Shown here one piece after another: positions 1-48,580 of a stretch of DNA of 48,580 bases. The position numbers and the translations under genes were made by a program. The stretch comes from Blautia sp. GTDB taxonomy: Bacteria; Bacillota; Clostridia; Lachnospirales; Lachnospiraceae. The notes beneath the pieces are model-generated. The model did no database searches, was not told the origin of the DNA, and saw only the letters and a program-made list of their open reading frames with translations. How positions within the stretch are numbered: the first letter of the stretch is position 1; every line of letters begins with the position of its first letter. The stretch lies in NCBI GenBank assembly GCA_017459635.1, contig JAFUCO010000051.1:1-48580 (forward strand), read 5' to 3'.

Positions 1-28
1 CTCTGCCAGAGGCCGCGGTTCCGTACAT
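1..28 (-). CDS. possible 5' end of a gene running off the left edge
   Basis: An ATG on the minus strand at 28-26 opens a frame of nine codons (M-Y-G-T-A-A-S-G-R) to the window edge. A GGAGG ribosome site lies nine bases upstream. It would be the next gene downstream of the DUF624 gene. Too little is visible to name a product. Confidence 0.35.
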
Positions 29-118
29 ATGGTCAGTCCTCCCCCTACAGCGTCCGACTCGCCAAAATCTTTTCGATACCATAGTACCAAAAATTCCAAT
101 CTATAACACTAACTAAAT

Positions 119-142
119 GACATTGGGACGGTTCTCTGTCTG
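119..142. repeat. half copy of the GGGGACGGTTCT palindromic repeat
   Basis: The stretch carries GGGACGGTTCTCTGTCTG, one arm of the repeat family seen at seven other places in the window. The partner arm is missing. It sits just past the stop codon of the DUF624 gene, so it may be a decayed copy at the end of the sugar operon. Confidence 0.6.
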
Positions 143-145
143 ATT

Positions 146-868
146 TCATTCCAGTTTTTTCATCTCTTTGAGGATTTCTCTGGTTGATTTTTTATGTATG
201 CCGGTGTTTGCCGGTTCGGGTTCTGCATCCTCCGATGGGAGGTATTTTTTTATGTCTGAGTAGAGGAGTTCTGACACGAGCATTGTTATGAGGCCTGCTC
301 CTATGACGACCCACAGGAAGCCGTATAGCGGACGGTTTCGCACATCAAGGATGGTTACTGCTATGGGGATTATGAAGAATGCCGCGGCGGGTATCACTTT
401 CCAGGGTTTTCTGGCCGCGAAGAAGAAGGCGTTTCTCAGAAGGTGAGGCAGGGTGTCTTCAAAGGCTGCCATTACAGGATACAGATATATCGCTTCTATT
501 ATCAGGAAGAAAAGCAGGGCGTAGCAGGCATACTTGAATGTATCCCATATTCCGTCTGCGTAGATGCAGAATCTGATGTCCAGGATGAGAACAGCGGCGA
601 TCCCGCCAAAGAGCAGTGTACTCAAAAGCCCCTGCTTCAGATTCATCCTAAAGCCCTTGAAGAAGGTAGTAAACGGGTTCAGCGAATCGTCCTTATGGAG
701 CGTTTCGAGCATCACATAATAAAGGGCGGCCATGGCCGGGCCTATGGTGATCACAGGCAGTGTAAAGATCACAAACATCAGGTTTGCGCCGATCATTATC
801 CATATTCTTCCTATTATTCTTCCGAATGTGCTGTCATTACTGAAAAATCCGCCGATCAGCTTACCCAT
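146..868 (-). CDS. DUF624 / YesL-family membrane protein
   Basis: A protein of about 240 residues with several hydrophobic segments. It starts with the family's typical MGKLIGGFFSNDSTFGR, and has the LPVITIGPAMAALYYV stretch of DUF624 (YesL) proteins early on. The function of the family is unknown, but its members sit next to CUT1 sugar ABC transporters in many Firmicutes, as here. The start at 868 was chosen because it has a GGAGGGAAG ribosome site; it overlaps the upstream gene by eight bases, which implies translational coupling. The polar tail is rich in Lys and Glu. It is probably an accessory part of the alpha-galactoside uptake operon. Confidence 0.85.
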   Translation of the reverse strand: MGKLIGGFFSNDSTFGRIIGRIWIMIGANLMFVIFTLPVITIGPAMAALYYVMLETLHKDDSLNPFTTFFKGFRMNLKQGLLSTLLFGGIAAVLILDIRFCIYADGIWDTFKYACYALLFFLIIEAIYLYPVMAAFEDTLPHLLRNAFFFAARKPWKVIPAAAFFIIPIAVTILDVRNRPLYGFLWVVIGAGLITMLVSELLYSDIKKYLPSEDAEPEPANTGIHKKSTREILKEMKKLE

Positions 869-1580
869 TGTCTGTACTTCCCTCCTCTTCTGAAAACAGG
901 AAATCAAGAAAAGTTTCTACGCTTTCAATACGGTCAGTGTAAGCGCTTATCCCAAGAGCGCAGTCCTCTTCATAAAGATGATATTTTGTGCAGAGAAGAC
1001 TGTCCGACACGTCTATTCCCACAGGAACCGACTCTTCACTGTACTCCTCATCATAGGGAATGCAGGTTATGATGCGGTCACTGTATTTTTTCATCAGATC
1101 AGCGCATTTCTCATCACTCAGATCCAGGAGCCTTCCGCTGCTGCCTATCCCTTTGAGCGCCTCAGTACCCATCACCACAGTGTCCAGGTCGCCCGATTCT
1201 ACCAGAGCCACAAATGCCTGGTAATAGCTGTTGTTCGTACCTCCGCTGACCGTCGGGTCGAAGAAGGTTCTGGAATTCATCTCCACCTTTTTCTGCGTTG
1301 TGTCAAAATCCGCATAATCCACGAAATCGTACCAGAGGTCGGATTCATTGCCGCCGTTCTCCATGGTGTTTGCGAACATGCCGTAAAACCAGAAGTCCTT
1401 TATGGAAAAGAACATACGATGAATGAAAAAGACGATCAGAATAACAGCAGTCAGTATCCCGGCTATGTAGAGCCAGTAGTAAGTTAGTATATAGCTTATC
1501 TTCTGTCTGACAGACATATCCCTCATCTTCTCTTTTTCAGCCTGCAGCCAGTGCTGCATGCGTCCTCCTGAACCGCTCAT
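861..1580 (-). CDS. membrane-anchored hypothetical protein of a sugar ABC operon
   Basis: 239 residues. About 30 cytoplasmic residues precede one transmembrane helix (roughly residues 36-55, YWLYIAGILTAVILIVFF), and the remaining 180 residues should lie outside the cell. The outer part is acidic and has no motif I recognise with certainty. Proteins of this layout often accompany DUF624 and sugar-binding genes in Lachnospiraceae. GGAGGA lies nine bases before the ATG. Its 3' end overlaps the DUF624 gene, so the two are one translation unit. Any role in sugar uptake is inferred from position. Confidence 0.7.
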   Translation of the reverse strand: MSGSGGRMQHWLQAEKEKMRDMSVRQKISYILTYYWLYIAGILTAVILIVFFIHRMFFSIKDFWFYGMFANTMENGGNESDLWYDFVDYADFDTTQKKVEMNSRTFFDPTVSGGTNNSYYQAFVALVESGDLDTVVMGTEALKGIGSSGRLLDLSDEKCADLMKKYSDRIITCIPYDEEYSEESVPVGIDVSDSLLCTKYHLYEEDCALGISAYTDRIESVETFLDFLFSEEEGSTDNG

Positions 1581-1771
1581 ACGGTAAGTCCTCCATGTTT
1601 TCCCTGCCGGCGTTTTACGGCAGATTCTCCATCCTGCTCCTATCGTATCGACAATGACAGCCAGATACTTGAAGAGCCTGTATGCATGTTTATCTCACTG
1701 CAGGTATCACACAGGGCCTGTATCTTTCTGTGTTGATCTTCTGGTACTCCCATGTCATGTGCGAACACTAA

Positions 1772-1805
1772 GGCAGGGGCAAGAGCAACCGCCCTCACCC
1801 CTGCC
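1772..1805 (-). terminator. stem-loop after the permease genes
   Basis: GGCAGGGG pairs with CCCCTGCC across 18 bases, with a GGGC/GCCC inner stem. There is no clear T-run, so it is a weak terminator or an RNA-processing or stability element between the permeases and the two downstream membrane genes. The rest of the 279-base gap shows no gene. Confidence 0.4.
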
Positions 1806-1859
1806 AACAGTGACATTATTTATATCTGCCCGGCTCTGCCGGTCTTAAGTCTGCTTCAA

Positions 1860-2702
1860 TCAGAGCTTTCCGCCTGATGTAGCGATACCTTCGACGAACT
1901 GCTTCTGGAAGATCACGTAGATGATGATCATAGGCAGAACCGCGAGTGTAGCTGCAGCCATCATGGTCGGGTACTCGCTGCCGTACTGGCCCTGCATCTT
2001 GGCAAGACCTGCGGACAGTGTCGTTGTGCTGGCGTTTGTACAAACGATCATCGGCCACATCAGATCCTTGAAAGCAAACACTGCGGTAAAGATACCGAGT
2101 GATACCATCGAGCTCTTGGTAAGCGGCATCATGATATGAAGGAATCTGCCGGGTACCGAACAGCCATCGATGTTCGCGGCTTCCTCCAGGTCCATCGGAA
2201 GTCCTTCGTAACCCGTCTTAAGCAGGTATGTACCGAAGGCTGTGACAAGACCTGGGAATACAAGGCCGAACGTCGTGTTCAGCATGTTCATCTTCGAAAC
2301 CATCAGGTACTGCGGGATGATGAAGATCTGTCCCGGAACCATCATCTGGATAAGGACCAGTGTAAACAGCACTTTCTTTCCCGGGAATTTCAGGCGGCCA
2401 AAAGCGTAGCCGGCCATCGTCGCGGTAAGGCATGCGCACACAACGCGGAAGAAGATCATAAGAATAGTATTCTTATAAAGGATAACAAAGTTGTAGCTCT
2501 TCCAGACAGTTGCGAAGTTTTCCCAATGCCAGCCGTTGTGTGGGAAAATGTAGAACGGATTCACCGAGATGGATTCCTGGTTCGTCTTGAGTGCGGTCAG
2601 GATCATCCATGCGAAGGGAACCAGCATGATAAATGCCATTATGATAAGAACGATCTGTGTCAGGATCTTTGCTCTCCTGGCGCTTGCTTCAGCACTTTTC
2701 AT
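1860..2702 (-). CDS. carbohydrate ABC transporter permease, MalG/MsmG type (CUT1)
   Basis: 280 residues with about six transmembrane helices. The EAA loop is visible around residue 175 (EAANIDGCSVPGRFLHIMMP), which docks on the ATPase. The C-terminus QKQFVEGIATSGGKL is typical of CUT1 second permeases. It begins 15 bases after the first permease gene and has its own ribosome site. No ATPase gene is in the cluster; CUT1 importers of Firmicutes often share one MsmK/MsmX ATPase encoded elsewhere. Substrate is inferred as alpha-galactosides such as raffinose or melibiose from the neighbouring GH36 enzyme. Confidence 0.93.
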   Translation of the reverse strand: MKSAEASARRAKILTQIVLIIMAFIMLVPFAWMILTALKTNQESISVNPFYIFPHNGWHWENFATVWKSYNFVILYKNTILMIFFRVVCACLTATMAGYAFGRLKFPGKKVLFTLVLIQMMVPGQIFIIPQYLMVSKMNMLNTTFGLVFPGLVTAFGTYLLKTGYEGLPMDLEEAANIDGCSVPGRFLHIMMPLTKSSMVSLGIFTAVFAFKDLMWPMIVCTNASTTTLSAGLAKMQGQYGSEYPTMMAAATLAVLPMIIIYVIFQKQFVEGIATSGGKL

Positions 2703-2717
2703 CTATTGTCCCCCCTC

Positions 2718-3605
2718 TCAGTTATGATAGACAACTTTCTTTTCAACCTGCTGCAGTACGAACGTGATTATCATGATAAAGGCAAGCAGCACCATGACAA
2801 GCGTGGCACCATAGCCTTTGTTTCCGTTCGTAAACGCATACTGGTAGAAAAGATAGACTATAGACTGCACATTCTTGAGAGCCACGTTCGTCTTGTCCAT
2901 GACCATGAACATCAGGTCGAACACTGTGAGCGCGCCGATGATTCTTGTCTGAACGATGAAGAAGGTGGTCGGCGAAAGCAGCGGAACCGTGATCGAGAAG
3001 AACTGGCGGAAGCCGTTCGCTCCGTCGATCGATGCTGCTTCGTAGTAATCCCCCGGAATCTCCTGCAGACCTCCGATGAAAAGCACCATGTTATAACCGA
3101 TGATAGACCATACACCGATTATACCGATGGATATCCATGCTATCCTCTTGTCGGAAATCCATGCAACATTTGTATGGAAGACATTGTTCAGCAGACCAAA
3201 CTGTGTATTGTAGAGCCATTTCCATACCATAGCAACAGCTGCAGGGGCGCAGACCATAGGCAGGAAGAAGATTGTACGGTATACTGACCTTCCGGCGATC
3301 TTCTTATTAAGAAGAACAGCAAGGATAAGAGCAATGATGATTCCGAAAGGAACCTCAATGAGTGCGTATTTGATGGTATTCCACAGCGACTGCCAGGTCT
3401 CGGTCGCGGTGAGCACCTTCTGATAGTTGGCAAGACCTACAAATGTATTGCCCCGGCCGAAGTCGCCTGTCTTGCAGAAGGACTGGTAAACTGTGTTGAA
3501 GATCGGATAAAAGTTAAGAATAATAAGACCGATCATGGTCGGAGCCACAAAAAGCAGTCCCCATTTTGCTTCTGATTTCTCCTTGGGAGACATATGTTTT
3601 TTCAA
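2718..3605 (-). CDS. carbohydrate ABC transporter permease, MalF/MsmF type (CUT1)
   Basis: 295 residues and six predicted transmembrane helices. The EAA loop YYEAASIDGANGFRQFFSI lies near residue 190. The start is a TTG at 3605, because AGGAGGG lies about eight bases before it; the next in-frame ATG is too far away. It follows the binding-protein gene across a 297-base gap with a stable hairpin, and pairs with the MalG-type permease to form the membrane channel. Confidence 0.93.
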   Translation of the reverse strand: MKKHMSPKEKSEAKWGLLFVAPTMIGLIILNFYPIFNTVYQSFCKTGDFGRGNTFVGLANYQKVLTATETWQSLWNTIKYALIEVPFGIIIALILAVLLNKKIAGRSVYRTIFFLPMVCAPAAVAMVWKWLYNTQFGLLNNVFHTNVAWISDKRIAWISIGIIGVWSIIGYNMVLFIGGLQEIPGDYYEAASIDGANGFRQFFSITVPLLSPTTFFIVQTRIIGALTVFDLMFMVMDKTNVALKNVQSIVYLFYQYAFTNGNKGYGATLVMVLLAFIMIITFVLQQVEKKVVYHN

Positions 3606-3801
3606 ACTTTTGTCCCTCCTCTCCCATTATAAACTGAATCTCATATAGAATCGCAGCAGCAAGCCAAAAGTCCGGTTCTACGGACTTATGCCCGGGCTTC
3701 GCGCCAGATAAACATGCGCGTTTCCCATCTAAGCCATGGCATCCTGCAGATCCGTTAACAGTTACGCGAAAGCAGACATCTGCCTCGTCTATGATTTTTA
3801 A

Positions 3802-3836
3802 ATCCTGTCCGGAACAGTTCATGTTCCGGGCAGGAT
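3802..3836 (-). terminator. stem-loop between binding-protein and permease genes
   Basis: A 15-bp stem (ATCCTGTCCGGAACA with TGTTCCGGGCAGGAT, one G-T pair) and a five-base loop. On the minus strand it is followed by TTTAAAAATC, so it is leaky at best. Hairpins here are common between malE-like and malF-like genes, where they raise the binding protein to permease ratio by partial termination or by protecting mRNA 3' ends. A smaller AGTCCG/CGGACT hairpin lies near 3669-3686. The rest of the gap 3606-3902 holds nothing I recognise. Confidence 0.6.
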
Positions 3837-3902
3837 CTTAAAAACATCAGTTACTCAGTATTTAACTGTCTGCCTTCTGTTCAACTTGAACAATTACGCG
3901 GA

Positions 3903-5192
3903 TCACTCGTTAGCGATAGCGTCCTCGATGATCATCTGTGCAGCATCGCATGCGCTTGCCATCAGATCAGGATCGGACGGATTCTGCCACGGATCAAGGA
4001 ATGCGCCTGCCTGCTGAAGAGCATCTTCCCATACGGTTGTATTTCTGGTGTACGGTCTGAAGTAAAGCTGTGCTTCATCCTCTGCCTTTGTGAATGCAGA
4101 AACATCCATTCCCGGGAATGCGTTTGCGAATTCTTCGGAAACACCCTTCATACCTGCCATCGTAACGCCAAGCTCAGCCTGCTCCTTCTGTCCCTGCTCA
4201 GCGCAGAAATAGGAGATAAGGCTGTAAGCAGCAGCGGGATCAGCTACCTGATAGGAAGCAGCCCAGCCAAGTCCGTTGTAGCAGCTCCAGCGCTCGCCTT
4301 CGTCGCAGGTGCCGTTCTCGTTAACATCGCCGTAAGGAATAAGAGCCCATGCATAGTCTGCAGAGTTCTCTGCTTTGTAGAAGCTGTTGATCATCCAGGA
4401 GCCCTGTGTGATCATACCAACAAGTCCTGACTGGAACAGGGAGTCTGTGCCTGTCTCGGCAACTGTTGTCTGCGGAGCAGCAACTTCAAGGATCTTACGC
4501 ATCATTTCCATGCCGGCCTTGGCTTCGTCAGATCCGATGGTGGTTCCCTTGTGATCCTCTGTGATGATCTGTCCGCCGTAGTCATATACCAGGTTGTACC
4601 AGCCGTCCTGGTTGTTGGAGGTGTTGATGGCATATCCGTAAACACCGTCATCCTTGCCGGCTTCGGTGATAGCGGTAGCTGCAGCAAGGACGTCATCCCA
4701 GCTCCAGTCATCTGTCGGATAGTCTACGCCATACTTGTCAAAGATAGCTTTGTTGTAAAGAAGAGCTATTGTATCATGATCCTTCGGAAGCGCATACTGC
4801 ACGCCGTCTGATTTGTAGAGGTTTACGATTCCGTCATAGTAGTTTTCAAGATCGATCGCATCATCCTCAGCGATGAAATCGTCAAGCGGGTAGATCAGGT
4901 CATTTTCCATGTACATCTGTGCAGTGTTGGAGTGCATCCAGAATACATCCGGCATCTGTCCGCCTGATGCGCCTGCCTCAAGCAGTGTCCAGTAGTTGTC
5001 CCAGTCAACAACATTGATCGTAACCTTAACACCGGATTCTGCGGACCACTCGTCAGCGATCTGCTGAAGTCCGGCAAGCTGATTGTTGTCCCAGATGTTT
5101 ACCTGCAGCTCATCTACGTCATAAGCCTGAGCGGTCATCGGGAGTGCCATCATCATTCCTGCTGCCAGAACACCCATTAACACTTTCTTCAT
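3903..5192 (-). CDS. extracellular sugar-binding protein, CUT1 family
   Basis: 429 residues, family 1 extracellular solute-binding protein. The signal peptide MKKVLMGVLAAGMMMALP ends in TAQA-Y, a signal peptidase I site. There is no lipobox cysteine, which is odd for a Gram-positive binding protein because nothing visible tethers it to the membrane. The body shows the usual pattern of these proteins, such as LPKDHDTIALLYNKAIFDKY and GLVGMITQGSWMINSF. AAGGAGGA lies ten bases before the ATG. The gene has its own promoter with a tandem operator just upstream. It likely delivers alpha-galactosides to the two permeases. Confidence 0.93.
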   Translation of the reverse strand: MKKVLMGVLAAGMMMALPMTAQAYDVDELQVNIWDNNQLAGLQQIADEWSAESGVKVTINVVDWDNYWTLLEAGASGGQMPDVFWMHSNTAQMYMENDLIYPLDDFIAEDDAIDLENYYDGIVNLYKSDGVQYALPKDHDTIALLYNKAIFDKYGVDYPTDDWSWDDVLAAATAITEAGKDDGVYGYAINTSNNQDGWYNLVYDYGGQIITEDHKGTTIGSDEAKAGMEMMRKILEVAAPQTTVAETGTDSLFQSGLVGMITQGSWMINSFYKAENSADYAWALIPYGDVNENGTCDEGERWSCYNGLGWAASYQVADPAAAYSLISYFCAEQGQKEQAELGVTMAGMKGVSEEFANAFPGMDVSAFTKAEDEAQLYFRPYTRNTTVWEDALQQAGAFLDPWQNPSDPDLMASACDAAQMIIEDAIANE

Positions 5193-5237
5193 AATACGTA
5201 TCCTCCTTATAAGATGGGATTGGTAAAGTCAATAAAT

Positions 5238-5300
5238 ATTATACTTGTAAAAGCCGTTTTATTGTATGGATTAATGTATTCTGCGTATGGATAAATGATG
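5238..5300 (-). promoter_or_regulatory. AraC-type operator and promoter of the binding-protein gene
   Basis: On the minus strand a TATAAT (5243-5238) lies 20 bases after a 37-base block containing ATTTATCCATAC and CATTAATCCATAC. The two copies are direct repeats spaced 21 bp, two helical turns apart, ending where a -35 box would be. No good -35 hexamer is present, which fits activator dependence. The same 37-base block with the same 20-base spacing occurs before the AraC-type gene. Binding by that regulator is inferred. Confidence 0.75.
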
Positions 5301-5302
5301 TT

Positions 5303-5344
5303 AAAAAAGGAATGCTGTTGTCGTTTCCCTGATAACAGCATTCC
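5303..5344 (-). terminator. rho-independent terminator of the AraC-type gene
   Basis: GGAATGCTGTT pairs perfectly with AACAGCATTCC around a 14-base loop, followed on the minus strand by TTTTTT. It separates the regulator gene from the operator and promoter of the binding-protein gene. Confidence 0.88.
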
Positions 5345-5411
5345 ATTTTGTGTAATTTGTACAAATTCATAAAAAGCCTGAGTCCCCGGCATCCATGTCA
5401 ACAGCCGCTTT

Positions 5412-6416
5412 TCAAAGCGGATGCTCACTTACATAACTCCCCTTTGTCTCTCCGGCTATCACTACGACCTTCTGTTCACGGAAAGCTGTAGGGCTCATTC
5501 CATAGTAATTGTGAAAGCTTTTGGAGAAGGACAGAACATCAGTATAACCCAGCTCCTCAGCAACTGTGCTTACCGGACTTTGAGTAGAACGCAGCAGATC
5601 CCCTGCGCGTTCCATGCGGAAGCGCCGCTGGAAGTCCTGCGGAGAGATCCCCATCTCCTTTTTGAATATCCTGGTAAGATATCCCCGGCTGATCCCTATC
5701 GAAGCCGCAACGTCACTGACCTTTATCTGCGGCCTGTCCGAATTGATCAGCAGGTTGACCGCAGCACGTATATACAGCTTTTCATCACCCTCGTCCTTTT
5801 CCGCAGCCATATGCTCCCGCCCGTCTTCATCTGTCAGGAGTCCCATCAACAGATACATATATCCCGTCCGCAGCAGGTCGTTGACATAGGTCAGTTCGCA
5901 GCAGGAAAGAAGTTTTTCAGTTACATCGAACACCCGCTCCTTATTCCTGCATGTAATTACCGGATCCGACTTCGAAAAACCCGCCCTGTCAACAAGCTCT
6001 TCCGCCATCAGCCCGTGAAAGCCTACCCACATATAATTCCAGGGATCATAATTGTCGGCCTGATAAGTCGTTTCCTCTCCGGGATAAATGATAAACGCCT
6101 GTCCTTCCGATACATCGTACACAGAACCGTTTTTCATCAGACGGCCCTTTCCCTTCCGGATCATATGTATGACATAGCTGGTCCTTATGAAGGGGCCGAA
6201 GGTATAACCGCTTTCACACTGCTCCGAGCCAAAATAGTTTAGATTGACAGGGCTGACTCCCGGCATTCGCTGTATCTCCTGCAGGTTCTCCATCGCATGG
6301 AAACGCTCCGAATCGGTAAGCCCGACATTTTTTTCTTTCTTTTTATCCATCAGACATATAACAGAGGCTCTGTCCCTGCTCCTTGAGTTTCCATCATAGG
6401 GACTTGTCCCATTCAT
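5412..6416 (-). CDS. AraC-family regulator, MsmR/RafR type
   Basis: 334 residues from the chosen ATG at 6416. The N-terminal half is an AraC-type cupin sensor (YTFGPFIRTSYVIHMIRKGKG, then PGEETTYQADNYDPWNYMWVGFHG, split here by function). The C-terminal 100 residues carry two helix-turn-helix motifs (VSDVAASIGISRGYLTRIFK and VAEELGYTDVLSFSKSF). An upstream in-frame extension to 6599 runs through the operator and promoter, so it is not coding; its TATAAT lies about 56 bases before 6416. An ATG at 6350 is an alternative start. Position between GH36 and the transporter, plus matching operators at both promoters, suggest a local activator responding to an alpha-galactoside and controlling itself. 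Confidence 0.88.
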   Translation of the reverse strand: MNGTSPYDGNSRSRDRASVICLMDKKKEKNVGLTDSERFHAMENLQEIQRMPGVSPVNLNYFGSEQCESGYTFGPFIRTSYVIHMIRKGKGRLMKNGSVYDVSEGQAFIIYPGEETTYQADNYDPWNYMWVGFHGLMAEELVDRAGFSKSDPVITCRNKERVFDVTEKLLSCCELTYVNDLLRTGYMYLLMGLLTDEDGREHMAAEKDEGDEKLYIRAAVNLLINSDRPQIKVSDVAASIGISRGYLTRIFKKEMGISPQDFQRRFRMERAGDLLRSTQSPVSTVAEELGYTDVLSFSKSFHNYYGMSPTAFREQKVVVIAGETKGSYVSEHPL

Positions 6417-6471
6417 TACTCTAACTTTCTTTTTGCAATATTGACCAGATGGAAATGGTAGAGTCTTAATA

Positions 6472-6534
6472 ATTATATGTATAAATAGTTTAGAAAAGTA
6501 TGGATTAGTGTGCATCAGATATGGACAAATGATG
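6472..6534 (-). promoter_or_regulatory. AraC-type operator and promoter of the regulator gene
   Basis: TATAAT at 6477-6472 lies 20 bases after a 37-base block with ATTTGTCCATAT and CACTAATCCATAC, direct repeats spaced 21 bp. It matches the block before the binding-protein gene in length, sequence and distance to the -10 box, which points to autoregulation of the AraC-type gene. Confidence 0.75.
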
Positions 6535-6585
6535 AAAAAATGGGAATGCTGACCTTCTTTCGAAATTATAGCATTCCCATTTTTT
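6535..6585 (-). terminator. rho-independent terminator of the alpha-galactosidase gene
   Basis: TGGGAATGCT pairs with AGCATTCCCA around a 19-base loop, with A-run and T-run extending the stem; on the minus strand TTTTTT follows. Its stem resembles the terminator at 5303-5344, as if the terminator, operator and promoter had been duplicated together. Confidence 0.85.
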
Positions 6586-6610
6586 GCCTGGTGAATCATG
6601 TTCGTACGCC

Positions 6611-6645
6611 CTCAGCAGCAAGTGCTTCGGGCTGTTTTGAACAGT
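6611..6645. repeat. partial copy of the CAGCAGCAAGTGCTTCGGG interspersed element
   Basis: The 35 bases match, with one difference, the inverted sequence at 33629-33663. It is the end of a larger multi-hairpin element found complete near 33.7 kb. Here only the CAGCAGCAAGTGCTTCGGG and TGAACAGT end remains, just past the GH36 stop codon. Confidence 0.7.
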
Positions 6646-6649
6646 TTCA

Positions 6650-8884
6650 TTATAAGTTTATATCATCTTCAGCCCTGAGCATAAAAAGCTGTGAGAAGAA
6701 GTCGGACGGCGGAAGGATGTTATCTCCGGTTTTTCCCGATGTTCCATCACTCACGATGAGGCCTGTGCTCATAAGCTCGTCTCCATAATAGGCCTCTCCG
6801 TCATTTACCCTGTAGCACATGTCCGGGTCGAGGCCCTGGATCTTTATCCTTGAGAAATGATAGTTTACACGGCTCAGAGTCCTGTAGAACCCGACCAGCG
6901 CTTCTTTCTTATCATCGCTCACGACCATCCATGCGGATTCATTGTGCTTGAACGGCGAACGCAGGCGGTAGAAGGTTCCGTACTGGATCAGCCTCCGGTA
7001 CTCCTTCATGAACCTGGTGTATTCCTTTACCTGCTCCTGCTCTTCTTCCGAAAGCCTGTTGAGGTCAAGCTCATACCCGAAGGTACCGAAGAAAGCCACG
7101 TCCGCTCTGGTCTTTAATGGAGTGATACGCGCCACCTGATGGTTCGGAACTGCAGACACATGGCTGCCCATGCAGGAAACCGGGTAGCAGAAGGAGGTAC
7201 CGTACTGTATCTTGACTCTCTCCATAGCATCCGTGTCATCGCTGGTCCAGGCCTGCGGCGCATAGTACAGCATGCCCGGGTCAAACCTGGCACCGCCGCC
7301 CGCGCAGGATTCAAACAGGATGTCCGGGAACTCCTGGATCAGTCTCTCATAAAGGTCATATACACCAAGAATATAGCGATGATACACTTCTCCCTGTCTG
7401 TCAGCCGGAAGCGCCTCACTGTAGCATTCGGTTATACTCCGGTTCATATCCCATTTGATATAGGACACCTTAGATTCACGGAGTATCTTTGCAAGCATTC
7501 CATGGATGTGGTCAACAACCTCAGGTCTTGAGAAGTCAAGCACCAGCTGGTTGCGGGAGAGCGACGGCTTTCTTCCCGGCACATGCAGGCACCAGTCCGG
7601 ATGTGCCCTGTAAAGATCAGAATCCGGATTGACCATCTCGGGCTCAATCCAAAGTCCGAACTTCATGCCAAGATCCTCAACCTTACGGGAAAGACCGGCA
7701 ATTCCGTCCGGGAGCAGCTCATAGGCCGGAACCCAGTCACCAAGGCCGGCATCGTCATTCCGCCTGGCCCCGAACCATCCGTCATCAAGGACAAACAGCT
7801 CTACGCCGCATTCTTTGGCCTTCGAAGCGATCTTCAGCAGCTTCTCCTCATTAAAGTCGAAGTAAGTTGCCTCCCAGTTGTTGATAAGGATCGGGCGTTC
7901 CCGGTCTCTCCACGGACCCCTGGCAAGTCTTTCCCTGTAAAGCTTATGATAAATCTGGCTGAGCTTATTTAAGCCGCCGTTCGTATAAACCATCACCGCT
8001 TCCGGAGTCTGGAAGGATTCGCCTGTGTCAAGCTTCCACGAAAACCAGGTGGGATTGATCCCGGCCAGTATCCTCGTAACGCGATAAGGGTCGACCTGGG
8101 CGCTGATGCGGAAGTTACCGCTGTAAACAAATGAAAATCCTATCGCTTCTCCTGCCGATTCATCGGTATTCGGGCGCTTAAGGATGACAAACGGGTTCTG
8201 CTGATGTGAGGAATGACCCCTAAGGCTCTCGATCTGGATGATCCCGGTGTCAAGCCTTCTGGAAAGCGGGTGACGCTCCCTGGCCCATGATCCGGAGAAC
8301 TGTATCCACTCATAGTTGCTGTCCGGCAGGTCAAGGCACAGGCTCATGGCTCTGGTGAGCTGCATTGCGCTGCCCGAACGGTTGGTGATCTTCGCTGACC
8401 TGGCGATAATGCCCTCGTCCTCAAAAATGGTATACAGAAGAGTAAGCTCAGCGCCACATGCCGGATCCTCAAGAATTATCGACAGTGTCATCGCTTCATC
8501 GTCACTTTCCGTGTAGACGGCCGGGAGACCCGGAAGTGACGGCTTGCCTGCCGATATGCTGTGCGAGCTGTACTTGAAACGGCACAGCCTGCTGCCGTTC
8601 TCCTGCATGATCTCAACCGCGCCCTGCCTGAAATCCCCCGTTCCGAAGGAAGGATATTCCTGCTTTATATGTTCGGGAGAATAGCCATACTCTCCATCCT
8701 GCGGGAAAGCGCTGTGGGATCTCACCGCACCTTCCAGCAGATGGCTGAAATCCTCTCTGTCATGGATCTTCTTTCCGAAATAAAGCTGTGCGAGGGTACC
8801 CGTCTTCAGCACACACATGATATAACTGATCTTGTCGTTCTGAAGATGGAACGTTCTGGTTCTCTCGTGATAATTAATAAACAT
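6650..8884 (-). CDS. alpha-galactosidase, glycoside hydrolase family 36
   Basis: 744 residues, the usual length of GH36 melibiases, and no signal peptide, so it acts in the cytoplasm. An N-terminal beta-sandwich is followed by a catalytic barrel with LFVLDDGWFGARRND, KFGLWIEPEMVNPDSDLY, the nucleophile motif KWDMNR (about residue 475) and the acid/base region SCAGGGARFDPGM...QAWTSDDTDAMER. It removes alpha-1,6-galactose from imported melibiose, raffinose or related sugars. The ATG at 8884 has GGAGGG nine bases upstream. It begins only 42 bases after the carboxypeptidase gene, with no terminator or obvious promoter between them. Confidence 0.95.
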   Translation of the reverse strand: MFINYHERTRTFHLQNDKISYIMCVLKTGTLAQLYFGKKIHDREDFSHLLEGAVRSHSAFPQDGEYGYSPEHIKQEYPSFGTGDFRQGAVEIMQENGSRLCRFKYSSHSISAGKPSLPGLPAVYTESDDEAMTLSIILEDPACGAELTLLYTIFEDEGIIARSAKITNRSGSAMQLTRAMSLCLDLPDSNYEWIQFSGSWARERHPLSRRLDTGIIQIESLRGHSSHQQNPFVILKRPNTDESAGEAIGFSFVYSGNFRISAQVDPYRVTRILAGINPTWFSWKLDTGESFQTPEAVMVYTNGGLNKLSQIYHKLYRERLARGPWRDRERPILINNWEATYFDFNEEKLLKIASKAKECGVELFVLDDGWFGARRNDDAGLGDWVPAYELLPDGIAGLSRKVEDLGMKFGLWIEPEMVNPDSDLYRAHPDWCLHVPGRKPSLSRNQLVLDFSRPEVVDHIHGMLAKILRESKVSYIKWDMNRSITECYSEALPADRQGEVYHRYILGVYDLYERLIQEFPDILFESCAGGGARFDPGMLYYAPQAWTSDDTDAMERVKIQYGTSFCYPVSCMGSHVSAVPNHQVARITPLKTRADVAFFGTFGYELDLNRLSEEEQEQVKEYTRFMKEYRRLIQYGTFYRLRSPFKHNESAWMVVSDDKKEALVGFYRTLSRVNYHFSRIKIQGLDPDMCYRVNDGEAYYGDELMSTGLIVSDGTSGKTGDNILPPSDFFSQLFMLRAEDDINL

Positions 8885-8926
8885 TACGCCCTCCTGAATA
8901 AAAAAATAATAAAAGGATGAAATCTA

Positions 8927-10156
8927 TCAGAACAGGGGAACCTTTTTCATGAACTCCCTGCTGCTCCCTGTGCGGTTTCCTTCATAATAATATACATACT
9001 CATTATATGGAAGCCCCGCCGCGTTCCTGTGCGGCACGCGTATGACATCGATCCGGTCTGCTGTTATACCTTCCGGAACAGTGATATAAGGCGTTCCCGT
9101 TGTAAAGCCCGGGAAGGTAAGCGGTTTTGCTCCTGCCAGATTACGGAACTGGTCAGAAATACTGTAATTTCCATGCAGTTTGTCCATGACGCTTCCCATA
9201 TAAAGCCTTTTGAAATTGCCGAACGCATAATCGAGAAGCGCCGCCGTGTCAGAATAAGCGACCGTGTTTCCGGGGCAGTTCAGCACGACCACGCCCAAGC
9301 TCAGCTGGCCTCGCCGCGCATAAGTCACAAGCGTATTGCCCGCCGCCATTGTGTATCCGGTCTTGCCCCCAAGCACTCCGTCATAGGCGTAGTCTTTTCC
9401 CTCCATCATCTTGTGATGGTTGGACATGTACCTTGTCTCGGGCTGTTTATTGGTCGGAGGAATGTCGTAGCTTGATGTTGTAACGTAATGCCTGAACCTT
9501 GGATTCTGCCAGCAGGCGCGAAGTATCTTTGCCATGTCTCCAGCAGTAGTATAATGATTCTCGTCAGGCAGTCCGTTGGGGTTGTTGAAATGAGTATGCG
9601 TACACCCCATTTTTACAGCCCGCTCATTCATAAGCTCGATGAACTTCTTCTCACTTCCGCTCACCAGCTCGCCAAGCATAAGCGCCATCTCATTGGCCGA
9701 TTCCAGCATAAGTGCCATAATGGCCTGTTCCACCGTAAATACCTCATCGGTATCGGCATATATGCTTGAACTCCCGCTCTCAATTCCGAATGCGGCCGAC
9801 TGCGTCATGGTAAAGGACATTTCGGGATCAAGGTTTTCCACTGCCAGCAGGCAGGTAAGTATCTTTGTTATGCTTGCCGGATAAAGGACCGTATCGGCAT
9901 TTTTTGAATAAAGTATCCCCCCGTTCGCGAGGTCGATCACCACCGCTGCCTGCGCCTCGACAGAAGGGCCGGCCGGCCACAGGTTAAGCGCGTCCGTCTG
10001 AGCCGCCTCATAATAATGGGCTCCGTGCGGGTCGGGCGTCGGGGTCGGTGTAACCGTCTCGGCGTACACAGCCGGGGCAAGCACCTCAAGTGTCAGCACA
10101 CATAACGCCAGAATAAGAGCGGACAGACGTCCGCCTTTTCTTCTTTTTACATTCAT
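8927..10156 (-). CDS. D-alanyl-D-alanine carboxypeptidase (PBP5/DacF-like)
   Basis: 409 residues. A signal peptide ends at VYA-E, followed by a short TPTPTPDPH linker. The serine peptidase S11 motifs are present: SITK (SxxK, in YPASITKILTC), SAN (in LESANEMALML) and KTG (in GGKTGYTMAAGN). It trims the terminal D-Ala from peptidoglycan stem peptides outside the membrane. The C-terminal part of about 90 residues resembles the extra domain of PBP5 proteins. Upstream lies a four-copy 45-bp tandem repeat instead of an ordinary leader. It may be co-transcribed with the alpha-galactosidase. Confidence 0.93.
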   Translation of the reverse strand: MNVKRRKGGRLSALILALCVLTLEVLAPAVYAETVTPTPTPDPHGAHYYEAAQTDALNLWPAGPSVEAQAAVVIDLANGGILYSKNADTVLYPASITKILTCLLAVENLDPEMSFTMTQSAAFGIESGSSSIYADTDEVFTVEQAIMALMLESANEMALMLGELVSGSEKKFIELMNERAVKMGCTHTHFNNPNGLPDENHYTTAGDMAKILRACWQNPRFRHYVTTSSYDIPPTNKQPETRYMSNHHKMMEGKDYAYDGVLGGKTGYTMAAGNTLVTYARRGQLSLGVVVLNCPGNTVAYSDTAALLDYAFGNFKRLYMGSVMDKLHGNYSISDQFRNLAGAKPLTFPGFTTGTPYITVPEGITADRIDVIRVPHRNAAGLPYNEYVYYYEGNRTGSSREFMKKVPLF

Positions 10157-10187
10157 CTGTTAACCTTCCTTCAATTTTACCTGCCTC

Positions 10188-10348
10188 ATGCCAGGCTATC
10201 CGGGACTGCAGCCCTTCAGTTTTGCCTTCCACATGCCAGGCTGCCTGTCACTGCAGCCCTTCAGTTTTGCTTTCCCTATGCCAGGCTGCATGTGACTGCA
10301 GCCCTTTAGTTTTGCCTGCTTAATGCCAGGCTTTCCGGGACTGCAGCG
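10188..10348. repeat. tandem repeat, four copies of 45 bp
   Basis: ATGCCAGGCT begins at 10188, 10233, 10278 and 10323, exactly 45 bases apart, and each unit continues to ACTGCAGCCCTTCAGTTTTG. The last copy is cut at ACTGCAGCG. Within a unit GGCTGCA and TGCAGCC can pair (clearest in the third copy). The array fills the space upstream of the carboxypeptidase gene. The 45-base period is a multiple of three, but I see no translated use. Confidence 0.9.
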
Positions 10349-10371
10349 TATTCCTGTTGTCCCCCATACCT

Positions 10372-11694
10372 TTATTTAATGACTTTCCTGAGCCTGTCAG
10401 TAATATTTTCTGCTGTTTTCGGCCCGATCCCCTTGATATTTTTGTACCAGTGCGGATCCGGGATCCTGCTGCTGAGATCCGAAAGCGTGATTATCCCCGC
10501 CTTCAGAAGCGCATCAGAAACCCTGAACGGAAGGCCGAGCCTCAGGCAGAAGTCATTCATTCCGACAGGCTTTTCTTTATCTTTTTCTGAAGAAACAACG
10601 GCTGCAGCATGGGACGGAAATCCCCGGCTCACAAGGAGTCCCGGCAGGCATTCGCTGTACCCTTTCAGGTACCACTCCGCAATACGGGGCCAGCGGAGCT
10701 TTCCGAGCGCTTTTGAATGATATGTGCCCACAGTGCCGGCAGCCCGGTTCATCGCCTTGCCTATCTCCTCATTTTTCATATGAGAAACATATTTAAGCTC
10801 TATAACCTTCTGCTGCTTGTCCTTAAGCTGGGCAATCGCGACAAGAAGGCCGCTTTTCTGATCCTCGTTAAGTGTCCCCGGAGTAATGCCCTCAACCTTC
10901 AGCGCTTTGATCAGGTTGTCCGGAAACGGGATGCTCTCCTTGTCACGGGCATCCGATCCCGCCTTTATGCCGAGCAGTTTTCGCATGTGCGCATGATCGG
11001 CATCCGGGTACAGCTCTTTCATATGGGAAAATATCTTTTCTCCGGATAACACAGGTTCCTCAGAATACCGGCTCGTCACATGCTCCCTTTCCCAAAGGTG
11101 CTCCGGCGTGCAGTATACCGCAATGCCCCAGCCGTATTCCTCACCGTTTTTGTTTTTCCTCCGGCGGAAATCGCGGATTAGCAGGTAGGTCTGCATCTGA
11201 AGGCGCGTGATCTCTCCTTCAAAATTCTTCTCCCTGTTTCTTCCAAAGCCCGCTTCTTCTTTTATCTGGAAAGAAAAAAGCTCCCTTCCCTCATTCTCTT
11301 CCATAAAAAGATCCATGATCTTTTTGCTGCGTATACCGGCCAGCTCGTCGTCCCAGAGAGAATCAAAATCATAGCCGTCACGGCGGTAATTAGCGAAATA
11401 CGGAAACCACTCTTTTGAGATGAAGCCTGCTCTTTTGTCAAAGAATTTGCCATAGGCCACCTTTCCCCGGGAAGCGATGATCTTTCTCCATTCCCAGGGA
11501 TCAATGGCAGGGTCGCCTGTCCACCAGCCCTCCGACGCAGCATGCTCCTCGGCCGAAAAGCCGGGGATATCATTCGCGAACAGCGGCAGAAAGCCGACCC
11601 TGTTCACGTATTCCTCAAGCTCCTCTGCACTGTGGATGCAGTCCGGATCATCGGGAGCAAGCCCCCGCATTACCCACCTATCCTGTTCAGACAT
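10372..11694 (-). CDS. AlkZ-related protein with sigma-region-4-like HTH and C-terminal helix-hairpin-helix
   Basis: 440 residues, cytoplasmic. The first 210 residues (GFLPLFANDIPGFS, WWTGDPAIDPWEWRK, YGKFFDKRAGFIS, WFPYFANYRRDGYDFD) match a Firmicute family annotated as AlkZ/YcaQ-related; AlkZ proteins are DNA glycosylases for crosslinks and alkylated bases. Residues about 290-345 (LKDKQQKVIELKYVSHMKNE) look like sigma-70 region 4. The last 60 residues (LSDLSSRIPDPHWYKNIKGI, then GPKTAENI) look like an RNA polymerase alpha-CTD or helix-hairpin-helix fold. The ATG lies four bases after pncB and its ribosome site is inside pncB. A DNA-binding role is likely; glycosylase activity is unproven. 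Confidence 0.7.
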   Translation of the reverse strand: MSEQDRWVMRGLAPDDPDCIHSAEELEEYVNRVGFLPLFANDIPGFSAEEHAASEGWWTGDPAIDPWEWRKIIASRGKVAYGKFFDKRAGFISKEWFPYFANYRRDGYDFDSLWDDELAGIRSKKIMDLFMEENEGRELFSFQIKEEAGFGRNREKNFEGEITRLQMQTYLLIRDFRRRKNKNGEEYGWGIAVYCTPEHLWEREHVTSRYSEEPVLSGEKIFSHMKELYPDADHAHMRKLLGIKAGSDARDKESIPFPDNLIKALKVEGITPGTLNEDQKSGLLVAIAQLKDKQQKVIELKYVSHMKNEEIGKAMNRAAGTVGTYHSKALGKLRWPRIAEWYLKGYSECLPGLLVSRGFPSHAAAVVSSEKDKEKPVGMNDFCLRLGLPFRVSDALLKAGIITLSDLSSRIPDPHWYKNIKGIGPKTAENITDRLRKVIK

Positions 11695-11698
11695 ATAT

Positions 11699-13150
11699 TT
11701 ACCTGCTCTCCTCGAGCATCCGCATCTTCATATTGTAATAGTCTACCGACATATCCAGATAATGTCTGTGCGGATTTTCAAATCTCTGTTCCTCTTCCCA
11801 GATCTCGCTCTGAAGCTGTCTTTTTACATAAGCCGCTATCTCGGTAGTCGGCACCGGGTCGCACACGCGTTCACCGTTAATAATGACCGGTGTCTGTAGT
11901 TTGCGGGCTGTACAGTTCACAAAGGTACGCTTTTTCCAGGGGCTCTCAGGATCTACAAAACGGTAAGGCTTTGAAAGATCCACTTCCTCCCCGGAATTGA
12001 CGAGAAGATCTGCCACAGCATGTCCTGTGTCATTAAATATCCTGTATACATCCTTAAGGCCAGGGTTCGTTATCTTTGCCACGGTCTCTGAGATCTTGAT
12101 CCTGGGCTCCATCACGCCGTTCTCCTCCACGGCGCTGAGCTTGTAAACAGCTCCGAACACCGGCTCCGAGCGCGATGTGATCAGTCTTTCACCGACTCCG
12201 AAGGAATCGACCTTTCCGCCCTGGCTAAGGATCGAAGTGATGGTAAACTCATCCAGGCTGTTGGAGATGATGATCCTGGCGTCCATGAAGCCCGCTTCAT
12301 CCAGCATCTTCCTGGTCTTTCTGGTCAGATACGCAAGGTCGCCGCTGTCAATACGTATGCCGAAGTTTTTGGAATGGATTCCTTTTTCCTCCATCTCGCG
12401 GAACACTTTTATGGCATTCGGGACCCCTGTTCCCAGAACATCATAGGTGTCCACCAGCAGGATGCAGTTGTCCGGATATACCTCGGCAAATTTGCGGAAA
12501 GCAGTAAGCTCATCCTTATAGTACATGACCCAGCTGTGGGCCATCGTGCCGCCTACCGGAATGCCGAAATACTGTCCGGCCGAGACCGTCGCGGTGCCGT
12601 TGACTCCGCCTATAAAGGCCGCCCTGGCTCCATATATGGCAGCGTCATTGTTGTGAGCCCTTCTGGCTCCGAAATCCGAGACGGCTCTTCCGCCCGCTGC
12701 CCTCACTATCCTTCTGGCCTTTGTCGCGATCAGGCTCTGATGGTTTATCTGGGCAAGAAGCTCAGTCTCGACGATCTGTGCCTCAACAAGGTCTGCGACC
12801 ACCGTGATCACCGGCTCATCCGGATACATTACGGTTCCCTCAGGGAAGGCATAAACATTGCCGTGGAACCTGAAATTCTTAAGATATGTAAGGAAGTCCT
12901 CGCCAAACAGGTTGAGGCTCCTCAGGTATTCAATGTCCTCATCCCCGAAGTGCATGCTGGTGATATATTCCACTACCTGCTCAAGTCCCGCAAAAATGGC
13001 AAATCCGCCGCCGTCGGGATTTTTGCGGTAGAACACATCAAAGGATACCTTCTTATCCGCATTTTCCTGAAGGAAATAACCGTTTGCCATTGTCAGTTCG
13101 TAAAGATCCATCATCATAGTGATGTTGCGTGCGTCACTCTGCGTTCTCAT
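11699..13150 (-). CDS. pncB: nicotinate phosphoribosyltransferase
   Basis: 483 residues from the ATG at 13150, chosen because AGAGG lies eight bases before it and the next residues (MMMDLYELTMANGYF) are the classic NAPRTase start. The enzyme joins nicotinate to PRPP in the NAD salvage pathway. Family motifs include FYRKNPDGGGFAIFAGLEQ, SDFGARRAHNND, GTMAHSWVMYY, LLVDTYDVLGTGVPNAI and GIRIDSGDLAYL. Length fits the long Firmicute PncB form. The downstream AlkZ-related gene is four bases away, so the two are likely co-transcribed. Confidence 0.96.
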   Translation of the reverse strand: MRTQSDARNITMMMDLYELTMANGYFLQENADKKVSFDVFYRKNPDGGGFAIFAGLEQVVEYITSMHFGDEDIEYLRSLNLFGEDFLTYLKNFRFHGNVYAFPEGTVMYPDEPVITVVADLVEAQIVETELLAQINHQSLIATKARRIVRAAGGRAVSDFGARRAHNNDAAIYGARAAFIGGVNGTATVSAGQYFGIPVGGTMAHSWVMYYKDELTAFRKFAEVYPDNCILLVDTYDVLGTGVPNAIKVFREMEEKGIHSKNFGIRIDSGDLAYLTRKTRKMLDEAGFMDARIIISNSLDEFTITSILSQGGKVDSFGVGERLITSRSEPVFGAVYKLSAVEENGVMEPRIKISETVAKITNPGLKDVYRIFNDTGHAVADLLVNSGEEVDLSKPYRFVDPESPWKKRTFVNCTARKLQTPVIINGERVCDPVPTTEIAAYVKRQLQSEIWEEEQRFENPHRHYLDMSVDYYNMKMRMLEESR

Positions 13151-13287
13151 AATAAACCTCTTTTTCTTATGATCAGTCTCAATTCCGGCGCAGCACGCTG
13201 TGCTCATGCTGCGAAAAGCGTTCTCCTGCACATTTCCGACATCCACATGTAAAACAGCCATAAACAGCTTTTACTGCTTTAACATTA

Positions 13288-14910
13288 TCAGCCTTCGAGA
13301 TAGTTCCATACTGCCTGTGAGATCGCCTTGTTCCCGGCAATTCCTGCAGTTTCCGATGCGGTTGAATAGACACAGATCACATAATCAGTTTTAGGCCCGC
13401 TCACTATTGCTATGTCGTGCTGGACCTTATCAGTTTCGCCTGTCTTGTTGGCAACTATTGCATTTGCCGGAAGCGCGGCCGGTATCTTCCACCTGCGTTT
13501 CTGGCCAAGAAGCAGGTTCATCATCATCTGTGAATATGTGCTGTTTACGCATGTTCCTTTATATATGCGCTCCAGAAGAAGCCCGCAGTCCTTCGCTGAT
13601 CCGGCATTTGTCCCGCCGTCAGTGATAAAATCGATATTCACCGGCGTCGCTATATGGTGTAGGGCGGTTTTCGTGTACCCGTTCTGTCTAAGATAATCAT
13701 TAAGGAGCTTCGCGCCGGTGAGGAAATTCCCGCCTCCCGCCATGGTAACTATGGTGTTGAAGGAGTTGTTGTCGCTCTCGGTTATCATGTAGGTCATAAG
13801 CGTCTTAAGATTATCGTCATAGGAGAATTTATTCCGGTTCACATAGCCAAACGCGAAGGCCATGGCAAAGGCCTTGATGGTGCTGGCGGGGTACATCTGG
13901 ACATCGTTGATGGAAAGCCAGTCATCCGTCTTGAGGTTTTTCACATATACCGACCAGGTGCCGCTGAAGCCGGAAATCATCGAGTTCAGGCTGCTTTTTA
14001 ATCCTGAAAGACTCATCTCGCCCTGAGATATCTTCCGGCCGTCACTGCCGACATATGAACCGTCAGGCACGCGTGTAGAGATAGCCATGGATCCGTCAGC
14101 CTGGAAGTAGTATCCGTTCTTCCATGTACTGGTCAGTTTTTTTCCTTCTTTGGTCACATAGTATTTTTTGCCATTGTAGGTTATTATGCCTTCTTTTGTG
14201 CAGAGGGCTCCGCCTGACATGAAATAGTACTGACCGTTGAAGGTTATGTTTCCGGCCTTCTGGTTGTTTATGGTCTTGAACTGTGCATACCTGCACAGGC
14301 GGCCCAGAGTGTTGAAAAGATAATAGCCGGCCGGCACAGTGGTTCCGCCGATGGTTGCTTTGTTTAAATAACGAACCTTGAAGTAGGGTGTGTCGATCTT
14401 GCCCATTTTGTCAACATAATAAATGCCGTCGAAGGTCGTGCCGCTGCATTTAATGTTTTTTAAGGGCACAAGCCCGGAAGCCGTATAGCATATCCGTCCG
14501 TTTTTGGCCGCCGCGTAATAATAGCCTTCAAAAACTACGCCATGGACGGTTCTTTTGCTGAACTTGTATACCGTGCGTTTCTGTATCAGCCGTCCCTGGC
14601 TGTCAAACACATAGTAGCCAGCAGTCAGGTTTTTCGCATCGCGGATGGCCAGATACTGAAGCCCTGTCAGATATTTCCCGTTTTTGTCCCTCAGCACCCA
14701 GGTGTTTTTGGTGTACTGCAGGTATTTTCTGCTGCCGTCATTGAATGTGACACGGTTCGGAGCCGCCTGCACAACTGTGCCGGCAGCAAGCAGCAGCATA
14801 AATACAGCCGCGAATACAAGCAGCAGCCTGCGCGCGCTCCCCCGCTGCGCTGCAGCCGGATGCCCTGCCATACATTGCCTTTCATGTGTTTTTTCCTTGT
14901 TTAATATCAT
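13288..14910 (-). CDS. secreted serine hydrolase of the class A beta-lactamase fold with wall-binding-like repeats
   Basis: About 540 residues from the ATG at 14910, which has AAGGGG seven bases upstream. A signal anchor or signal peptide (RRLLLVFAAVFMLLLAAGT) is followed by about 230 residues of short aromatic-glycine repeats (AGYYVFDSQGRL, EGYYYAAAKNGR, DGIYYVDKMGK, NGQYYFMSGG, NGKKYYVTKEGK), like choline-binding or glucan-binding repeats. The C-terminal 250 residues hold STIK (SxxK), SDN (in TESDNNSFN) and KTG (in NKTGETDKVQHDIAIV). A clear Glu166 equivalent is not seen, so it may be a wall-active peptidase rather than an antibiotic-hydrolysing enzyme. Confidence 0.85.
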   Translation of the reverse strand: MILNKEKTHERQCMAGHPAAAQRGSARRLLLVFAAVFMLLLAAGTVVQAAPNRVTFNDGSRKYLQYTKNTWVLRDKNGKYLTGLQYLAIRDAKNLTAGYYVFDSQGRLIQKRTVYKFSKRTVHGVVFEGYYYAAAKNGRICYTASGLVPLKNIKCSGTTFDGIYYVDKMGKIDTPYFKVRYLNKATIGGTTVPAGYYLFNTLGRLCRYAQFKTINNQKAGNITFNGQYYFMSGGALCTKEGIITYNGKKYYVTKEGKKLTSTWKNGYYFQADGSMAISTRVPDGSYVGSDGRKISQGEMSLSGLKSSLNSMISGFSGTWSVYVKNLKTDDWLSINDVQMYPASTIKAFAMAFAFGYVNRNKFSYDDNLKTLMTYMITESDNNSFNTIVTMAGGGNFLTGAKLLNDYLRQNGYTKTALHHIATPVNIDFITDGGTNAGSAKDCGLLLERIYKGTCVNSTYSQMMMNLLLGQKRRWKIPAALPANAIVANKTGETDKVQHDIAIVSGPKTDYVICVYSTASETAGIAGNKAISQAVWNYLEG

Positions 14911-15031
14911 ATTCAAACCCCTTGCCAAAGCCTTCAGTGCAGTCTGCAGAAAAGCGGATTATCCACTGTATCTGCTGTTGTTTTATGTTCACCTATTATA
15001 TCCCGAAAGGGTTATTACGTCAATGCAAAGT

Positions 15032-15090
15032 AAGACAGGGGACGGTTCTCTGTCTTATTTAAAATAAGACAGAGAACCGTCCCCTGTCTT
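15032..15090. repeat. full palindromic repeat forming the 3' end of the amidohydrolase gene
   Basis: Two perfect 29-base arms containing ACAGGGGACGGTTCTCTGT surround a single central base. The stop codon and last ten or so codons of the amidohydrolase lie inside it. The transcript would fold into a very stable hairpin, which could act as a terminator or a 3' end protector. Confidence 0.92.
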
Positions 15091-15907
15091 GCCCGGCCGC
15101 ATTTAGAAGCCGCAAGGCGTTTTTGTACAGGATATTTTCCTTATCCCCGGCAGAGATGGCTCTTATTTTCCTGAAATACTCAAGAAATCTGCCCTGCCCT
15201 TTCCACGGGCTGTCCGTTGCGAACAGGATCCTGTCTGCCCCGTGTTTCTGTACCATCTGTATGAACATTTCTTCAGGCATATCCATCAGGCAGAATGATG
15301 TATCCAAATAAACGTCCTTCCCGCAGAGCTTATCAAGAGACTCCTGTAAGCTGCTGCTTCCGCCCATGTGGGCAAGAATAAATCTGTAAGGCTTCACCTG
15401 AGAAAGAACGTTAAGTACCATGTCGGCGGAGCTGCATTTATTGTCAGGATCCAGTGGATCCCATCCTGCATGAGCAAGGACAAAAAGCCCCTGTTCAGAC
15501 GCCGCATCGATCATTCTGAGAAACCGTAAGTCATCCAGATGGGCATTCTGATAGCAGGGATGTATTTTGATCCCTTTAAAGCCTTCACGGGAGATCAGCG
15601 CCATTTTTTCCTTCATATCACTGCAGTCCGGGTGGATCCCGGCAAGAGAGACAAGGCGCGGCGCGTTTTTTTCAGTTATCATATTGTTGATCTTAATACC
15701 GAATCTCAGAACTGAATCAAACTGATGCGGATCAGTAAGGACAGGCAAAACAACGCTCAGAGCGACACCACTTTCCCGCATAGACGCCATGAGGCCTGCA
15801 GCAGTTCCGTCGGTTTCAGGGATTATACCGCTTTCTGATGAAAGCTTGCGGAGGGCAGCCGAAGCGATCTTATCAGGGAAAATATGTGTGTGAAAATCAA
15901 TGATCAT
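15059..15907 (-). CDS. amidohydrolase family protein (amidohydrolase 2 type)
   Basis: 282 residues, cytoplasmic TIM-barrel metal-dependent hydrolase. Metal ligands are visible as DFHTHIF at the N-terminus, KIHPCYQN near residue 147, FVLAHAGWDP, FILAHMGGS and FATDSPWKG. Substrate is unknown; its place after a nucleoside-type ABC transporter suggests a small imported compound, which is inference. AAGGAGAA precedes the ATG. The C-terminal QDRGRFSVLF is encoded by the palindromic repeat at 15032-15090, so the original end of the protein has been replaced or extended. Confidence 0.85.
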   Translation of the reverse strand: MIIDFHTHIFPDKIASAALRKLSSESGIIPETDGTAAGLMASMRESGVALSVVLPVLTDPHQFDSVLRFGIKINNMITEKNAPRLVSLAGIHPDCSDMKEKMALISREGFKGIKIHPCYQNAHLDDLRFLRMIDAASEQGLFVLAHAGWDPLDPDNKCSSADMVLNVLSQVKPYRFILAHMGGSSSLQESLDKLCGKDVYLDTSFCLMDMPEEMFIQMVQKHGADRILFATDSPWKGQGRFLEYFRKIRAISAGDKENILYKNALRLLNAAGQDRGRFSVLF

Positions 15908-15927
15908 ATACGGTTCTCCTTTATCAT

Positions 15928-15956
15928 GTAAGACAGGGGACGGTTCTCTGTCTTAC
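15928..15956. repeat. short copy of the GGGGACGGTTCT palindrome
   Basis: A single unit in which GTAAGACAG pairs with CTGTCTTAC around the conserved GGGACGGTTCT core. It lies between the second nucleoside permease and the amidohydrolase. Confidence 0.85.
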
Positions 15957-15961
15957 ACAAC

Positions 15962-16921
15962 TCATCGTTTCCCTTTATCCCACACTTCTCCTGCCGCTTT
16001 TGGCGGGTGATTTTTCTTTGAGAAGAATATCAGCAGGAACATTGTCAGCACATATGGCAGCATGAGGAAAAGGTCGGAGTAGTTGCTTGGCAGCTCCATG
16101 AAGATGCACAGCTGGTACCCGCCCGATTTTGCCAGGCCGAATATCATGCACACTATAGCCGTGGTCCCTATATTCCAGTTTCCGAAGATCATCGCCGCGA
16201 TAGCCAGATACCCAAAGCCCATATAGATGCTGGGTGAGAAGTTTGCCAGCAAAGAGTAAGCAAAGCATATGCCGCCTATGCCTGACAGTGCTCCGGATAT
16301 AATTACTGCTGCCCAGCGCGTTTTCTCAACATCCCCTCCGGCAGCGTCGACCGCCTGAGGGTTTTCTCCACAGGCACGCAGTCTCATACCGAACCTGGTT
16401 TTGTACATCAGATACCAGAAATATATCGACAGCACAAGTATTATGATCTCAAACGGATACATATTCTTGAAGAGTCCGCCGACCCATGGTATCTTTGAAA
16501 GAAACGGAATTGAAAAACGGCTTGAAACTCCAAGTATGAACTTGTTTGACAGAGTGCCGTTTATCACAGTATTTGCCGAGCTTGTGCAGAAGGACGTAAG
16601 CGCCACAGCCAGAATGTTTACAACCACGCCGCTTATTACCTGGTTCGCGCGGAACCTGATGCAAAGCAGCGCATGCAGGCACGCGTAGATCCCGCCGCCG
16701 ATTGCAGCCCCGGCCATGGCAATATAGATTATGGCCTGTGATCCTTCACCCATCACGCGCATCAGCAGTATTGCAATAAGCGATCCGAAAAATGCCCCGA
16801 ACCCCTGAAAGCCTTCTATCGCCAGGTTTGTGACGCCGCTCTTTTCCGAGTAGATCGCGCCTATCGCCATGATCAGCAGCGGCATCGCGAAGGAAAGACC
16901 GTCTGTAAAAACTTTTGTCAT
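15962..16921 (-). CDS. nupQ: nucleoside-type ABC transporter permease, NupQ/YufQ family
   Basis: 319 residues with about eight to ten hydrophobic segments. The start MTKVFTDGLSFAMPLLIMAIG and the stretch EKSGVTNLAIEGFQGFGAFFG are typical of the second permease of BMP-type (nucleoside or purine) importers; RLRACGENPQAVDAAGGDVE is the loop that meets the ATPase. The ATG overlaps the stop of the preceding permease gene as ATGA. It works with the binding protein, ATPase and first permease encoded upstream. Confidence 0.93.
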   Translation of the reverse strand: MTKVFTDGLSFAMPLLIMAIGAIYSEKSGVTNLAIEGFQGFGAFFGSLIAILLMRVMGEGSQAIIYIAMAGAAIGGGIYACLHALLCIRFRANQVISGVVVNILAVALTSFCTSSANTVINGTLSNKFILGVSSRFSIPFLSKIPWVGGLFKNMYPFEIIILVLSIYFWYLMYKTRFGMRLRACGENPQAVDAAGGDVEKTRWAAVIISGALSGIGGICFAYSLLANFSPSIYMGFGYLAIAAMIFGNWNIGTTAIVCMIFGLAKSGGYQLCIFMELPSNYSDLFLMLPYVLTMFLLIFFSKKNHPPKAAGEVWDKGKR

Positions 16922-18048
16922 TTCTTTTCCTCCTTATCATCTGCCGCCCTCTGCAGCACCATGTGAGCGCGCATCTTCATATAAGTCCCACAGGATGCAT
17001 ACAGCAGCAGAATGCCTGTGATCAGAGAAGCGATCTCCTTTGCCACGTTCACCATCGAGCTCATATAGTTTGCCCCCTGCTGGAAGATGGTCACGATGAT
17101 CGCCGCGAAGATCGACCCGACCGGTGATGAATTCCCAAGAAGCGCAACTGAAATCGAATCATAACCCATTCCCACCAGAGTCTTAGGAATTATCGTGTTG
17201 GTATAGCCAAGGTAATAGGTCACGCCGGCAAGCCCTGCCAGTACGCCCGAGAAAGCCATTGAAAGCACTATCCTGCTCCCGACACTTATCCCGGAATACA
17301 TAGCGCAGCTGCGGTTCTGCCCGACAGCCTTAAGCTCAAATCCGAAAACCGTCCTGTCAAATACGAACTGGACCACCAGAGCCATAACAACCGCAATAAC
17401 TATTCCAAAAGGTATTTTACAGTTCACTCCGGCTATCGGCACATTGGTAAGTGTCAGCCTGGATGCCGGAGAACATACCCGGCTTGTCCTTGTAAGCATG
17501 TCTACATAATAATTGTTGATAAAAAACCCGGTTATATAACTTATTATATAATTGATCATTATGGTGGAAACCACCTCATGGATATTGAACTGGTACTTCA
17601 GAAATCCGACCAGCGCCCCGGTAAGCCCTCCCGCCAGAATCCCGACCGCAAGGACCAGAGGCCTTGCTGCCGCCGCCGGAAGATGAGAATATCCAACAAA
17701 AACCGTTGCCGTAAATCCGGATATCAGCATCTGTCCGGCAATACCGATGTTGAAAAGTCCCGCCTTAAAACCGACTATAAATGCCAGCGAAGCAAGCAGC
17801 ATCGGAGCCAGATAATTCATGAAGTCCGAAAGATCAGACAGCATCCCGCTGCCCCCGCCGTAATTTGCCTTTGGAAGCATTCCGCAGCCCTGAAGAAAGC
17901 TTGCAAATGCAACCAGAGGATTTTTCCCCATAAGCAGCAGCATGACCCCTGCAGTAATGATAGTCATCAGAACTGCCAGCACCGACACCCATACGGATGC
18001 ATGCCTGCCGTCAAGCAGATGTGCCAGAAAATGCTTTTTGCTCTTCAT
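16918..18048 (-). CDS. nupP: nucleoside-type ABC transporter permease, NupP/YufP family
   Basis: 376 residues with an N-terminal helix and about nine more hydrophobic segments. FKAGLFNIGIAGQMLISGF and FELKAVGQNRSCAMYSGI are characteristic of the first permease of BMP-type importers. ATGA overlaps occur with both neighbours, so three genes are translated as a coupled unit. Confidence 0.93.
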   Translation of the reverse strand: MKSKKHFLAHLLDGRHASVWVSVLAVLMTIITAGVMLLLMGKNPLVAFASFLQGCGMLPKANYGGGSGMLSDLSDFMNYLAPMLLASLAFIVGFKAGLFNIGIAGQMLISGFTATVFVGYSHLPAAAARPLVLAVGILAGGLTGALVGFLKYQFNIHEVVSTIMINYIISYITGFFINNYYVDMLTRTSRVCSPASRLTLTNVPIAGVNCKIPFGIVIAVVMALVVQFVFDRTVFGFELKAVGQNRSCAMYSGISVGSRIVLSMAFSGVLAGLAGVTYYLGYTNTIIPKTLVGMGYDSISVALLGNSSPVGSIFAAIIVTIFQQGANYMSSMVNVAKEIASLITGILLLYASCGTYMKMRAHMVLQRAADDKEEKK

Positions 18049-19577
18049 GCATCCTTCACCCCCATCATATATCTTCCAACATCATGTGATGTCATGGTGT
18101 CCGCCGGAGCGGTCTTAAGCAGCTGTCCGTTATATATCACACCGATAGTGTCGGCAAGCTCCATGATCTCGTCCAGTTCAAGCGAAATAAGCAGTATCGC
18201 CGCGCCCCGGTCCCTCTCGGAAAGGATCTGCTTATGTATCATCTCAATGGCGCCGATGTCCAGTCCCCTTGTGGGCTGTACAAAGATAATGAGCTTTGTG
18301 TGCTCCTCTATCTCCCTGCCAACAATGGCTTTCTGCTGATTTCCGCCCGACATAGAACGCACCGTGGTCATCCCTCCAAGGCTGCTTCTGATGTCATATT
18401 TTTCGATCAGCTCATCCGCATAACTGCGAAAACGGTCGAAAGAAAGGATACCCTTCCCGGAGAATGGTTCCTTATAGTATTTTCGCAGCGCCAGATTGTC
18501 CTGCAGTGTAAAATCCATGATAAGGCCGGTCCCGTGACGATCCTCAGGTATATATGTGATCCCGGCCTCTGTCCTCTCTCTTATCGATGAACCTGTGATA
18601 TCCTGACCAGAGATAAGAATCTTTCCCGAGCTGGCCCTTATCATGCCGGCGACCGCGTCCGCTATCTCAGTCTGCCCGTTCCCGGAAACCCCGGCAATGG
18701 CAAAGATCTCTCCGCTTCTCACAGAAAAGCTCACATTCTTTACCGTCTCAAAGCCGTGTTCATTCTTCACCGTAAGGCCGGATACGGAAAGAACCGTCTC
18801 TCCGAATCCGGCCGGGCTTTTATATGGGTTAAAATCCACCTCGCGTCCGACCATCATGTTGGCCATCTCCTGTACTGACGCTGACGCAACATCAAGAATG
18901 TCAACAAGCTTTCCCCTGAGCAGTATGGCGCACCTGTCTGCAATCCTTTTGATCTCTTCTATCTTGTGTGTGATCAGGATGATCGTCTTACCGTTGTTTC
19001 TGAGCTCGTCAATTATCTTCAGCAGATAATCGATCTCCTGTGGCGTAAGGACTGCGGTAGGCTCATCGAATATCATTATCTCCGCTTTTCTGTACAGCAT
19101 CTTCAGGATCTCGACCCTCTGCCGCACCGACACAGGCACATCCTCTATCCTGTCTGTCGGGTTGACCTCCAGATGATACTTCTGTGAAAGTTCACTGATC
19201 TCGCGGTTTGCTTCCCTCATATCCACCCAGGGAATAAATCCCAGTTTTTTCTTAACAGGTTCCATTCCAAGGACGATGTTCTCAGCGATAGTATAATTAT
19301 CCACAAGCTTGAAGTGCTGGTGCACCATTCCAATACTGTGCGCAGCGGCATCATTTGAGGAATGAAATACAACCGGCTTCCCGTTCACCAGTATCTCACC
19401 CCGGTCCGGCTCATACATCCCGAAAAGCATGCTCATAAGCGTTGATTTTCCTGCGCCGTTCTCCCCCAGGAGGGCAAACACCTCACCCTTCTTAACCGAA
19501 ATTGAAACATCATCATTCGCGATTATGCCCGGAAAGCGCTTTGTGATGTGACGCATTTCTACTACATAGTCAGCCAT
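18045..19577 (-). CDS. nupO: nucleoside-type ABC transporter ATPase with two nucleotide-binding domains
   Basis: 510 residues from the ATG at 19577 (AGAGG upstream); an upstream in-frame extension runs through a palindromic repeat and is not coding. Domain one has Walker A GENGAGKST, signature VSVRQRVEILK and Walker B IMIFDEPTAVLT. Domain two has the degenerate Walker A GVSGNGQTE, signature MSGGNQQKAIVGREIEE and LIIFVQPTRGLD. This duplicated build with a weak second P-loop is usual for BMP-type and RbsA-like ATPases. It powers uptake through NupP and NupQ. Confidence 0.95.
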   Translation of the reverse strand: MADYVVEMRHITKRFPGIIANDDVSISVKKGEVFALLGENGAGKSTLMSMLFGMYEPDRGEILVNGKPVVFHSSNDAAAHSIGMVHQHFKLVDNYTIAENIVLGMEPVKKKLGFIPWVDMREANREISELSQKYHLEVNPTDRIEDVPVSVRQRVEILKMLYRKAEIMIFDEPTAVLTPQEIDYLLKIIDELRNNGKTIILITHKIEEIKRIADRCAILLRGKLVDILDVASASVQEMANMMVGREVDFNPYKSPAGFGETVLSVSGLTVKNEHGFETVKNVSFSVRSGEIFAIAGVSGNGQTEIADAVAGMIRASSGKILISGQDITGSSIRERTEAGITYIPEDRHGTGLIMDFTLQDNLALRKYYKEPFSGKGILSFDRFRSYADELIEKYDIRSSLGGMTTVRSMSGGNQQKAIVGREIEEHTKLIIFVQPTRGLDIGAIEMIHKQILSERDRGAAILLISLELDEIMELADTIGVIYNGQLLKTAPADTMTSHDVGRYMMGVKDA

Positions 19578-19590
19578 AATTATTACCTCT

Positions 19591-19648
19591 GTAAGACAGG
19601 GGACGGTTCTCTGTCTTAAATAAGACAGAGAACCATCCCCTGTCTTAA
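19591..19648. repeat. full palindromic repeat upstream of nupO
   Basis: Two arms with the ACAGGGGACGGTTCTCTGT core, identical except for one base (CCATCCC in the right arm). It sits in the leader between the binding-protein gene and the ATPase gene. Confidence 0.9.
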
Positions 19649-19655
19649 AAATTTC

Positions 19656-19685
19656 GGGGCTGTGAAAAATGATTTTCACAGCCCC
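19656..19685 (-). terminator. hairpin after the BMP binding-protein gene
   Basis: GGGGCTGTGAAAA pairs with TTTTCACAGCCCC around four bases. On the minus strand GAAATTTTTAAG follows, a modest U-rich tail. It probably gives partial termination so that the binding protein is made in excess over the membrane parts. Confidence 0.7.
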
Positions 19686-19743
19686 CTTTATCAGGATCTG
19701 TTATAAAAACTGTCCGGATCGTCTGCATGCGCCCCGGTCACAA

Positions 19744-20865
19744 TCATTCAAGTCCCGGGAAGTCATCCGGTGTATATCCGTTTGTGGAGGAAGCAGGGAT
19801 GATCTCTCCCGCCTTCAGTGAACGGTAGCACTCGGAAAGTTTTACCAGAGTATCCTCGCTGAGCTGCTGACGTCCCTCATCTGCCACATATCCGGTAGAA
19901 TCGGTGTCTGCGCCAAGGAGGGCATCCTCACCTGTGAATGTTCCGTCATAGATAGCTTCCAGCTGTCTGGTAACATTGCTGTGCATAACCTTAAGTCCGC
20001 TGGTAAGAATAATATTGCTGTCTCCATTTGCGCCGTCGTCATACTGGTCGACGTCACAACCGATCACATATACGCCCTCGTTTTCCTTTGCTGCGGTGAA
20101 AACTCCGTTGCCGGAAGCGCCGGCAGCTACAAAGATAACATCGCATCCCTTGTCGATCAGGGCTTCGCCTACAACCTTTCCGCCTGCCTCGTCGCCAAAA
20201 TCGCCAACATAGTTGCCGCCAACATCATTTCCTGCAAGGTCAGTGCCGGCATAGGAAGGAAGCTCTACGGTCTCAGCAGAGGTGCCGTATTTCGCGTTTG
20301 CGTAATTTACACCGCTCATGAAACCGAACTCATAATTTACATTTGACGGGAAAGCCATTCCGTTTACAACCGATACCTGTCCGGAGGTAGTGGAAAGAGC
20401 CGCCGCAACTCCTGCAAAGAAGCCGGATTCCTCTTCTTTAAAGGTCATTGTATAAACATTGTCAGCTGCCACAGGATTTCCTTCGCTGTCCTGAATAGTA
20501 GAGTCAACAACGATGAAGTATTTGTCAGGATTGTTCTTTACAATGTCGCCAATACCGGCAAAATTGAAGCCCGGAAGTACAAATACGTCAAAATCTCCGA
20601 CTGATTTCTCAACTGTCGGGACAAGCTGTGCATAATCAGCTTCCTTGATGTCAGTAACCGTACAGTCATCATGAGTCTCGAGGAAAGTCTGGATACCCTC
20701 ATAGCAGTCCTGGTTGAAGGATCCGTCATCAATTCCGGTGGAAGTGATGATGCATACGCTGAATCCTTTGCCCTCATCCTCTGCCATAGCGGGAACTGCC
20801 ATCATTCCGAACGCCATGCTTGCCGCAAGAACTGTTACCGCTGCTTTTTTGAACATTTTTCTCAT
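19744..20865 (-). CDS. nupN: BMP-family nucleoside-type substrate-binding protein
   Basis: 373 residues. The signal peptide (MRKMFKKAAVTVLAASMAFG) ends in AMA-E, a signal peptidase I site with no lipobox cysteine. Family signatures are GIDDGSFNQDCYEGIQ, FVLPGFNFAGIGDIV, VNGMAFPSNVNYEFGFMSGV and VIFVAAGASGNGVFTAAKE. BMP proteins bind nucleosides or related purine compounds for the NupOPQ importer encoded downstream. It has a consensus promoter and a leader of about 95 bases. I see no purine riboswitch in the leader, although GGATACAG and CTGTATCC form a small hairpin there. Confidence 0.93.
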   Translation of the reverse strand: MRKMFKKAAVTVLAASMAFGMMAVPAMAEDEGKGFSVCIITSTGIDDGSFNQDCYEGIQTFLETHDDCTVTDIKEADYAQLVPTVEKSVGDFDVFVLPGFNFAGIGDIVKNNPDKYFIVVDSTIQDSEGNPVAADNVYTMTFKEEESGFFAGVAAALSTTSGQVSVVNGMAFPSNVNYEFGFMSGVNYANAKYGTSAETVELPSYAGTDLAGNDVGGNYVGDFGDEAGGKVVGEALIDKGCDVIFVAAGASGNGVFTAAKENEGVYVIGCDVDQYDDGANGDSNIILTSGLKVMHSNVTRQLEAIYDGTFTGEDALLGADTDSTGYVADEGRQQLSEDTLVKLSECYRSLKAGEIIPASSTNGYTPDDFPGLE

Positions 20866-20967
20866 TTTTACTCCTCCGTTTTTGTAAAATCCAAAGGCTT
20901 ACGGATACAGTTTAGTTTCCTGTATCCTTTTTTCTCGCATGTCCCCGTCCGGGAATGCTCATTTTGT

Positions 20968-20996
20968 ATTTTATCATCACAATATATGACTGTCAA
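20968..20996 (-). promoter_or_regulatory. sigma-A promoter of the nucleoside transporter operon
   Basis: TTGACA and TAAAAT on the minus strand are 17 bases apart. The leader of about 95 bases ends in GGAGGAG before the binding-protein ATG. Confidence 0.8.
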
Positions 20997-21056
20997 TCAC
21001 GCCATTAAAAATCAGAGTTACCAGTCATTGCCCGGACCGGTTCTGTTTACGCTGGG

Positions 21057-21893
21057 TTATTCTTGATCCTGTGGTATTATTCTCAGCGATACCTCTCCTG
21101 AGAACAATCGTTTTTCTGTCCCGTCCTCTTCTTTGACAAGAAGGCTTCCGTCCGGTTCAATACTTTCAGCGAAAGCACTGCGGACCCTGTCTCCTTCACG
21201 GATCTCCACAATATGGCCTGGGATTATATTCCTTTCTATATAATAATCAGAAAGCTTATCCGCTTCTGCTTCTTCAAGAAGATGATTGACTATCGATGCA
21301 GTCAGACGGCTTCTGTCGATCTTTTCAGCTTCGCTTCCACTGTCAGCAATACATCCGACGATACTCTTAAGCTCCTCAGGAAGCTCCGCCGGCTCTATCC
21401 ACAGATTCACACCTATCCCAACCACAACATAGCTCAGCTTCCCTGTACTCTTATCAGCTCCTGCCTCCGCAAGGATGCCGCAGATTTTTCTGCCATCCCT
21501 GTAAATATCATTGATCCATTTAATATCCGTTTCGAGCCCGCATACTTCATGAACTGCCCTGCACACAGCAACTGCAGCCGCCGTAGTCAGAAAAACGCCG
21601 TCCTTCAGATTTGATCCCGGCCGGACAATAACGCTGAGATAAAGGCCTCCCGCAGGTGAAAAAAAACTTTTTCCACGCCGGCCTCTCCCGCCCGTCTGAT
21701 TGCCCGATGCGATAACTGAACCATGCGGCGCGCCGTTCTCCGCTGCTTCTTTGGCATCCCGGTTAGTTGAAACCGTTGACTCCAGAACCTGCACCAGCAC
21801 ATCCTTCCTTACAAGGCCGCTTCTCACATCCTCTTCAGAAAACATATGCAGCTCCTTCGGTTTTTCCACCGATTCAAGAATATTGTCACCCAT
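21057..21893 (-). CDS. birA: biotin--[acetyl-CoA carboxylase] ligase
   Basis: 278 residues. STVSTNRDAKE, GNQTGGRGRRGKSFFSPAGG (the biotinyl-AMP loop), IKWINDIYRDGRKICGILAE and VVGIGVNLW are the classic catalytic motifs. The C-terminal SH3-like part carries GHIVEIREGDRVRSAFAESI. There is no N-terminal helix-turn-helix, so this is a monofunctional ligase, not a repressor. It activates biotin with ATP and attaches it to carboxylase carrier domains. Confidence 0.94.
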   Translation of the reverse strand: MGDNILESVEKPKELHMFSEEDVRSGLVRKDVLVQVLESTVSTNRDAKEAAENGAPHGSVIASGNQTGGRGRRGKSFFSPAGGLYLSVIVRPGSNLKDGVFLTTAAAVAVCRAVHEVCGLETDIKWINDIYRDGRKICGILAEAGADKSTGKLSYVVVGIGVNLWIEPAELPEELKSIVGCIADSGSEAEKIDRSRLTASIVNHLLEEAEADKLSDYYIERNIIPGHIVEIREGDRVRSAFAESIEPDGSLLVKEEDGTEKRLFSGEVSLRIIPQDQE

Positions 21894-21914
21894 AATTTGT
21901 CCTTCCTTCCAAAA

Positions 21915-21997
21915 AACACAGGAGACGGTTCTCTGTGCACTTCAGCACAAGAATTATTCCCTGTGCAGTTCAGCACACAGAACCGTCCCCTGTGCAC
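21915..21997. repeat. variant palindromic repeat (GTGCAC subfamily)
   Basis: Left and right arms carry CAGGAGACGGTTCTCTGTGC and ACAGAACCGTCCCCTGTGC, separated by about 35 bases with two further CAGCACA/TGTGC units. It is a degenerate member in which GTCTTA arms are replaced by GTGCAC arms. It lies between the SRP RNA terminator and birA. Confidence 0.8.
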
Positions 21998-22000
21998 TTT

Positions 22001-22030
22001 AAAAAAGAGACGCCTGTAACCAGGCGTCTC
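22001..22030 (-). terminator. terminator of the SRP RNA gene
   Basis: GAGACGCCTG pairs with CAGGCGTCTC around a four-base loop and TTTTTT follows on the minus strand. A strong intrinsic terminator. Confidence 0.92.
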
Positions 22031-22035
22031 CCAAA

Positions 22036-22306
22036 TTTACTTTTTTATGCGCGCCGCACTTCGAAATGCTCCCACAGACGTTACCTCTACAGTTAACTCA
22101 GCCCAGGCACCCTCACGGCACACAGGAGGATCCGCTTATTGCTGCTGCATTCCTGCCCTGACAAGGTTCACAGAGTCCTGTTGCGCGAGACCCAAACGTC
22201 AACGCCACTTATAAAGGGCAGCCCTGCAGGCTACATCCCTCGGATTGGCATCACCCCTGCTGTAGCGGATTGCAGGTACAGGGCACCGCTATCTCCCCGG
22301 CTGCGC
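22036..22306 (-). ncRNA. ffs: signal recognition particle RNA, large Firmicute type
   Basis: The 5' part on the minus strand reads GGGGAGATAGCGGTGCCCTG then CCTGCAATCCGCTACAGCAG, the Alu-domain core of Bacillus-type scRNA. The S domain has AACCTTGTCAGGGCAGGAAT followed by GCAGCAGCAATAAG, the conserved apical loop region that binds Ffh. Length of about 270 nt fits the large SRP RNA class. Ends are estimated from the promoter and terminator and not exact to the base. Confidence 0.95.
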
Positions 22307-22312
22307 AAAATC

Positions 22313-22341
22313 ATTATATGAGGTTTGCTTTCCTTTGTCAA
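22313..22341 (-). promoter_or_regulatory. consensus promoter of the SRP RNA gene
   Basis: TTGACA and TATAAT on the minus strand are 17 bases apart. The -35 box contains the TGA stop codon of the upstream symporter gene, so the RNA gene begins with no gap. Confidence 0.9.
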
Positions 22342-23954
22342 CGTTTTTTCTTCGAACGCGAAGCAGATTGTTTTTTGTTCTGGTTTGAACCCTGTTTTGC
22401 CGGTGCCGAAGCCTTTACAGAAGAAGAGGCCTTTGCCGAAGAAGCTTTAGCAGACACATTCTTTGCCGGTTTCCCTGATACCGGGCCGCTCCCTTCCTGC
22501 ATCCTCTGGATATCCTCAAAAGCTGAATACATTGGACGTACTCTCTTATCATGGAACTTACGGTCAACATAATTCTGTGTTATAGCCATTACAGTCCCCG
22601 AAAGTGACAGAACACCTATCAGGTTGGGGATGGCCATAAGGCCGTTGAAGGTGTCCGATAGATCCCATGCAAGTGAAAGATTCATGGTCGCTCCGACGAG
22701 GATGAAAACAACGAACACCACATGATAGCCCTGCACGGCTTTGGTTCCAAATAGATACTCGAATCCCTTTGATCCATACTGGCTCCATCCCAGCACAGTA
22801 GAAAAAGCGAAAAGCAGGATAGCAATCGCGATAAAAGCAGATCCGAATTTACCGAATACAGTCGAAAAAGCTTCCGCAACAAGCGCGGTAGACTGTGATT
22901 CAGAAATGACTGCGCCTGTCTCCAGATCAACAAGCCCTGAGCTCAGTACCGCAAACGCAGTCAGGGTACATACGATGATGGTATCAGCGAAAACCTCGAA
23001 GATTCCCCACATACCCTGAACGACCGGTTCCTTAACATTGGAGCTTGAATGAACCATAACCGATGAACCAAGACCTGCCTCGTTTGAGAAAACGCCTCGT
23101 TTCATACCCCACTGAACAGCAAGCTTGATACCGCTTCCCACGATACCGCCGCCGACAGCCTTAAGTCCGAAAGCACCTTTGAAGATCGCTCCGAAAACAG
23201 CACCGACATGTCCTATGTTTACGATAAATATAGCAAGAGCACCAACAATATAGGCAATCGCCATAAACGGAACCAGAAGCTCTGTAACCGATGCGATACG
23301 CTTAATACCGCCAACGATAACCAGCGCCGCAAGAATCATAAGAACAATACCGCTGGCAATCGGAGGAATATTGAAAGCCGATTTAAGGTTCGAGGCTATT
23401 GAATTAACCTGGCTCATATTCCCGATACCGAATGAGGCCAGAACACAGAAAACGCTGAACAGAGCAGCCAGCACTGCTCCAACTGTTTTGAATCCGGGCT
23501 TAGAGCCAAGACCATCGCGCAGGTAATACATAGCGCCGCCGGACCATTCTCCCTTGTCATTCTTGCGGCGATAGTAGATACCAAGAACATTTTCTGAATA
23601 GTTTGTCATCATGCCGAAAAAGGCAACGATCCACATCCAGAAGATAGCTCCAGGGCCGCCGGATGCGATAGCCGCAGCAACACCTGCAATATTACCGGTA
23701 CCGATGGTCGCGGCAAGAGCGGTACAAAGGCTCTGGAACTGGCTGATCTGCTTGTCGTCTTTGCCTGTATGCGCCGTTACATGCTTGTCATGGAAAATTC
23801 CGCCAATGGTATTTTTCATCCAGTGGGCGATATGCGTGACCTGAAATACCTTTGTAAGACATGTCATAAGAATGCCGGTACCAACAAGCAGAACCAGCAT
23901 AGGCAGCCCCCACACAAACCCGTTGATTGCAGAATTTACAGATTCAATTAACAT
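22338..23954 (-). CDS. sodium:alanine symporter, AGCS family
   Basis: 538 residues with about ten hydrophobic segments. The family signature (GTGNIAGVAAAIASGGPGAI, then FWMW) is present near residue 90, and GVFSNEAGLGSSVMVHSS in the middle. It moves alanine or glycine into the cell with sodium. The last 65 residues form an unusual tail rich in Ala, Ser and Lys (KASSAKASSSVKASAPAKQG) ending SRSKKKR, not part of the transport fold; it should be cytoplasmic and basic. The SRP RNA promoter overlaps its stop codon. Confidence 0.95.
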   Translation of the reverse strand: MLIESVNSAINGFVWGLPMLVLLVGTGILMTCLTKVFQVTHIAHWMKNTIGGIFHDKHVTAHTGKDDKQISQFQSLCTALAATIGTGNIAGVAAAIASGGPGAIFWMWIVAFFGMMTNYSENVLGIYYRRKNDKGEWSGGAMYYLRDGLGSKPGFKTVGAVLAALFSVFCVLASFGIGNMSQVNSIASNLKSAFNIPPIASGIVLMILAALVIVGGIKRIASVTELLVPFMAIAYIVGALAIFIVNIGHVGAVFGAIFKGAFGLKAVGGGIVGSGIKLAVQWGMKRGVFSNEAGLGSSVMVHSSSNVKEPVVQGMWGIFEVFADTIIVCTLTAFAVLSSGLVDLETGAVISESQSTALVAEAFSTVFGKFGSAFIAIAILLFAFSTVLGWSQYGSKGFEYLFGTKAVQGYHVVFVVFILVGATMNLSLAWDLSDTFNGLMAIPNLIGVLSLSGTVMAITQNYVDRKFHDKRVRPMYSAFEDIQRMQEGSGPVSGKPAKNVSAKASSAKASSSVKASAPAKQGSNQNKKQSASRSKKKR

Positions 23955-24093
23955 ACTTTCCCTCCCTGATAGTGGCTGTTCATTCAGCCCGCCTTGTTTT
24001 CTGGATGATGCACAAAGCAGACTCCACTATCCTTTATCCCGCTTATGCTTCACCGCATTAGTGTATCACACTATGGAAGGATGCGCAACAATT

Positions 24094-25557
24094 TTATTTA
24101 TCTGCCAGGCTGTAGCCGTTCTTCATTCTTTCGCTTGCTGTCTGAAGTATCTTATTTAACGCCTTTGTTGTCTGCTCTTTTGCCATTTTGCACAGTTCAC
24201 TGTTTGCTTTTTCTATAAGAGAATGATCAGCAGACTCAGCTATCTTGCGGTCATATTCAAGGACTATCCGGCGGGCATTTATCATAACCGCATTGTGATA
24301 ACGCTCGATGTCCTGTCTTGTGGCTCCATAGGCTGAATCCGCCAGTGCCCCGATGAGCCTGCTTGCCCAGTATAGATCCTCTGTTGAGGCATCAAGCGTC
24401 ACTCGGCTCAGATATGCCGGGATTTTTGAAACATTTGTATAAACCGGAAGAAACGCGCTGAAGGTAGTCGAGCCATAGCTTATCCACTCAAGCCCCTTTA
24501 TCTCATCCGGCACATCGCTCCTTATCTGGCAGATCGAGGTTACACCCGTACGATTGATACCGATGGGGCGGTACTTCCCGCTCTTTCCATCATCATGCTT
24601 CAGATAAGGATCGTACGGAGTCCCCTGATAATGTGCGGAAAGAACATATTTGATATCTTCAACCGTCACAAGGCGGTCCGGAATGAGCGCCCATGGAATA
24701 TTGTCGCTTTCAGGGCCAAACTCTGCATTTTCACCGTCCCAGCTGTGAGAATACGGAGCCAGATATCTTCCCATAAACCAGGCTCGCGGAGTATTATAAA
24801 TATGGTCCATGTCAGTCCTTGAACCGAATACATCCCTGGGGTTAAACTTCCCATTCTGGTTAAGATCAAGGTGATTATCTTTTATAAACTCCCGAAGGTC
24901 CGCTGAGCACAGATGGCTTTTCTGTTCCCCGAAGGCATCCTCAAGGTCAAACGCATCCATCCCAAACTGATTCGGCGCGATAACGCACATATCATCCGGA
25001 ACCCTCCTTGCCATCCAATGATGTCCCCCTATAGTCTCAAGCCACCATATCTCATTCTCATCATTAAAAGCAATTCCGTTTGACTCATAGGTACCGTATT
25101 TTTCAAGCAGCATGCCAAGCCGCAGCACACCTTCTCTCGCCGTATTTATATAAGGAAGAACCAGCACCACAATATCCTCTTCACCAATTCCCCCGGGTAT
25201 ATCCTTCTCACGCCTGCTCTTCGCCTTCTGGTACTCAACAAGCGGATCAGCCGAAAGCACACGCGGGTTGGACGTAATGGTCTCGGTCGCGGTCATGCCG
25301 ACATTTGCCGCATTTATCCCCGTTGCCGCCCATATGCCACTTGCAGGATCCACACTCGGACAGGATGTATAACGCATCGGCTCATCCGTAAGCTCAATCT
25401 CCAGATGTGAATTAACCGTCTTATACTTCCGCGGCTGGTCCTTGGGCTCAACAACAATCATCTTCTTAACATCAAAATGCCCGTCATCAGTACGGGCGAT
25501 CATCGTAGAACCATCATTAGAAGCTTTCTTACCAACAAGTATCGTAGTACAGGCCAT
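24094..25557 (-). CDS. C69-family dipeptidase (PepD/PepDA-like)
   Basis: 487 residues from the ATG at 25557, which has AGGAGGA about ten bases upstream. The start MACTTILVGKKASNDGSTMI is the family hallmark: the cysteine becomes the N-terminal nucleophile after processing (Ntn hydrolase). ARTDDGHFDVKKM and WWLETIGGHHWMARRVPDD also fit peptidase family C69. No signal peptide, so it cleaves dipeptides in the cytoplasm. It has its own promoter and is not coupled to the symporter, although both handle amino-acid nutrition. Confidence 0.92.
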   Translation of the reverse strand: MACTTILVGKKASNDGSTMIARTDDGHFDVKKMIVVEPKDQPRKYKTVNSHLEIELTDEPMRYTSCPSVDPASGIWAATGINAANVGMTATETITSNPRVLSADPLVEYQKAKSRREKDIPGGIGEEDIVVLVLPYINTAREGVLRLGMLLEKYGTYESNGIAFNDENEIWWLETIGGHHWMARRVPDDMCVIAPNQFGMDAFDLEDAFGEQKSHLCSADLREFIKDNHLDLNQNGKFNPRDVFGSRTDMDHIYNTPRAWFMGRYLAPYSHSWDGENAEFGPESDNIPWALIPDRLVTVEDIKYVLSAHYQGTPYDPYLKHDDGKSGKYRPIGINRTGVTSICQIRSDVPDEIKGLEWISYGSTTFSAFLPVYTNVSKIPAYLSRVTLDASTEDLYWASRLIGALADSAYGATRQDIERYHNAVMINARRIVLEYDRKIAESADHSLIEKANSELCKMAKEQTTKALNKILQTASERMKNGYSLADK

Positions 25558-25651
25558 AGTTTTCTTTCCTCCTGAAATGTATTTGCGGTGCTCAGATGCC
25601 TCCAAACCCGAAACAACTGACAATAATCAGGCATTACTGAGCAGCTACATT

Positions 25652-25680
25652 ATTATAGTAATATAATGTCTAAAAAACAA
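25652..25680 (-). promoter_or_regulatory. promoter of the dipeptidase gene
   Basis: On the minus strand TTGTTT and TATAAT are 17 bases apart, about 95 bases before the ATG. Confidence 0.65.
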
Positions 25681-25690
25681 GAAAAAACTG

Positions 25691-25719
25691 TTGACAAACC
25701 TCTGATCACTCGTTATAAT
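25691..25719 (+). promoter_or_regulatory. consensus promoter of tRNA-Pro
   Basis: TTGACA (25691-25696) and TATAAT (25714-25719) are 17 bases apart, ending 15 bases before the tRNA. It faces away from the dipeptidase promoter. Confidence 0.92.
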
Positions 25720-25734
25720 AGCTTTTGCAGTTGA

Positions 25735-25808
25735 CGAAGCGTGGCTCAGTTTGGTAGAGCGCTGCGTTCGGGACGCAGAGGCCGCAGGTTCAAATCCTGT
25801 CGCTTCGA
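25735..25808 (+). tRNA. tRNA-Pro (anticodon CGG)
   Basis: 74 nt cloverleaf. The acceptor stem CGAAGCG pairs with CGCTTCG, discriminator A. The anticodon arm is CTGCG-TTCGGGA-CGCAG, so the anticodon CGG reads CCG proline codons. The T arm contains GGTTCAAATCC. The 3' CCA is not encoded, so it must be added after transcription. Confidence 0.95.
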
Positions 25809-25820
25809 CTGAAAGCCTTG

Positions 25821-25857
25821 AAAAAAGCGGGTTTCCGGAGACGGAAACCCGCTTTTT
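25821..25857 (+). terminator. terminator of tRNA-Pro, probably bidirectional
   Basis: GCGGGTTTCCG pairs with CGGAAACCCGC around four bases, flanked by A6 and T6. It ends the tRNA transcript and can also stop minus-strand transcription coming from the SGNH hydrolase gene. Confidence 0.93.
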
Positions 25858-25871
25858 TATTTCGTCAAGGT

Positions 25872-25923
25872 GGTTGGGCTAGTTGAGTAGTATTATGACA
25901 ATGTTACTGTTCACAGCCCAACC
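25872..25923. repeat. inverted repeat GGTTGGGCT / AGCCCAACC
   Basis: Perfect nine-base arms enclose 34 bases, with a second small hairpin AACCGCTTGCGGTT overlapping its right arm. No gene is seen in 25858-25996. It may be a mobile-element remnant or a second terminator for the minus-strand hydrolase gene. Confidence 0.5.
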
Positions 25924-25996
25924 GCTTGCGGTTTGACATGAGCCCTCCATTCAGAAAATCCCCCTTATGTTTTTTTGCAGCTCGCAGCCGGATTCC

Positions 25997-26629
25997 TCAT
26001 GAAGAGCTCAAACCTGCGTTATTTTTTAAACCGCATTCTGCCAACGCCTGCAGCATGCACTCCGCAAACCTTCTGTGTCCTTCAGGGGACAAATGCACGT
26101 AATCGTAGGCCAGGGGTATATTCCACTTCCCGGCATCCGCAAAATGATTGCCGTATTTCCCGGAAAGAAAACGATAACCTTCGTTCATTTTGATGCTTTC
26201 TTCAAAACATTCATGCAGGGACGGAATATTTTCAAGGTTTGTCCCGATATATGGAGGCGCAATGATCAGAAGACGGTCAGGGTCGATTCGCTTTGTCACA
26301 AAATCCAGAAAAAGCTCCATCTTTTTGACCGGTACTTTGGCATCACAAGTGCAGGACAGCACAATATCGTTGGTGCCGAGCATTACTACAAGAATTCCAT
26401 CTTCGCCGGCCTCTTTTATCATTCGCAGGACAGGCTCCTGTTGATAAGTATGACGCACATCGGGTATCTTTCTTCCGTTCAGCCCATACGGTACCACCTG
26501 CCACTCGCTTCCGAGACTGGCAGCAAGACGGTCTGTCCAGCGCACTTCGGAAGGGTATCTTCCCGGCATCACTTCCGAAGGCTCATATCCATAAGTGTTT
26601 GAATCCCCATAAAAAACTATTTTCTTCAT
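25997..26629 (-). CDS. SGNH/GDSL-family hydrolase
   Basis: 210 residues, no signal peptide. Block I is FYGDSNTYGYEP (catalytic Ser), block III is VMLGTNDIV (Gly, Asn) and block V is DYVHLSPEGHRRFAE (catalytic Asp and His). Such enzymes are arylesterases, acyl-sugar deacetylases or lysophospholipase-like. The ribosome site before the ATG is weak (GGAAG). It lies 160 bases after the kinase gene on the same strand and could be read from it, although GCAGCCAGCC and GGCTGGCTGC in the gap could pair. Confidence 0.85.
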   Translation of the reverse strand: MKKIVFYGDSNTYGYEPSEVMPGRYPSEVRWTDRLAASLGSEWQVVPYGLNGRKIPDVRHTYQQEPVLRMIKEAGEDGILVVMLGTNDIVLSCTCDAKVPVKKMELFLDFVTKRIDPDRLLIIAPPYIGTNLENIPSLHECFEESIKMNEGYRFLSGKYGNHFADAGKWNIPLAYDYVHLSPEGHRRFAECMLQALAECGLKNNAGLSSS

Positions 26630-26789
26630 CTTCCATGCACACTTTCAGAACTGTTGTGTTGTAATGCGGCTATCAGTAAATAGCGGCGCAGCAGCCAGCC
26701 ATCTTACTGTAAATCATTATAGCGGATTTGCCTGAAATGTGAAAGATACATAACAAAATCAGGGGCTGGCTGCAGCAACAGCTGTCTTA

Positions 26790-27860
26790 CTATGACAATT
26801 CATCCTTCAGATCACATACCCGGTTATTTGCTGTAAAGGAATCAAACAATGGAACAGTCTGTTCGAGGTCACCGGCTCCGACCAGGAAACCGACTTTATG
26901 AGATTCTTCTATTTCTTCGAGAAAGAACTCATATCCGATCAGTGCAAGGTCGTGTCTTGCTTCCTCAAATGTTTTGTACCTTTCTGCGGGATCGAACGCT
27001 GTCATCTTCTGTATAATACGATAAAGATCTTTCATCTCTTCCGGGAATCTCTGGATAAGCTGGGGTACAGGGAATGCCTCTCCGGACATTCTCTTCTCAA
27101 ATGCCTCCTGTTTTGTCCGGACCGGTAAAAAAGGAGGTGTACAACGGTTCAATATCCAGTAAAGGACCATGCCTGCACTATATATGGCAGACTGCACACT
27201 GTATTTTCTGTCCCTCCAGACCTCCGGAGCCATAAAGCTTTCGACACCTGTCAGTTCATTATACTCTTCTGCCTCACAAAGCTTCAGGGCTGAGCCGAAA
27301 TCTCCGATCTTTACTTTTTTTTCGTCATAGTAGATATTGCCCGGATGAACATCTATGTACAGTATTCCGGCTTTCTGAATCTGAATCAGTGAATCAAGGA
27401 TCCCTGTTCCGATATGGACAACTGTAAGCGGATACAGCTCCTCCACTGAAAGGTATTCGTTCAGCGGTCTTTCCATTTCTTCCAGCAACGAAACCGTCTT
27501 TCTGTCCGGATCAATATCGCAGTCGAGCATCCATACTATTCCCGGCCTGCCTCGCAGAAGCTCTGCTGTTTCGCATTCTCTGACGGCGCGTCTGAACAGT
27601 TCCTCATTGTCCCTGCAGCAGATCACTTTCAGGCATACCTCCGGGGTTCTGCGCGTGACTGTTTTGAATATTTTCAGATCAGGCCGGTCTATCACTTTCT
27701 TCATCCACTGCGCATATGGCCTGAATTTTTCGGGTATTTCATCAGTAATATCATTCATTAGCGGAAGCGGCGGCCATTCCGGCTGTACTTTAGGCCTGAA
27801 TGGTTCATAGTCCGCTTCATCCACGAAAAAGCGTCCTATTGTTCTTTCGGTTTCTTCCAT
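26790..27860 (-). CDS. Hanks-type protein kinase-like protein
   Basis: 356 residues from the ATG at 27860 (AGGAGG about seven bases upstream). A 65-residue N-terminal part is followed by a kinase fold: candidate ATP lysine in PEVCLKVI, a candidate helix C glutamate in VRECETAELL, catalytic loop YIDVHPGNIYY (Asp and Asn kept, HRD changed to YID), KIGDFGSALKL (DFG) and MAPEVW (APE). No glycine-rich loop is visible before the lysine. The C-terminal 50 residues include HKVGFLVGAGDLEQTVPLFD and no transmembrane helix, so it is cytosolic, unlike PASTA kinases. It is the third gene of a cassette with HPr-kinase-like and PqqD-like genes. Its target is unknown. Confidence 0.8.
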   Translation of the reverse strand: MEETERTIGRFFVDEADYEPFRPKVQPEWPPLPLMNDITDEIPEKFRPYAQWMKKVIDRPDLKIFKTVTRRTPEVCLKVICCRDNEELFRRAVRECETAELLRGRPGIVWMLDCDIDPDRKTVSLLEEMERPLNEYLSVEELYPLTVVHIGTGILDSLIQIQKAGILYIDVHPGNIYYDEKKVKIGDFGSALKLCEAEEYNELTGVESFMAPEVWRDRKYSVQSAIYSAGMVLYWILNRCTPPFLPVRTKQEAFEKRMSGEAFPVPQLIQRFPEEMKDLYRIIQKMTAFDPAERYKTFEEARHDLALIGYEFFLEEIEESHKVGFLVGAGDLEQTVPLFDSFTANNRVCDLKDELS

Positions 27861-27894
27861 TTTCTCCCCTCCTGTCATAAACGAAGCATAACCA

Positions 27895-28155
27895 TTACTC
27901 GTCGATAGCTCCGATTTTCCGCAGTTCTGTCAATGCCTTCTTTACATCACGGGTGATCACTTCTTCCGGTGCGTCAAAACGTGCTTTCATGGCGGTAATG
28001 ATATTCTCTTCAGTAGTATCATGCTTAAGCAGCTCCAGGATCACTCCCAGTGTCCTGTTCCCTTTTACCAGCCCGGCAAAGTTCGCAGCTCCGGTCGGCA
28101 CCAGCAGGGAGTCAGATCCGGTATCGTGTGTTATGTATTCTTTATTCAGCTTCAT
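27895..28155 (-). CDS. PqqD-family peptide-binding protein
   Basis: 86 residues from the ATG at 28155, chosen because GGAGGA lies seven bases before it; an ATG at 28161 directly abuts the ribosome site. The pattern MKLNKEYITHDTGSDSLLVP, then NRTLGVILELLKHDTTEENI, fits PqqD, whose members are recognition elements that hold peptide substrates for modifying enzymes. It follows the HPr-kinase-like gene with no gap, the ribosome site being inside that gene. No radical SAM partner or classic precursor peptide is seen beside it. Confidence 0.85.
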   Translation of the reverse strand: MKLNKEYITHDTGSDSLLVPTGAANFAGLVKGNRTLGVILELLKHDTTEENIITAMKARFDAPEEVITRDVKKALTELRKIGAIDE

Positions 28156-28157
28156 GT

Positions 28158-28862
28158 TCATTCCTCCTTCATAGTGTTGTAGGATATCTCCGCTGCCTCG
28201 CTTTCCATATTGCAGCCCAGACGGTACAATTTCACATTCAGCCGGTCGATCAGCTTCAGCGTTTTTGATAATGCCTCAGGATCTGCCGGGCGGTATATCT
28301 GCCGGAGCAGCATTGGAAATGCCTCTTCTTTTGTGATCTGCCGGATATGGTTCTCTGCTGATCTTTCAAGGATGCAGACAGAACGCACCGGAGCGGCGAT
28401 GTTTCTGCTCAGATGATGCTTTCCGTCCCATGGTGTGCCGTATGCCGCAGCTGTCCCGTCGGAGTGCACCCTGATAAATGGCTTATCGTCATTTATCATG
28501 ACAGCCCTGTCACCCAGCAGCTCACGCCACAGCCGCGCATGTGTGCTTTTTCCCGTGCCGCTTGCCGCGGTAAAAATGTATGCCGCCCCATCAACTGCGA
28601 TGGCTGACCCATGGAGCAAACAGGCATCGTACTGCGGCATTCTCTCTGCGATCTTTCGATAGACAGCCAGAGTTTCCAGGTAAGCGTCCGAAAAGCCGGA
28701 ATGCTCGGCGCGGGAGCGCTCATAGTCGATATCCTTCTGTTCTATAATAACAGCAAAATCAGCGGGTTCATCCGTACGGTAATCCTTACAGTATAAATTG
28801 ACAGCCTCATTGATATAAGTGATTCTGATGTTCACATCCGCAAATCGATAACAGTTTGTCAT
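28158..28862 (-). CDS. HPr-kinase-like P-loop protein
   Basis: 234 residues from the ATG at 28862. About 95 N-terminal residues of unknown fold precede LLHGSAIAVDGAAYIFTAAS and the P-loop GTGKSTH, then MINDDKPFIRV (acidic site) and YGTPWDGKHHL. This is the HPr kinase/PEP-carboxykinase-like fold seen in stand-alone HprK-like proteins that accompany PqqD proteins in peptide-modification loci. It is too short for a true HPrK and lacks that enzyme's usual N-terminal domain. It likely phosphorylates a peptide or small molecule. It has its own promoter and leads the three-gene cassette. Confidence 0.8.
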   Translation of the reverse strand: MTNCYRFADVNIRITYINEAVNLYCKDYRTDEPADFAVIIEQKDIDYERSRAEHSGFSDAYLETLAVYRKIAERMPQYDACLLHGSAIAVDGAAYIFTAASGTGKSTHARLWRELLGDRAVMINDDKPFIRVHSDGTAAAYGTPWDGKHHLSRNIAAPVRSVCILERSAENHIRQITKEEAFPMLLRQIYRPADPEALSKTLKLIDRLNVKLYRLGCNMESEAAEISYNTMKEE

Positions 28863-28902
28863 TCTGATCTTAACCTCTTGCGTTTTCAAGTGTCTGTTAC
28901 TA

Positions 28903-28932
28903 ATTGTACATAATGTGCAAATCCATTGTCAA
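28903..28932 (-). promoter_or_regulatory. promoter of the HPrK-like/PqqD/kinase cassette
   Basis: On the minus strand TTGACA and TACAAT are 18 bases apart, about 40 bases before the HPrK-like ATG. The remainder of 28933-29097 shows no gene. Confidence 0.7.
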
Positions 28933-29097
28933 GGATCAAGGCCGAACATGCGTGGATCTGTAACTAAGCACCCCTTAAAGACGGAAAAAGAAACTCTTAT
29001 CAAACTGCACCGTACTGCAAAACAGTTCACGTATTTTCAGTCAACTGGCAATCAGATGAGTCGAAGACACTGCAATGCTGTACAGGAGTCTTCATAA

Positions 29098-29153
29098 AAC
29101 AGGGGACGGTTCTCTGTGCACTTAAAAGTGCACAGAGAACCGTCCCTTGTGTT
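29098..29153. repeat. palindromic repeat, GTGCAC subfamily
   Basis: AACAGGGGACGGTTCTCTGT and its complement, joined by GCACTTAAAAGTGC. One base differs between arms (CCCTTGT against CCCCTGT). It lies directly after the acidic repeat protein gene and probably ends that transcript. Confidence 0.9.
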
Positions 29154-29172
29154 CCATTGTTCATATTCCTTT

Positions 29173-29598
29173 TCAGTCAAGTCCAAAATCGCTGCAGTCA
29201 TAGTTGTCTGCATCTGCATATGGGTTCTCGTAGTCTTCATCGATCATGAAGTCATCTTCTTCGATTTTGGAGTTTTCGATGTCTTCAGTCTCTTCGGTTT
29301 CTTCAGTCTCTTCTTCCATACCAAAATCGCTGCAGTCATAGTTATCCGGATCCGCTTCAGGATTCTCGTAATCCTTGTCGATCATGTCGTCTTCTTCATC
29401 GTCCGCTTCAGTTTCTTCAGTCTCTTCTTCCAGACCGAAATCGCTGCAGTCATAATCTCCCGGGTTTGCTTCGGGGTTATCATAATCAACATCTATAAGT
29501 ATCTCATCATCCGGCAGTGCCTCCGCACCTGCTGAAACAGCTGTAAGTCCAATAATGGCCGCTGCTACTCCACTGATGATAAAATGTTTAACTCTCAT
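29173..29598 (-). CDS. secreted acidic protein with three YDCSDFG repeats
   Basis: 141 residues from the ATG at 29598, which has CAGGAGGA nine bases upstream. A signal peptide (MRVKHFIISGVAAAIIGLTA) ends near AGA-E. The mature part is three copies of one module: DYDNPEANPGDYDCSDFG, DYENPEADPDNYDCSDFG and DYENPYADADNYDCSDFG, separated by linkers rich in Glu, Thr and Asp (EEETEETE). Each module has a single cysteine. The third ends the protein at FGLD. I do not recognise the family. It is strongly acidic, secreted, and lies beside the PqqD cassette but behind a separate hairpin. It could bind metal, be wall-associated or be a substrate of the neighbouring enzymes. Confidence 0.8.
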   Translation of the reverse strand: MRVKHFIISGVAAAIIGLTAVSAGAEALPDDEILIDVDYDNPEANPGDYDCSDFGLEEETEETEADDEEDDMIDKDYENPEADPDNYDCSDFGMEEETEETEETEDIENSKIEEDDFMIDEDYENPYADADNYDCSDFGLD

Positions 29599-29721
29599 GA
29601 TTTTGTCCTCCTGTATATTGATCTCAATTCTGTTATATTTTGTTTTGTTTAAAATCCTTACACATCTATGTACGAAGGACAAATCATATATCCACGATTA
29701 GTCTTATAATCCTGTATCTGT

Positions 29722-29754
29722 CCTGTATCTGTTCAGAACCAGAACTGATACGGG
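29722..29754. repeat. imperfect palindrome CCTGTATCTGTTC / GAACTGATACGGG
   Basis: An imperfect hairpin related to the GTATCTGTTCAG stem at 33777-33810. It may be a decayed end of the same multi-hairpin element. Confidence 0.5.
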
Positions 29755-29778
29755 CATTAGACATTTACATTAAGAGAG

Positions 29779-29816
29779 AAAAGCAGCCGTTCAGCTATTG
29801 CAGAACGGCTGCTTTT
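29779..29816 (-). terminator. terminator of the LRR surface protein gene
   Basis: AAAAGCAGCCGTTC pairs with GAACGGCTGCTTTT around ten bases, with TTTT on the minus strand. It lies 38 bases after the stop codon. Confidence 0.88.
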
Positions 29817-29853
29817 AAATATCCATATATATCAACCGGATTGAATATGATGG

Positions 29854-31773
29854 TTATTTGATCTTAAGTGATACTACAGGACTGTACTGTCCCCAGGTAG
29901 TAGTCTTGACCTTTGTTACTGAATGCTCGTATACAACATATGGACGAACACGGAAATAATAGGTTTTCCCACTCTTAAGGCCTGTAACGACTTTACTGAG
30001 GCTGGTTCTCTTATCAAGTCCGCCAACTGCCTTGAATGTGCGGGTCCTGCCAAAGAGATCACTTGCGGATTCAGCATACTGAAGTTCATATCCTCCAGCT
30101 TTGTTCTCGGCACCGTCAACTGCCCATTTGATGGTTGCTTTGCCTTTGGCATCGGATACAGCACTTGTTATCTTCATCGGGGCAATACGCTGCAGTGTCT
30201 TACCGTTGAGATCCGGATATCTTGGCTGTGTAAAGCTGCCGTATCTTGCGCATACATAGTAAACATATACTTTGCCCCAGCAGCCTGTTTTGATGCTGGT
30301 ATCCATATAGGATTTTGTGTTTTTGTCAACTGTTGCAATTAACTGTGTCATACCCTGGTTGGTACGGTAAATATTATAGCTCTGTGCGTTGTTAACACCA
30401 TTCCAGTGGAGATCTGCTCCGTTTTTACTGTTATAGCATCCCCATATATCAACATATTCATGGAAAAGATTGTTTGGTACAGTACAATGCACGTTGATGG
30501 TTTTCTTAAGGCCACTCTTAAGGGTGATGGTAATTACTGTATCACCAATGTTTTTTGCAGTTACGATTCCATTTGAATCTACAATTGCCACATCAGTATT
30601 GGAAGATTCCCATGCTATTATTTTGTCGCCGGGGATCAGGCCGCTGACTTCCAAAGCCTGTGTACGGCCAAGATAGAGAGCATTTACCTTGGCTGGCTTT
30701 ACAGTGATCTGAGGAGTGGGATAGGGAACCCATTTGATCTTACCGCCATACTGAAGCCTTATCTTGGAGTTCCAGCCCGCTTTTTTCCAGGGATAATAAA
30801 CAGTTGCGGTTACTCCTGCAAAGTGATTAGTTGCTGTTCCATAATCACCGGTAAAGGTGAACAGGGGAGCTTCGCCTTCAAAGTAAATAGATGCAAGGCT
30901 TGAGCATCCCGAGAAAGCCTGACCGTCAATGTGGGTAACACCTGAAGGAATAGTGATGGTGGTCATGTTTGTACAATTGGCAAATGCTTTCCATCCGATC
31001 ATATAAACATTGGAAGGAATGCTGATTCCTTTAAGGCTGCTGCAGTTTGCGAATGCAGAATTTCCAATCTCATAGACTGAGCTTGCAATTGTTACATTCA
31101 CAAGGTTCTTGCAGTTGTAGAACGCGCTGTCGCCAATGAACTCGATGTCGGAAAGTATAACAACATCTGTAATCTCATCCCTGTTTGCATACCACGGAGC
31201 GGTTCTGTTTGCAGCATATTTGTACATCCTTCCGCTTCCTGATATTGTAAGAATTCCGGATTCGAGTTTCCACTGAGCATTGGTACCGCATTTGCCGGAA
31301 TTTGCACCGACAAGCTCAGGCTCTTCTGAAGCAGGCGCATCACTAAGTTCATCCTCCTGAGCTTCAGTGGCAGGAGCGATCTCTGTCAGTTCGGCTTCGG
31401 GAAGCCCGGCTTCCTCGGGAACAGCTTCATCTGTAAGTACATCCTCGGAAGAAGCTTCTGTGATTTCAGGTTCTGTGTCTTCTTCGGAGAGGAAAACATC
31501 TTCATTTATGAGTTCGCCAGAACTGAGATCAGCAAAATCTTCTGTGATCATCTCGACAGCATCGTCAATGAATTCTTCCTCCGAAGCATCCTCTGCTAAG
31601 AGCGTTTCTTCGGAAATGGTGTCTTCGGAAGAAGACACTTCGAATGAAACGTCTTCTGAGGCATAATCCTCAGAAACAATTTCATCGGATAAGAGTTCGC
31701 CGGCAGCTACAGGCATAAGCCCCTGCGAAACGACCATCAGTGACAAGAGCAAAGATAAAACTTTTCTTTTCAT
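29854..31773 (-). CDS. secreted BspA-like leucine-rich repeat protein with Ig-like and FN3 domains
   Basis: 639 residues. A signal peptide (MKRKVLSLLLSLMVVSQGLM) precedes about 115 residues rich in Glu, Ser and Asp. Residues about 160-320 carry BspA-type LRR_5 repeats (VVILSDIEFIGDSAFYNC, VYEIGNSAFANCSSLKGISI, VYMIGWKAFANCTNMTTITI, VTHIDGQAFSGCSSLASIYF). Residues about 355-430 are a Big_2 Ig-like domain (AIVDSNGIVTAKNIGDTVIT). The C-terminal half has two fibronectin-III-like domains. No sortase motif or membrane anchor is visible. Proteins of this build act in adhesion or host contact. A consensus promoter precedes it and a terminator follows, so it is transcribed alone. Confidence 0.88.
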   Translation of the reverse strand: MKRKVLSLLLSLMVVSQGLMPVAAGELLSDEIVSEDYASEDVSFEVSSSEDTISEETLLAEDASEEEFIDDAVEMITEDFADLSSGELINEDVFLSEEDTEPEITEASSEDVLTDEAVPEEAGLPEAELTEIAPATEAQEDELSDAPASEEPELVGANSGKCGTNAQWKLESGILTISGSGRMYKYAANRTAPWYANRDEITDVVILSDIEFIGDSAFYNCKNLVNVTIASSVYEIGNSAFANCSSLKGISIPSNVYMIGWKAFANCTNMTTITIPSGVTHIDGQAFSGCSSLASIYFEGEAPLFTFTGDYGTATNHFAGVTATVYYPWKKAGWNSKIRLQYGGKIKWVPYPTPQITVKPAKVNALYLGRTQALEVSGLIPGDKIIAWESSNTDVAIVDSNGIVTAKNIGDTVITITLKSGLKKTINVHCTVPNNLFHEYVDIWGCYNSKNGADLHWNGVNNAQSYNIYRTNQGMTQLIATVDKNTKSYMDTSIKTGCWGKVYVYYVCARYGSFTQPRYPDLNGKTLQRIAPMKITSAVSDAKGKATIKWAVDGAENKAGGYELQYAESASDLFGRTRTFKAVGGLDKRTSLSKVVTGLKSGKTYYFRVRPYVVYEHSVTKVKTTTWGQYSPVVSLKIK

Positions 31774-31832
31774 TAAATGAAATCCCCCTTTACTGCATGA
31801 TTTATCTTTGTATGACTATATGTTTCTTATTT

Positions 31833-31861
31833 ATTATATTATTTTAAATAACAAGTGTCAA
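31833..31861 (-). promoter_or_regulatory. consensus promoter of the LRR protein gene
   Basis: TTGACA and TATAAT on the minus strand are 17 bases apart, in very AT-rich DNA about 60 bases before the ATG. The gap 31774-32122 otherwise holds only AT-rich sequence and a degenerate palindrome. Confidence 0.85.
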
Positions 31862-32065
31862 TAATAAATACAATTGATTAAGTTGACATAAAATATAATT
31901 AAATTATTTGATAGCAACCTTAGTTTACATAATATTACCAAGTGTCATTCATTACGCTATACAACGACTTTTGAGTCAGGCACTGTAAAGAATTCATAAA
32001 ATCTGACTTGAAATAATTATACAATTCCACTGTGCCTAACCCCAACCCGGACCAGAAACCGGAAG

Positions 32066-32120
32066 AACACAAGGGCCGGTTCTCTGCGCTGTCTGTCAGC
32101 ACAGAGAACCGGCTATTTGT
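32066..32120. repeat. degenerate GGACGGTTCT palindrome
   Basis: ACACAAGGGCCGGTTCTCTG and CAGAGAACCGGCTATTTGT face each other across about 12 bases. Several changes (GGCCGG for GGACGG) mark it as a decayed copy. Confidence 0.7.
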
Positions 32121-32122
32121 AT

Positions 32123-32368
32123 TTACCCTTTGACGGAACCCACGGTCAGACCGCCTATGATATGCTTCTGCATTACAAAGTAGAAAATAACCATAGGAAG
32201 CAGAGCAAGAACCAGCGCAGGCATCATTATGGACCAGTCGTTCGAGAATTGGCCCACTCCGTTATACACCTGCATTATCAGAGTGGCTTTTTTAGTGGAA
32301 CTCAGGAAAAGGACTGCCATCCATGGAACAATATATTTGAAGATTCGCATGCTGAAGGATGTTTTCAT
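32123..32368 (-). pseudogene. 3' remnant of a CUT1 sugar permease gene (MalG type)
   Basis: The 81 codons encode only the end of a MalG-like permease: VLFLSSTKKATL, GQFSNDWSIMMPALVLALLP and VMQKHIIGGLTVGSVKG, where a full protein has about 280 residues. No binding protein or other permease lies nearby. The degenerate palindrome abuts its stop. A deleted transporter operon is the simplest explanation. Confidence 0.75.
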
Positions 32369-32403
32369 GATCCGGTCACCTTGCTATTAAGAATTACCCG
32401 TAT

Positions 32404-32450
32404 AAAAAAGCCCCGCAGCCTGGGGCTGAATGTGCCCTGAGGCTGCGGGG
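32404..32450 (-). terminator. terminator of the TlpA-like gene
   Basis: CCCCGCAGCCT pairs with AGGCTGCGGGG and TTTTTT follows on the minus strand, 17 bases after the stop codon. Confidence 0.9.
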
Positions 32451-32466
32451 TGATCAGTCACTTTGC

Positions 32467-33567
32467 TTACTCTGCTTTTGCTGGTTCCTCATCATTTGCC
32501 GCAGAGCTGTCAGCCTCCTCTAATGCCCCTGCTTCAGCTTCCACAGCCTCAACGGTTCCACCGGGAAGCAGGTCATAGATAGCATTTTCGTAAACAGAGA
32601 CATCTCCCGGGAAGCCGATGACCGGAGGTGTAAGGATAGTTCCTTCGCTGTCCACAAAGTAGGAAGTCGGATATCCTTCTGAAGCCAGATCAGTCACTCC
32701 TTCATATGGAAGAACATTGAGGTATTCTACATTGTTTTCCTTCATAATATTCTTGCAGTCGTCCAGCTTCTCATCTGCATCTGTACAGATACCGATTATT
32801 GCCGCATTTTTTTCTGCAATCCTGTGATCCATTTCGGCAAGCTCCGGGAGCTCCTCTACGCAGAAATGACACCAGGTTGCCCAGATGTTGACCATCGTTA
32901 CATCGTGGGATGCGAATATCTCCTCGCTGCTCACCTGATTTCCGTCAACATCCGTAGTCTCAAAACTGATCTTCGTACCCACCAGATCAGCGCCTGCTTC
33001 TATCGGTGCGAAGTATTCTCCCTTGCCCAGAACCTCCTCAAAAAGAGCATCGTGCAGAGCACTGTATTCATCTGCAAACTCCTCCGGGACAGGATTCTCG
33101 GGATCTTCCGGTATGTCAACGGCGTAAAATGTCACATCACCGTCTTTTCCGATCTCGGTAAAAGCATCCTCTGTGATTTCACCTATTCCCAGTGCTTCAA
33201 TAATGTCGGACGAGGTGCGTCCTCCATCGACAGAGACCTCCAGTCCCAGCAGCCGGGTCGAAGAAGAAACCTCAAGCGTTTCCTCTTCAGATGCCTCGTC
33301 GCCTTTGCTCATCAATTCATCGAACCTGTCCGGTTCAATAGCCATGTAAAGAAACTGGGTGAGACAGATCCCGTCCATTACTTCACCCATCGGGTATGGC
33401 TCAAATATTCCCTTTACATCACTAAAGGCATCTGTATAAGTGAGCGTCATTCCATTAGTTTCGTAGGTCTCTGTAAAACTGTTCTCATCGGTCTCAGCAA
33501 ACACAGCTGCGCCGGGCATTACCATCATCATAGCTGTAAGCATAATGCATATAGTTTTTTTCATCAT
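32467..33567 (-). CDS. secreted TlpA/ResA-like thiol-disulfide oxidoreductase
   Basis: About 366 residues from the ATG at 33567 (GGAG six bases upstream; an ATG at 33579 is an alternative). A signal peptide ends at VFA-E. About 190 residues of unknown fold come first; the thioredoxin-like domain (about residues 205-340) has VTMVNIWATWCHFCVEELPE with a WCHFC active site and a cis-proline region EGYPTSYFVDSEG. The acidic tail is Ala/Glu rich. There is no lipobox. It is the last gene of an operon with a polyferredoxin-redoxin fusion, so it probably takes or gives electrons to extracellular thiols in that chain. Confidence 0.88.
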   Translation of the reverse strand: MMKKTICIMLTAMMMVMPGAAVFAETDENSFTETYETNGMTLTYTDAFSDVKGIFEPYPMGEVMDGICLTQFLYMAIEPDRFDELMSKGDEASEEETLEVSSSTRLLGLEVSVDGGRTSSDIIEALGIGEITEDAFTEIGKDGDVTFYAVDIPEDPENPVPEEFADEYSALHDALFEEVLGKGEYFAPIEAGADLVGTKISFETTDVDGNQVSSEEIFASHDVTMVNIWATWCHFCVEELPELAEMDHRIAEKNAAIIGICTDADEKLDDCKNIMKENNVEYLNVLPYEGVTDLASEGYPTSYFVDSEGTILTPPVIGFPGDVSVYENAIYDLLPGGTVEAVEAEAGALEEADSSAANDEEPAKAE

Positions 33568-33628
33568 ATTGAGCTCCATTCCGCGCCTTTCCGTCAGCGG
33601 CACAAGTAAGCAATACAGTCTGAAAGTA

Positions 33629-33810
33629 ACTGTTCAGAACAGCCCGAAGCACTTGCTGCTGAGTTGCTGTGTGCCGGTGGCACACGTTTAGCAACGACCG
33701 AAGCGGAGCGCAGACCGTACAAAAACGTAGATTTAGCAGGCAACGGGCGATTTTGCATGCGGAGCATCGCCCGTTGCGTATCTGTTCAGGACGAGTTCTG
33801 AACAGATACG
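33629..33810. repeat. multi-hairpin interspersed element
   Basis: At least three perfect hairpins follow one another: GTGTGCC/GGCACAC at 33669-33685, CAACGGGCGAT/ATCGCCCGTTG at 33741-33776 and CGTATCTGTTCAG/CTGAACAGATACG at 33777-33810. The left end ACTGTTCAGAACAGCCCGAA recurs inverted at 6611-6645. It fills the gap between the fusion gene and the TlpA-like gene, so it would be in their shared transcript. Confidence 0.75.
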
Positions 33811-33828
33811 TCTGAAAAGCTTTTTCGG

Positions 33829-36486
33829 TTAATTGTCTGCTTTTTTATAGAGTGCCTCAAGCATTTCCGGTGTTACCGAACCGGTTTGATTGTAAATGAT
33901 TTCACCCTTTCGGTTCAGCACTATCGTCTGCGGCAGTGTGGACGAGGCGCCGACAATGTTCCATATCAGCTTATCTTCGGTATCTGTGGCAAACGGAATA
34001 TCCCATTTGTTATTATTTACATATTCGACCGGGTCATCCAGCACAAAGGAATCATGTACGGCAAGTACCGCAATGTCTCCTTCATGAGCCTTGTACAGAT
34101 CGCAGAAGAATGGAAGCTCTTTGACACAGGCCGTGCAGTGTGTTGCCCACAGGTTTATAAATGTTATCTTTCCGCGGGTATCCTTAAGGTTAAACTCGCT
34201 GCCGTCAAAGAGTTTGACAGAGAAATCTTTAAGCTGCATACCTACTTCCTGTCCGACCGGAGCCGTGCTCTCAAAGTTCTCAGCGCTGCCAACGCTGTCG
34301 GCTGTTCCTGCGTCCTTGCTGTCTGTGGACTCTGTGTCTTTACTGTCCGTTGCTTCTGCCGCCTTGCTGTCGGCAGCATCAGCGTCTTTACTGTCCGTTG
34401 CTTCTGCCGCCTTGCTGTCGGCAGCATCAGCGTCTTTACTGTCTGATGCTTCTGCTGCTTTGCTGTCGGCAGCATCAGCGTCTTTGCTGTCTGATGCTTC
34501 TGCCGCTTTGCTGTCGGAAGCACCTGTGTCTTTGTTGTCTGTGGTCTCAGAGCCTTTATTGTCGGCGGGTTCGGTATCCTTGGTTTCTAATGTCCCAGCA
34601 CTCTTCGGCACAGCCTCATCTGCCTTCTTATAAAGTGACTCCAGCACTTCCGGTGTTACCGAGCCTGACTGGTTGTAGATCACATCGCCCTTGCGGTCCA
34701 GTACTATCGTCTGCGGCAGTGTTGATGAAGCCCCGACAATATCCCATATCAGTTTGTCTTCGGTATCTGTTGCAAATGGTATATCCCATTTGTTTTTATT
34801 CACGTATTCGACCGGATCATCAAGCACAAAAGAATCATGTACAGCGAGTATCTCGATTTCTCCTTCATGCGCCTTGTACAGGTCGCAGAAGAACGGGAGT
34901 TCTTTGACGCATGCTGTGCAGTGTGTTGCCCAAAGGTTTATGAATGTTATCTTTCCGCGGGTATCCTTAAGATTAAACTCGCTGCCGTCAAAGCGTTTGA
35001 TTGAGAAATCCTTAAGCTGCATGCCCACTTCATTTCCGATCGGAGCTGTGCTTTCAAAGCTTTCAGCGCCTGTATTTTCAGTGCTATCTGTTGAAGCAGA
35101 AGCTCCTACAGCTTTGCTGTCACTGTCTCCTGTATTCTCAGAACTGTTGGCAGATTTGCCGCCGTCTCCTGTATTCTCAGAACCATTAGCAGCTTTGCCG
35201 TCACTGTCCCCTTTATCCTCAGAGCTGTCCGCAGCTTTGCCGTCGCTGTCCCCTTTATCCTCAGAGCTGTCCGCAGCTTTGCCGTCGCTGCTTTCTGAAC
35301 TCTCAGCTTTTTCTGTTTCTCCGGAAACTCCGGCTTCTTTACCGTCACCGCCTGACGGAGCGCCGCCAGATTCTGTTCCGCTGCTCTTTTCGGTGCTCTC
35401 AACTGTCTCACTTGCGACAGTATTTTCCTCCGCAGATGCATGACGGGCTTTTACCGTCGGATCCAGGAAATTAAACCATATCAAAGCAAAAACGAGAACT
35501 GCGGCTGCAACTAACGAGATCAGCCGGCTGGTGCCTTTGCTGATGGTCTTCTGTGCAGGCATTTCTTCAGTACTGCCGGAACCACCGTTCTTTGGAGCCG
35601 TTACCTGCGGAGCCATCAGTGTAATCTTTCCTGCCTTCATGGAAATTGCCTTCTGGTGGCAGACTTCCATACATTTTCCGCAGTTTATGCACTCATGATC
35701 TCCGACACGCTTTACATCCATGCCGCAGTGGCTCACACAGAGGCCGCAGCCGTTGCAGCGGTTCATATCCACTTTTACACCAACCAGACAGTACTTGTTG
35801 AAGATACCGTAGATGGCTCCCAGCGGGCAGACGAACCTGCAGAAGCTCCTGTAGCAGAAGATGCATGCAAGTATGATGATCAGAAGTATAACAAATTTAC
35901 GTGTAAAAAAGATCCCCAGCATGCTGAATTTGCTGCTGTTTACCGGGTTTGACAGAAGGCCGATTGCGCCTTCAAATGTTCCGGCCGGGCAGATAAATTT
36001 GCAGAATCCCGGCATAGGCAGATCATGTTTAATGCCATAATAGAGCGGTATCGCCAGGGCAAATACTGCCAGGAAAACATACTTGCAATATGAAAGAAAC
36101 CGCGTCACGCGGTTTTTCTTTATCTTGTAGGTCGGGATGTGATGCAGAAGCTCCTGCACCAGTCCAAGCGGACAAAGCCATCCGCATATTGTACGGCCAA
36201 GTATTATGCCGAAAAGCATCAGCATGCCGAACACATAAAACCCTGCGCGGTGCCCTGAGGATGCCAGCGCATTCTGTAATGCGCCAAGCGGACATGCTCC
36301 CACTGCTCCCGGACATGAATAGCAGTTAAATCCAGGCACACAGGCATATTTGACCTTGCCCTGGTATATTTCTCCATCAATAAAGCCTCTCAGGTGCGCA
36401 TTGTAAAGAAGAGCACTGTACAGCTGTATAAGCCGGCGTTTTGATGGTTTGTGCCTTTGCCACCAGTTTTCTGTTACTGTTTCCAT
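33829..36486 (-). CDS. NapH-like membrane polyferredoxin fused to two thioredoxin-like domains
   Basis: 885 residues. Residues 1-300 are a NapH/CcoG-like membrane ferredoxin: CVPGFNCYSCPGAVGACP, TICGWLCPLGLVQELL, CKFICPAGTFEGA, SFCRFVCPLGAIYG and a cytosolic pair of 4Fe-4S sites (CNGCGLCVSHC, CINCGKCMEVCHQKA). A last membrane helix lies near residue 330. Outside follow a Ser/Asp/Lys-rich repeat linker, redoxin domain one (about 475-620), a second 16-residue-repeat linker and redoxin domain two (about 740-885). Both redoxins read NLWATHCTACVKELPFFCDL with a CTAC active site and are almost identical. The protein could pass electrons from a cytoplasmic or membrane donor across the membrane to extracellular disulfides. 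Confidence 0.88.
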   Translation of the reverse strand: METVTENWWQRHKPSKRRLIQLYSALLYNAHLRGFIDGEIYQGKVKYACVPGFNCYSCPGAVGACPLGALQNALASSGHRAGFYVFGMLMLFGIILGRTICGWLCPLGLVQELLHHIPTYKIKKNRVTRFLSYCKYVFLAVFALAIPLYYGIKHDLPMPGFCKFICPAGTFEGAIGLLSNPVNSSKFSMLGIFFTRKFVILLIIILACIFCYRSFCRFVCPLGAIYGIFNKYCLVGVKVDMNRCNGCGLCVSHCGMDVKRVGDHECINCGKCMEVCHQKAISMKAGKITLMAPQVTAPKNGGSGSTEEMPAQKTISKGTSRLISLVAAAVLVFALIWFNFLDPTVKARHASAEENTVASETVESTEKSSGTESGGAPSGGDGKEAGVSGETEKAESSESSDGKAADSSEDKGDSDGKAADSSEDKGDSDGKAANGSENTGDGGKSANSSENTGDSDSKAVGASASTDSTENTGAESFESTAPIGNEVGMQLKDFSIKRFDGSEFNLKDTRGKITFINLWATHCTACVKELPFFCDLYKAHEGEIEILAVHDSFVLDDPVEYVNKNKWDIPFATDTEDKLIWDIVGASSTLPQTIVLDRKGDVIYNQSGSVTPEVLESLYKKADEAVPKSAGTLETKDTEPADNKGSETTDNKDTGASDSKAAEASDSKDADAADSKAAEASDSKDADAADSKAAEATDSKDADAADSKAAEATDSKDTESTDSKDAGTADSVGSAENFESTAPVGQEVGMQLKDFSVKLFDGSEFNLKDTRGKITFINLWATHCTACVKELPFFCDLYKAHEGDIAVLAVHDSFVLDDPVEYVNNNKWDIPFATDTEDKLIWNIVGASSTLPQTIVLNRKGEIIYNQTGSVTPEMLEALYKKADN
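34318..34533. repeat. 48-bp tandem repeat in the second linker of the fusion gene
   Basis: GCTGTCGGCAGCATCAGCGT or near matches begin at 34366, 34414, 34462 and 34510, exactly 48 bases apart. They encode the 16-residue unit DSKAAEASDSKDADAA. Copy number could vary by slippage without breaking the frame. Confidence 0.9.
35111..35300. repeat. about 42-bp tandem repeat in the first linker of the fusion gene
   Basis: GCTTTGCCGTCGCTGTCCCC and diverged copies recur every 39-42 bases, encoding units such as SDGKAADSSEDKGD. This array is older and more diverged at its left end than the 48-bp array. Confidence 0.8.
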
Positions 36487-36752
36487 ATTAACTCCTTCAT
36501 AGATCGATAAGTGTCCTGCGTATTGCCTTATTTATTCAAGTCATTGCTGTACATGGTTTAACTCTGATGCCGCATGGTATGGCGAAGCAGCAGCGATTTT
36601 TTATTCAAGCCATAGCTGCACCTGTTTCAACCGCAGGCGGCTTTACCTTTTCATGCATTTACAGTCTCACCCTTCAGTCTTCACCACTGAGTGACACGGC
36701 GTCTGCCGGAGGCTGCTGAAGCATCATTGTTTCACGCAGAAGCACAGCACTG
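36487..36752. other. gap between CxxC membrane protein and fusion genes
   Basis: No gene of useful length is seen on either strand. TTATTCAAGTCATTGCTGTA near 36534 and TTATTCAAGCCATAGCTGCA near 36602 are imperfect direct repeats. I see no convincing promoter or terminator, so the operon may be transcribed through. Confidence 0.5.
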
Positions 36753-37181
36753 TTATCCAAGTCCGACACATTCTGTACAGATGTTTATGGCTTTTCCAAG
36801 AACATCTTTGGCGCTCCCGTTAAAAACGCCCGCAACTATAAAACACACCGCAACGATCAGGACTATGGCAAATACAGCTTTTCCATCCTTTGAAACGTTA
36901 TTGATCCTGACAGGTTTCACACCCTTCAGAGCCTTTTCATCCTTCACATCCATGATGAGTCCGGCCGCAGTTGTACCTATAAGCGCAAATATCAGCGGAA
37001 GGATCGGTGTTAAACGTTCTGCCACTATCTCCCTTGAAAATATCCACGCCAGAGGGTCTTCCGCCTTTGCAGCCAGCCCTTCCCGGTAAATGTTTATCAC
37101 AGTTATCACGAGAAGAAGCGTTATCAGGATGCAGAGAACACACTGAACAATTAAAAACACTTTTTTTCTACCCTGATCCAT
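36753..37181 (-). CDS. membrane protein with C-terminal CxxC motif (CD1871A-like end)
   Basis: 142 residues with three hydrophobic segments (about 9-30, 58-77, 104-122). It ends KAINICTECVGLG, which resembles the end of small CD1871A-type CxxC proteins found beside ferredoxin-redoxin genes in clostridia, but it is about three times as long. A CTEC pair at the very end of a membrane protein suggests a redox-active or cluster-related role. It is the first gene of the redox operon and has a consensus promoter. Confidence 0.7.
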   Translation of the reverse strand: MDQGRKKVFLIVQCVLCILITLLLVITVINIYREGLAAKAEDPLAWIFSREIVAERLTPILPLIFALIGTTAAGLIMDVKDEKALKGVKPVRINNVSKDGKAVFAIVLIVAVCFIVAGVFNGSAKDVLGKAINICTECVGLG

Positions 37182-37263
37182 AATTCCTTACAGCAGCAGC
37201 CACATAATGCTGCTTCACCGATGCCCTCCTTTTCCTTATTAAAGCAGTTTTTTGAATGGTGAA

Positions 37264-37292
37264 ATTATATATTAATAATTACAGAATGTCAA
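37264..37292 (-). promoter_or_regulatory. consensus promoter of the envelope redox operon
   Basis: TTGACA and TATAAT on the minus strand are 17 bases apart, with the 73-bp palindrome six bases further upstream. About 80 bases of leader follow. Confidence 0.85.
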
Positions 37293-37297
37293 ACAAC

Positions 37298-37370
37298 GAA
37301 CACAGGGGACTTAGACAGGGGACGGTTCTCTGTCTTAGAGAACCGTCCCCTGTCTAAGTCCCCTGTGTTC
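37298..37370. repeat. 73-bp nested palindrome of the GGGGACGGTTCT family
   Basis: Perfect 34-base arms around a five-base loop. Each arm contains two units in series, ACACAGGGGACTTAGACAGG then GGACGGTTCTCT, as if one copy had inserted into or been extended by another. It overlaps the stop codon of the HigA-like gene and sits just upstream of the redox operon promoter, so it could insulate the two. Confidence 0.93.
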
Positions 37371-37656
37371 ACCGCACACTTTTGGGAACGAACTCTATTT
37401 TCAGAGTAGTATTCATCGCCTCAGCCAACCTCTTCAAAAGAGAAAGGCTGGGGTTTCTCGTACCATTTTCAAGCCTGCTGATATCTGCCTGGCTTATACC
37501 GGATTTTTGTGAAAGCTCTGTCTGGGTTAATCCGGCGCGAATTCTGGCATTCATCATGGCCCGCATTATATCCATCTCAGGCTGCAGAGCCTCATATTCG
37601 CTGCGAAACTCTTCATCCAGCATCAACTCATTTGTTAATTCCTGCAGATCGCTCAT
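37369..37656 (-). CDS. higA: HigA-like XRE-family antitoxin
   Basis: 95 residues from the ATG at 37656. A Cro/CI-type helix-turn-helix (AGLTQTELSQKSGISQADIS, RLENGTRNPSL) fills residues 40-85, ending KIEFVPKSVR. It follows the toxin gene by 50 bases on the same strand, the order typical of higBA. It should bind and neutralise the toxin and repress the shared promoter. Its stop codon lies at the edge of the 73-bp palindrome. Confidence 0.88.
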   Translation of the reverse strand: MSDLQELTNELMLDEEFRSEYEALQPEMDIMRAMMNARIRAGLTQTELSQKSGISQADISRLENGTRNPSLSLLKRLAEAMNTTLKIEFVPKSVR

Positions 37657-37706
37657 TTCCTCACATCCTTTGCCTTTTCTTATCACTTTTTACGTCCGTT
37701 ATCCTG

Positions 37707-38054
37707 TTATTTTCTTGACATATGAATCTTCCGTCTTTTCTTCGCAAGTTCAATTTCACTTCTTGGCGTTTTATTCTGTTTCTTTACAAATCCGTTTGTT
37801 GCAATGATGATACGATTTCCATCAAAAAAATATAGAATCCGGACAATCTCGCTGCCCACCTTGCTTCTGAGCTCGAATATGTCATCTTCAAGATGCTTAC
37901 TCAATGGTTCACGCGCCATATTACCATATTCCTCAAGCAGATGCAGATCAGCCACTACCTTCGCTTTCATTTTCACATCAAGCGATCTGATAAAAGCACT
38001 TACAGGTTTTGTGCCATCGTCTTCTTTGAAAAAATCCACTGAGAAGCAAGACAT
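37707..38054 (-). CDS. higB: HigB/RelE-superfamily toxin (Gp49-like)
   Basis: 115 residues from the ATG at 38054, which has GGAGGAG seven bases upstream; a longer upstream frame runs through the promoter and is not used. The pattern SAFIRSLDVKMKAKVVADLH, LSKHLEDDIFELRSKVG, VRILYFFDGNRIIIATNGFV and KKQNKTPRSEIELAKKRR is that of phage Gp49-like HigB toxins, ribosome-dependent mRNA endonucleases. Encoded just before HigA. Confidence 0.9.
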   Translation of the reverse strand: MSCFSVDFFKEDDGTKPVSAFIRSLDVKMKAKVVADLHLLEEYGNMAREPLSKHLEDDIFELRSKVGSEIVRILYFFDGNRIIIATNGFVKKQNKTPRSEIELAKKRRKIHMSRK

Positions 38055-38084
38055 TAGAATCTCCTCCGTCAATATGTTATATAT

Positions 38085-38113
38085 AGCATAATGCAGAATA
38101 CTTGTATTGTCAA
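38085..38113 (-). promoter_or_regulatory. promoter of higBA
   Basis: TTGACA and TATGCT on the minus strand are 17 bases apart, about 30 bases before the toxin ATG. HigA probably represses here. Confidence 0.75.
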
Positions 38114-38135
38114 TAGTAGTAATAGGGTAGAGTGA

Positions 38136-38393
38136 GGCAAACGCCTCGCACCGGGTTCTTCCAAGCTCTGCACAGAAATCGGCCGCATACGTGTGTATGG
38201 CAGAAAGATGACCGGCGACACTTCGGCCTCCGGTCTGTATCGGAAATCTTATAAAACACACTATGCCCGCGTACAGCGCGGACAGATGAGCGGAGATGCC
38301 TTCGAGATCTGGAAAATTCAGGCGCAGGAAAAGCGTGACCAGACAAAAGCAGGAGAACTGGATATGTACGATTACGAGGAATGGCTGAAGCAA
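38136..38393 (+). pseudogene. plus-strand remnant of a hypothetical protein gene (3' part)
   Basis: An open frame without its own start encodes YRKSYKTHYARVQRGQMSGD, AFEIWKIQAQEKRDQ and ELDMYDYEEWLKQ, protein-like sequence that resembles the C-termini of DUF6076-type accessory proteins (a family guess). The frame then runs antisense into the next remnant, so the natural end is lost. It is the only plus-strand coding trace besides the tRNA. Confidence 0.5.
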
Positions 38394-38395
38394 GA

Positions 38396-38584
38396 TCACT
38401 GTTCCTTTTCGGCGGCCTCTCGGGAAAGATTAAACTCTTCCTCCACCTGCCGTACACGCTCAGCAATCTGCTCGGCTGTGGGCAGAACGGCTTCCATGTT
38501 TGCTATCTGAACGTTGCTATAGGTTGCAACGCCGAGTGGCGTACTCACATTTCGGAAAGACCACTGTACTTCTGTCCGATCCAT
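38396..38584 (-). pseudogene. 3' remnant, possibly of a DUF1016/YhcG-like nuclease gene
   Basis: 62 codons encoding VSTPLGVATYSNVQ, LPTAEQIAERVRQVEEEF and a charged end. The GVATY...LPTAEQI pattern resembles the C-terminus of PDDEXK (DUF1016) proteins, whose full length is about 350 residues. No upstream part remains. It could instead be a small unrelated gene. Confidence 0.4.
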
Positions 38585-38620
38585 GTTCAGGTTGGTGCCG
38601 GAGCCGCCGGTGGAGGGAAA

Positions 38621-38869
38621 TCATCTCATCACGTTATCCGGATCCTGTAGTTCATGATACATCGCGTCGACAATAGCTGTGTCGCCAGCAATCCTATACA
38701 GGAAATAATACCTGTGCCGTTTGAAGTTGATCCTTCTGTAACCCAGCTTTGCAAGTCGTGGATTATCAACCAGTTTCAAAGATCCAGCTACTCTCTCCAG
38801 TTCATCAAGTGTTTCATCATAGTCTTCGAGTACAGCTTCTGCGGCCTGCTCACTCATCTTCTCAAACAA
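38621..38869 (-). CDS. RelE/ParE-family toxin lacking a normal start codon
   Basis: From a TTG at 38869 the frame gives 82 residues (RVAGSLKLVDNPRLAKLGYR, RINFKRHRYYFLYRIAGD, AIVDAMYHELQDPDNVMR), a RelE/ParE toxin core. The homologous sequence plainly begins further upstream: the same frame stays open through NTWRVLATDDVEEDLSEFVQ up to the TAG stop of the antitoxin at 38947-38945. No ATG, GTG or TTG exists in that extra part; TTT AAC stands where ATG AAC is expected. So the toxin is either silenced by loss of its start or made by an unusual route. Confidence 0.7.
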   Translation of the reverse strand: MFEKMSEQAAEAVLEDYDETLDELERVAGSLKLVDNPRLAKLGYRRINFKRHRYYFLYRIAGDTAIVDAMYHELQDPDNVMR

Positions 38870-38944
38870 AAGGTACTGAACAAACTCAGACAGATCCTCT
38901 TCAACATCATCTGTAGCAAGTACTCTCCAGGTGTTAAACCGCCC

Positions 38945-39178
38945 CTATAGCCCATACTTTGCCCTCACATTTGCGGATACCTGCCTTGCATCCTTCAGCT
39001 TTCCTTCTTCTGCGTGCTTTCTGGATCTTCCAAGTTGTGCATATATCTCTTCTTCAGTCAAAGGAGTGAACGGATTTGACGTCTCTGGGAAAAAGAGTCT
39101 TATAAATGCCTGAATCTTGAGTAAATCCCTCTCTGGTAATTGTTCCAGCATTGAAACTGTTGCTTCCAGTGTACTCAT
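38945..39178 (-). CDS. antitoxin of a RelE/ParE-type module
   Basis: 77 residues. The N-terminal part (STLEATVSMLEQLPERDLLK) is helical, and the C-terminal part (EEEIYAQLGRSRKHAEEGKL) fits the toxin-wrapping tail of small antitoxins. It directly precedes the toxin frame and is in the same frame with it, separated by one amber codon. It starts 35 bases after the XRE regulator gene, so three genes form one unit. Confidence 0.75.
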   Translation of the reverse strand: MSTLEATVSMLEQLPERDLLKIQAFIRLFFPETSNPFTPLTEEEIYAQLGRSRKHAEEGKLKDARQVSANVRAKYGL

Positions 39179-39212
39179 CTTAGTATTCCTTTCTTAGAGT
39201 TGGCCCGGATGA

Positions 39213-39419
39213 TCAGCAGATTTCCATAATCTGATCAACACTGCAATCCAGAGTCTTGCAGATTTTTGTAATCACATCAAGGGACACATAATCATTTCTT
39301 CCCATTTTCCACATGGTTGATCTGGATACTCCTGCTTTCTGCTGAAGTTCATGTCGGCTGATATCGCGGTCTATCAGCAGTTTCCAGAGTGGTTTAAATG
39401 AAATATCCGGTGTGCTCAT
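39213..39419 (-). CDS. small XRE-family transcriptional regulator (YozG-like)
   Basis: 68 residues from the ATG at 39419, with GGAGAG ten bases upstream. It is a bare helix-turn-helix (DRDISRHELQQKAGVSRSTM, WKMGRNDYVSL, CKTLDCSVDQIMEI), the HTH_26 or YozG form. A palindrome lies next to its promoter, so autoregulation is likely. Confidence 0.85.
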   Translation of the reverse strand: MSTPDISFKPLWKLLIDRDISRHELQQKAGVSRSTMWKMGRNDYVSLDVITKICKTLDCSVDQIMEIC

Positions 39420-39513
39420 CAAATATAACTCTCCATCAAGTTTTTAATATTTCCGTCATTAAGATTTAATATCATGTTCGCTTCTTTTCAGCCTTTAAGG
39501 TTCCGTTGGCTTA

Positions 39514-39565
39514 AGCATAGCACATTTCATCTTAATTCACAAGCATTTGTTTTAGTTCTAAAACA
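39514..39565 (-). promoter_or_regulatory. promoter and palindromic operator of the XRE regulator
   Basis: TTGTGA (39542-39537) and TATGCT (39519-39514) on the minus strand are 17 bases apart. Just upstream lies TGTTTTAGTTCTAAAACA (39548-39565), an eight-base inverted repeat with a two-base centre, a plausible site for the regulator. Confidence 0.6.
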
Positions 39566-39591
39566 TCAGGTGTGATAAGAATGGCTGGCTC

Positions 39592-39617
39592 ATACCATAT
39601 CCAGTCTGGGCCAGCCA
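39592..39617 (-). terminator. terminator-like hairpin after the wall-anchored protein gene
   Basis: TGGCTGGCT pairs with GGCCAGCCA across eight bases; on the minus strand TTCTTATC follows. A moderate terminator. Confidence 0.55.
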
Positions 39618-39650
39618 CATTCTTTTATCGAGACCAGCTCTTCCATAAAA

Positions 39651-42600
39651 TCAAATGATATCTTGCTTTCTCTTCCTCATCATCAGACCTGCTCCGGCGA
39701 TGCCTGTGAGCATGATGCCGAGGAGGTAGATTAGGTTGGTGCCCGGGCCTCCGGTATTCGGAAGGGCTGCTCCGGGAGTATTTGGAATAACCAGGGTATC
39801 CTTGTTTGTCCCTTCCACACTTATTCCGGTCATCTCAAGGTCAAAGGTATCATCATCAGAATCAGCCGAGGTCTTTAACGTTATCACTTCTCCTTCACCG
39901 GAAGCATTAACTGTAAAGAAAATATCTCTTGCCAGAATTATGTATCCGTCAGGAGCTTTCGTCTCAGTAAGCTTATAATCCCCGGATGGAAGACCTTCTA
40001 CTTTGATTACTCCCTCTGTCAGCTCAAGCACTTTATCGGCTTTTGCAGCCTCGATCTCCTCATCCGAAACATATGCACCATGGATGTTCTTATGATACAG
40101 CTTGAATGTGGCTCCCTTAAGCGGAACCGTACTGCCGCTCTTTACCTTTTTCAGAGTAATATCCGTTATCTTCCGGGTGTTCGTGAATGTCACTGTGATG
40201 TTGTCTGTAACGGTAATGCTGTCCGTCTTTATGCCTGTCTTAACCACTGAATCTTCCTGAGAATCTCCGACCTTTACAGTATATGTGGTTGAGAATCTTT
40301 TATCAGCTGTTTCCTCCACTGTAAATGTGGTGCCATAGGGGATGTCCGCAAAAACAATCTGATGCGGTTGTGTTATTACCTTCTTATCCCCCTCCATTTC
40401 GGATTTTTCGGCCCCATACAGAGAGAATTTCTTATCCGTCAGGCTCTCCGCTGAAAATTCGAAAGGAATATCATTGTCCCCCTCAAGGCCGTCCACGTTC
40501 TTGATCACTGTAACGTGGGCAAGCTTTCGGGTGTTGTTGATAGTGATCGTATAGACATCCTCATCTTCCGAATACTCAATTTCAGCCATGTCCCCTTCCG
40601 CTGCTGACAGTGTAACCCCACTCGAAGTGACAGTAAGTCCAACAGGCTTTTTCAGGCCTTCATAGTATTCCGGAGCAGTGGTCTCAGTAAGGGTATATTT
40701 TCCTATCGGAAGTTCAAATTCACGGATGGTAGTTGCATCGTCTCCCTCACCTCTCACCAGCACTGCAGAACCGTCTGGCATTGATGTTATCCCGGTAATA
40801 TCCGTGAAGCCTTCTACTACTCCATCTGCTGTCAGGCTGAACACTGCACCGGTCAGGCCATCAGGGGTATCGTTTCCGATCTTTCTGATCCGTATCTTAC
40901 GGTCGCGCTTGTTGGGTATCTGAGTTATTTCTTCTGATTCTCCAACTTTCCTGATGGAATATTTTGTAGTAAAGCTATTTGTTCCGGTCTCTGTGTTTTC
41001 CGATATCTGGTCGAGCTCAAGTACGACCTCATATACCTGGTTAGAAAGCACATAACCCTTTGGAGCGGCGGTTTCCTTCATATAGTAGGTTCCGATGGGG
41101 ATATTGGAGAATTCAACCAGCCCCGTTTCCGCAGCCGAAGCTGTCACTGTTTCCTGCCCGTTTATGTCTTTTGCAGGTGTCTCGCAGGTTTCATCCGTAT
41201 AAAGCCGGAAAACAGCTCCAGGCAGAGCATTCATTTCCTCATCGACTTTACTGAAGCTCACTGAACCTGCAATCCGCTCATAGGCGTTAGTGATACTCAA
41301 ATCATAATTATAGGAGTCCGACCACTCGCTGGTATCACCGCTATGTGTCTCAACAGTAATGGTATTGTCCTTCACTGTGAGCACATACCCATCGATCTGC
41401 GCACTATTTCCGTTATAGCCATCCTCCAACATTTCCAACTCGACGATGGTATACTCACCCGAAGGGAAATAATCGAAGCCCGAGAGATTGAATTCTGCCT
41501 CCCACTGTCCATTGTTTCCATTGTAGTTGAAAGACGGAGAAATGATCACCGCGGCACTGACATCCTGTACCCATGACAGCTTTTCATAGCGCATGGTTGC
41601 CGGATTGAAGGCCGGTGTAGGATTGAGCCCCGCATAGTAGCCGGCTTTATTCAGGATCACAAAATGAAGGTTGCTAAGTTTCTCGGCGTTAGCCTGGAAG
41701 TCATCATCAGTCAGCCCGGCCACCTTCTTCGTGAGCTTAACAAGCTTACCTTCGGCACCGCGACGATACTTGTTCTGGATGCGGACCTCATACAAAGGAT
41801 CGTTCGCATTGACATTCATACTTTCCGTCCGAGTCGCCGTAACCGTTGTCGGTCGTGTGCTTCCGATATTCCATTGCTGCCCATTATCAGGCGTGATGTT
41901 CACCAGATAATAATTATAGGCTTCAAGCAGCTCGAACTCGCCGGATTCCTGGAAGGTAATCGTACTGCCGTTATACCCTTCCGGCGCATAGAGGCCGGTG
42001 TAGTAGGGGATGTCTTCCAATGTCAGAGAGAAAGTCGTTACTCCTTGTACGGGCTCGAAATCACTGAGTTTATAATACCTGACCTCTCCCGTAGGAAGCG
42101 TCACCGTGAAGGACAGTTTCTCTTGTGTTGCTTTGTCCGTCTTGAAGTACTCATAGGTCATCGCCTGTTCGTCACCATTGTTCGGCTGAAAGTCAAAGTG
42201 CTTGTCCAAACGTACGGACATGGTTAGTTTGCGGTTATAAATCGTTCCACCAGAGTTTTCAAGATATTCATCCGGTCCATACGCGTCATTGTTCTGACTT
42301 TTCTGCTTCCATGGATAATACCCGTCCGGTGTCGCTGCAGTCTCTTTCACCACGTAAGTGATCCGATTCCCCTGATCATTTAATCTAGGCAAATTACCAA
42401 AGTTTGCATGCCAAGGCTCATCTTCCATGAAATCGGCTTCCGTTTCATCAGTATGGCCATCAAGCGTAATAGAACCAATCGGGTCAGCCTCTATCTGGCC
42501 ATTAATCTTTCTGTACAGAGACAGTGTTGCAGTGGCATTATCCGGCATCTCTTCAGAAGATATTTCATTTGCCTGCCGATCAATCCACACTTTATTTACT

Positions 42601-45600
42601 TCGAATTTGATCGGAGTTTCGTCTTCTTTGGCATAAGTGTTCGTAAGTGTAACTTCATCTGTCGGGTCAGCCTCAGAAACGAATGCATTGTTATTGCCGG
42701 TAATACTCTTAACCGCAAAATTTGCAGCCGGATTAGCTCCCTGAATCGGAAATACATCACTCACACCCAGGCGGCTGCCTGTAGTATTCTTCAGTTCCCA
42801 GACATTATAATCGCCGTCTTCCAGGCCATCAAAGACCACTGTCTCAGGAGTTGGAACACCATTAATAATCCGGATCTCCTTTACCAGGATGTTCCCGTCC
42901 TCGTCCCGGACATAGGTCTCTTTATCTTCTTTAGTCAAAGCAATATAGATGCTGTGATTGACCTGTTCCTTCGCAAGGCTTCCTTCTACGGAAACGTTCT
43001 TGGTGAATCTAATCTTGTATGAAGTCCATACAGCATAAAGTGTATTTCCCTCCGGATCATCTATGCCATATGTTCCACCCAGTTCATATTTAACTATCTC
43101 ATTATCCGCCGCATCCTTGTCATCATTCCAGCCAATCAGATGATAGTTCTTTCTGGAAAATCCGGTTCCCCTGCTGAGTTCCAGTCTGGAATTCAGTTCC
43201 AGCTTTGTAATCTCATTAGTTCCATAAACCGCATCCTCGCTTTCTGCAGCTGTTCCATTGAGATCAGTAAGAGTTCCTGTACCTCCATTAGCATCATAGG
43301 ACAGAGTTGTTACATCAAGCTGTTTATACACAGCCGTCAGTGTGTATATATACTTCGGGTTACTTGTATCCGTTCCATCCTCCAGGTTCGCCAATGTAGA
43401 GTGTATCGTAATCGTATCATTTGGCTGAACGATTTCACCAGCAGGCGTTTTCCAGCCGACAAAAGTATAGTTCTGAGGTACTTTTGTAGGCGCAGAGCCT
43501 ACGATTGCCTGCGAAAGATCTCCATAGGTATATAACGTTGTCGGCGGCACTTCAGCATCAGGTGCACCAGGCAGTACGATCTCGTTTCCTTCCTCATCGT
43601 ACATGTTTTTATCATAGCCGACTCGGAAAGAACCAACTCGTTTCCATATAGCCCGGATCGCCAAAGGTTCTTTCACCGGCGTATTGAAATTCCAGAGCGT
43701 CAGTTCGTCACTCTCCAATATGGCTGGCGGAACCTCTTCGCTGATCTCTCCACCGACACGGTACCAGCCTACGAAATCATAAACGCCTTTCTGATAGGTA
43801 TACTTCTTTCCATCAGTGTGTTCACGCTCATCATAAACATCATTGATAATGTTGCCGTTCTCATCTTCTTTCTGAAGTGTAATCACTCCAAGTTCTGATG
43901 TTTTCTTGTAATACGCTACACGCGCCTGATCATGGTTTTCCGGATCACAGATATAAATATAACTGTATTCGCCGTCATCTGATGCATAATAATCACGGCC
44001 GGTAATTTCCACATCGCTGTATTCCTGAATCAGGTCACCGTAATCAGACCGGAAGAAAGTCGACTCTGTAGGACTCAGTATGCCTCCGTTGGGTTGAACC
44101 CATACGCGGAAACGCTGTTTCTCCCACCCCGCATAGAGGACAAGGTTGTTAGCCGGCATTGTCTCTGTCGAAAAATCAAACAGATTCTTGCAATCCGGAT
44201 CCGTATACCAGCCTGTAAATGAATAACCCTCATGGGTAACATCCGGTGAACCGGGATCCACATTCTCCAGTGAACTTCCATAAAGAACACTTGCAGGATC
44301 TGCCAGTTCCGTATTGCTGTGACTGAAACCATCCAGGAAGTCTATCGTATAAATGTTGCGGTCATACCGGATCTCCAGGTCTGAAAAACCGCTTTGAATA
44401 TATTGATAGCCGTACGAATTTGGATCAGCATCATAATAGTAGCTTCCGCTCTGCAGCATCAGTTCTCCCGGCTGAATCCAGGAAGACCATACACCATTTC
44501 GTCTGGTGCGGTATTCAGCAATGTGAAAGCCATTATACTTATCCGTAAGGTTAAACGAAGAATTATTCGTAGATGTTACAGTTCCACCGTTTGGCAGAGA
44601 GTATGTCTCTCCATTCACGTCCTGCTGATAGAAGCGAATGCTGGAAGTACCCGAACCGGTATTGCCGTAATAATTTACCTCCGTGCTGGTTCCGGCAGGA
44701 AGGAAAGCGTCAAGGAATGTAGTTCTGGTTCCGTTTCCTGTGCTTCCACTATATCCTGAATACCACCAGTATTCAGATGGCCATTCACCGTTTAGTGAGG
44801 AACCATAAAGGCCGGTCATCGTCTTCCAGATGTACCAGCGGGTTCCGGCTGCAGTTTGAGTCTGCTGATAGAATGTACCATTATATTCATTTCCATCAGG
44901 GGTGTACCAGGTATAGGTTGTAGTAGTTTCAGTTCGCCAGTATAGAGAGTCATAACTCCAGCGCCACCGCCAGCCGTCCCAGTATCTGTAATAGTACGTT
45001 TTTCTTGTACTATATGGCTCAGTTGCCTGAACATAATATCCGTTTCTGATCTCATATACTGTATCGGTATACTCAGGAGCGCCATTATAATTATACTCAG
45101 AGAGGTAAGCTCTTGTTGAGGTACTTGATGTTCTTGTCAGTACAACTTTAGTTCCCTGATAATCTCCATAAACGTCTGTTCTGTTATTGTAATTTGTATT
45201 AGCTGTGCTTTCATTTATTACCGTATAATTCGTCGTTGCCCCGGTTGTCCCATAAAGATAGAAGTTAAATGTAATGATCTTCCTGTCATAGTAAACATAC
45301 AGAACCGTACTGCCATCTGCCGCTATAGTTGTGTTGGCGTCACATCTGGCATAATTGAAACCATCGTAATTCAAGTTCTTATACTGGTTTGGCACAGAAG
45401 CAGTGCTCCCGGTTGTTCCATGCAGCGTGTAAGAAGTCTCGTAATCATACGTTTTCTCATCTGCTGTTGCCGTAACACTGTCTGAAATCCTCTGCTTCAA
45501 AATTACAACAGTATATGTCTGGTCTGACGGGATCCAGTTGGCGTACAGCGTAACATCTCCTGTCAAATGTGTGTTCATATTGAACTCTGTAGTACATTCT

Positions 45601-46631
45601 GGATCGGTATACCAACCGCCAAACTCATAACCAGGCCTGGTTGATTCCGGAAGGGATGTATGCCTGTCTGATACCTTATCGTCTGTCTGAAGTACCCATA
45701 CAGGTGCTGTATAGGTTGCCTTTGAGGTGCCGCCGGCATCGTTTTTATCAAAATTGATCCAGAAAACTTTAGCCTTAGCCGGATATACTTCTATCTTTTT
45801 GTCTGCATCACCTGCGAAATCCACCTGAGTCACAGTATCTAACGAACGATCTTCCAGAGACCACCCCATAAAAGCTTCTTCACTATCATCCGGCTGATAA
45901 GTGATCCTGTATTCCCCATTATCTGTCAGGCTGGCAGTTTTTCCACTCATAGTAAAATCGCCATTTACAGAACTCTCGGTTTTATAAACATTGTGATGCT
46001 CGTCATAATACTCAATGTAATAGACTTCTTCATATCTGGGATAAAGCTTAACTTCTGAACCCGTTCCGGTAATCCCGGTAATTACAATGCTCTCCGTGCC
46101 TGGTTCAAGGATAATTGTTCCATTTTCATCTGCCCAGCCGACAAACTGTTTTCCATCTACTTGTTCAGCAGGTGCATCAGGGTTGTAGAGTAATCCTCCC
46201 TCTGTTACGTATTGTACAGAAGTATTCTCACCCTCCTTGTTCACAAAGGTATAATCCGTTGTAAATGTACCGTCTGTGTAAAACAGATATTTACGTGAAA
46301 CAGTACCTGAAGGATCTGTTTCTGCGGTATCAGCAATAGCATACACACTAAATCCGCCCGCTGCAAAGCTCACAGTCTGCCCGATATGTTCAGCATCTAC
46401 TATATCCCCTGCGGTATTCTCATCTGCAAAGTGCACGACGTTCAGCTGCTCACTTTCGCTGTCTGCCAGTTCAATCTTAACAGATACCGTGGTGCCCTCC
46501 CGTGGCTGATACTTCACGTTGGGGTTATCTTTATCTACGATTTTGATATCAAACAGGCGAATATACTTCGCGCTGCCTTTTTGCATGCCAAGCGCATTCT
46601 CGGTGCTTTCCACATAAGTATTATAAAGCAA
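39651..46631 (-). CDS. giant wall-anchored InlB/CnaB repeat protein, 5'-truncated
   Basis: The frame from a TTG at 46631 gives 2326 residues. The end has a sortase motif LPNTG, a hydrophobic span (NLIYLLGIMLTGIAGAGLMM) and RKRK. Residues about 1-1200 contain InlB-type repeats (RPGYEFGGWYTDPECTTEF, THEGYSFTGWYTDPDCKNLF) and a Tyr/Trp-rich block near 460-640. Residues about 1200-2280 hold at least five CnaB/SpaA-like domains with their E-box-like ends (VVKETAATPDGYYP, YYMKETAAPKGYVL, YKLTETKAPDGYII), which form internal isopeptide bonds. No signal peptide is present, and the frame stays open upstream to a TGA at 46799 with no start codon. The N-terminal part has been lost, so the gene is probably not exported or not expressed. 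Confidence 0.85.
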   Translation of the reverse strand: MLYNTYVESTENALGMQKGSAKYIRLFDIKIVDKDNPNVKYQPREGTTVSVKIELADSESEQLNVVHFADENTAGDIVDAEHIGQTVSFAAGGFSVYAIADTAETDPSGTVSRKYLFYTDGTFTTDYTFVNKEGENTSVQYVTEGGLLYNPDAPAEQVDGKQFVGWADENGTIILEPGTESIVITGITGTGSEVKLYPRYEEVYYIEYYDEHHNVYKTESSVNGDFTMSGKTASLTDNGEYRITYQPDDSEEAFMGWSLEDRSLDTVTQVDFAGDADKKIEVYPAKAKVFWINFDKNDAGGTSKATYTAPVWVLQTDDKVSDRHTSLPESTRPGYEFGGWYTDPECTTEFNMNTHLTGDVTLYANWIPSDQTYTVVILKQRISDSVTATADEKTYDYETSYTLHGTTGSTASVPNQYKNLNYDGFNYARCDANTTIAADGSTVLYVYYDRKIITFNFYLYGTTGATTNYTVINESTANTNYNNRTDVYGDYQGTKVVLTRTSSTSTRAYLSEYNYNGAPEYTDTVYEIRNGYYVQATEPYSTRKTYYYRYWDGWRWRWSYDSLYWRTETTTTYTWYTPDGNEYNGTFYQQTQTAAGTRWYIWKTMTGLYGSSLNGEWPSEYWWYSGYSGSTGNGTRTTFLDAFLPAGTSTEVNYYGNTGSGTSSIRFYQQDVNGETYSLPNGGTVTSTNNSSFNLTDKYNGFHIAEYRTRRNGVWSSWIQPGELMLQSGSYYYDADPNSYGYQYIQSGFSDLEIRYDRNIYTIDFLDGFSHSNTELADPASVLYGSSLENVDPGSPDVTHEGYSFTGWYTDPDCKNLFDFSTETMPANNLVLYAGWEKQRFRVWVQPNGGILSPTESTFFRSDYGDLIQEYSDVEITGRDYYASDDGEYSYIYICDPENHDQARVAYYKKTSELGVITLQKEDENGNIINDVYDEREHTDGKKYTYQKGVYDFVGWYRVGGEISEEVPPAILESDELTLWNFNTPVKEPLAIRAIWKRVGSFRVGYDKNMYDEEGNEIVLPGAPDAEVPPTTLYTYGDLSQAIVGSAPTKVPQNYTFVGWKTPAGEIVQPNDTITIHSTLANLEDGTDTSNPKYIYTLTAVYKQLDVTTLSYDANGGTGTLTDLNGTAAESEDAVYGTNEITKLELNSRLELSRGTGFSRKNYHLIGWNDDKDAADNEIVKYELGGTYGIDDPEGNTLYAVWTSYKIRFTKNVSVEGSLAKEQVNHSIYIALTKEDKETYVRDEDGNILVKEIRIINGVPTPETVVFDGLEDGDYNVWELKNTTGSRLGVSDVFPIQGANPAANFAVKSITGNNNAFVSEADPTDEVTLTNTYAKEDETPIKFEVNKVWIDRQANEISSEEMPDNATATLSLYRKINGQIEADPIGSITLDGHTDETEADFMEDEPWHANFGNLPRLNDQGNRITYVVKETAATPDGYYPWKQKSQNNDAYGPDEYLENSGGTIYNRKLTMSVRLDKHFDFQPNNGDEQAMTYEYFKTDKATQEKLSFTVTLPTGEVRYYKLSDFEPVQGVTTFSLTLEDIPYYTGLYAPEGYNGSTITFQESGEFELLEAYNYYLVNITPDNGQQWNIGSTRPTTVTATRTESMNVNANDPLYEVRIQNKYRRGAEGKLVKLTKKVAGLTDDDFQANAEKLSNLHFVILNKAGYYAGLNPTPAFNPATMRYEKLSWVQDVSAAVIISPSFNYNGNNGQWEAEFNLSGFDYFPSGEYTIVELEMLEDGYNGNSAQIDGYVLTVKDNTITVETHSGDTSEWSDSYNYDLSITNAYERIAGSVSFSKVDEEMNALPGAVFRLYTDETCETPAKDINGQETVTASAAETGLVEFSNIPIGTYYMKETAAPKGYVLSNQVYEVVLELDQISENTETGTNSFTTKYSIRKVGESEEITQIPNKRDRKIRIRKIGNDTPDGLTGAVFSLTADGVVEGFTDITGITSMPDGSAVLVRGEGDDATTIREFELPIGKYTLTETTAPEYYEGLKKPVGLTVTSSGVTLSAAEGDMAEIEYSEDEDVYTITINNTRKLAHVTVIKNVDGLEGDNDIPFEFSAESLTDKKFSLYGAEKSEMEGDKKVITQPHQIVFADIPYGTTFTVEETADKRFSTTYTVKVGDSQEDSVVKTGIKTDSITVTDNITVTFTNTRKITDITLKKVKSGSTVPLKGATFKLYHKNIHGAYVSDEEIEAAKADKVLELTEGVIKVEGLPSGDYKLTETKAPDGYIILARDIFFTVNASGEGEVITLKTSADSDDDTFDLEMTGISVEGTNKDTLVIPNTPGAALPNTGGPGTNLIYLLGIMLTGIAGAGLMMRKRKQDII

Positions 46632-46939
46632 GGATTCGCCTGTGATCTCTTCTACGCTCAGATCCGCATCTTCCGGTATTCCCGTTTCCGGACCATACGT
46701 TACTGTTACCTTATAATTATGCCCGTCGCTTGCCAGTATTATCTTTTCAATCGTTCTTCCGACAATTCTCGGAACTCGTGAGGGTAAAGGGGATTTTCAA
46801 AAACTCATAATGTACACGAAAAGGGCTTGATTCTTGCAGAAAACGGCAAAAAAGGGGCAGATTATTTTTACTGATTGCTGTTCCGAGTTGGTCGGAACAA
46901 AGAAGGGGAAAATGAGAGGAATAAAAGGAACTGCGAAGC
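46632..46939. other. broken upstream junction of the wall-anchored protein gene
   Basis: Bases 46632-46796 continue the wall protein frame (YKVTVTYGPETGIPEDADLS is recognisable) without any start codon. A TGA at 46799-46797 then ends homology. From about 46800 onward the sequence is unrelated and runs into the terminator of the next gene. No promoter or ribosome site for the wall protein is visible. Confidence 0.65.
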
Positions 46940-47011
46940 AAAAAAGAAGCCCACCCGGCAGGTTTCCAACTGTGCAGGTTCTTACACAGGAGCATCGTTG
47001 CCAGGCGGGCA
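46940..47011 (-). terminator. long-loop terminator after the nuclease/transposase-like gene
   Basis: On the minus strand TGCCCGCCTGGCA pairs, with two G-T pairs, with TGCCGGGTGGGC, followed by TTCTTTTTT. The loop is about 38 bases. Confidence 0.6.
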
Positions 47012-47166
47012 GGAGTATTCTTCTTTTAACACCAGTTGGCTTCAGAGTCAGGAAACCTTTTTCGTACCCTTTTGCAATTTTGTACCCGGAAAGGAAACCA
47101 TCCGCATAGTATCTTTCTTTTAATCCAACTGGAAGCATCGACTGCGCCTCCTTCATAGCATCTTGT

Positions 47167-48108
47167 TTAAATTGCTGCTGGAGTGGACTCCTCCGGATCG
47201 GAATCATCATCAAGGAAATTCTGAGCATATGTCGGTGTGAGATCGTACCGACGAATAATACCTGCTTTTATCTGATCCTCCGTCATTCCCATAAAACGGC
47301 CAAAGCTGATATCCTCTTTAATCCTCTGCGTTCTCTCTGAAGCTATTCTCACATATTCGGGGCTTAACATTGTTAACATGATTTTTTCCACCTCCGCTCT
47401 GTGCTCTTCAAAATACCTGGCAAGATAGCCTTTCTTAATACAAATGTCTATGGTCAGTGCTACTGCCTCTCTCTTTTCTTCAGGACTCTTGACAGGAACC
47501 ACAGTCTGATCCCATATACGACAGAAGCCCATGTACTCCGCAATTATCTCGCCCTTGTAATCACCATGCAAAATCCGCGCCTTAAATTCCGGCTTGTCGG
47601 GATTGCCCCCGAAGAATTCCTGATTCAGGGAAAGCACATCCCGCTCGATTTTTTTCTTTCCGGTGTAGATCACAAATGCTTCCACGTCCGGAATATCGAC
47701 TTTCGGAGTAGCATACAGATCTGCCTTCCTCATGACCAGATAACTCATAGCTGAGTCATAGTAATAATCCGCCAATCGGAAAATGATATTCACACTCCAT
47801 GTGGACTGAGCCTCTGCAAGAATAATCAGTTTTCCTCTTGCCAGCAAGCCAAGGTCATTATAGGGATGGATCGTCAGGACATTATCAAGGGTAACAAGTT
47901 CCAGATCATCCTCTGTGATTGTGGTGTCCTGCGGAAAAAGTTCCTTGTAAAGCCTCAGCTGATATTCTTTGCGTGTAAACAGGTTCAGGAAAACAGAGTT
48001 CTTTGCCTGACGGTTTACACGGTCTTTCTTAAGGACATCATTTTCTGCTTTGTAGGCATCCCGTTCTGCCAGCAGTTCTTCATAAGTCAGTTTTTTCTCT
48101 TCGGCCAT
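47167..48108 (-). CDS. PD-(D/E)XK nuclease-family transposase-like protein (Rpn-like)
   Basis: 313 residues from the ATG at 48108, which has GAGAGG about eight bases upstream; ATG at 48126 is an alternative. The stretch NSVFLNLFTRKEYQLRLYKE, then HPYNDLGLLARGKLIILAEA and QSTWSVNIIFRLADYYYDSA follows the core of Rpn-like recombination-promoting nucleases (acidic residue, then E-x-Q on the next strand). The C-terminus MTEDQIKAGIIRRYDLTPTY also fits. The same family is often called a putative transposase. It lies next to the broken end of the wall protein gene, which it may have helped to create. Confidence 0.75.
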   Translation of the reverse strand: MAEEKKLTYEELLAERDAYKAENDVLKKDRVNRQAKNSVFLNLFTRKEYQLRLYKELFPQDTTITEDDLELVTLDNVLTIHPYNDLGLLARGKLIILAEAQSTWSVNIIFRLADYYYDSAMSYLVMRKADLYATPKVDIPDVEAFVIYTGKKKIERDVLSLNQEFFGGNPDKPEFKARILHGDYKGEIIAEYMGFCRIWDQTVVPVKSPEEKREAVALTIDICIKKGYLARYFEEHRAEVEKIMLTMLSPEYVRIASERTQRIKEDISFGRFMGMTEDQIKAGIIRRYDLTPTYAQNFLDDDSDPEESTPAAI

Positions 48109-48145
48109 TAAGACGCCTCTCTTCATTGCATATCTTCTCAAATTG

Positions 48146-48174
48146 ATTATACCTGTCAATAGGATAAAAGGCAA
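48146..48174 (-). promoter_or_regulatory. probable promoter of the Rpn-like gene
   Basis: On the minus strand TTGCCT and TATAAT are 17 bases apart, about 38 bases before the ATG. Confidence 0.5.
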
Positions 48175-48228
48175 GCTTATAAGACTGAATTCTCCAGGAA
48201 TTTTCTGTGAACAATGGGTGGTAAAAAC

Positions 48229-48317
48229 AAAAAAAGCCCGTCTATACCACCTCGCTGATGTGTGTCTGATCACTCTTTTCATGATCTCTTACACAGTTGC
48301 GAAGGAGCATAGACGGG
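48229..48317 (-). terminator. long-loop terminator of the recombinase-like gene
   Basis: CCCGTCTAT pairs with ATAGACGGG around 63 bases that contain a further GATCA/TGATC stem. TTTTTTT follows on the minus strand. Located just past the stop codon of the partial gene. Confidence 0.5.
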
Positions 48318-48328
48318 GTAAAAGAACT

Positions 48329-48580
48329 TCATGCCTGCACCTTGACCTCAACTCCAGCCTTAAACTTCACTACCAAGTGCTTCGCCTTCACAGTAATGCT
48401 CTGGATGTATCGTTTGACCAGATCCTCGGAATAAACGGCTGTGTCTGTCGGGATCCTGTCTGTCCGGTCATAGAAATCCGCCAGTTCATAACAGGCAGCA
48501 CTGTGATCACAGGGGGCGTCATCGGCAGCATCGCTCTCTGCGCCATCCTCAACAGCGCCACTCTGTTCTTCTGTCTCTCC
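48329..48580 (-). CDS. 3' end of a probable site-specific recombinase gene (runs off the right edge)
   Basis: 83 codons and a stop. The end reads DLVKRYIQSITVKAKHLVVK then FKAGVEVKVQA, the beta-strand-rich finish seen in large serine recombinases of clostridial mobile elements, preceded by an acidic stretch (EDGAESDAADDAPC) and YELADFYDRTDRIPTDTAVY. The catalytic domain is outside the window, so the family is a guess based on the tail. Confidence 0.45.
   Translation of the reverse strand, partial: GETEEQSGAVEDGAESDAADDAPCDHSAACYELADFYDRTDRIPTDTAVYSEDLVKRYIQSITVKAKHLVVKFKAGVEVKVQA

Follow-up and report, generated by a model that had tools for sequence, protein, structure and literature searches.

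A candidate peptide-phosphorylation module with an added Hanks-type kinase in a Blautia draft genome

Three minus-strand genes lie in a row on a 48.6 kb contig, which was analysed at its full length and is called the window here, and encode in turn an HprK-like kinase, a PqqD-type protein and a Hanks-type kinase. On balance, we consider it probable that they form a reduced peptide-phosphorylation module resembling those that make linear polyphosphorylated peptides (LPPs), with the substrate encoded elsewhere and a Hanks kinase recruited to the locus. The HprK/PqqD pair is of a known kind and probably active; what sets the locus apart is the added Hanks kinase. In the mechanism we propose, the PqqD protein would act as the discrete RiPP recognition element and hold a leader of the YxxP type, and the HprK-like kinase would phosphorylate a serine near the start of the peptide's core. 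As substrate we envisage a short peptide with YxxP or a diverged version of one. The locus would have lost its leader peptidase, exporter and nucleotidyltransferase, and the likeliest target of the Hanks kinase would be that substrate or the HprK/PqqD pair itself.

The name LPP cluster dates from 2026 (PMC13381572); as described there, such clusters comprise the HprK-like kinase LppK, the recognition element LppB, the SipW-like LppS (of the archaeal-type signal peptidase I type), the exporter LppD and the NTP transferase LppN. In Paenibacillus, LppK is reported to place several phosphates on one precursor serine, and LppB to bind a YxxP leader through residues N33, Y60 and D70 (PMC13381572). 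By a word search, the main text of that paper names neither Clostridia nor Lachnospiraceae nor radical SAM proteins.

Organization of the locus

The HprK-like kinase (LppK-like; P0003) is encoded at 28158..28862 on the minus strand, with 234 residues from its ATG and the P-loop SGTGKST. Its stop is overlapped by 4 bases by the start of the gene for the PqqD-type RiPP recognition element (LppB-like; P0002; 27895..28161, minus strand, 88 aa), and the gene for the Hanks-type Ser/Thr kinase (P0001; 26790..27878, minus strand, 362 aa) begins 16 bases beyond that. All three reading frames are open, and a GDSL hydrolase gene follows downstream. A promoter-like site (TTGACA-18-TACAAT; 28903..28932, minus strand) ends 41 bases before the HprK ATG, and the three genes would share one transcript behind this single good site. 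The initial annotation had described just such a row under one promoter, its first two genes coupled, and the 4-base overlap and lone promoter-like site agree with it.

Upstream, about 310 bases containing the promoter-like site and a perfect palindrome of 20 pairs (29103..29146, either terminator-like or a small repeat element) part the HprK gene from that of an acidic repeat protein of 141 aa (29173..29598, minus strand), which has a signal-peptide-like start by eye and three repeats of the form DYxNPxA...YDCSDFG. The GGGACGGTTCTCTGTGCAC palindromes at 29103-29146 and 21922-21989 of the window are one perfect pair and one degenerate pair and may represent a small repeat element. Elsewhere, the window encodes a 2326 aa surface protein with SpaA, Cna_B and Listeria-Bacteroides repeats (39651-46631). 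The source genome is an incomplete draft of 2.67 Mb that is 66.8% complete, so absences from it are weak evidence.

The HprK-like kinase and its recognition partner

By sequence, the HprK-like protein is a weak match to Pfam, yet its fold and catalytic residues are HprK-like. Pfam Hpr_kinase_C scores below its cut-off (11.7 bits vs 33.3) and a PDB sequence search returned only two rows (E 0.15 and 0.4), but the predicted structure, made from a 27-sequence alignment, has a pLDDT of 96.8, and the structures it matches best are those of PEPCK and HPr kinase/phosphatase. In a numbering that starts at the TTG at 28889 rather than at the ATG, the residues of catalytic type are His93, Lys114, Asp134 and Asp135, a putative active-site set that fits the His-Lys-Asp-Asp set which lasso peptide kinases are reported to require (PMC9266682). 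Every row of the 27-row HprK alignment has Asp134; the residue lies outside the columns at least 75% alike in the wider set of 82 HprK rows, window included; at those columns the window protein keeps the common residue in 37 of 37.

The recognition protein is above the Pfam PqqD cut-off (E 4e-9) and below that of the PQQ-synthesis PqqD model, NCBIfam TIGR03859 (20.9 bits vs 46). A PDB sequence search with it gave no match, the LppB entry named in PMC13381572 included. Placed by equal spacing rather than by direct comparison with the LppB letters, N35, F62 and D72 of the window protein fall on the leader-binding LppB residues N33, Y60 and D70; two pocket positions are small in the window protein, with Gly34 and Ala76 in place of LppB Leu32 and Phe74. 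The one other PqqD-like match in the genome, on contig C106, is the N-terminal part of a SCIFF maturase and is above that model's cut-off. By analogy, the window pair would work like LppK and LppB.

Relatives of the kinase indicate what may once have surrounded it. The window protein is 56-58% identical to the HprK proteins of loci L039-L042, which carry peptidase and nucleotidyltransferase genes, and in the HprK tree it pairs (97/97) with that of L159, a locus with no PqqD seen. Of the next neighbors by path (L157, L040, L173, L128 and L042), four of five have cluster genes. A loss of genes from a full cluster at the window locus is likely rather than firm, since the tree leaves its deeper forks near the window open; its bootstrap, moreover, had yet to converge. 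The same genome has a second HprK-like gene (L033, 7338-8090, contig C83), which lies beside a YitT-type gene with none of the sought partners within 6 kb; congener HprK genes L136 and L141, on the same branch, have flanking genes of like length.

Pairing of HprK and PqqD among relatives

HprK matches were found in 58 of 250 family genomes and 23 of 64 congeners (own genome included in each), and at 30 loci in genome_contigs. The neighborhoods covered, a part of all matches, number 86: the window plus 35, 20 and the 30 genome_contigs loci. A scored HprK row exists for 85 of them, the exception being L049, in which HprK is fused to a radical SAM domain, and 83 clear a threshold of E 1e-40 with the HprK model made for this analysis. 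On the same strand and within 6 kb of HprK, these 83 loci have PqqD in 53, signal peptidase in 39, nucleotidyltransferase in 28, ABC exporter in 25, radical SAM in 19, a kinase in 1 (the window) and none of the sought partners in 20, although the loci are not independent samples, having been picked by HprK similarity, with several per genome and many cut by contig ends. Among the 55 loci with at least 4 kb on both sides, the corresponding counts are 42, 27, 23, 20, 15, 1 and 9. In 41 of the 83, PqqD lies within 200 bases of HprK on the same strand. The recurrent pairing, together with the phosphorylation of a precursor by LppK with LppB (PMC13381572), supports the early assignment of these two proteins to peptide phosphorylation. 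Seven of the 83 loci, window included, have PqqD but no peptidase, exporter, nucleotidyltransferase or radical SAM, most clearly L170, L171 and L178. The one relatives' peptidase compared with NCBIfam had archaeal signal peptidase I as its best match, below the cut-off (27.9 bits vs 51.85).

Many Clostridia, several of them from rumen or gut samples, carry the HprK and recognition-element pair. HprK is also tied to radical SAM proteins, by loci that hold both and by a single frame in which the two are fused. The fused frame of L049 (695-2560, plus strand) joins an HprK-like domain, 40% identical to P0003, and a radical SAM domain in 621 aa; a YxxP peptide of 78 aa and a PqqD gene come after it. 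At L165, L167, L168 and L169, HprK is accompanied by a radical SAM frame, by a signal peptidase and by a roughly 240 aa protein, with no PqqD found; L167 also has a precursor-like ORF without YxxP. HprK or precursor loci are adjoined by very large proteins, several of which seem by eye to have an export signal, in L041, L042, L170, L171, L163, L157 and, in the source genome, contig C58 (L188, 11818-19914); those of L041, L042, L170 and L171 form one family.

Precursor-like peptides

Several of the relatives' loci encode short peptides that combine YxxP with D(V/I)I.TS at a fixed spacing. Written as (Y/W)..P.(V/I/L/M/A)........(D/E).(I/L/V).(T/S/A/G)(S/A/G/T) in frames of at most 250 residues, the motif was found 18 times in the 1,151,944 bases of the 86 loci, window among them, a count that is partly fitted because the motif was first read off some of the same loci. 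Ten Markov shuffles gave 0-5 matches (mean 1.2), and 135,281 bases around kinases gave none. No motif peptide lies in the window. Among loci with a scored HprK there are 17 such peptides, 16 of them on the HprK strand, at distances of 392 to 7,478 bases; those with YxxP peptides near HprK are L036, L043, L045, L049, L054, L057 and L066, together with L127, L128, L131, L162, L176, L181 and L184.

A precursor model built from 16 motif-peptide leaders matched 26 of 397 family genomes, own included. Fifteen other matched genomes were also in the 250-genome HprK search, and all 15 have HprK, against a base rate of 58/250; when the seven genomes that gave model rows are left out, which is the sole held-out test of the motif, HprK is present in eight of eight. 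The comparison points to the short YxxP peptides of relatives as likely substrates of the HprK/PqqD pair, and their short motif of fixed spacing opens the way to direct substrate tests. Four precursor-like peptides, three from relatives and one from contig C58, had no NCBIfam match, nor did P0004.

Other candidates were set aside. Searching 56 loci with a pattern close to the published LPP consensus yielded three ORFs that look like chance matches, and looser patterns gave single chance-looking matches in the window at 39532-39618 and inside a redoxin gene near 34788. Small acidic proteins with a hydrophobic start, which adjoin HprK in L039, L044 and L054, are too varied to judge as substrates.

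A recruited Hanks-type kinase

P0001 is above the Pfam kinase cut-off, and its Pkinase domain has the Lys, the catalytic Asp/Asn, DFG and APE. It has no glycine at residues 16-95, and the Pfam match begins at profile position 22. By these features it is a predicted Hanks-type kinase with catalytic residues and without a glycine-rich loop; a single-sequence structure model is poor (pLDDT 38.8). Matches were found in 37 of 250 family genomes (E 1e-12), 56 of 64 congeners and 5 of 392 order genomes (E 1e-22), own genome included in each, and a genome_contigs pattern search gave 58 matches, none a relative. Besides P0001 itself, the matches listed are mostly parts of long frames and align to roughly residues 78-350 with 28-41% identity; they are therefore read as generic Hanks kinases. 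No ortholog was found among the 250 family, 64 congener and 392 order genomes or in genome_contigs. The PHROGs match is likewise a generic kinase, and a role in defence was rejected because the PADLOC matches (mad6 and PD-T4-6, in a scan of four cassette proteins) fall within the kinase core.

Two of 85 loci, the window and L036, have a kinase within 6 kb of HprK. L036 combines HprK, radical SAM, PqqD, nucleotidyltransferase, peptidase, exporter and kinase, with a precursor-like peptide between PqqD and the kinase, and shows that Hanks kinases can sit in such clusters. Across 235 aligned columns the L036 kinase and P0001 share 29% identity, no more than generic kinases do, and for this reason the two look like separate recruitments. 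P0001 is a lineage-specific, rare addition that belongs to no conserved cassette and is linked to HprK and PqqD by position alone. The initial annotation's view of an operon, and in principle of peptide phosphorylation, stands, but its expectation that the three families would be found together elsewhere does not, given the two loci of 85 and the missing ortholog. Nor did searches of the open-access PMC literature turn up the combination of PqqD, HprK and Hanks kinase.

Weighing the alternatives

It is conceivable, though unlikely, that the locus is a decaying LPP-like remnant in which HprK and PqqD have simply persisted, the kinase lies beside them by chance and no modification takes place. 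No archaeal-type signal peptidase I, MsbA-like ABC exporter or NTP_transf_5 lies within 6 kb of the window HprK, the window holds no precursor, and the genome has no NTP_transf_5 at E 0.1; its sole signal peptidase match is below the cut-off and looks like a housekeeping enzyme beside a ribosomal protein gene (names by eye). The rarity of kinases near HprK and the 20 HprK loci without any sought partner are in keeping with decay. Against this, all three frames are open, every well-conserved HprK column is kept, the spacing is tight (an overlap and a 16-base gap) downstream of a good promoter-like site, and similar two-gene pairs recur in L170, L171 and L178. If the pair does work without peptidase and exporter, it would show a minimal phosphorylation unit. 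A quite improbable elaboration is a two-kinase phosphopeptide pathway, in which the recognition element would present one substrate, either a YxxP peptide encoded in trans or the 29173-29598 repeat protein, to the HprK-type and then the Hanks-type kinase; the product would leave by the general secretion route, so that dedicated peptidase and exporter would not be needed.

The two more specific proposals concern the substrate. That the HprK/PqqD pair serves a radical SAM/precursor locus in trans, giving a radical SAM and phosphorylation pathway spread over two loci, strikes us as distinctly unlikely. The precursor model has a sole match in this genome, a 39 aa ORF on contig C58 (E 6.2e-7), which adjoins the gene for a radical SAM protein of 459 aa. 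Ten radical SAM frames, spread over nine HprK loci, share 28-33% identity with that protein; relatives L176 and L131 bring HprK, radical SAM, PqqD and a precursor-like peptide together, and L049 has HprK and radical SAM in one frame. The C58 peptide keeps F...DII.TSG but has YEEL, with no proline, in place of YxxP, and the genome has a second HprK, on C83. Because L165, L167, L168 and L169 combine HprK and radical SAM with no PqqD found, a C58-like subtype may not need PqqD at all. One condition that would count against the initial annotation, a pairing of PqqD with a radical SAM system elsewhere in the genome, is half borne out: a radical SAM gene lies beside a precursor-like peptide, but no PqqD was seen adjoining it. 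Phosphorylation of the exported repeat protein by the pair is highly improbable. Its gene is the next one upstream on the same strand, and each repeat has Y(D/E)NPxA and then YDCSDFG, that is, YxxPxA plus a serine. But the motif is short (shuffling one repeat unit yields YxxPxA in 4.5% of cases), several unrelated ORFs nearby carry one of its type, the D(V/I)I.TS part is lacking and no relative turned up in 343 other genomes; with the intervening 310 bases, palindrome and promoter-like site, the repeat protein is a weak candidate, not clearly in the HprK transcription unit. We favor instead the reduced module with a substrate elsewhere.

Comparison with known systems

Hanks kinase domains in a peptide-modification setting are shared with class III/IV lanthipeptide synthetases and TOMM kinase-cyclases, as modeled in NCBIfam. 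P0001 differs as a stand-alone kinase far under the cut-offs of these models (LanL 31.8 vs 650 bits, LanKC 23.6 vs 575, TOMM 30.2 vs 705.75). The SynChlorMet cassette contains an HprK-like protein, ScmC, together with a PqqD-like protein; the ScmC model gives the window HprK-like protein 25.9 bits against a cut-off of 125. The paeninodin-type lasso peptide kinases PadeK and ThcoK with their B1 partners, as described in PMC9266682, share with the window an HprK-like kinase with the His-Lys-Asp-Asp set and a PqqD-type partner. Neither a lasso asparagine-synthase-like cyclase nor a B2 protease is among the eight window neighbors scanned.

LPP clusters, as described in PMC13381572, share with the window an HprK-like kinase and a discrete recognition element, with no macrolactam cyclase among the window neighbors scanned; where the window's relatives have fuller clusters, the additional genes are the same as in LPP clusters. 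The core cluster described there has neither radical SAM protein nor cyclase, which leaves the earlier proposal that the Hanks kinase stands in for one unsupported; what is missing at the window locus is instead the peptidase, the exporter and the nucleotidyltransferase. Having counterparts of LppK and LppB only, the locus is not filed as an LPP cluster. It differs from one in that counterparts of LppS, LppD and LppN and a consensus precursor are absent, and in that a Hanks kinase has been added to a kinase and recognition-element pair of established type.
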